A DNA stretch of 56,015 bases from Nitrospirota bacterium (GTDB taxonomy: Bacteria; JACPQY01), in NCBI GenBank assembly GCA_016180645.1, contig JACPAV010000023.1, forward strand, positions 1 to 56,015, read 5' to 3'. Each line of letters opens with the position of its first letter. Position 1 is the stretch's first letter. Shown here one piece after another: positions 1-56,015 of this stretch. A program made the translations under genes and the position numbers. The notes below the pieces were generated by a model. It did no database searches. It saw only the letters and a program-made list of their open reading frames with translations, and had not been told where the DNA came from.

Positions 1-18
1 TTTCCGCTTCTGTCCCAT
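1..18 (-). CDS. 5' end of an unknown gene running off the window
   Basis: On the minus strand an ATG at position 18 opens a frame reading MGQKRK before the window ends. A good Shine-Dalgarno sequence (AAGGAG, within 21-30) lies about 5 nt upstream. Six codons are too few to assign a function. Confidence 0.3.
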
Positions 19-162
19 GATCTCTCCTTCCGTTTCTTGAACCTCGATTCTGCCAAAATCTTGGCTTAACCACCTGTCCAAAAAACGGGGGTAACTTCAT
101 TCTGCCCTTCTTCATCCGTTCAGGGTAGCGCCGGGTTGCAGCAGTTGCAATGGCGCTACGAC

Positions 163-1233
163 CTAGAACCAGTAGTCCCGCAAGCGTAGCCACCATCGCT
201 TGCCCTTCGTCAATCCCGCCCGGCATTTTGGGCATGGACCCTTGTGGCTCAAGAACGTTTTGACTGCCTTTTCGCGGTCCCAGTTGACCGGAGGAGTGTT
301 CATCAGGCAGTGATCGGGGTGATCATAATGTTCGGGGAGGAGAAAGAGCATGTGGCCAAGTTCATGAGCTAGGTAATAGATCCCCAGTGCCTGAGGCACA
401 GCGCTAGGTGAGACGTCATCGTATGCCAAGCCGGGAAAATTCAGGAAGGATATGGTCGAGATCATGAGCGCCACTCCTGCCCCGCTAGGGGCGCCGGGAC
501 TCTCATTGGCAAACCCAGACTGTGCAAGCCTCGGTATCAACACACCGTGCGGGACCGGAATGTCCAGAGAATCGAAGAACACCGGCACATTCGTAATAAA
601 CACGTCATAGTCACGTTGAAGACTGAACATGAACCTCCATCCCGTGTGCGTTTGGTATGCAACGGTGTCTCTCCGAACGATGGGTTGACCGTCCACGAGT
701 AGGGACCGGAATCTGTCCCGTTTCTCCACCCACTTGCCCAGCAGCCAACTGTAATAGGTCTGGTAGTCGCGAAATGTCACATTCATGCCCTCCGGGACCG
801 CTGCCTTGAGCTCGTCAACCGGGTACAGCTCAAGCGTATGCCGCTGCTGACTCGACAGTTGGGTGTCAGGCGCTCCCCCGAAAAGCTCCAGCGACATGAA
901 CGGATTGTGCCTGTCGCCGGTTATTTCTTGAAAGTAGTCTTCGATGGGCATCGTGTTCATGTCGGAGAAGCTGATATTCGTGCTTTGAAACTCATCTCTC
1001 ATCGCAAGGAGGGCATGTGTGAATACCAACCGGAGTTGTTCTTCGGGAAGGGAGGGGAATCTCTGGTCATGGAGGTAGACTGTCTTGAGCCTGATCTGCA
1101 CCTTCCTGTTGAAAGTGTCGTCAACGTTGAAATAGGCACAAGAAGCAACCTGACTGCACAACGCAATGCTGAATAGGAGCAGCGCCCAATGGTGGAGAAT
1201 CAGCGTAGGATAATCGGCTGGTCCCCGTAGCAT
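163..1233 (-). CDS. putative lipoprotein zinc metalloprotease, archaemetzincin-like motif
   Basis: A 356-residue exported protein. Residues 1-32 form a long signal peptide ending in a lipobox-like VASC, which suggests a lipoprotein. The zinc-protease motif HELGH is at 290-294. It is followed by a His-Cys-x-Met element (HCLM, about 308-311) and a C-terminal CPKC (334-337). The order HExxH, HC-x-M, CxxC resembles archaemetzincins, but the spacing between the first two elements is about eight residues longer than in that family, and the export signal is unusual. Glu291 is the likely catalytic base. I do not recognise the N-terminal 280 residues. The gene starts 16 nt after the retropepsin-like gene and probably shares its promoter. 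Protease activity is inferred from the motif; the substrate is unknown. Confidence 0.6.
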   Translation of the reverse strand: MLRGPADYPTLILHHWALLLFSIALCSQVASCAYFNVDDTFNRKVQIRLKTVYLHDQRFPSLPEEQLRLVFTHALLAMRDEFQSTNISFSDMNTMPIEDYFQEITGDRHNPFMSLELFGGAPDTQLSSQQRHTLELYPVDELKAAVPEGMNVTFRDYQTYYSWLLGKWVEKRDRFRSLLVDGQPIVRRDTVAYQTHTGWRFMFSLQRDYDVFITNVPVFFDSLDIPVPHGVLIPRLAQSGFANESPGAPSGAGVALMISTISFLNFPGLAYDDVSPSAVPQALGIYYLAHELGHMLFLLPEHYDHPDHCLMNTPPVNWDREKAVKTFLSHKGPCPKCRAGLTKGKRWWLRLRDYWF

Positions 1234-1249
1234 CCTTGACTACTTTGAG

Positions 1250-1702
1250 TCAAAGCCCCGATGTTGAAGAGTAGTGAGTGTACGCCGTGCCGCGGATGAG
1301 GCGGCGGGAGGCCGGGGCGACCTTCCTGGTCGCTTCCGGCACCGCTTCCACATCCTGCGGGCGGGCAGGATCGACCATGAGGTTGGCCTCCTCAAGCGCG
1401 AGAAGCCCAAGAAGGCTTGGATCACCCGGCTCGCCGAAAAGAACGGGAGTGTGGACTCTCACTCCTTCGACCACCATCCAGATATGGCCGAGTTTCCTTT
1501 CCACCTCGCGCCCGTCCGCGAGCTTCAGTGCGACGGCTCTCTCCGGAACAACATCGCAAATCGACAGGGTTTTCGACGGAAGGCAGGAGAACGTCGCCCC
1601 CGTGTCCACTTGTGCCTCGACTTCCGTTCTCTTGCTGAACTCCAGATCCCCGTTTCGCCGCTCGACTTGCCCGAGAATCAGCCTCACTAGAACCGCTCCC
1701 AT
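1250..1702 (-). CDS. retropepsin-like aspartyl protease, clan AA
   Basis: A 150-residue soluble protein with the single-domain layout of bacterial retropepsin-like proteases. The catalytic motif VDTGAT is near residue 33, and the hydrophobic-Gly flap partner LLGLLALEE is near residue 115, the second signature of clan AA. Members work as homodimers, each chain giving one Asp. No signal peptide or membrane segment is seen. The start ATG lies 6 nt after a -10 box, so the mRNA should be leaderless. The gene is first in a two-gene run with the lipoprotein metalloprotease. A second member of the same fold lies at 5657-6049. Biological substrate unknown. Confidence 0.7.
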   Translation of the reverse strand: MGAVLVRLILGQVERRNGDLEFSKRTEVEAQVDTGATFSCLPSKTLSICDVVPERAVALKLADGREVERKLGHIWMVVEGVRVHTPVLFGEPGDPSLLGLLALEEANLMVDPARPQDVEAVPEATRKVAPASRRLIRGTAYTHYSSTSGL

Positions 1703-1708
1703 ATCACG

Positions 1709-1738
1709 AATCTAGCACCGGTCCGAGCAAGGTGTCAA
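1709..1738 (-). promoter_or_regulatory. sigma-70-type promoter giving a leaderless mRNA
   Basis: On the minus strand TTGACA (1733-1738) and TAGATT (1709-1714) are separated by 18 nt. Only 6 nt separate the -10 box from the ATG at 1702, so transcription should start at or beside the A of the start codon. Confidence 0.7.
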
Positions 1739-1772
1739 AGTCCCCGAGGGGAGGCAAAGACCGTTGGGGGGT

Positions 1773-3245
1773 TCAATGAAACAGGATCGGGCCGACGTAG
1801 AGGAAGACGTAGAGCGTCACCAGCACGGCGGCGGCGAGGTCGAGGAGGAAGCCCGTGCGCATCATGACGGGGAGTCGGATGTAGCCGGAGCCAAAGACAA
1901 TGGCGTTCGGCGGCGTGCCGGCGGGGAGCATGAAATCGCAAGAGGCGGCGATGGCGGAGGCCGAGAGGACGGGGAGCGAACGGGGGAGGACGTTTAACAT
2001 CACGTTTACTGTCGCCGTATTCGAGGCGACGGCGGAGAGAAGGACCGTCGCCACACTTGTCAGGCCGATTTGCCAGATCAACGGAAACTCCGCGAGCGCC
2101 CGCAATTGCCCGGCCAGCCACGCAGAGAGTCCGCTCTCCTCGATTCCCGAGGCCATCGCAAAGCTGCCGCCGAGGAGAACGAGCGTTCCCCAGGGAAGAC
2201 GTCGGATCGATCGAAAGGACACGAGTCGCATCCCCACGAGCGAGAGGCCGGCCGACATTGCCACCCACGACTCGTAATGTTTGCCCTGAAACTTGAAACC
2301 CGTCCAGAACTCCGGGACAAAAGGGGCGATGGTTTGGCGCAACGGACTTCCTGCGATCCACAGGACGGCGGCGAGCCCAAAAACCAGCGCGATGCGCTTC
2401 TCTTCGCGCTTCATCGGACCCAAGGCCACGATCTCTCGCTGCAAGACGGAGCCCCCTTGCCCTTCAGGGATCCTATCTTTCCGGCCCGTGCGCCAAAGCA
2501 CCAGCCAGACTACTGGGAGGAACAACACCACGAACGGGACGCCAACCGCCATGTACTTTGCGAAACTGATTTCCACGCCGAGCTTGTCGGCGAGGAAACC
2601 GCAGAAAATCGAATTCGTGCCGGTGCCGATTTTTGTGCCGATTCCGCCGACGTTTGCCGCGTAGGCTACCGCGAGCATGATGGCGCTTCCGAAGTGGTGG
2701 AGCCTCCGTCCTCCCGACTCGGTTTCCAGTTGGGCAATCAGCGCCATCCCGATCGGCATCATCATGACGGCCGTGGCCGTATTCGAGATCCAGAGAGAAA
2801 CAATGGCGGTCGCCACAAGCACGCCCAGGAGCAGCCGCTTGGGGTCCGTGCCGATGACCCTCATGATGTGGAGGGCGATTCGACGATGGAGATTCCACTG
2901 TTCCATGGCGGCACCGATCATCATCCCTCCGAGGAATAGAAAGATGTAGGCGTCGAAGTAGGGCGAAGAGGATTGGGCGACGTTGTGAACGAGGCCGCCG
3001 CCAAATACGCCGAGGGTGGGGAAGAGAACAAGCGGCACCGCCGCCGTCCACGCCATCGGCAAGGCTTCGGTGAACCACCAGACGGCCATGAGCGCGGCCA
3101 CGGCCGCTGCGTAGGCGGGCCTTGAGCCAAATCCTTCAATCCGGTGGAGGCCGGAGGGCAGGAAAGCGAAGGCCGAGAAGGCGAGAACGCCGAGACCAAG
3201 GCCCGCACGCTGCCACGGGGTTTGGAGAAATCTGAGATTCTTCAC
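1773..3245 (-). CDS. SLC13/DASS-family sodium:anion symporter
   Basis: A 490-residue polytopic inner-membrane protein. It has the two SNT signatures of the divalent anion:sodium symporter family (SNTATAVMMMP, about residues 153-163, and SNTATVNVML, about 408-417). It also has the accompanying loops GTGTNSIF and LPAGTPPNAIVFGSG that bind sodium and the substrate carboxylates. Family members carry succinate, citrate, sulfate or similar anions with sodium; the substrate cannot be read from the sequence. The start is a GTG preceded by GGAG at a short distance. Length and hydrophobic profile (11-12 helices) are normal. No functional partner is adjacent. Confidence 0.85.
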   Translation of the reverse strand: MKNLRFLQTPWQRAGLGLGVLAFSAFAFLPSGLHRIEGFGSRPAYAAAVAALMAVWWFTEALPMAWTAAVPLVLFPTLGVFGGGLVHNVAQSSSPYFDAYIFLFLGGMMIGAAMEQWNLHRRIALHIMRVIGTDPKRLLLGVLVATAIVSLWISNTATAVMMMPIGMALIAQLETESGGRRLHHFGSAIMLAVAYAANVGGIGTKIGTGTNSIFCGFLADKLGVEISFAKYMAVGVPFVVLFLPVVWLVLWRTGRKDRIPEGQGGSVLQREIVALGPMKREEKRIALVFGLAAVLWIAGSPLRQTIAPFVPEFWTGFKFQGKHYESWVAMSAGLSLVGMRLVSFRSIRRLPWGTLVLLGGSFAMASGIEESGLSAWLAGQLRALAEFPLIWQIGLTSVATVLLSAVASNTATVNVMLNVLPRSLPVLSASAIAASCDFMLPAGTPPNAIVFGSGYIRLPVMMRTGFLLDLAAAVLVTLYVFLYVGPILFH

Positions 3246-3353
3246 TCGCTCCGCTCGCTCAGAAAGACATCCTAGCGCGTCGTTACGAGCAAAGCGAAGG
3301 ATCGGGATGGATCAGGAAATCCTCGCTGACCGCTGAAAACTGACTGCTGAGAG

Positions 3354-4370
3354 CTATCCTAGAATGTTGTAGAACGAGGAGGCGTCGAAGTCGACGAACT
3401 CGGCCTTGTGGTCGCTGATGCCGTAGCCACTGAGGATGCCGCCCTTTGTACCGGAAGGAAAGCCGCGGACGAAGATGTAGTCGAGGTGGAAAATCGTCTG
3501 CGTGATCCCGGAGCCTTCGACGTTCGTGAAGCCGGCGTCCTTGAACGCGCCCACGACGGGTTCCAGCTCGCCGCCCGCGGTGTTGAAGTCGCCGGATACG
3601 AGATGCATCTTGGTAAAGTCCGGGTTGGGGATCGCCGCGATGATCTCCTGTCCCTGCTCCTTTCGCGTTCCCGCCATCGTCTTAACCTCGAGGTGCGCGG
3701 ATACCGAGCGGACGAGGCGGCCGCTGATCGAGACATCGACCATCATCGCGCAGCGGGTGCCGAGGGGCGGATTTGAGTCCAGTTCGCGCTTGTAGATGTG
3801 GCGAACGACCTGCGGGTTGTGAAGCGGGAACTTGCTCAGGACGGCGTTGCCGCTGTAACCGGGCGCATAGCTGAACTCGCGGCAGAAGTAGTAGTTCATA
3901 CGGAGGGCCTTCGCCAGCTCGCGCGGTGCATTTCGATTCCCCGTGGCTTCGGACTCGGTGTAGATCTCCTGCACGTTGATGATCGAGGCGTTTTTGAGGT
4001 TCGATTCGGTCTGGAACTTCGAGATCATGTCATCCAGTTTTTCGCCGTGGGCCACGTTCCAGGAGATCAAACGAACGCTGTTCGGTTGATAGGTGCTGAC
4101 ATTCGCATCGCTATAGTTGCCGGACTCGACCTTGCAGAATTCCGCGCCCGCGGACAGATCGCCGAAGCACTTGCCGGCTGGCAACGTGCCGTCTGCATTC
4201 GCCTGCCAACCGCCGGAGCCGTTCCAAATGGGGGGTGGTTGAAAGGGTGTGCCTCCGCCTCCACCACCGCCCCCACCCCCGCAGCTTCCACTTTCCTCGG
4301 AGGTGAGGAAGGCAAACACGAACGCACATAAAGCCGCTTTGCCAAGCCGACCGAAGCCTAGGTTGATCAT
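3354..4370 (-). CDS. exported endonuclease/exonuclease/phosphatase (EEP) family protein
   Basis: A protein of about 338 residues with an N-terminal signal ending in SGSC followed by ten glycines, so it is probably a lipoprotein with a flexible tether. All core EEP motifs are present in order: ISWNVAHG (metal/Asn), INVQEIY (metal-binding Glu), SGDFNTAGGE (Asp-x-Asn), and a C-terminal GISDHKAEF (Ser-Asp-His). The fold hydrolyses phosphodiesters (nucleic acid, sphingomyelin or phosphoinositide types), and the substrate cannot be told from the sequence. I chose ATG 4370 rather than the upstream ATG at 4406 because TAGGAAGGAC precedes it at proper spacing and the signal peptide then begins at once. 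Confidence 0.8.
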   Translation of the reverse strand: MINLGFGRLGKAALCAFVFAFLTSEESGSCGGGGGGGGGGTPFQPPPIWNGSGGWQANADGTLPAGKCFGDLSAGAEFCKVESGNYSDANVSTYQPNSVRLISWNVAHGEKLDDMISKFQTESNLKNASIINVQEIYTESEATGNRNAPRELAKALRMNYYFCREFSYAPGYSGNAVLSKFPLHNPQVVRHIYKRELDSNPPLGTRCAMMVDVSISGRLVRSVSAHLEVKTMAGTRKEQGQEIIAAIPNPDFTKMHLVSGDFNTAGGELEPVVGAFKDAGFTNVEGSGITQTIFHLDYIFVRGFPSGTKGGILSGYGISDHKAEFVDFDASSFYNILG

Positions 4371-4533
4371 GTCCTTCCTAGAGCGGCGCCCGTGCCAGCG
4401 TCCCATGGCGTTCCCCCTTGAATTTACATGTGAAATAAGGCGCGAGCGGGAGAACCGGTATCAAAAATGATATTCGGCCATAATTTCGATGCTAGCCCCC
4501 AATCGGATCGAGATATAGTCTCGGTTTCCGCAC

Positions 4534-4562
4534 TTGAATTCCTATCATAACCAGCTTATGAT
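4534..4562 (+). promoter_or_regulatory. promoter of the AbiE-like module, leaderless
   Basis: TTGAAT (4534-4539), 17-nt spacer, TATGAT (4557-4562). The likely start codon ATG 4570 follows 7 nt after the -10 box. The earlier in-frame ATG at 4558 lies inside the -10 box and so is unlikely to be used. Confidence 0.65.
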
Positions 4563-4569
4563 ATATTCC

Positions 4570-4836
4570 ATGGACGCATCCGTAAGGAAGTACTTGGCGA
4601 TGATTGGACGGCGTGGGGGAAGTGTCAGTCGGCGCACTCTTAGCGTCGAGACGGCCCGAATGATGGTCAAGATCCGCGACGCCCGACGGGCATATCGATT
4701 GTTTTTTGCCCAGTGTTTCTGGTCGTACGATCCGAACTTCAACATCACGGCGCAAGACGTGCCTTGGGTGGCCGCGCAGTTGATGAAGCACGGCGGTCGA
4801 CGCGCCTGGGAAATCGGGAGCCGACTGTGCCGTTAA
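4570..4836 (+). CDS. putative antitoxin partner of AbiEii-like toxin
   Basis: An 88-residue basic protein. It has an N-terminal GRRGG segment, an Arg-rich helix, and a C-terminal block with DVPWVAAQLMKHGG. I recall such small proteins directly upstream of AbiEii-type nucleotidyltransferases, where they take the antitoxin position, but I cannot name a Pfam family. Its stop overlaps the toxin's GTG start by 10 nt (4827-4836), which points to translational coupling. The mRNA is predicted to be leaderless. The antitoxin role is inferred from position, not from a recognised domain. Confidence 0.55.
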   Translation: MDASVRKYLAMIGRRGGSVSRRTLSVETARMMVKIRDARRAYRLFFAQCFWSYDPNFNITAQDVPWVAAQLMKHGGRRAWEIGSRLCR

Positions 4837-5618
4837 CCGACTATCAGGCGGCGTTGGGCCGGTTGCTTGCGGCCAATCGAAGCGAGGACAGTTATCTGGC
4901 CGGAGGCGCCGCCCTGCTCTCCCAACCCCATTCGCAACGTTTCAGCCAGGACCTCGATTATTTCCATGATTCCCCGACGCGCGTGGCCACGGCCTTCGAA
5001 GCCGATCGCCGGACGTTAGACGCAGACGGGCACTCCGTCCATCCCGACATCGTATTGCCCGGGTATGTCCGCGCGGTCATCCGTCGGGGCCGTGAAGCGA
5101 CCAAGGTGGAATGGGCACACGAATCCAGTTGGCGATTCATGCCGGTCATCCGGAGCGACGCCTTCGGTTACCAGTTACACCCGATCGACCTGGCCACCAA
5201 CAAGGTCCTCACCGTCGCCGGCCGCGATGAACCCCGCGACATCCTGGACGCCTTGCAGTGCCATCGGGATATCCTGGAGCTCGGTCCATTGGTATGGGCG
5301 GCCTCCGGCAAGGACCCCGGGCTGTCTCCCCGACTCATCATAGAGCTGCTCAAACGGCGCGGGAGCATCAGGCCGGAAGATCTGGCACGCCTCCACCTGA
5401 CCGTGTCTCTCGATGTGCATGAAATCAAGACCGCCTGGTTGGAGGCGCTGGAAGGCGCGGAATCGTTCGTGGGGAGGCGTCCACCTGATGAAATCGGGTG
5501 CCTGTACTACTCATCCGAACAAAGTCGCTTCGTGAACCCGGATCGCGCTGTCCCCGGCAGCTTCGTCCCGCACTACGGACGTCCCGGCGGGATCATTCCT
5601 CGGATGGTCTCGGAGTAG
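4827..5618 (+). CDS. AbiEii/AbiGii-like nucleotidyltransferase toxin
   Basis: A 263-residue protein matching the nucleotidyltransferase-fold AbiEii family. The N-terminal GGAAL is followed by RFSQDLDYF, whose Asp-x-Asp would bind metal. A later Lys/Asp segment (LATNKVLTVAGRDEPRDILD) is also typical of the family. AbiEii-type proteins transfer nucleotides to targets such as tRNA, block growth, and belong to toxin-antitoxin or abortive-infection systems. The frame is open upstream to 4713, but the GTG at 4827 fits best: it overlaps the partner's stop and leaves the normal N-terminus. The active-site motif looks intact. Confidence 0.75.
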   Translation: MPLTDYQAALGRLLAANRSEDSYLAGGAALLSQPHSQRFSQDLDYFHDSPTRVATAFEADRRTLDADGHSVHPDIVLPGYVRAVIRRGREATKVEWAHESSWRFMPVIRSDAFGYQLHPIDLATNKVLTVAGRDEPRDILDALQCHRDILELGPLVWAASGKDPGLSPRLIIELLKRRGSIRPEDLARLHLTVSLDVHEIKTAWLEALEGAESFVGRRPPDEIGCLYYSSEQSRFVNPDRAVPGSFVPHYGRPGGIIPRMVSE

Positions 5619-5656
5619 CCGACTGCTGACCTATCGAGGCCGAACCTCAATAGTAC

Positions 5657-6049
5657 TTAATCCACTTCGGTGATTTCAGGGTCGCGCGTGTCGCGTCCGA
5701 TCCTGACCGTCGTACTCCCGTTGTTGTTCAAGATACGGATATCCCACGCTTGCATGGTCTTGGCCCCGATCAACAAATCTTGGGCCAAGTCGGGCGATAT
5801 CAGAGCTTCATCTTCTATGATCCGACCCTCCAGCTTCATGACAAGGAAGGTGACGCCCACGATGCGAAGTTTTCCCCCTTCCGCGGCGGTGCGCATTTCC
5901 CGGGTTACGCCTCCGATCACTTGCGTTCCTTCCGGGAGCCGATCCTGTCGCACGATGGTCGGATAGCAGCCTGAATCCACAACGGCCCGGACCTGCGCTC
6001 GACGTCCGTCCCACGTCTCAATCTCCGTATCCCGAATCGGCTTGCTCAC
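5657..6049 (-). CDS. second retropepsin-like aspartyl protease
   Basis: A 130-residue single-domain protein with VVDSGCYPTIV near residue 24 (Asp-Ser-Gly, the usual variant of Asp-Thr-Gly) and DLLIGAKTMQAWDI near residue 90, the hydrophobic-Gly pair of clan AA. It would act as a homodimer. No signal peptide. The start is a GTG 6 nt after a -10 box, so the transcript should be leaderless. It is convergent with the AbiEii gene and stands alone. It is clearly diverged from the protease at 1250-1702, so the two are not a recent tandem duplication. Confidence 0.65.
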   Translation of the reverse strand: MSKPIRDTEIETWDGRRAQVRAVVDSGCYPTIVRQDRLPEGTQVIGGVTREMRTAAEGGKLRIVGVTFLVMKLEGRIIEDEALISPDLAQDLLIGAKTMQAWDIRILNNNGSTTVRIGRDTRDPEITEVD

Positions 6050-6055
6050 AGGAAA

Positions 6056-6084
6056 AGGGTACGCCGGTGAGCGTGGGATGTAAA
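6056..6084 (-). promoter_or_regulatory. promoter, leaderless retropepsin gene
   Basis: Minus-strand TTTACA (6079-6084), 17-nt spacer, TACCCT (6056-6061), then 6 nt to the GTG start at 6049. Confidence 0.6.
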
Positions 6085-6208
6085 GGCGGGGCGCGATCCG
6101 CTACGGAACTGGCGGCGACATGGACGGTGGTTTCACCCCTCAAGAACGGGTCGGCATCCAGCCATCGCAGCCGCTTCGGCGGAGTAGGCAGCCCGCCCGG
6201 CCATGCCC

Positions 6209-6346
6209 TCAAGGCAGAGGCGGGGCGTAGACTTCGTTCGTCGTTAGATTGCTTGGGTTACTTCCGCCGATGGCGTAGATCTTGCCGTTCACGGCCGCCC
6301 ACGTACTTTCCCCGGGAGGGAATTGACCCTGGAACCTGTTTCGAAT
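6209..6346 (-). pseudogene. remnant of a kelch-repeat protein (C-terminal blade)
   Basis: The minus strand encodes 45 codons before a TGA at 6209-6211 that include WAAVNGKIYAIGG and a following TNEVYAP, a textbook kelch blade. No start codon, promoter or further blades precede it. The frame ends upstream in a small palindromic repeat and the promoter of the aminotransferase gene. It is best read as the 3' relic of a larger beta-propeller gene. Confidence 0.6.
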
Positions 6347-6351
6347 CTTCC

Positions 6352-6376
6352 CTTACCCCCCTTCGCGAAAAGGGGA
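6352..6376. repeat. short C/G palindrome
   Basis: A run of C followed by CTTCGCGAAAAGGGG forms a short hairpin (CCCCTT/AAGGGG arms). It resembles dispersed intergenic repeats and marks the broken 5' edge of the kelch remnant. Confidence 0.4.
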
Positions 6377-6423
6377 ATGCGGGGATGGCCCGGTCATTTA
6401 ATCCAGGCCGCAAGCAGAGGTGT

Positions 6424-6453
6424 TTGTCATTCCACGGGGGTTGTGCCTAAAAT
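6424..6453 (+). promoter_or_regulatory. promoter of the aminotransferase-serA run
   Basis: TTGTCA (6424-6429), 18-nt spacer, TAAAAT (6448-6453). The chosen ATG at 6464 follows 10 nt later. The alternative in-frame ATG at 6452 overlaps the -10 box, which supports 6464. Confidence 0.55.
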
Positions 6454-6463
6454 GCCGCCCGCC

Positions 6464-7600
6464 ATGGCCAGACAATATCTATTCGCACCCGGGCCAACGC
6501 AGCTACCGGAGGAAATTCTTCTCGAGATGGCCCAGCCGATCACCTATCACCGCGGACCCAAGTTCAAGGCCATCCTTCAGGAAGTTCGCGAGGATCTGAA
6601 AACGGTTTTCCAGACGAAACAGGACGTGCTGGTACTCACGTCGAGCGGCTCGGGCGCGATGGAAGGCGCGGTGACCAACATCCTGTCCAAAGGCGACAAG
6701 GCCGTCGTGGTTGAGGGTGGAAAGTTCGGCGAACGATGGGCGGACGTCTGCAAGGCCTACGGCGTTCAGGCGGAAGTCCTCCACGTGGAATGGGGCAAAG
6801 CGGTGGACCCTGCCGTTGTTCGCAAAGCGGTCCAGAACGGGAAAGACGTCAAAGCCGTTTTCGTCCAAGCCAGCGAGACATCTACCGGCGTGATGCACCC
6901 CGTGAAGGAGATCGCCGAAATCACAAGATCAATGCCCGACACGCTCTTGGTGGTCGATGGCATTACCGCGGTCGGCGTCTTCCCCGTCCCCATGGATCAG
7001 TGGGGGATCGACGTGCTGGTTTCCGGCTCGCAGAAGGCCTTCATGCTGCCGCCAGGTTTGGGATTTGCAGCGCTCAGCGAAAAAGCGTGGGCAAGAGCCA
7101 AGACGTCCAATCTGCCGAAATTCTATTTCAATCTGTCGAAGGAGCTGGAATCTCAGAAGAAGAACGAAACCGGATTCACGCCGGCGATCACACTGATCGT
7201 CGCCCTGCGCAAAGCTCTGAAGATGATCAAAGAAGAGGGACTGGAAAATGTCTTCGCCCGGCACGACAAGCTCGCCCGCGCCACCCGCGAAGCGATGAAG
7301 GCGATCGGCTTGGAGCTTTTCGCCCAAACGCCATCGAACGCCTGCACCGCCGTGAAAGTGCCCGTGGGCGTGGATGGTGAAAAAATCCCCAAGCACATCC
7401 GCGAGAAGTACGGCATCACGATCGCGGGCGGTCAGTCCCAGTTGAAAGGCAAGATCTTCCGCATCGCTCACCTGGGGTACTACAATCCGTTTGACATGGT
7501 GATGGTCATGTCCGCGGTCGAAATGACGTTGCGGGATCTTGGACACGAATTTTCCATCGGCGCGGGCGTGAAGAAGATGCAGGAAATGCTGGCCCAATAG
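6464..7600 (+). CDS. class V aminotransferase (serine/alanine-glyoxylate type), probable phosphoserine aminotransferase role
   Basis: A 378-residue PLP enzyme of the alanine-glyoxylate/serine-pyruvate family. It begins with the family's substrate-binding segment FAPGPTQLP. It has TSSGSGAMEGAV for the cofactor phosphate, ETSTGVMHPV, VVDGITAVGVFP (Asp that contacts the pyridine ring), and SGSQKAFMLPPGLG, whose Lys would form the Schiff base. The open frame extends upstream to 6323, but that part translates a repeat. serA follows after 33 nt, and in several lineages this family replaces SerC next to serA, so a role in serine synthesis is the best inference. Glyoxylate amination remains possible. 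Confidence 0.8.
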   Translation: MARQYLFAPGPTQLPEEILLEMAQPITYHRGPKFKAILQEVREDLKTVFQTKQDVLVLTSSGSGAMEGAVTNILSKGDKAVVVEGGKFGERWADVCKAYGVQAEVLHVEWGKAVDPAVVRKAVQNGKDVKAVFVQASETSTGVMHPVKEIAEITRSMPDTLLVVDGITAVGVFPVPMDQWGIDVLVSGSQKAFMLPPGLGFAALSEKAWARAKTSNLPKFYFNLSKELESQKKNETGFTPAITLIVALRKALKMIKEEGLENVFARHDKLARATREAMKAIGLELFAQTPSNACTAVKVPVGVDGEKIPKHIREKYGITIAGGQSQLKGKIFRIAHLGYYNPFDMVMVMSAVEMTLRDLGHEFSIGAGVKKMQEMLAQ

Positions 7601-7633
7601 GGGCCGGGGACCAGAGAGCAGGGGTCAGAGAAT

Positions 7634-9223
7634 ATGGCCGTTTCAGTTCTGCTGTCCGATACGCTTTCGGAGGAGGGGTTGCGACTCCTTCGTTCCGCTT
7701 CCAACCTGAAGGTGGACGTGAAGCCGGGTCTTCCCGAGAAAGAACTCATTGGCCTGATCAAGTCCTACGACGCCCTCGTAGTGCGAAGCGGAACCAAAGT
7801 GACCAAGCCGATTATCGAGGCGGCGGACAATCTGAAAGTGATCGGCCGGGCCGGGACGGGCGTGGACAACATCGACGTTGAAGCGGCCACGAAAAAAGGG
7901 ATCATCGTCATGAACACGCCGGGCGGGAACACGATCACTACCGCGGAACACACCTTTGCCATGATCATGTCCCTCGCGCGCAAGATTCCGCAAGCCCATA
8001 TGCTTCTCCACAAGGGCAAGTGGGCCAAGGGCGAGCTCATGGGAACCGAACTGTTCGGGAAGACCTTGGGCGTGGTCGGTCTCGGAAAAATCGGACGCGT
8101 GGTGGCCGAGCGCGCGCTCGCCTTCAAGATGAACGTGATCGCCACCGACCCGTACGTCACCGCCGAAGCCGGACGCAAGATGGGCGTTGAGATCGGATCG
8201 CTGGACGACGTGCTTCGCCGGGCGGACATCCTCACCGTTCACACGCCCCTAACGACCGAAACCACCAAATTTCTGAACGACGCGGTGTTTGAGAAAATGA
8301 AAACGGGCGTCCTGCTCGTCAATTGCGCGAGGGGCGAACTTATGGATGAGGACGCGTTGATTCGCGCGCTGAAATCCGGGCGCGTCGCCGGCGCCGCTCT
8401 CGACGTGTTCCACAAGGAGCCGCTGCCGGCCGACCATCCGTTGCTCGGCCTAGACAACGTCATCACCACGCCGCATCTCGGCGCCGCCACGAAGGAGGCG
8501 CAGGTGAACGTGGCCGTGGCCGTGGCGCAGCAAATTATCGAGTTCTTCGCGAACGGCGTGGCCCGCGGGGCGGTGAACTTCCCCGCGGTCTCCCCGGAAA
8601 CGCTCGATCTCCTCCGGCCCTACATGAACCTGGCGGAAAAAATCGGCCTGCTCCAGTCGCAAATGTTTCGGGGCAAGGTGGAGGAGATCCGGATGGAATA
8701 CTCCGGACACGTTGCGGAATATGAAACCGAGCCCATCACCCTTTCGGCCCTCAAGGGGTTTTTTACTCCCCTTCTGACCGACCGCGTCACCTTTGTGAAT
8801 GCCCCCGTTATCGCCCGCGAGCGAGGAATCCGCGTGGAAGAATCGAAATCGAAAGCCGCCAAAGATTTTGTCAGCCTCCTGACGATCACCGTGGGCGATG
8901 GGCGGAACCGCCTCAGCGTGGCCGGCACTCTTTTCGGGCAGAAGGAGCCCCGGCTCGTGCGCATCAATGATTTCATCCTGGAGGCCGTACCCGAGGGAAC
9001 GATTCTGATTTTCGAGAATGACGACAAGCCGGGCGTCATCGGGAACGTCGGCACCACGCTCGGCCGGAACGGTGTGAACATCGCCGGGATGGCGAATGGC
9101 CGGTTGAGCTCCGGGGGACGGGCCATCGCGCTTTACAACATCGATTCGAAAGTCCCGCCCGCGCTGCTCGACGAGCTCGCGAAGCTTCCGAACATCCGCT
9201 CAGCCCTTCAGGTGCAACTATGA
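7634..9223 (+). CDS. serA: D-3-phosphoglycerate dehydrogenase
   Basis: A 529-residue long-form SerA. It catalyses NAD-dependent oxidation of 3-phosphoglycerate, the first step of serine synthesis. Visible parts are the NAD-binding GLGKIGRVVAERAL, and the catalytic Arg in NCARGELMDE, Glu in FHKEPLP and His in TTPHLGAAT. After the catalytic domains come the allosteric-substrate-binding insert (about 325-450) and a C-terminal ACT domain (ENDDKPGVIGNVGTTLG). This architecture normally carries serine feedback control. It lies 33 nt after the aminotransferase, which would take the next step. Confidence 0.95.
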   Translation: MAVSVLLSDTLSEEGLRLLRSASNLKVDVKPGLPEKELIGLIKSYDALVVRSGTKVTKPIIEAADNLKVIGRAGTGVDNIDVEAATKKGIIVMNTPGGNTITTAEHTFAMIMSLARKIPQAHMLLHKGKWAKGELMGTELFGKTLGVVGLGKIGRVVAERALAFKMNVIATDPYVTAEAGRKMGVEIGSLDDVLRRADILTVHTPLTTETTKFLNDAVFEKMKTGVLLVNCARGELMDEDALIRALKSGRVAGAALDVFHKEPLPADHPLLGLDNVITTPHLGAATKEAQVNVAVAVAQQIIEFFANGVARGAVNFPAVSPETLDLLRPYMNLAEKIGLLQSQMFRGKVEEIRMEYSGHVAEYETEPITLSALKGFFTPLLTDRVTFVNAPVIARERGIRVEESKSKAAKDFVSLLTITVGDGRNRLSVAGTLFGQKEPRLVRINDFILEAVPEGTILIFENDDKPGVIGNVGTTLGRNGVNIAGMANGRLSSGGRAIALYNIDSKVPPALLDELAKLPNIRSALQVQL

Positions 9224-9227
9224 AGCG

Positions 9228-9307
9228 GTCAGCATTCAGCAATCCGCGGTCAGCTACTGAAACATCCTCATCACTCTTGGACCGTGGGCTGAGAGCCGAA
9301 TGCTGAC
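9228..9307. repeat. intergenic inverted repeat
   Basis: GTCAGCATTC (9228-9237) recurs inverted as GAATGCTGAC (9298-9307) with a 60-nt loop rich in CTGA/TCAG words. No T-tract follows. It fills the gap between serA and hisZ. Confidence 0.5.
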
Positions 9308-9325
9308 GGCTGATCGCTTTCAGAC

Positions 9326-13023
<3,698 letters not shown>

Positions 13024-13027
<4 letters not shown>

Positions 13028-13051
13028 GGGCGAGGCATGCCTCGCCCCTAC
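13024..13051. repeat. perfect 28-bp GTAG...CTAC palindrome covering two stop codons
   Basis: The half-site GTAGGGGCGAGGCA is followed directly by its reverse complement. The left TAG (13025-13027) stops the glycosyltransferase, and the right CTA (13048-13050) is the TAG that stops ktrA on the other strand. It may also act as a two-way terminator, though no T-tract flanks it. Confidence 0.85.
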
Positions 13052-13698
13052 GCGCCGGTCAGTTTTTCGACTTTGTCCTCCGGTCCAATCAGCATGAGGA
13101 CATCGCCCTTGTGGATGCGGTCTTCCGGGTCCGGGCTGAAGTCCCACCGCTTGAGATCGCTCGACCAGATGGCCACCACATTGATGCCGTGCAATTTCCG
13201 CAGGTCCATCTCACGGAGGGTATGCCCCCAATAGTTCTCCGGCGCCTTCCACTCCACCAACGCCGCTTCGTCTTGCAGCGGGAGAAAATCGACAATGCCT
13301 TGGGAAAGAATACCCTTCCCCAGCCGCTCTCCCATCTCCGCCTCGATTTGGACGGCGCGTGAGGCTCCGATCATCTTCAACACGTGGGCCTCGCGCTCCG
13401 AATTGGCGCGGGCAATGATCTGCTGAACTCCCATATCCTTCAGGAGCGTGACCGCCAGTACGGCGGACTGGAAGTCATCTCCAATGGCCACCACGCCCAG
13501 TTCGACGCCCTTCCCAATAACTTCTCGCAAGGAAGGCTCGTCCATCGCGTCCACCCTGGCGCAAAACGGCAGCACGTCCTTCGCGCGATCGACGGCGGAC
13601 GCCGAGGAGTCGATCCCAATGACCTCCCAGCCGCGCTTGGCGAGGGTTTTGGCCAGCGGCAGGCCGAAACGTCCCAGTCCGATCACGATGGTTCTCAT
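13048..13698 (-). CDS. ktrA: KtrA/TrkA-type potassium channel regulator
   Basis: A 216-residue cytoplasmic gating subunit. The RCK-N domain starts with MRTIVIGLGRFGLPLAKTL, a Gly-rich Rossmann motif that binds ATP/ADP or NAD(H), with the acidic GIDSS at the end of the second strand. The RCK-C domain occupies about 137-216. A single RCK_N/RCK_C unit is typical of KtrA rather than the double TrkA. The membrane subunit lies directly upstream, with a 15-nt gap, and AAGGGA precedes the start. Confidence 0.9.
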   Translation of the reverse strand: MRTIVIGLGRFGLPLAKTLAKRGWEVIGIDSSASAVDRAKDVLPFCARVDAMDEPSLREVIGKGVELGVVAIGDDFQSAVLAVTLLKDMGVQQIIARANSEREAHVLKMIGASRAVQIEAEMGERLGKGILSQGIVDFLPLQDEAALVEWKAPENYWGHTLREMDLRKLHGINVVAIWSSDLKRWDFSPDPEDRIHKGDVLMLIGPEDKVEKLTGA

Positions 13699-13713
13699 TT
13701 ACGTCCCTTGGGA

Positions 13714-15501
13714 TCAGCCGATGATAAGCCTTCCCTCGGGATATTCAATACTTCCCCGCTCCTTGGGCTTGGCCAGGGCGAACGCAAGCGTCAGGGGGCC
13801 CAATCGACCGACGAACATCATCACCGCGATGAGGATCTTCCCAAGGGGCGTCAGCAAAGGGGTAATGCCCAGCGAAAGGCCGACCGTTCCGAACGCCGAA
13901 ACGATCTCAAACAGAACGGCATTGAACGGGTGCGATTCGACCATCATGACCAGGCCGCCCAGTACGATGACGATGCCGAAACTGGCGAAGACGAGTGCCG
14001 TGGCCTTTGCGATGACCTCGGGACTGACGGTCCGGCGGAACGCGACGGCCGAGCGTCGCTGGAACATGGTCGTGCTGAAGGTCATCCACATCACGGCCGC
14101 CGTGGTCGTCTTGATCCCTCCGGCGGTACCACCGGGCGATCCTCCGACGAACATGAAAAGCATCACCAGGAGTGCCGCCGCGGAGGAGATCTGGGAAAAA
14201 TCGACGGTGTTGAATCCGGCCGTGCGCGGCGTGACCGATTGGAACCAGGAGGCCCACAATTTCTGCCCGAACGACAATGGGGCGAGTGAATGATTCCACT
14301 CCAACCCCAGGAAAAGGACCATGCCGAGCGCGATGAGCACGGCACTCGTCCACAGCACAAGCCGCAGATGGAGGGAGGTTACCGGCCTTGGGCCTCGCGG
14401 CGCCCAGAACCCACGTGAATTCCGCTCGCCGCCCCCGAAGCGAAGCCAAGGGGGAAGGCGCGGGGGCCAGCCGATCCAATGCGCCACACCGAGCCACACG
14501 GGGAAACCCAGACCCCCGACGATGATGAGACCGGGAACAACAAGATTGACGACCGGGCTGCCGACAAACGACATGAGACTGTCCGGGAAGAGGGCGAATC
14601 CGGCGTTGTTGAAAGCCGAGATGGAGTGGAAGACGGCGAGGTAGAGTCCGCGCGCGTCGCCGAGCGACCCCCGCCAGGCGGCGTACAGGCCCAAAGCCCC
14701 GAGCGCCTCTACACAGAATGTTACGATGACAATCGACTTCAACACGCCCCCGAGAGATCCGATGCCGGGAAGGTCCAGAGTTTCTTTCAGCGCGAGCTCA
14801 TGGCGTAGCTGCATCCGCCGCGCGGCCAGGAAAGGCAGTAGAGCGCCGAGCGTGACGATGCCGAGTCCGCCCACTTGAATGAGAATCATGAGCACGATCT
14901 CTCCGGGGAGGCTGAACGTCATGCCGGGGTCCACCGTCACCAATCCGGTGACGCAGACCGCCGAGGTGGACATGAAAAGGGCATCGATGAATGAGATTCC
15001 GCGGTCGGACTCGGTCATGACCGGAAGGGATAGGAGGACCGCGCCCACCAGGATCAACGTGGCGAAGCCCGTGACGGCCGTCTGGGCCGGCCGGAGTTCC
15101 AACGCTGCCCGCCATTCGGAGAATTTCCTCAGCCGGCTGGCGTAAATGCCCAAACTCAAAAGATAGAAGGCAACGTGATACCCGGGGGCGCGTATCGTCT
15201 CGAAGGACTCCACCAGGAAAAGCTCGCGCACGCGTTCCTCGACCAGCACAAGGACCAGCACCGTCATCAGGCTCCTGAGCCAATGCAGCTTGAAGTGCTT
15301 GACTCCCTCCAGCCGGATGAACCGAATCTGATCCATCGTGAAAGAAATGGTGATGGACGCCGCCACCGGAGTCCCCAGGAGGGCTGAAATCGTGCCGCCC
15401 ACAAGGAAATCGACGGCGGCTCCGGCCGCGAGACCGATCGGGATTCCCCATCGAACGAAGTGGCCCAGCGAGAGGAACGAAGGAACGCGGTCTTCCGTCA
15501 T
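13714..15501 (-). CDS. TrkH/KtrB-family potassium uptake protein
   Basis: A 595-residue membrane subunit of a potassium uptake system. The four pore loops are visible: TSAVCVTGL, SAFNNAGF, VTPRTAGFN and SAFGTVGL, each with the conserved selectivity-filter glycine. A positively charged helix follows the last pore. The protein has an N-terminal extension of about 130 residues with extra hydrophobic helices that ordinary KtrB (about 450 residues) lacks. It is first in a two-gene operon with ktrA. The start has AAGGGAGG at good spacing. Confidence 0.9.
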   Translation of the reverse strand: MTEDRVPSFLSLGHFVRWGIPIGLAAGAAVDFLVGGTISALLGTPVAASITISFTMDQIRFIRLEGVKHFKLHWLRSLMTVLVLVLVEERVRELFLVESFETIRAPGYHVAFYLLSLGIYASRLRKFSEWRAALELRPAQTAVTGFATLILVGAVLLSLPVMTESDRGISFIDALFMSTSAVCVTGLVTVDPGMTFSLPGEIVLMILIQVGGLGIVTLGALLPFLAARRMQLRHELALKETLDLPGIGSLGGVLKSIVIVTFCVEALGALGLYAAWRGSLGDARGLYLAVFHSISAFNNAGFALFPDSLMSFVGSPVVNLVVPGLIIVGGLGFPVWLGVAHWIGWPPRLPPWLRFGGGERNSRGFWAPRGPRPVTSLHLRLVLWTSAVLIALGMVLFLGLEWNHSLAPLSFGQKLWASWFQSVTPRTAGFNTVDFSQISSAAALLVMLFMFVGGSPGGTAGGIKTTTAAVMWMTFSTTMFQRRSAVAFRRTVSPEVIAKATALVFASFGIVIVLGGLVMMVESHPFNAVLFEIVSAFGTVGLSLGITPLLTPLGKILIAVMMFVGRLGPLTLAFALAKPKERGSIEYPEGRLIIG

Positions 15502-15552
15502 GCGCCTCCCTTTCCACTGCGTTTCAAGGACGGTGATCGGAAGGCCATGAAA

Positions 15553-16416
15553 TCAAGCACCGCCGACCATCCACGCGGAGCAGGATCCCGATTCCTTGGT
15601 CCGCTGGAGGGCCCTCCGGCAATCCTTCGCCGTTTCAAAGACGCCGAAGACGGTCGGCCCGCTCCCGCTCATCGCGGCATAGACGGCTCCCGTCTCCGTG
15701 AGAACACGTTTCAGCTCACGGACTTCCGGATGGAGTGCCACGGCCACCGGCTCAAGATCATTGCGGGCAAACCGGCGCCAGAACGTTCCATCGGAGAGTG
15801 ACGCCGAAAGGGCCGTGAAGGTCGATCGAGGTCTGGAGGGACGACGCCCCGCCTGATTCCAAGACTCGTAGATATCGCGCGTGGAAATTCCGAAACCCGG
15901 AAAAACGATGAGGTAGCGGAAGGCATCGGCCGATTCGATCGGTTGGAGAATGTCTCCCCGCCCGGTGGCGAGGGCCGTGCCATGGGGGGAGATGAAGAAG
16001 GGAACGTCCGAGCCCAATGTCCCCGCGACTTCCATCAAGTCTTTGTCCGTCAGTCCGAGCGCAAGGGCGCGGTTGAGCAGGAGGAGCGTCTGAGCGGCAT
16101 CGCTGCTACCGCCGCCCAGTCCCGCCGCCACGGGCACTTTCTTGCGAATGGTGATGCGCACGCCCATCGAGCTGTCCAGCCCTTTGAACAGCGCATCCGC
16201 CGCGCGAAAGGCAAGATTCCGCTCATCGGCGGGCACCCCCGGATCATCACAAAGGATGCGGATGCCCCTCACGTTCGTCACCGTCACCCCGATTTCATCC
16301 GCGAGCCCAATCTTCTGCATGACCGAATAGATGTTGTGATATCCGTCGTCCCGCTTTCCAAGAATGAGGAGGCTGAGATTCAGCTTGGCCGGCGCCGCCG
16401 CCTTGAACGTTCGCAC
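15553..16416 (-). CDS. ispE: 4-diphosphocytidyl-2-C-methyl-D-erythritol kinase
   Basis: A GHMP-fold kinase of about 287 residues that phosphorylates CDP-methylerythritol in the non-mevalonate isoprenoid pathway. N-terminal APAKLNLSL with RDDGYHN, the ATP loop PVAAGLGGGSSDAAQ, and C-terminal AMSGSGPTVFGVF are the three family motifs. I chose the GTG at 16416. It gives the usual short N-terminus and lies 6 nt after a TACTAT box. The TTG at 16434 is possible but would add six unusual residues and lies upstream of that box. Confidence 0.92.
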   Translation of the reverse strand: MRTFKAAAPAKLNLSLLILGKRDDGYHNIYSVMQKIGLADEIGVTVTNVRGIRILCDDPGVPADERNLAFRAADALFKGLDSSMGVRITIRKKVPVAAGLGGGSSDAAQTLLLLNRALALGLTDKDLMEVAGTLGSDVPFFISPHGTALATGRGDILQPIESADAFRYLIVFPGFGISTRDIYESWNQAGRRPSRPRSTFTALSASLSDGTFWRRFARNDLEPVAVALHPEVRELKRVLTETGAVYAAMSGSGPTVFGVFETAKDCRRALQRTKESGSCSAWMVGGA

Positions 16417-16422
16417 CCGGGG

Positions 16423-16465
16423 ATAGTAGCACAAATGGTTTGCAGGTCTGCCGATTCAGTATAAT
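16423..16465. promoter_or_regulatory. divergent -10 elements for ispE and the patatin gene
   Basis: On the minus strand TACTAT (16423-16428) ends 6 nt before the GTG of ispE. On the plus strand a consensus TATAAT (16460-16465) ends 11 nt before the TTG of the patatin gene. -35 boxes are weak on both sides (TTTGCA at 16439 for the plus strand). Confidence 0.45.
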
Positions 16466-16476
16466 GTGCACCCACC

Positions 16477-17718
16477 TTGAAGAAGGAAGCGAAACAGAAA
16501 AAGACCGCCCTCATTCTATCCGGCGGTGGCGCCCGCGGCGCGTATGAAGCGGGAATCATCCGATTCATCCGTCAGAAGCTTCCACCCAGCGTGCAGGGAC
16601 ATGCGCGATTCGACATCATCTCCGGAACGAGCGTGGGGGCCATCCATGCTTGTTTCATGGCGGCCACCGCGGATGACCCGGAGAGCCAAGGCAAGCGGCT
16701 CGAAGACGTCTGGACCAGTTTCCGATTCGATTCGGTCTACTCGTTCGGAGTCGGCCAACTTTGGAGCGTTCTGAAATGGAATCTAGGGCGGAGTGCCCGC
16801 GAAACCCTCCAAAAAGGCCTCTTGCCCAGGCGCATGGGGGGATTTCTCAATACCAAACCGCTCGAACGGGTTGTGGTGAAAACGCTTCCTTGGAAAAACA
16901 TCAGCAGGAATTTGAAATCCGGGGTCCTCACGGCCCTGAGCGTGTCGGCTACCGACCTTCAATCCGGACACACCGTCGTCTTTGTCGAAATGGCCGATCC
17001 GCTTCCCGCGTGGAGCATGAACCCTTATATGGAGGTCAAGACCTCGCGCATCACGCCCTCCCACGCTTTGGCCTCCGCGGCCATTCCCCTCCTTTTTCCC
17101 TCCGTGCTCATCGAAGGTCGGTACTACTGCGACGGCGGCCTTCGGCAGAACACGCCGCTGAGCCCCGCTCTCCGGCTCGGGGCGGACAAGGCGCTGATCA
17201 TCGGCCTCCATCACCAGCCCACCAAACAGGAGAGTACGCGCGAGCGGCCCCTGAGAATCACCGACGTTCCAAACCATCCCGGCTATCTCCTCGGAAAAGT
17301 CCTGAACGCGTTCCTGCTCGATCACGTTGATTACGACATTTCCCGGCTCCAGCTTTTCAATGCCCTGCTTGAAGGCGGCGAGAAATCGTTCGGAAAGAAA
17401 TTCTTCAAAATGATGGACCAGATCACGATCCCCGTCCGGGGCGCGCCCTTCAAAAGGGTGACGAATCTTCTCATCCGGCCATCCGACGACATCGGCTCCA
17501 TCGCGGCCAAATACAGCAAACGCAAGCTCACGCCGGGGATGAAGGGGCTGCTGGATTGGACCCTTCGCAGAATGATGAAGCTTGGAACCGGCCGGCGGGA
17601 AGCCGACCTTCTCAGCTACCTGCTTTTCGACGGCGACTACGCCCGCGAACTCATGAACCTCGGCATGAAGGACGCAGAGAAGCGGAAGGACGAACTCATC
17701 GATTTTTTCATGGCGTAG
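16477..17718 (+). CDS. patatin-like phospholipase
   Basis: A 413-residue protein whose first 220 residues are a complete patatin domain. It has the oxyanion loop LSGGGARGAYEAG, the nucleophile elbow GTSVG (Ser about 52) and the catalytic Asp in YCDGGLRQNTP. The Ser-Asp dyad hydrolyses acyl ester bonds of phospholipids. The 190-residue tail is unassigned and rich in Lys/Arg. No signal peptide is seen, so a cytoplasmic or peripheral-membrane role is likely. The start is TTG, very close to the predicted transcription start. It is convergent with the SRP RNA, 3 nt apart. Confidence 0.85.
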   Translation: MKKEAKQKKTALILSGGGARGAYEAGIIRFIRQKLPPSVQGHARFDIISGTSVGAIHACFMAATADDPESQGKRLEDVWTSFRFDSVYSFGVGQLWSVLKWNLGRSARETLQKGLLPRRMGGFLNTKPLERVVVKTLPWKNISRNLKSGVLTALSVSATDLQSGHTVVFVEMADPLPAWSMNPYMEVKTSRITPSHALASAAIPLLFPSVLIEGRYYCDGGLRQNTPLSPALRLGADKALIIGLHHQPTKQESTRERPLRITDVPNHPGYLLGKVLNAFLLDHVDYDISRLQLFNALLEGGEKSFGKKFFKMMDQITIPVRGAPFKRVTNLLIRPSDDIGSIAAKYSKRKLTPGMKGLLDWTLRRMMKLGTGRREADLLSYLLFDGDYARELMNLGMKDAEKRKDELIDFFMA

Positions 17719-17721
17719 GGA

Positions 17722-17817
17722 GGGGCCGGGATTTCCGCAGCCGGATATCCTTGCTTACCGTTGCTTCCTTCCGGATCTGGCGGGGTTCACACGATGGTCC
17801 GTCGCAGGCCCGGCCCC
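17722..17817 (-). ncRNA. ffs: signal recognition particle RNA, small bacterial (4.5S) type
   Basis: Read on the minus strand, the sequence begins GGGGCCGGGCC and ends CCCGGCCCC, so its ends pair as in 4.5S RNA. The apical region holds CCAGATCCGGAAGGAAGCAA, the conserved tetraloop and symmetric/asymmetric loops bound by the Ffh M domain. About 96 nt, no Alu domain. A TACAAT box ends 6 nt before the 5' end, which fixes the start well. The protein partner ffh is at 23684-25051. Confidence 0.93.
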
Positions 17818-17823
17818 GACGCG

Positions 17824-17852
17824 ATTGTACCATGCCACGGACGGTATGGCAC
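17824..17852 (-). promoter_or_regulatory. promoter of the SRP RNA
   Basis: Minus-strand GTGCCA (17847-17852), 17-nt spacer, TACAAT (17824-17829), 6 nt before the RNA 5' end. Confidence 0.6.
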
Positions 17853-17926
17853 CGCGCGGGAGGGCGGCCCACGATGGCCGTCCATCGACGCGGCGACGCG
17901 CCCGGAACCTTGGTCCAATCAGATGA

Positions 17927-18133
17927 CTACTTCTTGCCCGCGGAGTCCGAAAGAAGCTTCAGGATCTTGTCCAGCTTCCGGTCTACCACTCCCAGGAAAC
18001 CGATCGTCAGAGTGGCCACCACACCGATCATAGCGAGGGACGCCCCGCGCTCGTCAATGGTTCCCCGGATTTGAAGTAGAAGCACGCCAATGGAAAAGGC
18101 CGCGGACAGGATGGTAAAGCCCGCCCAAATCAT
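17927..18133 (-). CDS. small two-helix membrane protein, unknown
   Basis: A 68-residue protein with two hydrophobic helices (about 3-23 and 32-50) joined by a short GTIDERG loop, then a basic amphipathic tail rich in Lys/Asp. It matches no family I recognise. That it is real is supported by a good promoter (TTGCCA-N17-TAGAAT) ending 6 nt before its ATG. It is divergent from the nitrilase-family gene and points towards the SRP RNA gene. Confidence 0.55.
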   Translation of the reverse strand: MIWAGFTILSAAFSIGVLLLQIRGTIDERGASLAMIGVVATLTIGFLGVVDRKLDKILKLLSDSAGKK

Positions 18134-18139
18134 GCCCGC

Positions 18140-18168
18140 ATTCTATTCCCCGAATCCGCTGATGGCAA
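18140..18168 (-). promoter_or_regulatory. promoter of the small membrane protein, leaderless
   Basis: Minus-strand TTGCCA (18163-18168), 17-nt spacer, TAGAAT (18140-18145), 6 nt to the ATG at 18133. Confidence 0.65.
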
Positions 18169-18191
18169 ACGTCAAGACACGGGGTCATGGT

Positions 18192-18221
18192 TTGCAGAAA
18201 GTCGCTCCATGACGCTAGACT
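18192..18221 (+). promoter_or_regulatory. promoter of the nitrilase-family gene
   Basis: TTGCAG (18192-18197), 18-nt spacer, TAGACT (18216-18221), 9 nt to ATG 18231. No Shine-Dalgarno sequence fits between. Confidence 0.5.
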
Positions 18222-18230
18222 GCGACATCG

Positions 18231-19043
18231 ATGGGTAAACCCCGAGAATCCTTGACCGTCGGATTGGTCCAGATGGACGCGCAAGACGACATGGTCGGAA
18301 ATGTGCGCCAATGCGAGAGCTTCATCCTTGAAGGCCGGCGGCGAGGTGCGCAGATCGTCGCCTTCCCCGAGCACTGCCTCTACCTCGGCAAGGACAAGTC
18401 GGTCGGTCTGAATCTCCAAGGCACCGAACTTCGGTCGCTGCAACGGGCGGCCGCTCGCGCAAGGGTCCATGTTCTCATCGGCAGTTTTCGAGAGAAAATC
18501 CGGGGCGAGAAGCGGGTCTACAACACTTCCGTCCTGATCAACTCAAGGGGCGGCATAGCCGCGATCTACCGAAAGATCCATCTGTTCGAAAGCCATTTCC
18601 GGACCGGGCCGAGTGTCACCGAGTCCGACTCGGTAAAACCGGGCAAGGCCATGGTTACCGCCCGGATCGGGGGAGTGGGAATCGGCCTCTCCATTTGCTA
18701 CGACCTGCGTTTCCCGGAACTCTACCGCAAACTCACTCTGAAAGGCTCCGAAATTCTGTGCGTTCCGGCGAATTTCAACGTCTTCACAGGGAAGGATCAT
18801 TGGTTTCCACTCCTGCAAGCGCGCGCGATCGAGAATCAGGCTTTCGTGGTCGCCCCGGCGCAGATCGGTGCCAAACCGGATGGCTGGATCGCCTTCGGCC
18901 ACGCCTGCGTCATCGATCCCTGGGGTCGAGTCCTTTTCGATGCCGGCAAGAAGTCCGGCGTCTTCCCCGTGAAACTCGACCTCGCCTACCTCGCCACCCT
19001 CCGCCGCGAGCTCCCCGCCCTCCGCAACATCCGGTTGATTTGA
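18231..19043 (+). CDS. carbon-nitrogen hydrolase, Nit-type
   Basis: A 270-residue nitrilase-superfamily amidase with the full Glu-Lys-Cys triad: Glu in VAFPEHCLY, Lys in YRKIHLFES, Cys in SICYDLRFPELYR. The length and the sequence around the Cys fit the Nit1/Nit2 branch, whose best-known members are deaminated-glutathione or omega-amidases. The exact substrate is uncertain. Soluble. It is a single gene with its own promoter and ends 77 nt before the RelE-like module. Confidence 0.88.
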   Translation: MGKPRESLTVGLVQMDAQDDMVGNVRQCESFILEGRRRGAQIVAFPEHCLYLGKDKSVGLNLQGTELRSLQRAAARARVHVLIGSFREKIRGEKRVYNTSVLINSRGGIAAIYRKIHLFESHFRTGPSVTESDSVKPGKAMVTARIGGVGIGLSICYDLRFPELYRKLTLKGSEILCVPANFNVFTGKDHWFPLLQARAIENQAFVVAPAQIGAKPDGWIAFGHACVIDPWGRVLFDAGKKSGVFPVKLDLAYLATLRRELPALRNIRLI

Positions 19044-19082
19044 GCGGGGATGAGAGAGAAGGGACGGGTCCGTTCCGGCTCG

Positions 19083-19111
19083 TTGGAAAAACAAGCCATG
19101 CTTGGTATCAT
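19083..19111 (+). promoter_or_regulatory. promoter of the RelE-like module
   Basis: TTGGAA (19083-19088), 17-nt spacer, TATCAT (19106-19111), 9 nt to ATG 19121. Confidence 0.5.
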
Positions 19112-19120
19112 GCAGCAGGT

Positions 19121-19348
19121 ATGACCAACGCTGCCCAGACGGCCCTGAAAATGCTGGAGTCCCTGCCGGAGGAGATACAGGATCGCGTGGTTCAGTCGCT
19201 CGCTGGGATCATCGAAGAGGCCCGCGACGAAGGTCGATGGGACGAAGCATTCGTGGAGAGATCGGACGGGCTTGCCGCCGCCGCTCGGCGGGCACATGAG
19301 GAAATTGCCGCTGGGAAATCGCGTCCCATGGAATATGACAAATTGTGA
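19121..19348 (+). CDS. putative antitoxin of a RelE/ParE-like pair
   Basis: A 75-residue acidic helical protein with MLESLPEEIQDRVVQSLAGIIEEARDE, an amphipathic segment common in small antitoxins, and a C-terminal tail that would wrap the toxin. No DNA-binding domain is obvious. Its TGA overlaps the GTG start of the toxin (GTGA), so translation is probably coupled. The role is inferred from size and position. Confidence 0.6.
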   Translation: MTNAAQTALKMLESLPEEIQDRVVQSLAGIIEEARDEGRWDEAFVERSDGLAAAARRAHEEIAAGKSRPMEYDKL

Positions 19349-19605
19349 CATCCCAGACTCTCCCCAGCTTCTGGGATTCGTATTCCACTCTCTCCGATAA
19401 CACCAGGAAAGCCGCGCGCAAGGCATACCGCCTCTGGCGCGATAACCCCTTCCACCCATCGCTTCACTTCAAGTGCGTCCATCCGGTCGAGCGGGTGTGG
19501 TCCGTTCGAATCACCCTCGGATTCCGCGCCTTGGGCGTCTTCGACAAAGAAACAATCACGTGGTTCTGGATCGGGAGCCACGAGGAGTACCTGCGTCGAT
19601 TCTGA
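19345..19605 (+). CDS. RelE/ParE-fold toxin
   Basis: An 86-residue basic protein with the strand pattern of the RelE/ParE superfamily. It has helices rich in Arg/Lys (residues 15-35), then HFKCVHPVERVWSVRITLGFRALG, then a hydrophobic strand and a conserved-looking WIGSHEEYLRRF end. RelE relatives cleave mRNA on the ribosome, while ParE relatives poison gyrase. The WSVRI...GFRALG block fits the RelE-side families better. It starts with GTG inside the antitoxin stop. Confidence 0.65.
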   Translation: MTSQTLPSFWDSYSTLSDNTRKAARKAYRLWRDNPFHPSLHFKCVHPVERVWSVRITLGFRALGVFDKETITWFWIGSHEEYLRRF

Positions 19606-19723
19606 ACATCGCTCGATACTTGGAGCACCGCCTCCATCGGGCCGTCCCCGCCGCAAGCTCCCGGTCCCGCAATAGCCGATTGGTCTCCTGAACCACTCAT
19701 CCGTCACCGATCTCCGGCGTCTT

Positions 19724-19752
19724 TTGAATCCAACGGAGGCATCGGGTATCCT
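19724..19752 (+). promoter_or_regulatory. promoter of mntA-hepT, leaderless
   Basis: TTGAAT (19724-19729), 17-nt spacer, TATCCT (19747-19752), 7 nt to ATG 19760. Confidence 0.6.
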
Positions 19753-19759
19753 GTTTCCG

Positions 19760-20050
19760 ATGGATCTTCATGAACTTCTGCAAAGAAATCGCCGGGAAAT
19801 CCTCGGCATTGCCGCCCGGCACGGCGCGCACAACGTACGGGTCTTCGGCTCCGTTGCGCGGGGGGACGCCGATGAGGCAAGTGACTTCGATTTCCTGGTG
19901 GATCTTGAACCGGGCAGGAGTCTCCTCGACCTGGGAGGCCTTCTGATGGACCTGCGGGAGCTGCTGGATCACGAAGTGGATGTCGTCACCGAGAAAGGCC
20001 TGCGGGAACGCATACGCACACGCGTGCTTCGCGATGCCAGGCCCCTATGA
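19760..20050 (+). CDS. mntA: MntA-type nucleotidyltransferase antitoxin
   Basis: A 96-residue minimal nucleotidyltransferase with [20 protein letters not shown], the GSxARGx5SDxD catalytic motif, and a third acidic residue in HEVDVV. In the studied MntA/HepT systems this enzyme adds AMP residues to the tyrosine of HepT and so silences it. The catalytic residues are all present. It overlaps hepT by an ATGA junction. The frame is open upstream to 19724, but that part holds the promoter. Confidence 0.85.
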
Positions 20051-20376
20051 GAGATGAGCATGAGCGCCTTCGTGATATTCGAGAGGCCATTGAACGGATA
20101 CAGAAGTACGCCGACAAAGGTCGGGCATCCTTCGAAGGCGACGAGCTGATTCAGAACTGGGTCGTACACCACCTACAGATCATCGGCGAGGCCTGCCGGG
20201 CGTTCTCCCCGAAGTTCAGAGATGAACATCCCGAAATACCCTGGTCGAAAATCATCGGAATGCGGAACATCCTGGTCCATGACTACTTCGGGGTGGACGT
20301 GGATCGCGTGTGGGCCGTTGTCGAGCGCGACTTGCCGGAACTCATGCTCTTGCTCGAAGCGATCTTGAAAGAATAG
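20047..20376 (+). CDS. hepT: HepT-like HEPN ribonuclease toxin (DUF86)
   Basis: A 109-residue helical HEPN-domain protein. The active-site motif Arg-x4-His-x-Tyr is intact as [10 protein letters not shown] (about residues 75-84). It includes the Tyr that MntA modifies. The family cleaves RNA (tRNA ends in one studied case) as dimers or higher oligomers. It overlaps mntA by 4 nt. An orphan XRE regulator lies convergent, just downstream. Confidence 0.85.
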
Positions 20377-20417
20377 AACCCTCACCGCCCCGGAATCCGC
20401 GCGAATGTAGCCCCCGA

Positions 20418-20807
20418 TCAAGGCCGGGCAAGCGCCTTCAGAAGTGCCATGAAGGCGGCCCTTTGAGACGGCCGCCGAACTCGGCGAAAGAGCCTGATCC
20501 ACCGCCATTCGGCTTCCGTCAGCAAGGTTTCAGCCCGCCCGCGTACCTTTCTTGCTGCCGGTTGCAAGTCCGCTGAAACACCTGCCCCCAGAAAGTAACC
20601 CGGCCCCACGTCCATGATCGTCGCCAATTGAGTCAGTCGCTCGACGGAAAAACTACTGACTCCCTTCTCATACTTCTGCACCTGCTGATAGCTGATCCCA
20701 AGCCTCTCCGCCACAGCCTCCTGTGACAATCCCAGCGCCCGCCGCCTGTTCCGCATTCTCTCACCAAGGTGCTTTCGCAACCGCAAGTTGTGTTCCCGCA
20801 CGGCCAT
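20418..20807 (-). CDS. XRE-family transcriptional regulator
   Basis: A 129-residue protein. Residues 15-70 form a Cro/CI-type helix-turn-helix (RRRALGLSQEAVAERLGISYQQVQKYEKG, given here as landmarks RALGLSQ...ISYQQVQKYE). The C-terminal half is helical, with EAEWRWIRLFRRV. The layout is typical of alpha-proteobacteria-style SinR/PuuR-like small regulators without a ligand domain. A CAAC-N5-GTTG palindrome lies 73 nt upstream, between it and the divergent lipoprotein gene, and is its most likely operator. Confidence 0.85.
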   Translation of the reverse strand: MAVREHNLRLRKHLGERMRNRRRALGLSQEAVAERLGISYQQVQKYEKGVSSFSVERLTQLATIMDVGPGYFLGAGVSADLQPAARKVRGRAETLLTEAEWRWIRLFRRVRRPSQRAAFMALLKALARP

Positions 20808-20869
20808 ATCGGTGTAAGCCTACCCCGGCGGTTCATCCGCACCACCACTTAATGGTTGCGTTATTATGC

Positions 20870-20898
20870 TTGACAAATGCAACCTGTAGTTGTATTCG
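20870..20898 (+). promoter_or_regulatory. promoter with embedded palindromic operator
   Basis: A consensus TTGACA (20870-20875), 17-nt spacer and TATTCG (20893-20898) drive the lipoprotein gene. The spacer ends with CAACCTGTAGTTG (20880-20892), a CAAC/GTTG inverted repeat of the kind bound by XRE repressors. Binding would block RNA polymerase. Confidence 0.6.
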
Positions 20899-20984
20899 AG
20901 CCGCGTAACGCGATGGACACGATCGATCGGCCGGCGGGACAACGGCCTCGCCCATTCGCGCCAAAGTCACGAAGGAGGACACCC

Positions 20985-21809
20985 ATGAAAACCGTTCGCT
21001 CCGTTTGTTGGGCCGTGTTGTTCGTGGTCGCGGGCTGTTCGGCAGAGGATGAAGAGACGGGGAAAGCCGGCGACACATCATCAAGCAGCACTTCAACTTC
21101 GTCCTCGACGACAACGTCGACTTCCAGCGCGGCCTCATCGCCGAAATACACCGTTACCGATCTGAAATGGGAAGAGGACCCCACACTTCACTACGTCAAT
21201 GTATCGGGCGCGGTGACTCGTGATTCAGAGGCGGGAACGGGCACAAAAGCGACCGTCAACTACTATTCGGATGATTATGTGACGGTCATCGATTCGGTCA
21301 AACAGACGCTTGGGGCGGGCATCACGGCAAAGGGGGGCCGAGAAAGGATCAAGGTTTCAAGCTTGAAGGTCTACGTGTTTCCAGCCACCGGCGGGTTCTT
21401 CAAGGTTTGTGTGGATTTCTCTTCGGAGAATTCCAACTACGCCACCCCGACCAAGGTGGGATGTTTCAATCCCAAGTACACAGTGAGCAATCTCGCCTTG
21501 ACCAAGGATTCCCTCAACTACGCCGTCGTCACGGGGACGGTCGTTCGCGACTCGGACCACGGCTCTGCAACCCAGGCCACAGTCCGATATTACTCCGACG
21601 ATTACACCACTCTGATTGACTCGGCCGATGAGGAGATCGGCGAGGACGTCAAGACCCAGGGCGGGCAGCAGGTCATGAAGATATCCAGCTTGAAGGTCTA
21701 TCTCCTCCCTAGCAGCGGCGGCTTTGCGAAAGTGTGCGCGGACTTTTCGGCCAAGAATTCGAACTACACCTCACCGACGCAACTCGGCTGCCTGACCGGA
21801 TCCAAATAG
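20985..21809 (+). CDS. lipoprotein with a duplicated beta-rich domain
   Basis: A 274-residue lipoprotein with signal peptide ending VVAGC, Ser/Thr-rich linker (about 30-52) and two copies of an 85-95-residue domain. Each copy runs from (P)KYTV...L through V.G.V.RDS, YYSDDY.T.IDS, GG...(M/I)K.SSLKVY to F.KVC.DFS..NSNY..PT..GC. The copies are about half identical, so this is an internal duplication. The pattern resembles FxLYD-type extracellular domains, but I cannot name it with confidence. GAAGGAGGAC precedes ATG 20985. Unlike most neighbours it has a long leader and a strong ribosome-binding site. Confidence 0.75.
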   Translation: MKTVRSVCWAVLFVVAGCSAEDEETGKAGDTSSSSTSTSSSTTTSTSSAASSPKYTVTDLKWEEDPTLHYVNVSGAVTRDSEAGTGTKATVNYYSDDYVTVIDSVKQTLGAGITAKGGRERIKVSSLKVYVFPATGGFFKVCVDFSSENSNYATPTKVGCFNPKYTVSNLALTKDSLNYAVVTGTVVRDSDHGSATQATVRYYSDDYTTLIDSADEEIGEDVKTQGGQQVMKISSLKVYLLPSSGGFAKVCADFSAKNSNYTSPTQLGCLTGSK

Positions 21810-21842
21810 GCCACGGGCGTCCCGTGGATCCGATCTGAGCCG

Positions 21843-22901
21843 TCAGGCCAGTGGCAGGATGGCGGCGCGGAGGTCAGCCGCCGGATCAAACGGCGGGCGG
21901 TAGCAGTGGAGGTACTTGCCGGCGGCGTATTTGAAGAACTTCCCGCGCGTACCCCGGCGCAGAAGAATTTCCATACCCTTGGGAAAAACGTTCACCACCT
22001 GCTGAATCCAAAGAACCTGGCGTAGCCGGCGCGTCTGGGCCTCGACCAGCCCCACGTAGTCTCGCTTCACCTCGTCGAGTGAACGCCGGCCCTCGATCCA
22101 CTCCTGGATCATCCAGCCGAGAAACGTGGCGAAGTACATGGAGGGTCGAATCCCCTCGCCCGTCAGCGGGAAACAGTGCCCCGCCGAGTCGCCCATGTAG
22201 AAAACGGCCCCCTGAACCACGGGACTCGCGGGCACTGCCGGCACGGCCCCGCCGTGCAACTTGCCCATCTTCAATCCCTTCTTCTCCAGCCATGCGCCGA
22301 GAATCTCCTTGAGATTGTGCTCGCCGTAGTACTTGATCACACCGAATCGCGTGGTCTCGCCGCACGGGAAAGCCCACGCATATCCGTAGCCGTTCCGGAT
22401 GAAGGCATCGTCAAAGTGGAACTGAAAATCCGGCGTACGGTCCGGAATCTCCGTTTCAATTCCCACTCCCTTGAGCGCCGGCGGGGAATCGCGACCCACC
22501 GCATTCCAACCGGAGGCATTGAGAATCACATCGGCCTCGAATGATCCCTGCTCCGTTCGGATGGTGTTGCCGTCGATGCGGGTGACTTTCGTCTGCACGA
22601 AATCTACATGAGGCCGCCGCGTGCCTTCCTCACAGAATGTCTTGTAGTTGATCGTGCAAAACGGCTCCTCGATGTCGATCGGCACCTCATAGCCGTTCAT
22701 CACACATCGGAAACGAGGACATGCGAATAGAATGGAGGAGCCAAGTCCGACGTAATCCACCCATGACTGAGGCAGACCACAGGCCGACGACTGGAAGGCC
22801 CCCGGCTGGGCGCGATCGAGGACCAGCACTTGTTCTTTGAGTTGCCGGATCGCGGCGACGCCGGCAAAGCTCGCTCCGATGACGGCCACACGATAGCGCA
22901 T
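21843..22901 (-). CDS. FAD-dependent oxidoreductase, geranylgeranyl-reductase-like
   Basis: A 352-residue flavoprotein. The N-terminal VIGASFAGVAAIRQL binds the FAD ADP moiety, and YMGDSAGHCFPLTGEGIRPSM is the second FAD motif shared by PHBH-type hydroxylases and geranylgeranyl reductases. The final region (about 270-352), with several Arg and aromatic residues, fits the reductase branch. Likely substrate is a hydrophobic isoprenoid or polycyclic compound, but that is inference. Single gene with its own promoter. Confidence 0.75.
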   Translation of the reverse strand: MRYRVAVIGASFAGVAAIRQLKEQVLVLDRAQPGAFQSSACGLPQSWVDYVGLGSSILFACPRFRCVMNGYEVPIDIEEPFCTINYKTFCEEGTRRPHVDFVQTKVTRIDGNTIRTEQGSFEADVILNASGWNAVGRDSPPALKGVGIETEIPDRTPDFQFHFDDAFIRNGYGYAWAFPCGETTRFGVIKYYGEHNLKEILGAWLEKKGLKMGKLHGGAVPAVPASPVVQGAVFYMGDSAGHCFPLTGEGIRPSMYFATFLGWMIQEWIEGRRSLDEVKRDYVGLVEAQTRRLRQVLWIQQVVNVFPKGMEILLRRGTRGKFFKYAAGKYLHCYRPPFDPAADLRAAILPLA

Positions 22902-22909
22902 GGGGGGAC

Positions 22910-22938
22910 ATCGTAGAGGCTAACACGGAAAGAGACAA
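22910..22938 (-). promoter_or_regulatory. promoter of the FAD oxidoreductase, near-leaderless
   Basis: Minus-strand TTGTCT (22933-22938), 17-nt spacer, TACGAT (22910-22915), 8 nt to ATG 22901. Confidence 0.6.
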
Positions 22939-22956
22939 ACCATGGAGAGCCTGCAG

Positions 22957-23015
22957 CGTCGTCCCCGTGAAAACGGGGACCCAGATTCTGGATTCCCGCA
23001 TCCGCGGGAATGACG
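22957..23015. repeat. dispersed CGTC...GACG palindromic repeat
   Basis: CGTCGTCCCCG...CGGGGAC followed by TTCCCGC...GCGGGAATGACG: two hairpins inside matching CGTC/GACG ends. This is a repeat type common between genes of many Gram-negative genomes. Confidence 0.65.
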
Positions 23016-23064
23016 GGATAGGGCCAATGGAATTGGGTGTGTACCCCGGTGTAGACTATCGCCG

Positions 23065-23670
23065 ATGTCCAAGCGATTCGACGATTCGAGCAGGTACAAA
23101 TTCTGCCTGATGTGCGGATCTCCCTTCGAGCGAAAGATCCTCAAGGACGGCGACCCGGCCCGTCTCGTTTGCACGCGATGCGACTACACGTATTTCGTCG
23201 ATCCCAAGATCGCCTCCGTGGCGGTTTTTCAATCGAACGGCGGCATTGTCATGGCGCGACGCGGGATCGAGCCTTCCTTGGGCAAGTGGGTCTGCCCCGG
23301 CGGCTTCGTCGAGCGCGGGGAGTCCCCGGCGCAAACCTGCGTTCGGGAGACCCAGGAGGAAGCGGGCGTCACGATCGAGGTCACCGATCTTGTAAACGTG
23401 TATTCCTATCCAGAGAGCATCGTGATCGTCGTCGTTTACGCCGCCAAAATCCTGAAGGGAATTCCCGCGGCAGGCGACGAAACATTGGAAGTGGGGATCT
23501 TCTCGCCAGACAAGATCCCATGGCCGGACCTCGCCTTCCCGAGCACGCGGGATTCGCTGAGGGATTATCTCCGTCATCCTTCCCGCTCCTGCTTCGACGG
23601 CGCTCAGCACGAGCAGGAGAAACCGCTCACCCTGAGCCTGTCGAAGGGTGAGCGCAACATGAAGTGCTAG
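23065..23670 (+). CDS. NUDIX hydrolase with N-terminal zinc ribbon
   Basis: A 201-residue protein. Residues 12-45 hold two CxxC pairs (CLMC and CTRC), a zinc ribbon. The NUDIX box (GGFVERGESPAQTCVRETQEEAG, about 80-102) has the GX5EX7REUXEEXGU pattern needed for magnesium and pyrophosphate cleavage. The layout is that of NADH-pyrophosphatase- or ADP-ribose-type enzymes. The last 27 or so residues (from about 174) are translated from a dispersed repeat and have no counterpart in normal NUDIX proteins. A TAGACT box ends 7 nt before the ATG, though no good -35 is seen. ffh starts 13 nt after the stop. Confidence 0.82.
   Translation: MSKRFDDSSRYKFCLMCGSPFERKILKDGDPARLVCTRCDYTYFVDPKIASVAVFQSNGGIVMARRGIEPSLGKWVCPGGFVERGESPAQTCVRETQEEAGVTIEVTDLVNVYSYPESIVIVVVYAAKILKGIPAAGDETLEVGIFSPDKIPWPDLAFPSTRDSLRDYLRHPSRSCFDGAQHEQEKPLTLSLSKGERNMKC
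23585..23654. repeat. compound palindromic repeat inside the NUDIX reading frame
   Basis: Two adjacent hairpins: CTCCTGCT...AGCAGGAG (about 23586-23619) and GCTCACCC...GGGTGAGC (23625-23653) around CCTGTCGAAG. This repeat type is normally intergenic; here it encodes the end of the protein. Confidence 0.65.
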
Positions 23671-23683
23671 AGGAATCTCAATC

Positions 23684-25051
23684 ATGTTTGAAGCGCTGAC
23701 CGACCGGTTCGACCGACTCTTCCGAAAATTCGCGGACCGGAAAACCCTCTCCGAAAAGGAAGTCCGGCAATTCCTCGATGAACTGCGCGGCGTCCTCCTC
23801 GCGGGCGACGTCCATCTCGACGTGGTCAAGAAGGTCGTCGAGGACCTGGGCAAGTCGGCCCTCGATCAGGCGAAAATCGCCGGCGTCACGGCCACGGAAC
23901 AACTCCTTTCCCTCGTCGGCCGGCATCTGGTCGATCTTCTCGGAGGGCAGGCTCGAAAAATCTCTTTCTTACCGGAGGAACCGAAGGTCGTCATGCTGGT
24001 CGGACTCCAAGGCACCGGCAAGACCACCACCGCGGCCAAGCTCGCCCGGCTCTCACAGCGGCAGGGCTGCAAGCCGATCCTCGTGGCGCTGGACTGGAAA
24101 CGGCCCGCCGCCATCGAGCAGTTGGAGGTCCTCGGACGACGTTTGGGCGTCCCCGTCTTCCGTCCGGCCGAGAAGCATCGACACCTAGAAGACGCCGTGC
24201 GCGATGCCCTCGCGCTTGCCCGCGAACAAGCACTCACCCCCGTCATTCTGGACACCGCGGGCCGCCTGCACGTGGACCAGGAGCTGATGGATGAACTGAA
24301 ACGGATCCGGGAGATCGCCCAGCCCGCGGAAATTCTTTTCGTAGCGGACGGCGCCGTCGGACAGGACGCGGCCGTGCAGGCCCGCACCTTCCACGAATCC
24401 ATCGGCATCACGGGTGTCATCCTCACCAAGCTGGACGGTGACGCGCGCGCAGGCGCGGCCCTTTCCATCTCCTCGGTGACCGGAAAGCCCATCGTGTGGA
24501 CCGGCGTGGGCGAGGAACTCGACGCCCTCGAAGAGTTCCACCCGGAACGGATGGCTTCGCGCATCCTCGGCTACGGCGACCTCCAGACGCTGTTCGAAAA
24601 AGTTCAGGAGCGCGTGAGCGCCGAGAAGGAGGCGCGATTCAAGGACATGATGGCTTCCGGCCGATTTACGCTGGACGATTTCCGGGAGCAGATCCAGCAG
24701 GTCACGTCTTTCGGGCCGCTCGAAAGTGTGCTAAAACTCATCCCTGGAGTCGGCAAGATGCTCCGAGGAGGAGCCGACATGTCCAAGGCCGAGAAGGACC
24801 TCAAGCGGACACTGGCCGTGATAGACTCCATGACCCGAAAGGAGCGCGCCCAGCCTGTTCTCTTGGACGGACGGCGCAGACGCCGCATCGCCAAGGGAAG
24901 CGGGACGAAGGTGGAGGACGTCAATCGGGTATTGAATCAGTACGGCATGTTCAAGAAGATGTTTCTCGACATGTCGAAACGCGGGCCCGCGGCCTTCGAG
25001 CAGGACGATATGATGAAAGCGCTCGGAAGCCGGATGGGCATGAGAATGTGA
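23684..25051 (+). CDS. ffh: signal recognition particle protein Ffh (SRP54)
   Basis: A 455-residue GTPase that binds signal peptides and the SRP RNA and delivers ribosomes to FtsY. Domains: N (1-90), G (about 100-300) with GLQGTGKTTTAAKLARL as the P-loop, ILDTAGRLHVD as G3 and TKLDGDARAG as G4, and the M domain (about 320-455) ending GSRMGMRM, with the RNA-binding RxRRIAKGSGT. It heads a run into rpsP-khpA-trmD-rplS, a gene order conserved in many bacteria. Its RNA partner is at 17722-17817. Confidence 0.97.
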   Translation: MFEALTDRFDRLFRKFADRKTLSEKEVRQFLDELRGVLLAGDVHLDVVKKVVEDLGKSALDQAKIAGVTATEQLLSLVGRHLVDLLGGQARKISFLPEEPKVVMLVGLQGTGKTTTAAKLARLSQRQGCKPILVALDWKRPAAIEQLEVLGRRLGVPVFRPAEKHRHLEDAVRDALALAREQALTPVILDTAGRLHVDQELMDELKRIREIAQPAEILFVADGAVGQDAAVQARTFHESIGITGVILTKLDGDARAGAALSISSVTGKPIVWTGVGEELDALEEFHPERMASRILGYGDLQTLFEKVQERVSAEKEARFKDMMASGRFTLDDFREQIQQVTSFGPLESVLKLIPGVGKMLRGGADMSKAEKDLKRTLAVIDSMTRKERAQPVLLDGRRRRRIAKGSGTKVEDVNRVLNQYGMFKKMFLDMSKRGPAAFEQDDMMKALGSRMGMRM

Positions 25052-25058
25052 GGATGTG

Positions 25059-25319
25059 ATGTCAGTTGCAATTCGGATGAGACGCATCGGCCGCAGAGGA
25101 ATCCCGAAGTATCGGATCGTGGCGACGCCCACCCGCTCGAAGCGAGACGGCCGCTACCTGGAAAACCTCGGCACGTTCAACCCCAAAGACAAGAAGGGGG
25201 GACTCCTTCTGAGGATGGACGCGTACGAGAAGTGGATTCAGAAGGGCGCCGTGCCGTCCGTCCTGCTCAAGAAGCTCTATACTCAGCTGAAGAAACAGCA
25301 AGCCGCAACCGCAGCGTAA
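25059..25319 (+). CDS. rpsP: 30S ribosomal protein S16
   Basis: An 86-residue protein with the S16 pattern: [19 protein letters not shown] at the start, ENLGTFNPK in the middle and an Ala-rich end. It binds 16S rRNA in the 5' domain of the small subunit. The ATG at 25059 lies 7 nt after ffh. A GTG at 25056 is also in frame. Confidence 0.96.
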
Positions 25320-25426
25320 ACTCGGACCTCCGGGGACCTCCAGGAGGGAGGAAGTGCCGCAAGAGGGCAAGAGCACGGAGCGGCCGAGCGGCGGGGCGGA
25401 CCATTCGGATCGAGATGGAGGTGGAT

Positions 25427-25672
25427 ATGGCGGAATCCCCATTGAAGAGCCTGGTTGAAGCGATGACGAAACTCATCGTGGATTATCCTGATAAAGTCGA
25501 AATCAAGGAGATCGAAGGAGAGCAAACGTCCGTCATCGAACTTCGGGTGGCCAAGGAAGACCTTGGGAAGGTCATCGGGAAGGAAGGCCGGACCGCTCAC
25601 GCGATGCGGACGATCCTGGGAGCGGCGTCGAGCCGGGTCAACAAAAGGTCCATCCTGCAAATCTTGGAATAG
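25427..25672 (+). CDS. khpA: KH-domain RNA-binding protein KhpA
   Basis: An 81-residue protein that is a single KH domain, with the GxxG loop in [20 protein letters not shown]. KhpA binds RNA together with KhpB/EloR in studied species and lies between rpsP and rimM or trmD in most bacteria. I chose ATG 25427 because GGAGG (25417-25421) is correctly spaced. The ATG at 25415 would put that sequence inside the gene. Confidence 0.9.
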
Positions 25673-25677
25673 CCCGG

Positions 25678-25734
25678 CCCCTCACCCCGTCCCTCTCCCT
25701 TGCGGGGAGAGAGTGACCGGAGGTCGGGTGAGGG
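25678..25734. repeat. CCCTCACC...GGTGAGGG palindromic repeat
   Basis: The arms CCCTCACC and GGTGAGGG flank an inner CTCTCCC/GGGGAGAG hairpin. It fills nearly the whole gap between khpA and trmD, where rimM is normally found. Confidence 0.65.
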
Positions 25735-25748
25735 TTGGCTCCTCTCCC

Positions 25749-26498
25749 ATGCGTTTCGACATCCTCACCCTCTTCCCCGGCATGTTCGAGTCCTATCTCC
25801 GGGAGAGCATCCTGAAGCGCGCGCAGGATGGGGGAAAGATCGAGATCGGCATTTGGAACATTCGCGACTATTCGACCGACAAGCACCACACAACAGACGA
25901 TTCCCCCTTCGGCGGCGGGGCGGGAATGGTGCTGAAACCCGAACCGATCGCAGATGCGCTGGAAGCCGTGCGCCGGAACACGGGAGCCGGACGGACCATC
26001 CTGCTGAGCCCGCGCGGATGCCTTTTCACCCAGGAGATCGCCCGGAGGCTCGCCTCAAATTCGCACCTCATCCTCCTGTGCGGCCGGTATGAGGGAGTGG
26101 ACGAAAGAGTTTCCACCTCACTGGTCGATGAGGAGATTTCCATCGGAGACTACGTACTGAGCGGCGGCGAATTGGCGGCTCTCGTGGTGCTCGAAAGCGT
26201 TGCGCGACTATTGCCCGGCGTCCTGGGTGCGGCCGACGGACCCTTGCACGATTCCTTCACGGAGGGGCTCCTGGAACATCCCCAATACACCCGGCCACGC
26301 GAGTTCGGAGGCCACAGCGTACCGGACGTTCTCCTGGACGGCGATCACAAGAAAATCGAGGCCTGGCGCCGTCAGCAAAGCCTGATCGCCACCGCCCGAA
26401 CCCGGCCCGATCTTCTGCCCCACGCCCATCTGACCGATGAGGATGTTGCATTCTTGCGAGAACAAGGGTATGAAGTACTCCCTCGGAAGAAAGGATGA
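25749..26498 (+). CDS. trmD: tRNA (guanine-N1)-methyltransferase
   Basis: A 249-residue SPOUT-class enzyme that methylates G37 of tRNAs using S-adenosylmethionine. The N-terminal MRFDILTLFPGMF, GGGAGMVLKPEP, and the trefoil-knot segments LLCGRYEGVDERV and ISIGDYVLSGGELA are all present. The start chosen follows the repeat; the open frame extends to 25563 but there it reads through khpA and repeat sequence. No clear ribosome-binding site precedes it. Confidence 0.96.
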   Translation: MRFDILTLFPGMFESYLRESILKRAQDGGKIEIGIWNIRDYSTDKHHTTDDSPFGGGAGMVLKPEPIADALEAVRRNTGAGRTILLSPRGCLFTQEIARRLASNSHLILLCGRYEGVDERVSTSLVDEEISIGDYVLSGGELAALVVLESVARLLPGVLGAADGPLHDSFTEGLLEHPQYTRPREFGGHSVPDVLLDGDHKKIEAWRRQQSLIATARTRPDLLPHAHLTDEDVAFLREQGYEVLPRKKG

Positions 26499-26510
26499 CG
26501 GTGACCGACC

Positions 26511-26954
26511 ATGAAAGCTATCCAACTCGCGGAACAGGCCCATTTGAAGGTCCGCGGAACGGCCTTCCGTGTGGGCGATGCCGTCAGCATTCATTTTCGA
26601 ATCCGCGAAGGTGACAAGGAAAGGATTCAGCAGTTCCAGGGCGTCGTCACGCGCAAGCGCGGCTCTGGAATGGGGCAGACCTTCACCGTTCGCAAAGTCT
26701 CCTTCGGCGTAGGCGTCGAACGGACTTTCCCCTTTCACTCTCCCCTCATCGAGAAAATCGATCTCGTCAGCCGCGCGAAGGTTCGCCGCTCGCGCCTCTA
26801 CTACCTCCGCAAACTCAAGGGGCGGAAGGCGCGGCTGAAGGAATCCGTTCTCCAGATGGCCGTGGCCGAAAAGCCGCCCGTGACCACCGAGGAGATCCAG
26901 GCCGAAGTCGCCGCCGCCGAGGCCGCGGTTCCCTCCTCCGAAGGAAAAGCCTAG
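26511..26954 (+). CDS. rplS: 50S ribosomal protein L19
   Basis: A 147-residue protein. Residues 1-115 are a standard L19, with [44 protein letters not shown] and [19 protein letters not shown]. It sits at the 30S-50S interface. A tail of about 30 residues, rich in Ala and Glu, extends beyond the usual end. It is separated from trmD by 12 nt. Confidence 0.96.
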
Positions 26955-26964
26955 CTCCTACTCC

Positions 26965-27351
26965 TTGGCGTTCTTCCGCCGCCTCCGGGTCCTATCAAAG
27001 AAGGATGTCGGCGACGAAGGCGAGACCCTGGCCGTCCGATTCCTCAAGCAGAATGGCTATCGCATCCTGGTTCGAAACTACCGATGCGCCCTCGGTGAGA
27101 TCGACATCGTCGCCCTCCACGACAAAACGATTTCCTTCGTAGAAGTGAAATCGCGCCGATCCGCCCGGTTCGGGCCGGCGGCCGCGGCCGTGACGCCCCG
27201 GAAACAGGGGCAAATCATCAAGGCGGCGCAAGCCTACCTCGCGTCCGGAAAATGGGATGGATTCGATTTCAGGTTTGACGTGGTGGCCATCGATTGGCAG
27301 AATGACCGCCCGATGATCCAACACATCGCGGGGGCCTTCGAGACCCCATGA
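26965..27351 (+). CDS. YraN/UPF0102 family nuclease-like protein
   Basis: A 128-residue protein of the UPF0102 family. The restriction-endonuclease-like core is visible: GEIDIVALHDKTISFVEVKSR gives the Asp and Glu-x-Lys typical of PD-(D/E)XK enzymes. The cellular role is not established. It starts with TTG 10 nt after rplS. The rnhB gene often found between them is absent. Its stop overlaps the next ATG. Confidence 0.88.
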   Translation: MAFFRRLRVLSKKDVGDEGETLAVRFLKQNGYRILVRNYRCALGEIDIVALHDKTISFVEVKSRRSARFGPAAAAVTPRKQGQIIKAAQAYLASGKWDGFDFRFDVVAIDWQNDRPMIQHIAGAFETP

Positions 27352-27626
27352 CCGAAGAGAAAAAAGGAAATCTTTTCACCCTCCTCACCTCCTTCAAGAA
27401 GGAGGCCCCCAAGCTCCTGAACAAGGCGATGGAGAATCCGAAGGAGGCCCTGGCCGCCGTCGGGATCGGCCTCGCCGCGATCTTCATTCTGAGCAATTTC
27501 GATGTGAAGAAGAACCTTCAGATCATCGACTGGGACATCGTCCGCGTCAGCTTCTCAACGGTCATCCTGATTTCCTTCGCCGCGGGTGCGCTGGCGGCGT
27601 GGTATTTTCTTCGGAAGAAATCGTAG
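27348..27626 (+). CDS. small membrane protein, unknown
   Basis: A 92-residue protein with a basic N-terminal 35 residues and two hydrophobic helices (about 37-50 and 68-87), ending in RKK. No family recognised. It overlaps YraN by 4 nt (ATGA), so it is the last gene of the ribosomal operon. A palindrome that could stop transcription follows 9 nt later. Confidence 0.6.
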   Translation: MTEEKKGNLFTLLTSFKKEAPKLLNKAMENPKEALAAVGIGLAAIFILSNFDVKKNLQIIDWDIVRVSFSTVILISFAAGALAAWYFLRKKS

Positions 27627-27635
27627 TAAGTTGTC

Positions 27636-27696
27636 AATGCTCAATTATCAATGGGTTGTTCAAGCACTGAACATTGATAACTGACCACTGAGCATT
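27636..27696. terminator. inverted repeat between convergent genes, possible two-way terminator
   Basis: AATGCTCA and TTATCAATG on the left (27636-27653) pair with CATTGATAA (27672-27680) and TGAGCATT (27689-27696) on the right. It lies exactly between two convergent stops. It is AT-rich against a GC-rich background, but the T-tract is poor. Confidence 0.45.
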
Positions 27697-27698
27697 TC

Positions 27699-28376
27699 CT
27701 ACTGAAACGCCTGCGCCCCCTCCGGCACGTATCGTTCCGGGTGTTCGACTCGATCTTTCAGGGCCTGAACGAAACGCACGGCCATGGCGGTAAGCACGCC
27801 CATCTCCACTTCGGGGTGAGTCCTCAGCAAAAGCCTCACGCCAAATCCCAGCGTGCGCAGGTCTGCATGGAAGCGATAGAAGGCGGCGGTGTGCTTCTGC
27901 GTCCCGGCGCCCGACACCGAGTCCGAAAGCGGCACAAGATTCCAACCGCCCCGCGATCCGGCGAAATCTCCACGAAGATACGTCCAGTCGAGGCTCCATT
28001 TGTCCCGATCCAGGATAACTTCATCGGTGGTATCGACACCAACGGAGAGAACTGAAAACTTGATCTTCATCCGGAAGTTGACGATGGACTTGTTGCCGTC
28101 TTTCTTGAGCACCCGGACTTCTTCGGTGTGGGGGGCGAACTTTTCGTAGTCGTCCAGATTGTTGAGCACCTCCCAGATCGCTTCGGGAGGCGCGTGGATG
28201 ATCGTGCCGGCCAGGGTCCAGGTGATATTCCCGAATTCGTCCTGCTCAAGACTAAGGAGCGGGCCTTTTCGGAGTAGAGTGTCGATTGTGGCATGGTCCA
28301 CAGGTTCGAGCGTGAAGGCCCGGCCCGCCGCAGGCATGGCCAGGAACAGAAGCAGAATGAAGCCCACCCATCCCAT
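27699..28376 (-). CDS. exported START/SRPBCC-type lipid-binding protein
   Basis: A 225-residue protein. It has a signal peptide (1-20, MGWVGFILLLFLAMPAAGRA), then a START/polyketide-cyclase-like fold: residues 50-80 have IIHAPPEAIWEVLNNLDDYEKFAPHTEEVRVLKK, the entry strand and helix of the SRPBCC superfamily. Such proteins bind a hydrophobic ligand in a deep cavity; the ligand is unknown. A TACACT box ends 8 nt before the chosen ATG, which fits the leaderless layout of other genes here. It is the last of three genes on this strand. Confidence 0.65.
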   Translation of the reverse strand: MGWVGFILLLFLAMPAAGRAFTLEPVDHATIDTLLRKGPLLSLEQDEFGNITWTLAGTIIHAPPEAIWEVLNNLDDYEKFAPHTEEVRVLKKDGNKSIVNFRMKIKFSVLSVGVDTTDEVILDRDKWSLDWTYLRGDFAGSRGGWNLVPLSDSVSGAGTQKHTAAFYRFHADLRTLGFGVRLLLRTHPEVEMGVLTAMAVRFVQALKDRVEHPERYVPEGAQAFQ

Positions 28377-28396
28377 GGGCCTCAAGTGTAGCACAG

Positions 28397-28807
28397 CTAT
28401 TCTTCCTCCGCTCCCTTGGCGGGTTTCTGCCAGAATTGCACCAGGATGCCGAACGCGGATTTGGGGTGAATGAAGGCGGTCTTCCAGCCGCCCATCTCCC
28501 ACCGGTCCACCACCCGGATGCCGTCCTTTTCCAATCGCGACACAACCGCATCGAGGTCGTCCACGTACAGCGTGATGTGATGAAATCCCGTGCCCCTTTT
28601 CTCGATGTATTTCTTCACGAAGCTTTCGTGCCCCCCGTCCTCGAGAAGCTCAATTTTGAAATCACCGATCTTCAGATTGGCGAAGTTGAACCGCCCGTCG
28701 TACCCCGGCGTGCGGCTCGTGCCCACTTTGGCCTCCAGGTACTTCGTGAAGAACTCGACGGCCTTCTCGATGTCCTCGACGGCAAATGCAATGTGATCGA
28801 CTTTCAT
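28397..28807 (-). CDS. VOC-family protein, methylmalonyl-CoA epimerase-like
   Basis: A 136-residue protein with two beta-alpha-beta-beta-beta units. Its start MKVDHIAFAVEDIEKAVEFF, its second-unit GTGFHHITLYVDDLDA and its end AFGILVQFWQ match methylmalonyl-CoA epimerases and related VOC enzymes. Metal ligands would be His5, Glu in IELLE, His in FHHI and the last strand. No mutase is nearby, so the substrate is open. ATG 28807 gives the usual start; an ATG at 28822 directly abuts the upstream stop. Confidence 0.75.
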   Translation of the reverse strand: MKVDHIAFAVEDIEKAVEFFTKYLEAKVGTSRTPGYDGRFNFANLKIGDFKIELLEDGGHESFVKKYIEKRGTGFHHITLYVDDLDAVVSRLEKDGIRVVDRWEMGGWKTAFIHPKSAFGILVQFWQKPAKGAEEE

Positions 28808-28822
28808 CTCATGAGCCCCCAT

Positions 28823-29515
28823 TCAGGAAGGCGAACGAGGCAACTCGGCGGCGCCGGGAAGGAGGTCGGCAAAGACGAAGCCATCGCGTTCGACCACTTC
28901 ACCGGATCGAATGGAAACCGGCTCCCTGAACATTGGGCCGGCGTAGGCGAAGGAGTGGAATTCCCCTTTCTCGCCGCAGGGATCGACGCCGGCGGGGAAA
29001 TCTGAAAGGAGCGCGGAGTCGAATTCGCGCCCGGCGAAGGCGGCCGAAAGGACTTTCGGATCAATGCACGTCAGCCGCGCGCGAAGCCCGCCGGAAATCA
29101 TGTCCCGCGCGAGCCGATCGGTGGGAATCTGCCAGAGTGGGAAAACCGGCTGAAGCCCGGTCCCGGCCAGTTGCTCCTCGCGATAGCGGCGCACGTCCTC
29201 CAGGAAGAGGTCCCCGAAGGCCACGCCCTCGATTCCCTCGCGCACGGCCCTTTCGCATGCCGTTCTCATCCTGCTTTCGTATTCCTCGTTGGGGCACGGC
29301 CAGGGGAGCGGAACGGGCCAGAGGGGTAGGCCCGCGGAGGCGGCCTGCGCTTCCAAAAGCTCGCGACGAACCGCGTGCATCGCGACTCGGTCGAACGCCT
29401 CGTTGACCGTCGTCAGCAGGCCGGCGATTTGGAATTCACCCGACTGCCGCAAAACGTGGAGGGTCCACGCGCTGTCTTTTCCGCTGCTCCAGGAGAGAAG
29501 AATCTTTCTTGCCAT
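28823..29515 (-). CDS. PP-loop ATPase of the Dph6-related family
   Basis: A 230-residue protein with the ATP-pyrophosphatase loop SWSSGKDSAW and the family-specific VAFGDLFLEDVRRYREE, FPLWQ and GEFHSFAYAGPMF segments. Its archaeal and eukaryotic relatives amidate diphthine. In bacteria, which lack diphthamide, the members are of unknown role and probably amidate or thiolate a small molecule. The stop is adjacent to the start of the VOC gene. Confidence 0.75.
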   Translation of the reverse strand: MARKILLSWSSGKDSAWTLHVLRQSGEFQIAGLLTTVNEAFDRVAMHAVRRELLEAQAASAGLPLWPVPLPWPCPNEEYESRMRTACERAVREGIEGVAFGDLFLEDVRRYREEQLAGTGLQPVFPLWQIPTDRLARDMISGGLRARLTCIDPKVLSAAFAGREFDSALLSDFPAGVDPCGEKGEFHSFAYAGPMFREPVSIRSGEVVERDGFVFADLLPGAAELPRSPS

Positions 29516-29562
29516 CGACGGTTTTGACGATTCAGCTCGCAGCGTGTACAAGGGTCCGATCC

Positions 29563-29841
29563 ATGGCGAACGAAATCGGGTATTGGGCCAGCGTCATTTT
29601 GCCGTTCTTCAATCTACCGCTCATCTGGCACCTGGTCCGGCGCAAAAGCTCGCAGGACATCAGCCTGACGTGGGCCGGGGGCGTGTGGGCGTGCATCGTC
29701 CTCATGACGCCGAGAGCGATTTCCTCACCGGATGCGGCCTTCCGGGTTTTCGGTTGGCTCAACATCGTCCTTTTCTCGGTGGTGGCTGGCCTGGTGTTCT
29801 GGCTTCGAGTCCGGAACCCCGCGAAGCCGCCTTCTAGCTGA
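29563..29841 (+). CDS. PQ-loop (SemiSWEET-like) half-transporter
   Basis: A 92-residue protein with three hydrophobic helices. The first loop carries FFNLPLIWHLVRRKSSQDIS, which has the position and flanking pattern of a PQ-loop (proline, basic cluster, Ser/Asp, Ile-Ser) though the Gln is replaced by Leu. SemiSWEETs work as dimers to carry sugars. The gene is divergent from the PP-loop ATPase. Family assignment is moderate because the motif is imperfect. Confidence 0.5.
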   Translation: MANEIGYWASVILPFFNLPLIWHLVRRKSSQDISLTWAGGVWACIVLMTPRAISSPDAAFRVFGWLNIVLFSVVAGLVFWLRVRNPAKPPSS

Positions 29842-30070
29842 GAAGCGGAATCAGCCGGTCGAGAGCCTCGCGAACGCGTTCGGCCTCGCCCTTCTTCAGC
29901 CGGCCGAGCGCGGCAAACGATTCCATTCCGTCCTTCTTCCGAACGATCCGCGTGAATCCGATCTTTTTCTCGCCACCGTTGTAGCTGTAGACGCCCGCCC
30001 GGATCCGCGCGCCGTCCACATCGATCATTTCTTCGTTGATCGCCTTATCTTTTTCAGGTTCGTATGCCAT
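29834..30070 (-). CDS. small basic protein, unknown
   Basis: A 78-residue soluble protein with a beta-rich middle (RIRAGVYSYNGGEKKIGFTRIV) and a C-terminal helix (GEAERVREALDRLIPLL). The beta-sheet-then-helix order recalls PC4/YdbC-like single-strand DNA binders, but no signature residue settles it. GGAGG stands correctly before the ATG. Its last 8 nt overlap the convergent PQ-loop gene. Confidence 0.6.
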   Translation of the reverse strand: MAYEPEKDKAINEEMIDVDGARIRAGVYSYNGGEKKIGFTRIVRKKDGMESFAALGRLKKGEAERVREALDRLIPLLS

Positions 30071-30147
30071 GAAAACCTCCTGCGCCTTCCGCGCCTTTGT
30101 GTCTCCCACACTTGAAGCCTGCTTGGGGCTTCCAACGATATTGCAGG

Positions 30148-30201
30148 GTAGCCGCAGGCTTCAGCCTGCGACAAAGAACGCGGCCTAAAGGCCGCGGCTA
30201 C
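30148..30201. repeat. REPIN-like pair of palindromes with GTAG/CTAC ends
   Basis: GTAGCCGCAGGCTTCAGCCTGCG is one hairpin unit (listed as GTAGCCGCAGGCT...AGCCTGCG); after a short spacer comes CGGCCTAAAGGCCG with an inverted CTAC end. The same type occurs at 54276-54330. Confidence 0.7.
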
Positions 30202-30271
30202 CAAGTTCCAATCACCAAAGGGTCTTTGCGGCGCAATCCTAGCCCCAACACGCGACTTTTCGCAAGGAAGG

Positions 30272-31663
30272 TCAGGCGGCGAAGGTCTCGACTCGGTCGC
30301 GGCCGTTCCGTTTGGCCAGATACAGCGCCTGATCCGCCTGCTGAATCAGTTCGGCCTTGTCCCGCGGCCGGCCCGAGGCGATGGAACTGACCCCGGCGCT
30401 CGCGCGCACTTCCACCGGGAGCCCTTCCCGTAGGAATCGAGTCCCCTTGATCCCTTCGCGGAGCCGTTCCGCCATTTTCACCGCGCCTTCGAGATCGGTT
30501 TCCGGGAGGACAAGGATGAATTCCTCTCCCCCGTAACGGCCGGAGATGTCCGCCTGACGGCAAAGCTGTCGGATGTTCCAACCGACCGAGACCAGCACTT
30601 TGTCGCCAAAGAGGTGGCCGTACTTGTCGTTGATGAGCTTGAAATGATCCAGATCCACCATGACTACCGAAAGATCGCGATTGTATCGCGCGGCGGTGTT
30701 GAACAAGGCGTCCATCTCAAGCTGAAACGTCGCGTGGTTCAGGAGTCCGGTGAGTGAGTCCCTACGGGATAATTCCTGGGCGCGCTCGTGCATGAGGATG
30801 TTGTTGACGACGAGCGCGAGCTGGTCGCTCATCCGCGAGACGTTTAGTTGGTCCATGGGATCGAAAGATCCGTCCTGGAGGTCATTGAGATTCAGCACCC
30901 CGATGGCGGACCCTTGTTCCAGGAGCAGCGGGTAGGAAGCGGCGAATGATTGGGTGTACTTCACCTCTTCGGAGCCGGTGGGGAAATCGAGTTTCGAGTA
31001 GTCCGACACGATGACCGGGAGGCCGGATTTGACGGCCTGTGACATCATCCCCGGCCGTTCAACGTCCACATACTGATCGAGCGGAGGCGACGGGTGGTTG
31101 TCCGCCCAGTGTTCAAGAATCTCGCCTTGCGTGGTCAAGACATAGAGCGAGAAGAGATTCACTCCGAGGAGCGCCGGGAGATCGGCCTTGAGCGTTTCGG
31201 ATAGCTTGGAACGGTCGAGGACCGTCACATGCCGGCTGAATTCCGCAAATTGCCGGGCCCGTTCGAGGTTGGCCTTCAGTTGTTCGGTCAGATCCCTTGC
31301 CCGAAGGTGGGCCCGGACCCGGGCGATGAGCTCTTTCGGCTCAACGGGCTTGGTGAGGAAATCATCTGCGCCGGCGTCCAACCCCTGCACTTTGGTCGGC
31401 AGATCCTCGCTGCCGGAGAGGATGAGAATCGGGATATCGCCGTGAGCCGGGTCCACCCGCATCCGGGAGAGAACGTCGAATCCGGTGAGGCCCGGCATCC
31501 GGAGGTCAAGTAGAACCATGTGCGGCGGGTCCTTCTTAAACTTGGCCATCGCCTCGGCGCCGTCGGAGGCCGAGTCGACGGTGTATCCTTTCGATCTCAG
31601 CACCTCCCCAAGCACGTCAAGGTTGGTAGCGTTGTCATCCACCACCAGGATCTTGGCGCTCAT
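30272..31663 (-). CDS. response regulator with GAF and GGDEF domains (diguanylate cyclase)
   Basis: A 463-residue protein in three parts. Receiver domain (1-120) with the phospho-acceptor Asp53 in LLDLRMP; a GAF-like domain (about 150-290); and a GGDEF domain (about 300-463) with the active-site GGEEF. The inhibitory site RQAD lies exactly five residues before GGEEF, so product inhibition by c-di-GMP should be intact. It would make c-di-GMP when phosphorylated. Its ATG overlaps the stop of the preceding receiver gene, so it is the last gene of a four-gene signalling operon. Confidence 0.9.
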   Translation of the reverse strand: MSAKILVVDDNATNLDVLGEVLRSKGYTVDSASDGAEAMAKFKKDPPHMVLLDLRMPGLTGFDVLSRMRVDPAHGDIPILILSGSEDLPTKVQGLDAGADDFLTKPVEPKELIARVRAHLRARDLTEQLKANLERARQFAEFSRHVTVLDRSKLSETLKADLPALLGVNLFSLYVLTTQGEILEHWADNHPSPPLDQYVDVERPGMMSQAVKSGLPVIVSDYSKLDFPTGSEEVKYTQSFAASYPLLLEQGSAIGVLNLNDLQDGSFDPMDQLNVSRMSDQLALVVNNILMHERAQELSRRDSLTGLLNHATFQLEMDALFNTAARYNRDLSVVMVDLDHFKLINDKYGHLFGDKVLVSVGWNIRQLCRQADISGRYGGEEFILVLPETDLEGAVKMAERLREGIKGTRFLREGLPVEVRASAGVSSIASGRPRDKAELIQQADQALYLAKRNGRDRVETFAA

Positions 31664-32040
31664 GCCGCCGCCTTTGCGTTCAGCGCGCGCCGCACGGCGG
31701 CCAGTACTTCTTTCGGTTCACAGGGCTTGGTCAGGAAATCGGCGCAGCCGGCGCGCAGGGCTTTCTCGCGATCCGCCACGTAGGCGTGCGCGGTGATCCC
31801 GATGACCGGGGTCGATCGCATTTCGGGATTCAGGTGAATTCGGCGGGCGGCCTCCCATCCGTCGATGACCGGGAGGGAATAATCCATCAGGATTACGTCC
31901 GGGCGATGGGCGAGCGCCGTCTCGACTCCTCGCGCGCCGTCCTCCGCCACCACAACTTCGAATCCACTCGCCTCGAGCAAGGTCGTCCAGATGTCGCGCG
32001 TGTCGGGATTGTCTTCCACCACGAGCACCTTGGCCATCAT
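31660..32040 (-). CDS. stand-alone response-regulator receiver domain
   Basis: A 126-residue receiver with the acidic pair Glu9/Asp10 in VVEDN, the phospho-acceptor Asp53 in LMDYSLP, and the Lys in LTKPCEP. It has no output domain, so it would pass phosphate on or act by binding a partner. It overlaps both neighbours by 4 nt (with the histidine kinase upstream and the cyclase downstream), which ties the three proteins together. Confidence 0.9.
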   Translation of the reverse strand: MMAKVLVVEDNPDTRDIWTTLLEASGFEVVVAEDGARGVETALAHRPDVILMDYSLPVIDGWEAARRIHLNPEMRSTPVIGITAHAYVADREKALRAGCADFLTKPCEPKEVLAAVRRALNAKAAA

Positions 32041-33452
32041 GCGGAAACCCCTCCGAATTCCCTTGGAAACGCCATGGAAAATGTGGACCCCGTTCCCACC
32101 CGGCTGTGCACGGTGAGCTGGCCCCCGACAAGTCCCATCAGCTTCCGGCTGATGGCGAGGCCGAGACCCGTTCCCCCGTACGCGCGCGTCGCCGTCGAGT
32201 CGACCTGTCGGAACTCCTCGAAAACGAGATGTTGGTCATCCTCCCGGATGCCGATCCCCGTGTCCGACACATGGATTTGAACCCACTCCTCCCGGAGTCC
32301 GTCCGGGGTGAAGAGCCGGGTGGTGATTCGAACCTCTCCCTGGGCCGTGAATTTGATCGCGTTGGAGAGGAGATTGTAGAGCACCTGCTGGAGTTTCCCC
32401 CGATCGGACCGGACGTGCAAATCGCCCGGGACTTCGTCGGTCTTGAGGGACAAACTCTTGGCCTCGGCCAGCGGCATGAAGGTGGTGAGGGCGCTCGCGT
32501 AGAGATCCTTCAGGGGGACGGTTTCAATCTTAACCGGCATTTTTCCCGCCTCTACGCGAGAGAGATCCAAAACGTCACTGATGAGCCTGAGAAGGTTCTG
32601 GCTGCTGTGAGTGATTTTCTGCAAGGCCTCCTTCTGCTTGTCGGACACGGAGCCGTACACTTCGTCGCGGAGGAGCGCGGTGTAGCCCACGATGGAGTTG
32701 AGCGGGGTGCGGATCTCGTGGGACATGTTGGCCAGAAACTCTGATTTTAGACGGTTGGCCCGCCGCAGGTCTGCCACCATCTGTTCGGCCTGTACCTCGC
32801 GAACCTTGGCCTGCGCTTCAAACTTGCGGCGTTGGCCCTCGACCTCCGTGGCCATCGAGGCAAGGGACTGCGCGGCGGCCTTCCACCCCCCCCGGCTCAT
32901 GCGCGGTACGTGGGAAGGCACGGCGCCATGCGAGATTCCAGCCGCGAAGCCGGTCAGCCTCCGAAGCGGGATTCGGACACCGGCGTTGATTTCGAACAAA
33001 CCCCAAGCGCACAGGATCAGCGCCAACACGCCGGCACCGGCTAGCTGGAGCCGGAATCGCCTCCGGGATTCCTGCTCCGACCATCGGATCGCGCCCTGCT
33101 CTGAATCGATCAGCCGCCGGAGCCGGCGCACTGCATCGGCATGAAGCGCTGGATCGCCCGAAGCCGCTGGAGACCGGAGCGCCTCGATACCCTCCGCCCA
33201 CTGTGCGCGGAGTGCCTTCGAGAGCAGCCCCGATGTTCCAAGGGACCGAAGCCGTTCCAATGCCTGCCTGGCCGGCTCGGAGTCGACCTCACGAATGGAC
33301 GCAAACTCCGCCAATTCCACGGCGGCCGCAATCAGAGCTTCGGCCGTCGCCTCGGCAGGATCGCGGTCTCGGACCAGAGATAGCCACGCCACACCCGTGA
33401 GCGCCAGGCACAACATGGCGGCGAGAACCACCACGGCCGCCAGTCGGGTCAT
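32037..33452 (-). CDS. membrane sensor histidine kinase
   Basis: A 471-residue kinase. Two membrane helices (about 5-27 and 137-155) enclose a periplasmic domain of about 110 residues with helical character. A linker and coiled coil follow. The dimerisation helix has the phospho-acceptor His245 in NMSHEIRTPLNS. The ATPase domain shows NLLSNAIKF (N box), VSDTGIGI (G1) and GGTGLGLAIS (G2). The periplasmic part would sense an envelope or external cue. It lies 10 nt after the NtrC-family regulator and is the likely kinase for the three receivers of this operon. Confidence 0.92.
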   Translation of the reverse strand: MTRLAAVVVLAAMLCLALTGVAWLSLVRDRDPAEATAEALIAAAVELAEFASIREVDSEPARQALERLRSLGTSGLLSKALRAQWAEGIEALRSPAASGDPALHADAVRRLRRLIDSEQGAIRWSEQESRRRFRLQLAGAGVLALILCAWGLFEINAGVRIPLRRLTGFAAGISHGAVPSHVPRMSRGGWKAAAQSLASMATEVEGQRRKFEAQAKVREVQAEQMVADLRRANRLKSEFLANMSHEIRTPLNSIVGYTALLRDEVYGSVSDKQKEALQKITHSSQNLLRLISDVLDLSRVEAGKMPVKIETVPLKDLYASALTTFMPLAEAKSLSLKTDEVPGDLHVRSDRGKLQQVLYNLLSNAIKFTAQGEVRITTRLFTPDGLREEWVQIHVSDTGIGIREDDQHLVFEEFRQVDSTATRAYGGTGLGLAISRKLMGLVGGQLTVHSRVGTGSTFSMAFPREFGGVSA

Positions 33453-33462
33453 CCGCCTTTCC

Positions 33463-34839
33463 TCACTGCACGGACGAGCGGATTCCGAGCTTCTTCATCT
33501 TATAGATCAGCGTGGTGCGATCGATTCCCAGCGTTTCCGCCGTTCGCGACTGATTGTGCGCATTTGCCGAGAGGGCCTCGACAATGATTTGTCGTTCCGC
33601 ATTCTCCAGAGTGCTCTTCAATCTGGCATTCGACGAGCCGGTTCCGCCGGCGTGAAGTCCCAGTTCAAGCGGGAGATGTCGCTCCTCCACGGTCTCACCC
33701 TCGTGCATGGACACGATCCGTTCGACAACGTGTTCCAACTCGCGCACGTTCCCCGGCCAGGAGTAAGCCGAGAGACTTCTCGCGGCTTCCGGACTGAGCG
33801 ACGAAAACTTCTTGCCGTATCGGGAGGCGAAACGCGCCAGAAAGGCTTTCGCCAGCACGGGAATATCCTCCTGCCTCTCGCGGAGAGGCGGTACGTGGAT
33901 GGGCACGGTGTGGAGCCGATAGTAGAGATCTGTTCGAAATTGCCCGCCATCCATCGCCTTCTGGAGATCCATGTTCGTGGCGGAAATGACGCGAACGTCC
34001 ACCGGAATCATCCTCTCGCCGCCGATCCGTTCGATCTCCCGCTCTTGCAGAACCCGGAGGAGACGGACCTGCACCTGCGGCGACATGGTGCCGATCTCGT
34101 CGAAGAACAGTGTCCCGTTGTCCGCCAGCTCGAATTTTCCAAGCCGGCGATTCATCGCTCCTGTAAAGGCGCCTTTCTCGTGGCCGAAGAGGTCGCTTTC
34201 AAGGAGGTTGTCCGGCACAGCGGCGAGATGAACGGCCACGAATGGACGTTCCGCCCGCCGACTGAGTCGATGCACGGCTCGGGCGACAAGTTCCTTTCCC
34301 ACGCCTGTTTCGCCTGTAATGAGAACGGCCGTATCGGTCGGGGCCACTTCTTTCACGGCGCGCATCACCGACTGCATCGCGGAAGATTCGAACAGGATCT
34401 GGTGCGGGTGTTGCTCCTCCGCCGCTTTGCGATACGCCATCGATTCGCGATTCATTCGCCGCTTCTCCAAGGCTTTCCGTCCGGTCAGTCGGAGCCGTGT
34501 GAGTTGCTCGTCATCGATGGGTTTCTGCACGTAATCGAACGCGCCGCGCTTGCCCGCGTCGAAGGCGTTCTCCGGCTCGTACCCCGCGGTGATCACGATG
34601 ACCTCGATCGTCGAATCGATGTCCTTGATTTTGGGGAGAAGTCCGAGGCCCGCGTTGCTCTGATCCCCAAGGCAAAGATCGAGGAGCACGAGATCGATGG
34701 ATTTCTGCACGAGGAGTTCCAGCGCGCCGGCCGCGCTCGATGCCGTTGACACCTCGTATTCATCTTTCAGCTTATGGGCGAGGTAGTCGGTGACCGCGGG
34801 ATCATCGTCCACTACCAACACCTGCGGTCGTCGAGCCAT
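33463..34839 (-). CDS. sigma-54-dependent response regulator, NtrC family
   Basis: A 458-residue activator. Receiver (1-120) with Asp54 in LLDLCLG; AAA+ domain (about 145-380) with GETGVGKEL (Walker A), the sigma-54-contacting loop GAFTGA, LFFDEIGTM (Walker B) and the arginine-finger region RTDLYYRL; C-terminal Fis-type helix-turn-helix with RTAETLGIDRTTLIYKMKKLGI (given as landmarks). All parts for ATP-driven opening of sigma-54 promoters are intact. It is divergent from the 2190-residue lipoprotein gene, which has a sigma-54 promoter. The frame is open to 34989, but the ATG at 34839 begins the normal receiver. Confidence 0.94.
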   Translation of the reverse strand: MARRPQVLVVDDDPAVTDYLAHKLKDEYEVSTASSAAGALELLVQKSIDLVLLDLCLGDQSNAGLGLLPKIKDIDSTIEVIVITAGYEPENAFDAGKRGAFDYVQKPIDDEQLTRLRLTGRKALEKRRMNRESMAYRKAAEEQHPHQILFESSAMQSVMRAVKEVAPTDTAVLITGETGVGKELVARAVHRLSRRAERPFVAVHLAAVPDNLLESDLFGHEKGAFTGAMNRRLGKFELADNGTLFFDEIGTMSPQVQVRLLRVLQEREIERIGGERMIPVDVRVISATNMDLQKAMDGGQFRTDLYYRLHTVPIHVPPLRERQEDIPVLAKAFLARFASRYGKKFSSLSPEAARSLSAYSWPGNVRELEHVVERIVSMHEGETVEERHLPLELGLHAGGTGSSNARLKSTLENAERQIIVEALSANAHNQSRTAETLGIDRTTLIYKMKKLGIRSSVQ

Positions 34840-34909
34840 CACGATTGAAGCGCCGGGGCCCTGTTCGCACTCCCCTGCGCCTATTCCTCCTGACCCAATC
34901 CTACAGTCC

Positions 34910-34928
34910 TTGTTGGAAAATTCAACAA
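34910..34928. promoter_or_regulatory. palindrome, candidate activator binding site
   Basis: TTGTTG-GAAAATT-CAACAA, a 6-7-6 inverted repeat, 112-130 nt upstream of the sigma-54 -24 box at 35040 and about 70 nt upstream of the regulator's own ATG. Distance and symmetry suit an enhancer for an NtrC-type protein. Confidence 0.45.
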
Positions 34929-35020
34929 ACTTCTGAAGATTGTGGGGAGCGCCAACGAGGAAACGATCTTTGCCATTGACACGCTGCATAACCCTTCATA
35001 ACTTCTTTGTTATTCACTCA

Positions 35021-35034
35021 GTGATTCAGATCAC
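35021..35034. promoter_or_regulatory. CRP/FNR-like palindrome
   Basis: GTGATTCAGATCAC matches the GTGA-N6-TCAC core of CRP-type sites. It lies 3 nt before the sigma-54 promoter, a place where a bound protein would probably hinder transcription. A near-identical copy lies at 51595-51608. Confidence 0.5.
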
Positions 35035-35037
35035 ATC

Positions 35038-35053
35038 TTGGCAATCTCCTTGC
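35038..35053 (+). promoter_or_regulatory. sigma-54 promoter of the MopE/RCC1 lipoprotein
   Basis: TTGGCA-N6-TTGC with GG at 35040-35041 and GC at 35052-35053, exactly 10 nt apart as sigma-54 requires. Transcription should start near 35065, only about 3 nt before ATG 35068. Confidence 0.7.
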
Positions 35054-35067
35054 GTTTGCAATTTTCA

Positions 35068-38000
35068 ATGCTTCCCGAAGTGACTTTGGACTCTCTGACT
35101 CGCGCAACTTTCATTAGCGCCATTCTCGCCGCCATCCTGCTGTTGAATCTGAGTTCGTGCACCCGAAAGGGCGGTCGCTTGCTCCGAACCCCGCGGACGA
35201 CATCTTCTCCAAATGAAGGGAAGGCCTCCGAATCTCCCGCTGATGCCACCATCACCGGCGAAATATCGCCTGCATCCGCAAGGATTCTCGGCCGAGTCGT
35301 TTCCGAATCCGGCGAACCGGTTCCCGGCGCAAAGGTGAAGGTCATGCGGTTTGGTGATTCCAGCCTTTCGCGCGAGACGATGGCGGACGGCAATGGAGTT
35401 TTCTCCTTCGACTGGGATCAACTCGAAACCGTGGCGGTGTCTTCCACGGCTGAAGGATTCGCCACTCAAAGCACGATTGTCGATCTTGTCGAGCAGAGCA
35501 CGAGCTTGTCTCTCACGCTTCCCGCGATCCACTTTGTGAAGGACTACGAAATCAAGGCCGACACCCCGGAACTCAAGATCGACCTTCCCGACAACTCAGT
35601 CTCCATCGAGATTCCCGACCCGGCCCGAGCACTGGGAACGACCGGTCCGATTCGAGTGGAAGTCTCCTCACCTTCTTCAGGCGGCGCCGATGTGCCCATG
35701 CCCGGCGGATTCATGGCGATTCTGTCCCGCACCCCTTCCCCCTCCCCCTCGACGGGGGAGGGTCAGGGTGGGGGTGAAAACGTGCGAAAGCAGGCTGTTC
35801 GCCGTTCGGGGCCCGGACCAGAGGAGATTGTTCAGCTCGCCTCGGTCGCCTATGCGGACATTACCCTCCGTGATTCCGCCGGAAACGAGATTCATGAGCT
35901 GAACTCACCCGCCAAGGTAAGAATGAAAATCACGCCTGGCACGCTGAATCCCGCCACCAACGCGCCGTTCAAGATCGGCGATACGGTCCCCATGTGGTAC
36001 ATCGATCCCGACGCTGGCACATGGGTCCCGGAAATCGATGAGAAGGGTGAGCAGACCGTCGGGACCGTCCTGGGAGCCGATACCGGTCTACAGGCAGAGT
36101 TCATGGCGAAACATTTTACGTGGTGGAATTTGGACCAGCCCATTTCCACACGGCATTGTTTGCGCGGAAGGGTAATCGACCCATGCAATCTGCCCGTTAC
36201 CAATGTGAGCGTCTGTGCCAACGGAGTGAGTTTCCAGGGGGCAAGTTGTCGCGGTGCGACCAAGTTCGTCTACAAGCGAGAAGATGGGCTGGGACAGGAA
36301 GGATTATTTTGCTTGGACATCCTGAAGGGTAGCACAGTCGATCTCCAAGTCGGTCGGGGCGGGATCTACAAGGGAAGATTCGATCTCGATGAAGTCCTTT
36401 GGCAGAAACAGCTCTCCGTATCGGGTACGGAGGCCACATGCGGCCAATCACCACTCGCATGCACGGACCTCGGGGACGTGGTGGTGCTCCGCTCTCTACG
36501 CCGAGTAGTAGGCCGAATTGTCAACAAGGGGGGGGAGATGGTGGGCCACGCCCTGGTTAGTGTGAATGGGAGGGTTTTTGAGGCGGCGGGCGACGGTCAT
36601 TTCGAACTCAGAAGTGAGCCAACCGAGAACCTCACGATTTCTTTCACCCACCCCAAGGGCGCAAAGTTCGGCCAGACTACGCGCGGGGCGAACATTCCCG
36701 GAGTGACCCCCGAGCCGGGCAAGTGCGAACAGCTCCCCCCGATCGATCTTGGAGACATTCCCATGAACACGGAAACAGGATGTCTGCGAGGGAAAGTCGT
36801 GGACGAAACGGGGAACGTGGTCCAAAATGCCAATCTCGCCTTGGGCGGAAGTTTCGTCCAAAGCGACCGAGGCGGGAACTACTGCCTGGAGTCGCTCACC
36901 GGCGCGCAGGAACTCAACCTTCGTCTGTATGATCGTGGCCGCGGCCGCCTCCACACGAAAAAAGCCCCCTACCAAATCGTGGGAGGCGGCTATTGCGGCG
37001 GAGGGGACGAACGGTGCGTCCATGCGGATATCGTCGTGGAACTCGGAGATGCCTGCATCTCCGGCACGGTCAAGGACCAAGCAGGCAAGCCCCTCGACAG
37101 CGCGGTTGTTCAGATCGGCAACCAAATGGTCACCACCGATAAAACCGGTCATTATTGCATCCAGGCCCAAGCCCGCGCGAAGCAGAGCATTCGATTCAGA
37201 GCCTTCTCCGGGATCGGCGGCGCCGCATCCGAATCTGAGGAAACCGTCGAAGTCGAAACCAGCGGTCCCGGCCTGTGCAGCGCGAACGCAAAGAAGAATT
37301 GCACTTCGCATGACGCAACCATTCGCATCAACCAGCCACCGGCCATCGATTCGATCAAGGCGAGGGACAAGCGCGTGGACCCATCCGAAGAAACCGAAAT
37401 CACGCTCCGAGCGACCGATCCCGAAGACGCAGAGATGGGCTTCGTCTGGTCCTCCACCGGCGGTGAGGTCCAAGCCCCAAACTCCAAGATTTCCGGCCAG
37501 CACCCCCCATCCCCACCTTCCCCCTCAAGGGGGGAAGGGACGATAGGGAACCCGCTTCACACAGCTTCCCCCTCCCCCTCGACGGGGGAGGGTCAGGGTG
37601 GGAGTGAACGCCCACCTCAGGCTGGTCCCACCCGCCAAATCACCTGGAAAGCCCCCGCGGAACCCGGCGTATACACCGTCAGCGTCATCGCCAAGGACGA
37701 TCGCGGCGCAACAGCCATCGCAAGCGTGGAGATCCCCGTCGGACAGGATCAAGACGGCGACGGCTTCATCGAGAAGATCGACTGCGACGACCGGAACTCC
37801 AGTGTCCACCCCGGCGCTCCGGAGATCTGCGATCAGACCGACAACGACTGCAACGGGAAGGTCGATGACGTTCCCGCCACAATGGTCTTCTGGAAGGACC
37901 AGGACGGCGACGGGTACACGGACGGCACTTTCTTGAAGGGCTGCCCGGTGGGTCCCGGCTGGACTCAGACCGCGAAGAGAGGCGATTGCCGGGATGATCT

Positions 38001-41000
38001 CAGCGTCGTGACACCCGGCGCCGTCGAAATCTGCGATGGGCTGGACAATAACTGCGACGGTCAAATCGACGAGAACACCGGCGGCGGTTCCTGCAACACA
38101 ACGATGGCCGGCACGTGCTCCTCCGGTTCACTTGTCTGCGCCAAAGGCACACTCGCCTGCGCCCAACGCCTATCGCCCACCGCCGAATCCTGCGACGGCC
38201 TGGACAATGACTGCGACGGTTTGATCGACGAAAACCTCGGCGGACAAGCCTGCAACGCAAACAAGCCGGGGCTCTGCTCCACGGGAGATATGGCTTGCAA
38301 GAACGGCGTCATGGCCTGCATCCCGCGCCTCGCGCCCACCGCCGAATCTTGCGACGGCCTCGACAACGATTGCGACGGGACGGTGGATGAGAATTGCGAG
38401 TGTATCGACGGAAAAAGCCAGCCTTGCTACACCGGGCCGGCCGGATCGAACAGCGTGGGAGTGTGCAGGGCGGGGACTCAGACCTGTGCAAGCGGCATAT
38501 GGGGTGTTTGCGCAGGCCAGAAGCTCCCCGCCCCGGAGATTTGCGACGGGGTGGACAACGATTGCAATGGACAGGCGGACGAACAGACGGGCGGCGGCTC
38601 ATGCTCAACGGGACAGCCGGGCGTGTGCGCCCAAGGCGCCATGAAATGCGCCTCGGGTTCCCTCGTCTGCGCTCCCCTCGCGCTGCCCTCCGCCGAGAGG
38701 TGCGACGGCCTCGACAACGATTGCGACGGCCTTGCCGATGAGAACTTCCCCACTAAAGGGGAATCTTGCTCCACGGGCACCGGCGCCTGTGAAGTGGAGG
38801 GCGTCGTAGGTTGCAGCACGGATGGAACGTCCGTCACCTGTCTGGCCGACCCCCGATCCCCGACCCCTGAACTGTGCGATGGCTTCGACAATGACTGCGA
38901 CGGCCTCGCGGACGAGGATTTCTTGAATAGGGGACAAAATTGCCTCGCTGGAACCGGCGCATGTCAGGCGGCGGGGGTGATTTCTTGCTCCGCGGATGGC
39001 ACAGGCACGCTTTGTTCCGCGGTCCCGCTGTCCCCCAGTCCCGAACTTTGCGACACGGTGGACAACGATTGCGACGGCGTGATCGACAACGGCTGTTCTT
39101 GCGTGGACGGGACTTCCCGCCCCTGCTACTCAGGTCTGGCCGGAACAGCGGGCACTGGCCTTTGCTCGATGGGATCCCAATCATGCCCCGGCGGTCAATG
39201 GGGCATCTGCGCAGGGGAAACGACTCCGGCGATGGAAGTGTGCGATGGTCTCGACAACAACTGCAACGGCCAAGTGGATGAGAACACAGGCGGGGCCGCC
39301 TGCTCCACAGGCAAGCCCGGCCTGTGTGCCGAAGGGACTCTCAATTGCGTGAATGGCGCTCTCATCTGCGCCCAACGCCTATCGCCCTCCGCCGAAATCT
39401 GCGAAGGCCTCGATAACGATTGCGACGGGTCGGTGGACGAAACGTTCTCTACCAAGGGCCAGATTTGCATGGTGGGCATCGGCCAGTGTCAGGCGTCGGG
39501 ATCTGTGGTCTGTACCATCGACGGTTCGGGCACGGTCTGTTCCGCTGCCCCCCGCCCCCCGGCACCTGAACTCTGTGACTCACTGGACAACGATTGCGAT
39601 GGCAGCACCGACGAAGACTTCTTCAGCAAGGGTCATGCGTGCTCGGAGGGAGTTGGGATGTGCCAGGCCACGGGAACCTTCCAATGTAGCTCCGATGGCT
39701 CGGTCCTGATCTGTTCGGCTGACCCCTGGCCTCCGACCCCTGAATCCTGCGACGCCTTCGACAACGACTGCGATGGCCTCACGGATGAAGGGTGCAACTG
39801 TCTCGACGGCGCCACGCAACCCTGCTACATGGGTCCGGCGAATACCGAAGGCGTGGGACTTTGCACTTCGGGCACCCAGACGTGCTCGAGTGGCAATTGG
39901 GGAATGTGCTCCGGCCAGAAAACTCCGGGTGCCGAACTATGCGACGGCCAGGACAACGATTGTGACACCGCGATTGATGAGGAGACGGGCGGCGGAAGTT
40001 GCAGCACCGGACAATCCGGCGTCTGCTCCGCAGGGACCTTCGCCTGCTCCAACGGCGCTCTCACCTGCGCCCAACGCCTATCGCCCTCCGCCGAGTCCTG
40101 CGACGGCCTCGACAATGACTGCGACGCTTCCACGGACGAGACGTTCACAAATCTGGGCCAATCCTGCTCCGCCGGCGCTGGCGAATGCAAGACAACGGGC
40201 GCGTTCATCTGCCTCGCGGACGGTTCAGGTTCGACCTGCTCCGTGTTCGCGGGCGCACCGTTACCTGAACTCTGTGATGGCCTCGACAACGATTGCGACG
40301 GCCAGACGGACGAGGACAACGTCTGCATTCCCGCCGCCCCTTCCAACCTCACCGCGACGGCCATATCTTCCAGCTCCATCCGCCTCAACTGGACCGACAA
40401 CTCCACCAACGAAACCGGCTTCATCATCGAGCGAAAGATCGGCTCCACCGACTCATACACTCAATTGGCTTCAACTGCCGCCAACACCACCCCCTACACC
40501 GATTCCGGCCTGACCGAGGGCACCGACTACTGGTACCGCGTCGCCGCTTACTCTGCCAAGGGAATCTCCCCCTATTCGGCAGAAGCTTCCGCCCTGCGCA
40601 GCCAGCCAAAGATTACGGCCATTGCGGCGGGGGGCGCCCACACATGCGGATTGGCCGTTAACGGAGAAATCAAGTGTTGGGGATCCAATGGCTACGGAGC
40701 GCTTGGAGATGGGACAACAACTAGTAGACCCATCCCCATCACCGTTCCCTTTTCCCTTGGCGCTGCGGCAATTTCTACCGGATTGAATCACACCTGCGAA
40801 GCCTCCTGGGATGGGTCGGTTCGATGTTGGGGCGACAACTTCTTTGGGCAACTCGGTGATGGGACAACTAAGAACAGACTAACACCCCAGGTTGTTAGCT
40901 CGATTACGGATGCTGTCGCGATATCGAGCGGACCTTCCCACACTTGCGCACTTGCTGCAGATGGAACGGCCAGTTGCTGGGGGGCGACTGGATCGGGGGA

Positions 41001-41640
41001 AAAGAACCTAGTGCCCATCAAAGTCTCTGGCCTGCACGGCGTCGTAGCGCTCTCGGCGGGAAATTCCCACACCTGCGCACTTCTACTCGAAGGAACGGTA
41101 TGGTGCTGGGGGGCAAATTGGTACGGACAACTCGGAGACGGAACCACGACGGGAAGCAAGACCCCTGTACATGTCTCCTCTCTGACAAACGTCGTGGCCA
41201 TAGCCACGGGCTTCTATCACACATGTGCGCTCGAGGCAGAGGGAGCCATGAAGTGTTGGGGGCTTAACTGGGAAGGTCAGCTTGGGAATGGATCGTTCAT
41301 CAATCTTTCCACACCACTGCAAGTCTTCCAAGGCGCTGAAGTGAAGGGAATATCCTGCGGCTCTTACCACACCTGCGCACTCGTATCGGACGGTACGGTG
41401 AATTGTTGGGGAGACAATTTCTACGGGCAGGTAGGAGATGGATCCACTTCCAACCGGGGCGTACCTGTGCCCGTCTTGGGGCTCACGGGTGCGACTTCCG
41501 TAACTGCCGGCTACTCCCACGCCTGTGGACTCGTGGCGGAAGGAGTAGCCAGATGCTGGGGGAACAATGGCAGTGGACAGCTAGGCGATGGGACCACAAC
41601 CAATCGCCTCACCCCCGTCCAGGTGCTGAATCTTCCGTAA
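35068..41640 (+). CDS. giant lipoprotein: carboxypeptidase-regulatory-like, MopE repeats, Fn3, RCC1 propeller
   Basis: A 2190-residue outer-surface candidate. Signal peptide ends LNLSSC, followed by TRKGGR. By position: five carboxypeptidase-regulatory-like domains (about 35280-37250), an Ig/PKD-like domain (37340-37730), a region with 15 copies of a Cys/Asp motif of the form E-x-CDGLDNDCDG-xx-DE (37740-40320), one Fn3 domain (40330-40605) and seven RCC1 blades (40606-41640), each with HTC...CWG. The Asp/Asn-rich motif is that of MopE-type proteins and is expected to bind calcium or copper. Seven blades would close a propeller. Two repeats are inserted in frame (35730-35776, 37501-37616). The frame opens at TTG 35038, but ATG 35068 lies just after the predicted transcription start. 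Probable roles are adhesion or metal-dependent surface binding; none is proven. Confidence 0.85.
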   Translation: MLPEVTLDSLTRATFISAILAAILLLNLSSCTRKGGRLLRTPRTTSSPNEGKASESPADATITGEISPASARILGRVVSESGEPVPGAKVKVMRFGDSSLSRETMADGNGVFSFDWDQLETVAVSSTAEGFATQSTIVDLVEQSTSLSLTLPAIHFVKDYEIKADTPELKIDLPDNSVSIEIPDPARALGTTGPIRVEVSSPSSGGADVPMPGGFMAILSRTPSPSPSTGEGQGGGENVRKQAVRRSGPGPEEIVQLASVAYADITLRDSAGNEIHELNSPAKVRMKITPGTLNPATNAPFKIGDTVPMWYIDPDAGTWVPEIDEKGEQTVGTVLGADTGLQAEFMAKHFTWWNLDQPISTRHCLRGRVIDPCNLPVTNVSVCANGVSFQGASCRGATKFVYKREDGLGQEGLFCLDILKGSTVDLQVGRGGIYKGRFDLDEVLWQKQLSVSGTEATCGQSPLACTDLGDVVVLRSLRRVVGRIVNKGGEMVGHALVSVNGRVFEAAGDGHFELRSEPTENLTISFTHPKGAKFGQTTRGANIPGVTPEPGKCEQLPPIDLGDIPMNTETGCLRGKVVDETGNVVQNANLALGGSFVQSDRGGNYCLESLTGAQELNLRLYDRGRGRLHTKKAPYQIVGGGYCGGGDERCVHADIVVELGDACISGTVKDQAGKPLDSAVVQIGNQMVTTDKTGHYCIQAQARAKQSIRFRAFSGIGGAASESEETVEVETSGPGLCSANAKKNCTSHDATIRINQPPAIDSIKARDKRVDPSEETEITLRATDPEDAEMGFVWSSTGGEVQAPNSKISGQHPPSPPSPSRGEGTIGNPLHTASPSPSTGEGQGGSERPPQAGPTRQITWKAPAEPGVYTVSVIAKDDRGATAIASVEIPVGQDQDGDGFIEKIDCDDRNSSVHPGAPEICDQTDNDCNGKVDDVPATMVFWKDQDGDGYTDGTFLKGCPVGPGWTQTAKRGDCRDDLSVVTPGAVEICDGLDNNCDGQIDENTGGGSCNTTMAGTCSSGSLVCAKGTLACAQRLSPTAESCDGLDNDCDGLIDENLGGQACNANKPGLCSTGDMACKNGVMACIPRLAPTAESCDGLDNDCDGTVDENCECIDGKSQPCYTGPAGSNSVGVCRAGTQTCASGIWGVCAGQKLPAPEICDGVDNDCNGQADEQTGGGSCSTGQPGVCAQGAMKCASGSLVCAPLALPSAERCDGLDNDCDGLADENFPTKGESCSTGTGACEVEGVVGCSTDGTSVTCLADPRSPTPELCDGFDNDCDGLADEDFLNRGQNCLAGTGACQAAGVISCSADGTGTLCSAVPLSPSPELCDTVDNDCDGVIDNGCSCVDGTSRPCYSGLAGTAGTGLCSMGSQSCPGGQWGICAGETTPAMEVCDGLDNNCNGQVDENTGGAACSTGKPGLCAEGTLNCVNGALICAQRLSPSAEICEGLDNDCDGSVDETFSTKGQICMVGIGQCQASGSVVCTIDGSGTVCSAAPRPPAPELCDSLDNDCDGSTDEDFFSKGHACSEGVGMCQATGTFQCSSDGSVLICSADPWPPTPESCDAFDNDCDGLTDEGCNCLDGATQPCYMGPANTEGVGLCTSGTQTCSSGNWGMCSGQKTPGAELCDGQDNDCDTAIDEETGGGSCSTGQSGVCSAGTFACSNGALTCAQRLSPSAESCDGLDNDCDASTDETFTNLGQSCSAGAGECKTTGAFICLADGSGSTCSVFAGAPLPELCDGLDNDCDGQTDEDNVCIPAAPSNLTATAISSSSIRLNWTDNSTNETGFIIERKIGSTDSYTQLASTAANTTPYTDSGLTEGTDYWYRVAAYSAKGISPYSAEASALRSQPKITAIAAGGAHTCGLAVNGEIKCWGSNGYGALGDGTTTSRPIPITVPFSLGAAAISTGLNHTCEASWDGSVRCWGDNFFGQLGDGTTKNRLTPQVVSSITDAVAISSGPSHTCALAADGTASCWGATGSGEKNLVPIKVSGLHGVVALSAGNSHTCALLLEGTVWCWGANWYGQLGDGTTTGSKTPVHVSSLTNVVAIATGFYHTCALEAEGAMKCWGLNWEGQLGNGSFINLSTPLQVFQGAEVKGISCGSYHTCALVSDGTVNCWGDNFYGQVGDGSTSNRGVPVPVLGLTGATSVTAGYSHACGLVAEGVARCWGNNGSGQLGDGTTTNRLTPVQVLNLP
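35730..35776. repeat. palindromic repeat inserted in a coding region
   Basis: CACCCC...CCCTCGACGGGGG...GGGGTG, a repeat type normally between genes, sits in frame in the giant lipoprotein and encodes TPSPSPSTGEGQGGGE. Length 47 nt within an open frame. Confidence 0.65.
37501..37616. repeat. double palindromic repeat inserted in an Ig-like domain
   Basis: Two units of the same repeat family in tandem (CCTTCCCCCTCAAGGGGGGA and CCCCCTCGACGGGGG), adding about 39 in-frame residues including PPSPPSPSRGEG and SPSPSTGEGQGG. They split an Ig-like domain between STGGEVQAP and RQITWKAP. The corresponding segment of the second giant has no insert. Confidence 0.65.
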
Positions 41641-41686
41641 CCGTCCACGCACTTATCCTGGTGCGCCTCACCTTCGTGGCTCGGCC

Positions 41687-41787
41687 TGATCGGACAAGTG
41701 CCGCACCTTCCTGGCTGGCACTCGCCAAACATTCCCTCCTCATCCTGAGTCGGGTTGATCGGTCGAGTGCCGCACCCTCCTGGCTGG
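41687..41787. repeat. imperfect direct repeat downstream of the giant lipoprotein
   Basis: Two 32-nt copies (41687-41718 and 41756-41787) with 29 matches, both around AGTGCCGCACC and CTGGCTGG, period 69 nt. CGTCCACGC occurs at both outer edges (41643 and 41807). No reading frame or element is recognised. Confidence 0.6.
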
Positions 41788-41833
41788 TCCTCGGCCTGCC
41801 CTGAGCGTCCACGCGCCTGGTCATCCCTGACGC

Positions 41834-41863
41834 TTGACGATACTAACGTTACGCGTTAGTATC
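41834..41863 (+). promoter_or_regulatory. higBA promoter with overlapping operator
   Basis: TTGACG (41834-41839), 17-nt spacer, TAGTAT (41857-41862). A perfect inverted repeat GATACTAACG-N5-CGTTAGTATC (41839-41863) covers the spacer and -10 box and is the expected HigA operator. Only 6 nt separate the -10 box from the TTG start. Confidence 0.7.
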
Positions 41864-41868
41864 CTCCC

Positions 41869-42150
41869 TTGGCGATCCGATCGTTCAAATGCGCGGAGAC
41901 GCGCGCGCTGTTCAACGGTGAACGGGTGAAACGATTCGCAAACATCGAGAGCGTGGCCATGCGCAAACTGGCCATGTTGAACCGGGCCGCAACCCTCGCC
42001 GATCTGCGGGTGCCACCCGGAAATCGATTGGAGCCGTTGAAGGGCGACCGGGCCGGTCAATACAGCATACGCGTCAATGAACGCTTCCGCGTCTGCTTCG
42101 CCTGGACTTCGGCCGGCCCGAAGGACGTCGAGATCGTGGATTACCATTGA
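41869..42150 (+). CDS. higB: HigB-type ribosome-dependent mRNA interferase toxin
   Basis: A 93-residue RelE-superfamily toxin. It follows the HigB pattern throughout: IRSFKCAETRALFNGE near the start, RKLAMLNRAATLADLRVPPGNRLE in the middle, GQYSIRVNERFRVCFAW, and the C-terminal VEIVDYH. HigB enters the ribosomal A site and cuts mRNA. The start is a TTG 6 nt after the -10 box, so the mRNA should be leaderless. higA follows after 11 nt. Toxin-first order is usual for higBA. Confidence 0.88.
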   Translation: MAIRSFKCAETRALFNGERVKRFANIESVAMRKLAMLNRAATLADLRVPPGNRLEPLKGDRAGQYSIRVNERFRVCFAWTSAGPKDVEIVDYH

Positions 42151-42161
42151 AGGAGGAGAGC

Positions 42162-42497
42162 ATGCGCAAAATTCCGTACCCACGACCCGGTGAAATCCTG
42201 ATGGAAGAATTCCTCAGGCCGATGGGCATTTCTCAGTACCGTCTCGCCAAGGAAATCGGCGTGCCGCAACGGCGTATCGGCGAGATCGTGGCCGGAACCC
42301 GTTCGGTCAGCGCCGACACCGGTCTCCGTCTCTCACGCTTCTTCGGCATGTCCGACGGCTTTTGGATCGGCTTGCAGGTGGATTACGACGCGGCAAGGGC
42401 CAAGGATTTCCTCGCCAAAACCCTGGCAGGAATCCAACCGTGGAAACGGGGATCAATTCCCTCAGGGCGGCCAGTCCGGAGTCTTGAATCCACCTGA
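42162..42497 (+). CDS. higA: HigA-type antitoxin
   Basis: A 111-residue antitoxin with an XRE helix-turn-helix (about 15-70): PGEILMEEFLRPMGISQYRLAKEIGV is the HigA start (landmarks PGEILMEEFL and YRLAKEIGVP), then RIGEIVAGTRSVSADTGLRLSRFFG. It neutralises HigB and represses the operon at the palindrome at 41839-41863. The ATG at 42162 has GGAGGAG before it. The C-terminal 25 residues after DYDAARA are unlike other HigA proteins and may be changed. Confidence 0.88.
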   Translation: MRKIPYPRPGEILMEEFLRPMGISQYRLAKEIGVPQRRIGEIVAGTRSVSADTGLRLSRFFGMSDGFWIGLQVDYDAARAKDFLAKTLAGIQPWKRGSIPSGRPVRSLEST

Positions 42498-42522
42498 TCA
42501 TGACCCAGCAACGCCCAATTCA

Positions 42523-42552
42523 TTGGTGACCTCCCTCCCTTTCCTGTAGAAT
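42523..42552 (+). promoter_or_regulatory. promoter of the PAP2 gene, leaderless
   Basis: TTGGTG (42523-42528), 18-nt spacer, TAGAAT (42547-42552), 6 nt to GTG 42559. Confidence 0.6.
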
Positions 42553-42558
42553 TCAGTT

Positions 42559-43296
42559 GTGGGACTCAGCCGCATAAGGGGCATGAGGGGGTTTCTGGGG
42601 AGGACTCGGGAAGTCTTCCTTCCGAAGGGCTATCCGTTCTTCCAACGCCTGATGATTCTGCTTCCGCTCCTCGGCCTCTATTTCGGCGGCTACTTCGGCC
42701 TGGGCCAATTCAATCTCCATCGCCGATACTACTATGACGTCTCGCTGCGGATCGACTCGATGATCCCCTTCATCCCTGAACTCATTTATCCCTACCTGCT
42801 CGTCATCGCCCTCGTCGCGATTCTCTATGTCGCCGCACCGGACCTGCCCACGCTGAAAAAAGCGGCCAAGGCCATCCTCGCCCTCGCCCTGATCCACTTC
42901 GTCTTCTTCGCTTTGGTGCCGGTGAAAGCCATGCATCGACCGATGGTCGTTGCCGATGGAACATGGACGAAGGAAATTCTCCTCTTCTTCTACTGGCTGG
43001 ACGCGCCCGTCAATCTCTTTCCCTCAATGCACATCGGGATGTCCTTTCTCGTCGCATGGATCTGCGGCTCCTTCAATCGAACTCTCGGCATCATCTGCCG
43101 CATTCTCGCCTCCGCGGTGCTGGTCAGCGTACTCTGCGTCAAACAGCATTACGTGGCGGACGTGATGGCCGGCCTCGTCGTCGGCTACTTCTCCTACTGG
43201 TTCGCGTTCGTTTACGAGCGCCAGCCGCAACCCGACTGGGTTCCAATCGTTCTCGAAGCCCTCCGCCGCTACTCCCCGCGCTGGCCCAAGCGATAG
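42559..43296 (+). CDS. PAP2-superfamily membrane phosphatase, Aur1/Ipt1-like
   Basis: A 245-residue protein with six hydrophobic helices. The three PAP2 motifs are visible: a basic/Arg-Pro segment (VKAMHRP), FPSMHIGMSF (PSxH), and VKQHYVADVMAG (His-x3-Asp). The layout with PSMH and KQHYxxD fits the inositol-phosphoceramide-synthase-like branch rather than typical PgpB. It probably removes or moves a phosphate on a lipid at the outer face of the inner membrane. The GTG 42559 start follows the -10 box by 6 nt; ATG 42583 is the alternative. Confidence 0.8.
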   Translation: MGLSRIRGMRGFLGRTREVFLPKGYPFFQRLMILLPLLGLYFGGYFGLGQFNLHRRYYYDVSLRIDSMIPFIPELIYPYLLVIALVAILYVAAPDLPTLKKAAKAILALALIHFVFFALVPVKAMHRPMVVADGTWTKEILLFFYWLDAPVNLFPSMHIGMSFLVAWICGSFNRTLGIICRILASAVLVSVLCVKQHYVADVMAGLVVGYFSYWFAFVYERQPQPDWVPIVLEALRRYSPRWPKR

Positions 43297-43456
43297 CCCA
43301 TTTGTTCGCGCCTGCCACAGTCGCGGCCGTGTGCTGGATTTCCACACCGCGGAGCCGCCTGTCAGAAGAGTCCACAGATATCTACTCGCCTGCTCACCCT
43401 TAGCCTGTAACGTCCTGAAAACACGGAGCGCGCCGAAATTGTGGCGTCCCTGCGCC

Positions 43457-43472
43457 TTGGCCCCGACTTTGC
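43457..43472 (+). promoter_or_regulatory. sigma-54 promoter of the giant subtilase
   Basis: TTGGCC-N6-TTGC with GG at 43459-43460 and GC at 43471-43472, exactly 10 nt apart. Predicted transcription start near 43484. Confidence 0.65.
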
Positions 43473-43541
43473 GAAATACTCAATGTGAATTTCACTAACG
43501 ATTCACCCGCACCGTCCGACGACGCCATTGGAGGCATTGAG

Positions 43542-46500
43542 TTGGGGATAGTGGCACGAGGCAACCCTTCTTGGTCTAGGCTGTCGATCCGCGCTCTGAT
43601 CGGCTCGGCTTTTCTCCTCGCCGTTGCAGGTTGCACGGGGAAGGGCGGCCGCATCGGTTACCGAGACGGACGCCTGCCTTCACAACAGGCTGATGTACGC
43701 ACCGATGAACTCGTTCTCGAAAATCGACCGTTCGACCCAGAAAAAGTTGCCACCGATCCCGCGACCGGATTTCAAATGGTGTCGGACGAGATCCTTGTCA
43801 CGTTCAAGCCGGGCACGACGGCGCAGGACGCCGAGGCCGCCGTGCAGTCCATCGGGGGAAAGCTCGTCGGATTCAACTCGACTCTTGATTTATATGAAGT
43901 CGAATTACCGGCCGCTCTCACGCCGGGGGAGGCTCGCGAAAAACTGAAGGCCAATCCGGCTGTCGATCAGGCCTTTCCCAACGGCATCGCTAAGGGCGAT
44001 CAAACGGACTCTCAGTCCACCTGCGGCTGGCCCGATGGTTTTCCAAACGACCCGGTGTTCAAGGACTGCGACGCCAAGAACGATTGGGGCTATGCGAAGA
44101 TCAGCGCGGGGCCGGCCTGGCAAACCACCGCCACGTTAACGGAGGTGGTGATCGCCATCCTCGATACGGGCGTCGATTCCTCCCACCCCGAATTCGCCGA
44201 CCGCATGCTCCCCGGGCGTGACTTTGTTTATGGAGGGACCGACACAACCGACCGTCACGGGCACGGCACCCACGTGGCCGGCATAGCCGCGGCACGCGGC
44301 AACAACGAAAAAGGTATGGCCGGCGGCTGCTGGGAGTGCAAGATCCTGCCCGTCAAAGTGCTGAGCGATGGCGGTTGGGGCACGTGGATGGGAGTCCTGA
44401 ACGGAATTGCGTGGGCCGCCCAGCAAGGGGCCGATGTGCTGAACATGAGCCTCGGCGGAGGCCGGTCGGAAGATCTCTACAAAATGATGGAAGATGCAAT
44501 CGCTTCAGCCCGGAAGTCAGGAGCCCTCTCCGTGGTGGCGGCGGGAAATTCGAATACCGATGCTTCCTTCATGCTGCCCGCCGCGGCGCCTTCCGCGGTC
44601 ACGGTGGCTGCGACATCTTCAACTGACCAACGCGCGACGTTCTCGAATTTCGGATCGATCGTGGATGTATCGGCGCCCGGCGTCGACATCTGGTCGACCT
44701 ACCCGAACAACGGCTACAAATACATGAGCGGGACGTCCATGGCCGCGACCATGGTGACCGGCGCCGTGGGCTGCATTTTTTCACGGGGGGCCGCCTCCTC
44801 ACCCGATGAAGCGGAAAGTCTCCTGAAAGCGGTGGCGGATTCAATCCAGACGGACAAGCCGCTGGGCGCCGGTCGCCTCAACCTTGGAAAGGCGTGCACA
44901 TCCAACGGCAACAAGCCGCCGATGGTGGCCCTCCAAGCCGATCCTTCGTCTCTGAAGCCCCTGGGCGTCTCCACGATCACGGCGAAGGCCTCCGATTCGG
45001 ACGGCGATCCTCTCTCATACGCGTGGACCTCCACCGGCGGCACGCTCACCGGTACCGGTACCACCGTCACATGGAACGCACCGGACAAAGTCGGGGCCTA
45101 CTCGATCACGGTGAAAGTGAGCGACACCCACTACATGGTCCCCGCCTCCTTGACGATCTCGGTGAAAACCGGCGAGGTCTACAGCCTGGTCATCATGCCC
45201 GGGATCGTGCCCGACATGATCAAAGGGCAGACCCAACAGATGAAATGGCGCATCGAGGACGAGGTCGGCCAGGTTCTGAACGAATCGCCTGCGTGGAACG
45301 TGGCTCAAGGGGTCGGCTCCATCACCGCGGGCGGCCTCTTCACTGCGGAGAACCCCGGCGAAGGGCAGATCGTCGCCGAGTTCAAGGGTGCGGTGACGAA
45401 CGCGAAGGTCAAAGTGGTCAACCGACTTCCCACCTGCTACGCCTCGGCCTTGCCGCTCAAAGGCCACATTCCCTTCGAAGTGGAGTTCGCAGGTTCCGCC
45501 GTCGACCCCGACGGGTCCATCCCGACCGGATCGTGGAGCTTCGGCGACGGAGGAACCGCGACCGGCATGGCCGCGAAGCACACGTACATTTCACCCGGCC
45601 ATCCGGACGCCACATTCACGGCAACGGATGCCCATGGCGGCAGTTGCACAACGATCATCCCCATCCAAGCCGAGCCGCCGAACAAGGCGCCCACGTGCAA
45701 GGCTTCGGCAGGTCCGGCCACCGGCAAAGCACCTCTGCACGTGCAGTTCTCCTCCGGGGCACAAGACGTGGATGGAACCGTTGCTTCAACACTGTGGACC
45801 TTCCACAACGGCAGTACCCAGACGCAATCGCAGGCAAGCTTCCTGTACACAACCGCGGGTACGTACTCCGTCTCCCTCGCCGTGAAGGATGACGACGGGG
45901 CGACATGCGTGGATCAGACGAGCGTTATGGTCCTCCCACCCAACACGCCGCCGACCGTCATCGCGAACGCGAATCCCTCATTCGGAGATGAGCCCCTGCC
46001 CATCGTACTCAGTGCCACCGCGTGGGACTCCGACGGCAAGATCTCCTCGTACGCATGGACTACCGGCGATGGTGGAACCTCGTCACAAGCTTCGTTCGCC
46101 CACACGTACAAGCAGGACGGCGCCTACACGGCCACGGTCACCGTAACCGATGACGACGGTGCGAGGGCAACGGCCAAGGCGTCGGTGCAGGTGAAGCAAG
46201 TCATCCATCCACCCACCTGCACCATCGAGGCCATACCCACCCAGGGAAAAGCGCCGCTGTCGGTGAGCTTCAGCGGCAGCGCCGCCGATGCGGACGGGTC
46301 GATCACCGGCACACTCTGGTCGTTCGGCGACGGAACTTCTTCCAACAGCGCCGCCACCTCCCACGTTTATTCCAGGGCAGGGACGTTTTCCGCCGATTTC
46401 AAGGCCACGGACAACGACGACGCCACCTGTCACGGTTCGGTGCAGCTCAATGTCCGCCCCCCCAACCAGCCGCCTACGCTGGCGCTCCAAGCCACGCCAC

Positions 46501-49500
46501 CCATCGGGAACGAGCCGCTGACGGTGCAGTTCACCTCCAACGCCGGCGATGCCGATGGAACCATCGTCGCCTACCAATGGAACTTCGGCGACGGGCAGTC
46601 GTCATCCGAAGCCAACCCTTCACACGTCTATGTGAACGATGGGAAGTACACCACCGCGGTGACCGTAACGGACGACGACGGCGCAACGGCCACCGCCTCG
46701 ACGGTCATTCGCGTGGACAAGGTTTTCCTCCCCGTGTCCTGCACTGCATCGGCAGTCCCCGAGTGGGGGTCCGCGCCTCTTCCGGTCCAGTTCACGGGTA
46801 CCGTGAGCGATCCGGGAGGAGATGTCGTTTCGTCTACGTGGGACTTCGGCGACGGCGCGTTTTCAACACAGTTGAGCCCCACGCATACCTATGGGATCGA
46901 GGGCGCGCCAACCGCAACCTTGCGCGTCAAGTCCGCCTGCGCCGCGAAGCAGATCGTAAGCGGTGATCGACATACCTGCGCCCTCCTGGCCGATGGGACC
47001 GTGGCCTGTTGGGGATCCAACCGTTCGGGTGAACTCGGGGACGGGAGCACCGTGGACCGGGATGTCCCCGTCGCCGTTTCCAGTCTGAACGGCGTGACCG
47101 AGCTAAGGGCGGGACGAGATCGGACCTGCGCAGTGCTTCAAGATGAGACCGTCCAGTGTTGGGGGAACTTGAGCGGGTTGGCGGGCGGCGACGGGACGTC
47201 GAGCCTTGTGCCGGTCGCTGTCGCGGACAGTTCGGGAGTTGGAGACCCGAGCCCGGCCTACTCCCATTCCTGCTCCATCCCATCCAACGGAACCGTCGCA
47301 TGCTGGGGAAGCAACGCCTCGGGGCAGCTCGGCGACGGCACGACAGTGGACCGGCCCGATCCCGTCGCCGTAATCGATCTTCAAGACGCGAAGGCCGTTG
47401 CCGTCGGCGAGGAACATTCCTGCGCTCTTCTAGCCGGTGGGAGTATCAAGTGCTGGGGGTCCGACCATGAAGGTCAACTCGGAGACGGGGCAAGCGATCC
47501 CACAGTGATCAGGGCCGTCCCTGAGCCGATCGCTTCTTCCCTCTGCTCCGCCTGCACCAAGACTCTACACATAAGCGTGAATCCCAGTCAGCCGCCGGTG
47601 TGTTCGGTTTCCGCCACCCCCGTCGTTGGACCGGTGCCCCTGACCGTATCCTTCTCCGCACAGGGCTCGGACCCCGAGGGCCAGCCGGTATCGTTCGCGT
47701 GGACCTTTGGGGATGGAAACCCGGGCACGGGATCGAACCCCAGCCATTCTTATGTTTCTAGGGGCATTTTCACCACCCGTCTCACGGCGCAAGATCCGCA
47801 GGGCGCACAGTGCATCAAGGAAATCCAAATCCAAGCCAACCCGAACATGCCACCGACCTGCTCCGCCGCCGTGAGCCCGACGCGTGGACCGGCGCCGCTC
47901 CAGACCACGTTCACCGGAAACGCGGCGGACTCGGACGGCTCCATCGTCGGGTCCTCTTGGAACCTCGGAAACGGGTCCACCCTCACCACCACATCGGGAA
48001 GTTACAGCTACGCACAGGCCGGCACCTACTATCCGGTGTTCACCGCCAAGGACAGCAGCGGGGCAACCTGTTCCAAGAATTCCAGCGTGAAAGTGGATGC
48101 GAAGCCCGTTTGCGCGATCTCGGCTACACCCACCCAAGGGCGCGTTCCCCTCACCGTCTCCTTTGGCGGCGCGGCAACCGATTCTGACGGGTTCGTGATG
48201 GCGACCACTTGGAACTACGGCGATGGCTCCTCTCCCGGCGGCGGCTTCTCCACACACACCTTCCAATCCGAGGGCCAATACACGGCCACATTCACCGCCG
48301 CCGACAACGACGGGTACACGTGCACACCATCACTATCCATCAAGGTCCTCCCACCCAACAAACCGCCGACCTGCGCGGCAAGCGCCTCGCCGGCCAAAGC
48401 CCACGTTCCCGGAAACATCCCATTCTACGGCACGGCCTCGGACTCTGATGGCAGCGTAGCCCAATTGTTTTGGGCGTTCGGAGACGGCTCGACATCCAGC
48501 TCGCAAAATCCTTCGCACCTCTACACAACGCCAGGCTCGTTTGAGGCCAAGCTGACGGTCACGGACAACGAGGGAGCCACCTGCGCGAGCACCCAATCGA
48601 TCGTGATCGAACCACCGAACAAACCGCCGACGGTATCCATGGCGGCCACGCCACCGAAAGGCCCCGAACCCCTGAACGTCGGATTCACGGCCACCACCTC
48701 CGATCCCGACGGTCAGGTGGTAACCTATGCCTGGAATTTCGGGGATGGAACTTCATCCGCAGCGGCTTCTCCGCAACACCTCTACTCACAAGACGGAACC
48801 TACACCGCCACACTGGTGGTCACCGACGACGACGGCGCGACCGCTTCGGCCTCGGCGGTGGTCGTCGCCGAAAAGGTCTTGATCGCCCCGAATTGCTCCG
48901 CCTCGGCCACCCCGATCAAAGGCCATCAGCCTCTGCAAGTCACTTTCAGCGGAACGGCTACGGACGCCGACGGCTCGATCCAGAGCACGACCTGGAAGTT
49001 CGGAGACGGCTCGCAAACCGCCGGCGCCGGCGCGACGCACACCTACACAACGCAGGGCTCCTATACAGCCGTCTTCTCCGCCGGCGACAACGACGGCGTT
49101 TCGTGCAGCGCACAAGTCGGCATCGTCGTGGAGCCGCCCAACAAACCGCCGGTCGCCGTCCTCTCGGCCGATCCCAGAGCCGGGTTTGTGCCGCTGGCCG
49201 TTTCTCTCAACGGCGCGGCGAGCTGGGATTCGGATGGATCGGTCGTCACCTTCGAATGGGATTTCGGTGACGGAACGCAGGGCATCGGGTCGACACCGGC
49301 CCATATGTTCAAAGTGTGGGGGGATTTCGAGGTCAAGCTTACCGTCACCGACGACGACGGAGCGAGGGGTACCGCCACCGTGTGGATCGAAGTCTGGGAG
49401 GGCGATACGGGTTCCGCTGATGCGTGGCCGATGTTTGGGGCGAACGCCGCGCACCACAACTTCTCTCCGGCGAGACTGCCCTCGACTCTCGATATTCTGC

Positions 49501-51563
49501 CTTCCATCTGGCCCTCGGGTTCAGGAGGCATCGGCGGACAGGAGCTGAACATTCCCGTCCTCTCGCCGGCCATCAGCGATGGCCTGTTGTATACAACCAC
49601 CTCGGACCGCCTGCACACGTTCGACGCCCTCACGGGCAAAGCACTCTGGTCGCTCCCGGTACCTTACGCCTCGGACGACCCAACTCCGGCCATCGGCGAA
49701 GGCGTTATCGTGTTCACCACGGGCAACGAACTCTACGCCTACGAGGTCGCGACCGGCCGTCTCCTCTGGGGGCCGAAAAGCCTGGACCTTTGCAGCGACT
49801 CCACATCGCCCGCGATCGCCGATGGTCTCGTCGCTGCCATCGACTGCCAGAGCAATCTCCGGGTTTTCAGCCTGCACACCGGAGCGGCCGTGCTGAATGC
49901 GCTCGTGCACGGGGGACAAGTAACCACCCCCTCCGGCAGCCCCACCCTCTACAACGGAAAGATTTGGACGGCTACTCCCATGCCCTCCATCGGAAAAACC
50001 TATCTGGACCGCTGGAACGCTTCTCCTACGGGCTTTGAAACCACCACGGTGGTCGACGGCCTGGTCCAATCCGCGCCCGCCGCCAAATACAACACGCTGT
50101 TCGTGGGGGACCTCTCGGGCAGACTCTCCGCCTATGACGTGGGCACGGCCGTCCGCCGTTGGACCTTCCTGGCCGGTCACAGTGTTTCCACCACGCCCGC
50201 GGTCGTTCGCGGCAAGGTCATCTTCGGCTCGTGGGACCACAAGGTCTACGCCCTCGACGCCTTCACGGGGAAACTTCTTTGGAGCGCCCTCACCGATGGG
50301 GAAATCCGGTCCAACGTGGCAGTCACGCCGGACTACGCCATTGCGGTCAGCCGGCCGGGGACGGTCTACCGCTTCAAACTGACCGATGGATCGTTGGTCG
50401 ATTCGACGGCCCTCGGCGTGGAAACTTGGGCCTCGCCCGCCCTCGCCCACGGCATGATCTATGTCGGCTCATCGGACGGGAAGATTCACGTCCTCGGCGA
50501 CTCGAGCAAACTCCAGTCCCTGACACGCACGTGGACCTCGCTCGGAGCGGACGCCGGACACACCGGCTCCGCGCCCACGCTCGGCCCCACATCCGGAAGC
50601 GAACAATTCGTCTTCACCGCGGGCGGCGGCGTCAACGGCAGCGCGGTGTTGAACGATCAAGGTGAGCTCCATTTTGGCACGGCCTCGGGAACTTTCTACG
50701 CCCTTCAGCGTGACGCGACGGTGAAATGGTCCTATCCAACGGGCCTCTTGCGGGGCTCGGCGGCCATGGACGGTTGGGGCAATGTCATCGCGGCATCACA
50801 GGGAGGCGTGGTCCACAAGATCAGTCCCACCGGCGTGCTTCTTTGGACGTACTGGGTGGCCAATACCATTCAGGCCACGCCGTGCGTCGGCCCGGACGGA
50901 AGCGTGTATGTCGGGGATACCTCGGGAAAATTCTTCGGGATCAGCGCGGACGGCGCGCTCAAGTTCAAAACCTCTCTCGGCGACGCCATGCGGAACGCCT
51001 GCGCAACGGATGCCGCGGGGAACATTTACGTGGGCGGGGGAGACAACAGGCTCCGGAAGTTCAGCGCTTCCGGAGCCCTCCTTTTCGAGCGCGGTTTTAC
51101 CGGGCCCGTGCTGACGACGCCCACGGTGAGCGAGAACGGAACCGTTTTTGTATCCACTCAAAACGGCTACTTCTTCGCCCTGACCTCCGGAGGCGGCCTC
51201 CTCTGGTACGCTTCCGGCGGCGGAACCGCAAGCGTGGACTCGAACAACGTCTACGTTCAGTCCGCAGGTGGACTGGATGTCTACACCCGATCCGGGTCAC
51301 CCGTATGGAGCTTCAGACCCGGCGGCGGCTGCTCGAACCCCGTCACCGAAAGCCCGATCGTTGACGTGGAGGGAAACGTTTTCTTCAAGCACCGCGGCGG
51401 CGGATGCACGGGCGGAGCCGTCATCCATGCGCTCGATCCCACGGGGCAACTTCTCTGGAGCACCCCCGTAGCCGCCGGATCGGACTCCAGCCCCTCCCTC
51501 GGACGCGGCCGCGCGCTCTACCTCGGCTCCGGCCAGGGTCTCCACATTTTCGGCCAGAACTGA
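43542..51563 (+). CDS. giant subtilisin-like lipoprotein with PKD, RCC1 and PQQ-like propeller domains
   Basis: A protein of about 2673 residues. Signal peptide ends AVAGC, then TGKGGR. A propeptide-like segment (DEILVTFKPGTTAQDAEAAV) precedes a full S8 protease domain with Asp208 (LDTGVDSSHPE), His241 (HGHGTHVAG) and Ser399 (SGTSMA). Then: one Ig/PKD-like domain; six PKD domains (45420-46940); a 4-blade RCC1 cassette (46941-47555) that splits the sixth; seven more PKD domains (47560-49410); and two PQQ-like propellers (49420-51563). The family should be exported and self-processed. TTG 43542 is chosen because GGAGG (43530-43534) lies 7 nt before it; GTG 43485 at the transcription start is an alternative. 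Function at the cell surface, such as protein digestion with substrate binding, is inferred. Confidence 0.88.
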   Translation: MGIVARGNPSWSRLSIRALIGSAFLLAVAGCTGKGGRIGYRDGRLPSQQADVRTDELVLENRPFDPEKVATDPATGFQMVSDEILVTFKPGTTAQDAEAAVQSIGGKLVGFNSTLDLYEVELPAALTPGEAREKLKANPAVDQAFPNGIAKGDQTDSQSTCGWPDGFPNDPVFKDCDAKNDWGYAKISAGPAWQTTATLTEVVIAILDTGVDSSHPEFADRMLPGRDFVYGGTDTTDRHGHGTHVAGIAAARGNNEKGMAGGCWECKILPVKVLSDGGWGTWMGVLNGIAWAAQQGADVLNMSLGGGRSEDLYKMMEDAIASARKSGALSVVAAGNSNTDASFMLPAAAPSAVTVAATSSTDQRATFSNFGSIVDVSAPGVDIWSTYPNNGYKYMSGTSMAATMVTGAVGCIFSRGAASSPDEAESLLKAVADSIQTDKPLGAGRLNLGKACTSNGNKPPMVALQADPSSLKPLGVSTITAKASDSDGDPLSYAWTSTGGTLTGTGTTVTWNAPDKVGAYSITVKVSDTHYMVPASLTISVKTGEVYSLVIMPGIVPDMIKGQTQQMKWRIEDEVGQVLNESPAWNVAQGVGSITAGGLFTAENPGEGQIVAEFKGAVTNAKVKVVNRLPTCYASALPLKGHIPFEVEFAGSAVDPDGSIPTGSWSFGDGGTATGMAAKHTYISPGHPDATFTATDAHGGSCTTIIPIQAEPPNKAPTCKASAGPATGKAPLHVQFSSGAQDVDGTVASTLWTFHNGSTQTQSQASFLYTTAGTYSVSLAVKDDDGATCVDQTSVMVLPPNTPPTVIANANPSFGDEPLPIVLSATAWDSDGKISSYAWTTGDGGTSSQASFAHTYKQDGAYTATVTVTDDDGARATAKASVQVKQVIHPPTCTIEAIPTQGKAPLSVSFSGSAADADGSITGTLWSFGDGTSSNSAATSHVYSRAGTFSADFKATDNDDATCHGSVQLNVRPPNQPPTLALQATPPIGNEPLTVQFTSNAGDADGTIVAYQWNFGDGQSSSEANPSHVYVNDGKYTTAVTVTDDDGATATASTVIRVDKVFLPVSCTASAVPEWGSAPLPVQFTGTVSDPGGDVVSSTWDFGDGAFSTQLSPTHTYGIEGAPTATLRVKSACAAKQIVSGDRHTCALLADGTVACWGSNRSGELGDGSTVDRDVPVAVSSLNGVTELRAGRDRTCAVLQDETVQCWGNLSGLAGGDGTSSLVPVAVADSSGVGDPSPAYSHSCSIPSNGTVACWGSNASGQLGDGTTVDRPDPVAVIDLQDAKAVAVGEEHSCALLAGGSIKCWGSDHEGQLGDGASDPTVIRAVPEPIASSLCSACTKTLHISVNPSQPPVCSVSATPVVGPVPLTVSFSAQGSDPEGQPVSFAWTFGDGNPGTGSNPSHSYVSRGIFTTRLTAQDPQGAQCIKEIQIQANPNMPPTCSAAVSPTRGPAPLQTTFTGNAADSDGSIVGSSWNLGNGSTLTTTSGSYSYAQAGTYYPVFTAKDSSGATCSKNSSVKVDAKPVCAISATPTQGRVPLTVSFGGAATDSDGFVMATTWNYGDGSSPGGGFSTHTFQSEGQYTATFTAADNDGYTCTPSLSIKVLPPNKPPTCAASASPAKAHVPGNIPFYGTASDSDGSVAQLFWAFGDGSTSSSQNPSHLYTTPGSFEAKLTVTDNEGATCASTQSIVIEPPNKPPTVSMAATPPKGPEPLNVGFTATTSDPDGQVVTYAWNFGDGTSSAAASPQHLYSQDGTYTATLVVTDDDGATASASAVVVAEKVLIAPNCSASATPIKGHQPLQVTFSGTATDADGSIQSTTWKFGDGSQTAGAGATHTYTTQGSYTAVFSAGDNDGVSCSAQVGIVVEPPNKPPVAVLSADPRAGFVPLAVSLNGAASWDSDGSVVTFEWDFGDGTQGIGSTPAHMFKVWGDFEVKLTVTDDDGARGTATVWIEVWEGDTGSADAWPMFGANAAHHNFSPARLPSTLDILPSIWPSGSGGIGGQELNIPVLSPAISDGLLYTTTSDRLHTFDALTGKALWSLPVPYASDDPTPAIGEGVIVFTTGNELYAYEVATGRLLWGPKSLDLCSDSTSPAIADGLVAAIDCQSNLRVFSLHTGAAVLNALVHGGQVTTPSGSPTLYNGKIWTATPMPSIGKTYLDRWNASPTGFETTTVVDGLVQSAPAAKYNTLFVGDLSGRLSAYDVGTAVRRWTFLAGHSVSTTPAVVRGKVIFGSWDHKVYALDAFTGKLLWSALTDGEIRSNVAVTPDYAIAVSRPGTVYRFKLTDGSLVDSTALGVETWASPALAHGMIYVGSSDGKIHVLGDSSKLQSLTRTWTSLGADAGHTGSAPTLGPTSGSEQFVFTAGGGVNGSAVLNDQGELHFGTASGTFYALQRDATVKWSYPTGLLRGSAAMDGWGNVIAASQGGVVHKISPTGVLLWTYWVANTIQATPCVGPDGSVYVGDTSGKFFGISADGALKFKTSLGDAMRNACATDAAGNIYVGGGDNRLRKFSASGALLFERGFTGPVLTTPTVSENGTVFVSTQNGYFFALTSGGGLLWYASGGGTASVDSNNVYVQSAGGLDVYTRSGSPVWSFRPGGGCSNPVTESPIVDVEGNVFFKHRGGGCTGGAVIHALDPTGQLLWSTPVAAGSDSSPSLGRGRALYLGSGQGLHIFGQN
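46932..47555 (+). other. RCC1 cassette flanked by 9-bp direct repeats inside a PKD domain
   Basis: TCCGCCTGC occurs at 46932-46940 and 47547-47555, 615 bp apart (205 codons). The DNA between encodes four RCC1 blades. Removing one copy plus the insert rejoins PKD strand TATLRVKSAC to TKTLHISVN, which restores a normal PKD end. Confidence 0.65.
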
Positions 51564-51594
51564 GCGCCAGAATCTTCGAGCTGCGTCTTCAATT

Positions 51595-51608
51595 GTGATG
51601 TAGATCAC
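51595..51608. promoter_or_regulatory. CRP/FNR-like palindrome
   Basis: GTGATGTAGATCAC, the same 5-4-5 inverted repeat (GTGAT-N4-ATCAC) as at 35021-35034. It lies 106 nt upstream of the -24 box of the third sigma-54 promoter, a normal distance for an upstream site. Confidence 0.5.
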
Positions 51609-51672
51609 GGGAAAGTTAGTCCGGCCTTCCGGAACCTATTGCCGGGCGGTTGAGCGTGGAATTCGGGAAACT

Positions 51673-51687
51673 GCAACCTCTTGTTGC
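51673..51687. promoter_or_regulatory. short palindrome upstream of the third sigma-54 promoter
   Basis: GCAAC-CTCTT-GTTGC, 27 nt before the -24 box. It is a possible regulator site with no known owner. Confidence 0.35.
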
Positions 51688-51712
51688 GTCGGTCCTTTCC
51701 ACACGATCGAAG

Positions 51713-51727
51713 TGGTACGCGGGTTGC
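51713..51727 (+). promoter_or_regulatory. sigma-54 promoter of the frameshifted exported protein
   Basis: TGGTAC-N5-TTGC with GG at 51714-51715 and GC at 51726-51727, 10 nt apart. Transcription should start near 51739, leaving a leader of about 138 nt before GTG 51877. Confidence 0.7.
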
Positions 51728-51876
51728 GTTTCTGTTCTTGAAATCGATGACCAAGCATGCTTTCCAAAGGACCCGTTCCCGTCGCCCCAACCTAAACTCT
51801 TCCTTCAGGTTGGCCGATGAGTTCAGTAGCTGAAATCTAGGGAGCAACGCCCAGGGAAAACCGAAAGGGGGGATCA

Positions 51877-52554
51877 GTGGGCAAGGAAGCCCGGAAACTC
51901 GGATCTTGTTTCATTCCGCTCGCCATCGCCGCCGCGGGCCTCATGGCAGGGCGCTGTACGCCGGGGATACCGCCAGGCTCCGCCCGTCAGGCTCCTGAGG
52001 CCGTGGAGGGCACCGACCTGATTCTGGAAGCCGTCCTCCCGCTCCATCCGGAGATTGCCGCCGCCATGAGTGCAATCGAAGATGAGACGGACCTCCAAGC
52101 CCTTCTGACAATCGACGGTGGCGAGGGTGTCGAGGGAGTGCGGGCCGGGGTCCGACTGGGAGTTCGCGCCGGCATTCGGGCGGGCCGTCGCGCAGAAGAT
52201 ACCTCCGGCGTTCGTCTCGGCGTGAGATTGGCCACACAAGAAGGCGTGCGCTTGGCGTCCGGCCGGGGCTTGGCTCCGTCCATCTTCCACCCGGACACTT
52301 CTCCCGAAACAAATCCACTCGACCGCATGCGCGTCCCCCTCACATTGACCGCCGAGTTCCCATCCACACCGGCCTTCGAGGACAAATCCCCCAATCTAGG
52401 CAAGCTTCCACCCGCGGCCCCTGCATCGCCGCCGGACTTGTCATCCCTCGGCTTCGTGGCCCATTTCCGCGTACACCCTGGCGGCCGGTCCGACCGCACC
52501 GGATCCATCCGAGCTTCGATTCGCCTTCGAAGACCTCGCCGAGCGGTTCCGTGA
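51877..52554 (+). CDS. N-terminal part of a frameshifted exported protein with GVR repeats
   Basis: A 225-residue open frame starting with GTG after AAGGGGGG. Hydrophobic segment 10-25 acts as a signal peptide; the Cys at 28 follows AGR, so the lipobox is not canonical. Residues 85-130 hold an unusual repeat of Gly-Val-Arg units (GVRAGVRLGVRAGIRAG and three later copies). The last 25 or so residues are Arg-rich and look non-coding, whereas the +1 frame there looks coding and continues into the frame at 52673-54226. I read the two as one gene broken by an indel around 52440-52490. Confidence 0.6.
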   Translation: MGKEARKLGSCFIPLAIAAAGLMAGRCTPGIPPGSARQAPEAVEGTDLILEAVLPLHPEIAAAMSAIEDETDLQALLTIDGGEGVEGVRAGVRLGVRAGIRAGRRAEDTSGVRLGVRLATQEGVRLASGRGLAPSIFHPDTSPETNPLDRMRVPLTLTAEFPSTPAFEDKSPNLGKLPPAAPASPPDLSSLGFVAHFRVHPGGRSDRTGSIRASIRLRRPRRAVP

Positions 52555-52672
52555 AAAACTCGTCCAGACGGCCAGGGCCTCGGGGGTCCCACCGGAGGAC
52601 GTCCCGGAGCTCGCGTGGGCTCCCGCCGACTTCTCACATCCAGATACGGTCGCCACGGCAGATAGGGCCATC

Positions 52673-54226
52673 GTGCGGGTGGCGGAGTCGGCGAACATCA
52701 CGCTAACCTGCTCCAAGTCGGAGTGCGCCTTCCGTTGTTCATGGACGTCGCCCGCCGGCTCTCGCGCGGGCGAGGTTTGCTCAAGCCCTTTGAACTTTCA
52801 GAGTGATCGAACCGGAGAACATCGGCTCTTCGTCGCCGCCGTGGATAAGTTCGGCACCCGTGATCTGAGTCCGGCGGAGATCGTCTTCCATGTTGTCTCC
52901 GATGTCGTCTGCGTGTCGGAATCCTGTGGGACCCCCCCACCCCAAGAATCGCCGGTGGACTCTCCCCCGTCTGACCCCGCGCCTGTCATTTCCCTTTCCG
53001 GTGATGACAGCGTGCCACCCGACACGCAGCTCACCGCCACGCCTCCGCGAGTCACGCGGGCCGATACCGCGACCTTCGAATTCGCGGCCTCAGAGCCTGT
53101 GGCGGCCTTCGCGTGCGGCTTGGGTTTGGGCGCCCCCTTCGCGTGTACGTCGCCTTTCGCCCTCATCGGGCTCAAAGAGGGCGGCCATGCGTTCAGAGTT
53201 TTCGCAGTCGACGCCGCGGGCAATCGCGATGCGTCCCCCGCCCTTTACGAATGGCTGGTGGATCGGACGCCTCCGAAGCCGGGGCAAGTCGCCGCCACCG
53301 GTCCGGGCGAATCGAGCTACCTCCGCTCGACCTCCATTCTGTTCATGGCTTGGACGGGTTTTTCCGATGAGCCCGCCGGCATCCAATCCTTCGACACCCA
53401 GGTCAACACTCAATCGGACTGCACGGGGGCGATCCAAGCCGCCGGCGATGCCGGTCTGGCGCACGCCGTCGAACCGGCCGGCCTGCAACTTCAGGATGGG
53501 AAAACCTACTTCGGCTGTGTGCGGGCCACGGATCGCGCAGGAAACGCCGGAAGTTGGGTTTTTTCACCAGGTCTCACGGTGGATGTGAGCGAACCCACAT
53601 CAACCATCCTCCAGCCCAAGAGCGGATCCAAGCTCCCGGCCCTGTCGGCCATCGGCGGAACGGCCGCCGATACCATCAGCGGCGTGGCCGGCGTGGGCCT
53701 GACGATCCGGCGGGAAACGGACGGGCTCTACTGGGAGGGTACATCTTGGGGGAGCGAGCCAAGCTGGAACAAAGCGACGGGGGAATCCAATTTTGTCTTC
53801 ACGGGTGTTCCGACCTGGGAAAGCGGCGTACGGTATGTCATTCGCTCGCGGGCGATTGATGTGGCCGGCAATTTGGAAACGCGCGATTCAATCTCCCTCT
53901 TCACATTCGATTCGACACCTCCCGCCTTCGCGGGAGCGGCATCGGCGATCAGCGCGGCCAACGCCGTGCGCGTGTCGTGGTCAACCGCCACCGACGCGGT
54001 TTCTCCTCCCCTCGCGATACGGTACCTCATCTGCAGGTCCGTCACCGCCGGGGTATGCGCTTCGTTCAACGCCACCGCCGTCACCGCCCCGGGAGTGACG
54101 AAGTTTGATTTCACCGGCCTGAGCGGAAACACAACCTACTATTTCGTCGTCCGCACGCGGGATGAGGCCGGGAATACCGACTCCAACCTGACCGAAGTCT
54201 CGGCCACCACCGGCAACGCCAACTGA
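52673..54226 (+). CDS. C-terminal part of the same exported protein, Ig-like and Fn3 domains
   Basis: A 517-residue frame that opens formally at GTG 52673. Coding-like sequence in this frame reaches back to at least 52442 (for example ELRFAFEDLAERFREKL), with no start codon there. Domains: an Ig-like domain (residues 1-80) with several Cys pairs; a domain of the type EFAASEPVAAFACGLG...GGHAFRVFAVDAAGN (about 130-200), common in surface proteins of delta-proteobacteria; a similar one at about 200-305; an Ig-like domain (305-415); and a C-terminal Fn3 (about 420-515). Ligand binding or adhesion is likely. The product depends on the frameshift being a sequencing error or repaired. Confidence 0.65.
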   Translation: MRVAESANITLTCSKSECAFRCSWTSPAGSRAGEVCSSPLNFQSDRTGEHRLFVAAVDKFGTRDLSPAEIVFHVVSDVVCVSESCGTPPPQESPVDSPPSDPAPVISLSGDDSVPPDTQLTATPPRVTRADTATFEFAASEPVAAFACGLGLGAPFACTSPFALIGLKEGGHAFRVFAVDAAGNRDASPALYEWLVDRTPPKPGQVAATGPGESSYLRSTSILFMAWTGFSDEPAGIQSFDTQVNTQSDCTGAIQAAGDAGLAHAVEPAGLQLQDGKTYFGCVRATDRAGNAGSWVFSPGLTVDVSEPTSTILQPKSGSKLPALSAIGGTAADTISGVAGVGLTIRRETDGLYWEGTSWGSEPSWNKATGESNFVFTGVPTWESGVRYVIRSRAIDVAGNLETRDSISLFTFDSTPPAFAGAASAISAANAVRVSWSTATDAVSPPLAIRYLICRSVTAGVCASFNATAVTAPGVTKFDFTGLSGNTTYYFVVRTRDEAGNTDSNLTEVSATTGNAN

Positions 54227-54275
54227 CCTATTTCCGCCGCCGGGACTGGGCTCTGTTTGAGAACGCGTTGGACCG

Positions 54276-54330
54276 GTAGACGCAGGCTTCAGCCTGCGTC
54301 CGAAGACGCACCCGTAAAGGGTGCGACTAC
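54276..54330. repeat. REPIN-like pair of palindromes with GTAG/CTAC ends
   Basis: GTAGACGCAGGCTTCAGCCTGCGT is the first unit (landmarks GTAGACGCAGGCT and AGCCTGCGT); the second is GACGCACCC...GGGTGCGACTAC in inverted orientation. Same family as 30148-30201, also 54-55 nt. Confidence 0.7.
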
Positions 54331-54430
54331 CAAGAGAAGCGCCCCCGCAATGATGGGGTTTTCAAACAGGAAGTAGGTATACTGTCTCCAGATCTGAATA
54401 TCCTGGGAATGACGGTCAGGCGGACGGTTC

Positions 54431-55804
54431 CTACATTCCCGGCGGAACCTGCGGCAGATGCGCCATGGCCTCATTTACCCGCTCCACGGGGTATTCGAAG
54501 TCCGTGAGCTTCCCGTGGAGGTAGTCTTCGTACGCGGTCATATCGAAGTGGCCATGACCCGATAGGTTGAACGCAATCACCTTCTTCCGCCCGCTCTTCT
54601 TGGCCTCCAGCGCCTCGTCGATGGCCGCGCGGATGGCGTGGGCCGACTCCGGCGCCGGCATGATGCCCTCCGACTTGGAAAACTGCACCGCCGCCTCGAA
54701 AGTTTCAAGTTGTTTGGCCGATCTCGCCTCAATATCGCCATGGTTCACAAGCGCGCTCACCAGAGGAGCCATGCCGTGATAACGCAGGCCGCCGGCATGA
54801 ATGCCCGGTGGAACGAAGGTGTGACCCAGTGTGTGCATCTTCACGATGGGGGCCATCGCCGCGGTGTCGCCGAAATCGAACGTGTATTTTCCCTTCGTCA
54901 TGCTGGGACATGACGCCGGCTCCACCGCCACCACCTTCGTCTTTTTCTTCTCCGTGAAGTTCTTCCAGAGGAAGGGGAAGGCAAAACCGGCGAAGTTCGA
55001 TCCACCCCCCGCGCATCCGATGACCACGTCCGGATATTCTCCGGCCATTTCCATCTGCTGGAGAGATTCGAGGCCGATCACCGTCTGGTGCATGAGAACG
55101 TGCCCCAGCACGGAGCCCAGGCTGTACTTCTTCTTGCCTCCGGAGGTCGCCGCGACTTCCACGGCCTCGGAGATGGCCATTCCAAGAGATCCGGGAGAAT
55201 CCGGAGTCTCACTCAGCAACTTCTTGCCGAACTGCGTTCGATCGGTCGGGCTCGCGTACACTTTCGCACCGAAGTTCTCCATGATGATTCGGCGGTAGGG
55301 CTTTTGATGGTAGGAAACTTTTACCATGTAGACTTCGAGATCGAGGCCGAGAAAACTGCACGCCATGGCGAGAGCGGAACCCCACTGGCCCGCGCCGGTC
55401 TCGGTGGTCAGTGCCTTCGTGCCGCCTTCCTTGTTGAAAAAAGCCTGCGCCACGGCCGTGTTGGGCTTGTGCGAACCCACGGGCGAGACGCCCTCGTACT
55501 TGTAATAAATGTGAGCCGGCGTATCGAGGGCCTTTTCGAGCCGGATCGCCCGATACATCGGCGTCGGCCTCCAAAGCCGGTAGATTTCCCGAACCGGTTC
55601 CGGGATCTCGATCCACCGCTCCTGGCTGACCTCCTGCATGATGATGCTCATAGGGAAGAGCACGCTCAGGAAGTCAGGGGTGACGGGCTGTTTGGTTCCC
55701 GGATGCAGCACCGGTTGGGGCGGCACCGGCATGTCCGCGTTGATGTTGTACCAGGACTTGGGAATCTTGCTTTCTTCGAGCAGGAATTTATATTGATCGC
55801 TCAT
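54431..55804 (-). CDS. TrpB2-type tryptophan synthase beta-like enzyme
   Basis: A 457-residue fold-type II PLP enzyme of the TrpB2 (TrpB-like) class. It has the long N-terminal extension (1-70) of the class and [12 protein letters not shown]. The cofactor lysine is in GSHKPNTA, with TETGAGQWG, and the phosphate loop [11 protein letters not shown] follows. TrpB2 proteins make tryptophan from indole and serine, or in some hosts act on other substrates such as O-phosphoserine. No trpA is adjacent, as is usual for this class. TAGGAGG lies before the ATG, with a leader of about 35 nt. Confidence 0.9.
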
Positions 55805-55847
55805 CCGGACCCTCCTATTCGCATGGGTTTAGACCTCCCAGGCACGG

Positions 55848-55875
55848 ATTATAGATAAACTCGCGGCGGACGCAA
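55848..55875 (-). promoter_or_regulatory. promoter of the TrpB2 gene
   Basis: Minus-strand TTGCGT (55870-55875), 16-nt spacer, TATAAT (55848-55853). Unlike most promoters here it leaves a leader long enough for a ribosome-binding site. Confidence 0.55.
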
Positions 55876-56015
55876 TCTCCGGCGGCGCCTTCCCCAAGGC
55901 ACCGTGGCGGAGCCTAAACCTGAATCCGGCGTGAATATGGCTTTTCCGGGGGCTGCCGTGGGGGTATGTTTTCGAGGTTTCTTTTTCATCGATTGTCAGG
56001 CGTGCGACCTTTCAG

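Follow-up and report, generated by a model that had tools for sequence, protein, structure and literature searches.

The locus described here raises the question of how a set of RCC1 blades came to lie inside a PKD domain of a giant bacterial protease, and whether it was acquired recently, as a cassette, or is an old part of the protein. PKD arrays are usually stalks, and RCC1 propellers are usually binding platforms. The window, that is, the whole stretch of 56,015 nucleotides analysed from a Nitrospirota bacterium (contig JACPAV010000023.1), contains the host gene and, upstream of it, a second giant gene with RCC1 blades. The first-pass annotation had proposed a recent gain, by short homology, of a cassette inserted cleanly in a PKD domain that would close normally without it. 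The reading favoured here, which is considered probable, is that of an established nested domain, with four RCC1 blades set in the last turn of the sixth PKD of a surface-anchored subtilase lipoprotein. The features on which the argument is built are the following:

40612 to 41637, forward strand: seven-blade RCC1 block of the neighbouring giant gene, at the C-terminal end of that gene (35038-41640)
43485 to 51563, forward strand: host gene, 2692 aa, GTG start as listed
45426 to 46727, forward strand: five unbroken PKD domains upstream of the split PKD
46728 to 46931, forward strand: first part of the sixth PKD, the split one (aa 1082-1149), ending with strand F (..TATLRVK) and containing C1086
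46932 to 46940, forward strand: 5' copy of TCCGCCTGC (Ser-Ala-Cys; C1152, candidate neck cysteine)
46941 to 47546, forward strand: four RCC1 blades and a C-terminal linker ending in SSLC (C1354, candidate neck cysteine)
47547 to 47555, forward strand: 3' copy of TCCGCCTGC (Ser-Ala-Cys; C1357)
47547 to 47591, forward strand: last strand of the split PKD (SACTKTLHISVNPSQ), with the next PKD (PPVCSVSATP) immediately behind it
47592 to 49410, forward strand: seven unbroken PKD domains, collinear with seven PKDs of the paralogue G000:C24

The host product begins with a lipoprotein-like N-terminus (LLAVAGC), followed by a Fervidolysin-type prodomain, an S8 subtilase domain (PF00082, 183 bits) and a Big_9 domain, as identified from Pfam profiles and the translation; the rest consists of the PKD array, broken by the RCC1 blades, and of PQQ/BamB-type propellers at the C-terminus. 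The motifs ILDTGVD, HGTHVAG and GTSMA can be read in the translation, as can the lipobox, and together they suggest a surface-anchored protease. The 13 PKD units that follow the S8 protease are reminiscent of the PKD stalks of secreted or surface proteases and collagenases (PF18911, PF00801; Clostridium ColG/ColH), from which the host protein differs in that one of its PKDs has the last turn replaced by another domain. We know of no described PKD with its last turn exchanged in this way, and a shallow literature search for a published example found none. Between the neighbouring giant gene and the host gene lies a HigB-type toxin/HTH antitoxin pair (41836-42497), comprising a HigB-type toxin gene at 41869-42150 (PF05015, TTG start) and an HTH antitoxin gene extending to 42497; a 13-bp near-perfect inverted repeat upstream of the toxin gene (41836-41848/41854-41866) could be an operator.

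The earlier claim that an in-frame RCC1 module lies inside a single PKD was borne out, with PKD sequence before the blades and a PKD-like last strand after them. The sister PKDs, in this protein and in a paralogue, are highly regular. Against an HMM built from 24 of them, the N-terminal part by itself reaches 69.8 bits; it also scores 49.3 bits for PF18911, above the cut-off, and contains the W.FGDG core and the N-terminal strands. When both halves are joined, the score against the sister HMM rises to 75.8 bits (+6 bits) and the alignment runs from end to end; the C-terminal strand after the insert is short and reaches 4.3 bits by itself (E 0.011, in a set of five sequences). In an alignment with 20 sister PKD pairs, the gap made by the insert falls exactly at the F-G turn, and SACTKTLHISVNPSQ followed by PPVC matches the last strand and second cysteine of the sisters. 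The second of the conserved PKD cysteines has its counterpart in C1357, so that the PKD cysteine pair is formed by C1086 and C1357, one on each side of the insert. An AlphaFold2 (AF2) model built with a PKD alignment gives a pLDDT of ~95 both to the core of the PKD and to the strand after the insert (residues 279-285), although the model may be biased and is not fully independent, because the C-strands of the sisters were aligned to that strand; with an RCC1 alignment lacking PKD rows, the PKD was modelled without confidence. The modelled PKD matches the ColG/ColH PKD structures in Foldseek. As judged from sequence and predicted structure, the nesting of RCC1 inside a PKD is well supported, and it is not a product of chance. 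An assembly artefact, fusing two genes of a genome rich in RCC1 and PKD sequences, would be easiest to imagine in an assembly of 65 contigs with many repeats such as this one; it is nevertheless highly improbable, given a single open frame, uniform in composition over its 2692 aa, a junction sequence that has no second copy, the lack of closely similar blades to mis-join, and the collinearity with the paralogue of the PKDs on both sides.

How clean the insertion is can be judged from the PKD that would be left behind. Removal from repeat to repeat leaves halves that do align end to end, but this joined form is four residues short at the F-G turn, and the claim of normal closure was not borne out. 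A D-x-x-G turn between the last two strands is found, in some form, in 24/24 sister PKDs. Moreover, the Cys-Cys spacing of the joined PKD is 66, while that of the Cys-bearing sisters is 70 in 15/16 cases and 71 in the remaining one (1/16). Since the joined PKD is four residues shorter than its sisters and has this reduced spacing, about 205 residues appear to have replaced about four, and the description of a clean insertion does not hold. As read from the sequence, the net change would be about 205 residues in and four out, or else a clean insertion followed by a deletion, two routes that are indistinguishable here.

The content of the insert agrees with what had been claimed, since profile matches confirm four RCC1 blades between the repeats. 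The insert scores 95 bits for PF13540 (cut-off 22) and 73 bits for PF00415 (cut-off 21.7); the whole-domain model PF25390 gives 118 bits, under its cut-off of 150. A genome-specific HMM finds four blades, and not the seven that close one propeller. Given RCC1 rows for the alignment, AF2 models the greater part of the blades at a pLDDT of ~90, and the top Foldseek matches of the model are UVR8, HERC2 and RCC1. The insert shares with the RCC1/BLIP-II-type beta-propellers (PF00415, PF13540) the blade consensus HTCAL..DGTV.CWG....GQLGDG and, in its models, a match to the fold of UVR8, RCC1 and HERC2, but it differs from these seven-bladed propellers in having four blades and in being internal and nested.

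Ten cysteines are present in the insert, counted from repeat to repeat: eight form four within-blade pairs and the others stand one at each edge (C1152 and C1354). Among the RCC1 blocks listed, only this insert has such edge cysteines, and a disulfide between C1152 and C1354 probably staples its neck. With four blades the standard ring of seven is not reached; the blades may be a relic or lie in an open arc, or they may pair in trans. Highly repetitive propellers that are short of blades have been read as fragments of full domains (PMC9218822), while engineered four-blade WD40 fragments form eight-blade dimers (PMC6805158). A more specific proposal, that the blades serve for assembly in trans and are no broken propeller, the half-propellers of two surface proteases, each disulfide-necked in its PKD loop, pairing as an eight-blade ring and thereby dimerising or zipping the stalks, is very unlikely.

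The 9-bp direct repeat bears on the mode of arrival. The two copies of TCCGCCTGC, at 46932-46940 and 47547-47555, are exact, maximal at 9 bp and in frame, with a spacing of 615 bp (205 codons), as had been reported, and both translate to Ser-Ala-Cys. No other 9-mer of the host gene recurs at exactly 615 bp. The repeat is suggestive, because it is the longest edge repeat across 37 RCC1-bearing frames, the remaining frames having 7 bp at most; by the same comparison, edge repeats were rejected as a general mechanism for RCC1 blocks. However, 2.9% of the position pairs in the real gene that lie 205 codons apart have a repeat of at least 9 bp between 60-bp edges; with synonymous resampling the figure is 7.7%, and for random pairs of 61-bp windows it is 4.5%. 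Furthermore, two Ser-Ala-Cys peptides would share the same codons in 6.6% of cases. The peptide may itself be due in part to a need for cysteine at the edges, because C1152 and C1354 would staple the neck. With a chance of 3-8%, and with both copies encoding a cysteine that has a plausible disulfide role, the repeat is weak evidence of how the insert arrived: of the proposed gain by short homology, the exact repeat stands, and the support that it lends to the mechanism is slight.

Nine base pairs is also a frequent length for target-site duplications, and on this general ground the repeat could be taken as the mark of a transposable element carrying the blades. Such an origin is barely conceivable, considering that terminal inverted repeats are absent (8/20 positions match), that no transposase lies between the repeats and that the insert codes in frame for RCC1 throughout.

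As regards the source of the blades, the genome is exceptionally rich in RCC1, with about 285 matches in 4.7 Mb. Blades were counted in 33 RCC1 blocks from fetched stretches of the genome: 21 blocks have 14 blades, five have seven and four have 13, the other counts being nine (at a contig end), eight (overlapping a second RCC1 frame) and the four of the insert, so that exactly 7 or 14 blades are found in 26/33. Nearly all the blocks are C-terminal, the clear exceptions being the insert and, in one further frame with two 14-blade blocks, the first of these. About 30 giant proteins of the genome have an RCC1 stack of 7 or 14 blades at their end (L101, L102, L104, L106, L128 and L138 are examples), mostly behind an FN3-like linker (YYFVVRARDEAGN), and in some stacks the blades are up to 90% identical, an indication of strong blade amplification. 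In L134:728-4347, two overlapping open frames with 8 and 7 RCC1 blades resemble a frameshifted gene of 14 or 15 blades or an assembly error.

The best in-genome RCC1 matches to the insert reach ~50-54% amino acid identity and come from blades of many stacks, while its own four blades have a mean identity of 46% to one another, which places the block among the more diverged ones. Its composition is close to that of the host gene, both in GC (0.652 vs 0.633) and in GC3 (0.712 vs 0.757). A seven-blade RCC1 block is indeed present in the neighbouring giant gene, as had been noted, but it does not match the insert in the sense of being its closest relative: when the four blades were compared with the seven, the neighbour's blades ranked 41st or worse among 450 for every blade of the insert, and the block was rejected as donor. 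The neighbour is a lipoprotein (35038-41640) with CarboxypepD_reg domains, ten MopE putative metal-binding repeats, fn3 and the seven RCC1 blades; its RCC1 part has a GC of 0.573 and a GC3 of 0.583, both below those of the insert. Amplification in situ from one blade is likewise unsupported, the sibling blades not being each other's nearest. Judging from these identities and from the host-like composition, the blades seem to be drawn from the large RCC1 pool of the genome and long diverged, with no sign of recent arrival, and the earlier description of the gain as recent was not upheld.

The only full-length paralogue, G000:C24 (L100:2944-13941), has 3666 aa and the organization S8-PKD-PQQ-PKD-PQQ; no RCC1 was found in it. 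It has two S8 stretches, and its unit of PKD array and PQQ propeller is duplicated, so that stalk and propeller have apparently been doubled. The paralogue resembles the host protein in being collinear with it on both sides of the insert, at 53% identity (residues 136-1072 with 613-1554, and 1368-2690 with 2334-3664), and differs from it between these stretches, where two PQQ propellers take the place of the split PKD and RCC1. This position of the stalk accepts different propeller modules, as that difference shows, and for the two paralogues the alignments show it to be a point of module exchange.

The paralogue also bears on the proposal that short homology at TCCGCCTGC recently brought a 615-bp RCC1 cassette, in frame, into an otherwise normal PKD and left a direct repeat. 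Such a gain would be in line with the absence of the insert from the paralogue and with an exact edge repeat that is the longest of those compared and has no counterpart among the other 9-mers of the gene at that distance. The paralogue misses the entire split PKD, however, and for this reason it offers no empty site and was rejected as an empty-site control. Taken together with an empty form short of four residues common to all the sister PKDs, the lack of a close donor (identity at most ~54%), the host-like GC and GC3 of the insert and the appreciable chance of such a repeat, this leaves a recent gain quite unlikely. A chimeric junction, in which recombination between a PKD array and an RCC1 stack would have left two unrelated PKD halves around a fragment of a seven-blade propeller, is also unlikely. 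It would account for a blade number that breaks the rule of multiples of seven followed in this genome and for the location at the module-exchange point between the paralogues, and the N half is nearest to para_2684 and P1_1714 while the C half, too short for its ancestry to be reliable, is nearest to others. Against it, the halves are complementary save for the four turn residues, and each has one half of the conserved PKD cysteine pair.

Searches beyond this pair of genes gave no second example. An orthologue search in two genomes of the phylum found RCC1 proteins in the second genome but no homologue of the protease domain, and within the present genome PKDs are almost confined to the host gene and its paralogue. 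No nested RCC1-in-PKD was found among 79 PKD-bearing GTDB loci, nor any frame with both RCC1 and PKD motifs in four viral-contig loci; records L148, L149 and L150 of the viral-contig collection have long frames with RCC1-like blades 35% identical to the region. Propellers or blade-like folds beside PKD or Ig-like stalks were returned by Foldseek, namely the archaeal S-layer YVTN-PKD protein 1l0q, fragments of Aureispira GhpA and SorCS2. Over the whole length these are weak matches (TM ~0.2), and no nesting of a propeller in a PKD was seen in the Foldseek listings.

The established nested domain is ordinary in kind and unusual in detail. In this arrangement, about 205 residues would stand in place of the four-residue D-x-x-G turn, between the last two strands of the PKD, which would close around them, its last strand and second disulfide cysteine coming after the insert, as the sequence indicates and the model supports. 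The edge cysteines C1152 and C1354 probably staple the neck of the insert. The blades would come from the RCC1 pool of the genome, which elsewhere is mainly arranged in C-terminal stacks of 7 or 14, and the module would occupy the point of the stalk at which the paralogue bears its PQQ propeller pair. The nesting looks old and adapted, rather than the product of a fresh cassette gain. By analogy with other RCC1 propellers and PKD stalks, the module would most likely serve for binding or display partway along the rigid stalk; that it alters the binding specificity of the surface protein is conjecture.

The case does not establish short homology as a route of domain gain. It does provide a concrete example of part of a propeller set within a PKD hairpin, where the RCC1 blades of the genome otherwise occur almost only as C-terminal sets of seven or 14. 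If the fragment folds, it would bear on the number of blades that a natural RCC1 unit needs, and also on whether partial propellers can work as oligomers, as engineered WD40 fragments do (PMC6805158). Finally, the comparison of the two genes shows that paralogous giant surface proteases differ by whole propeller modules at one position of the stalk.
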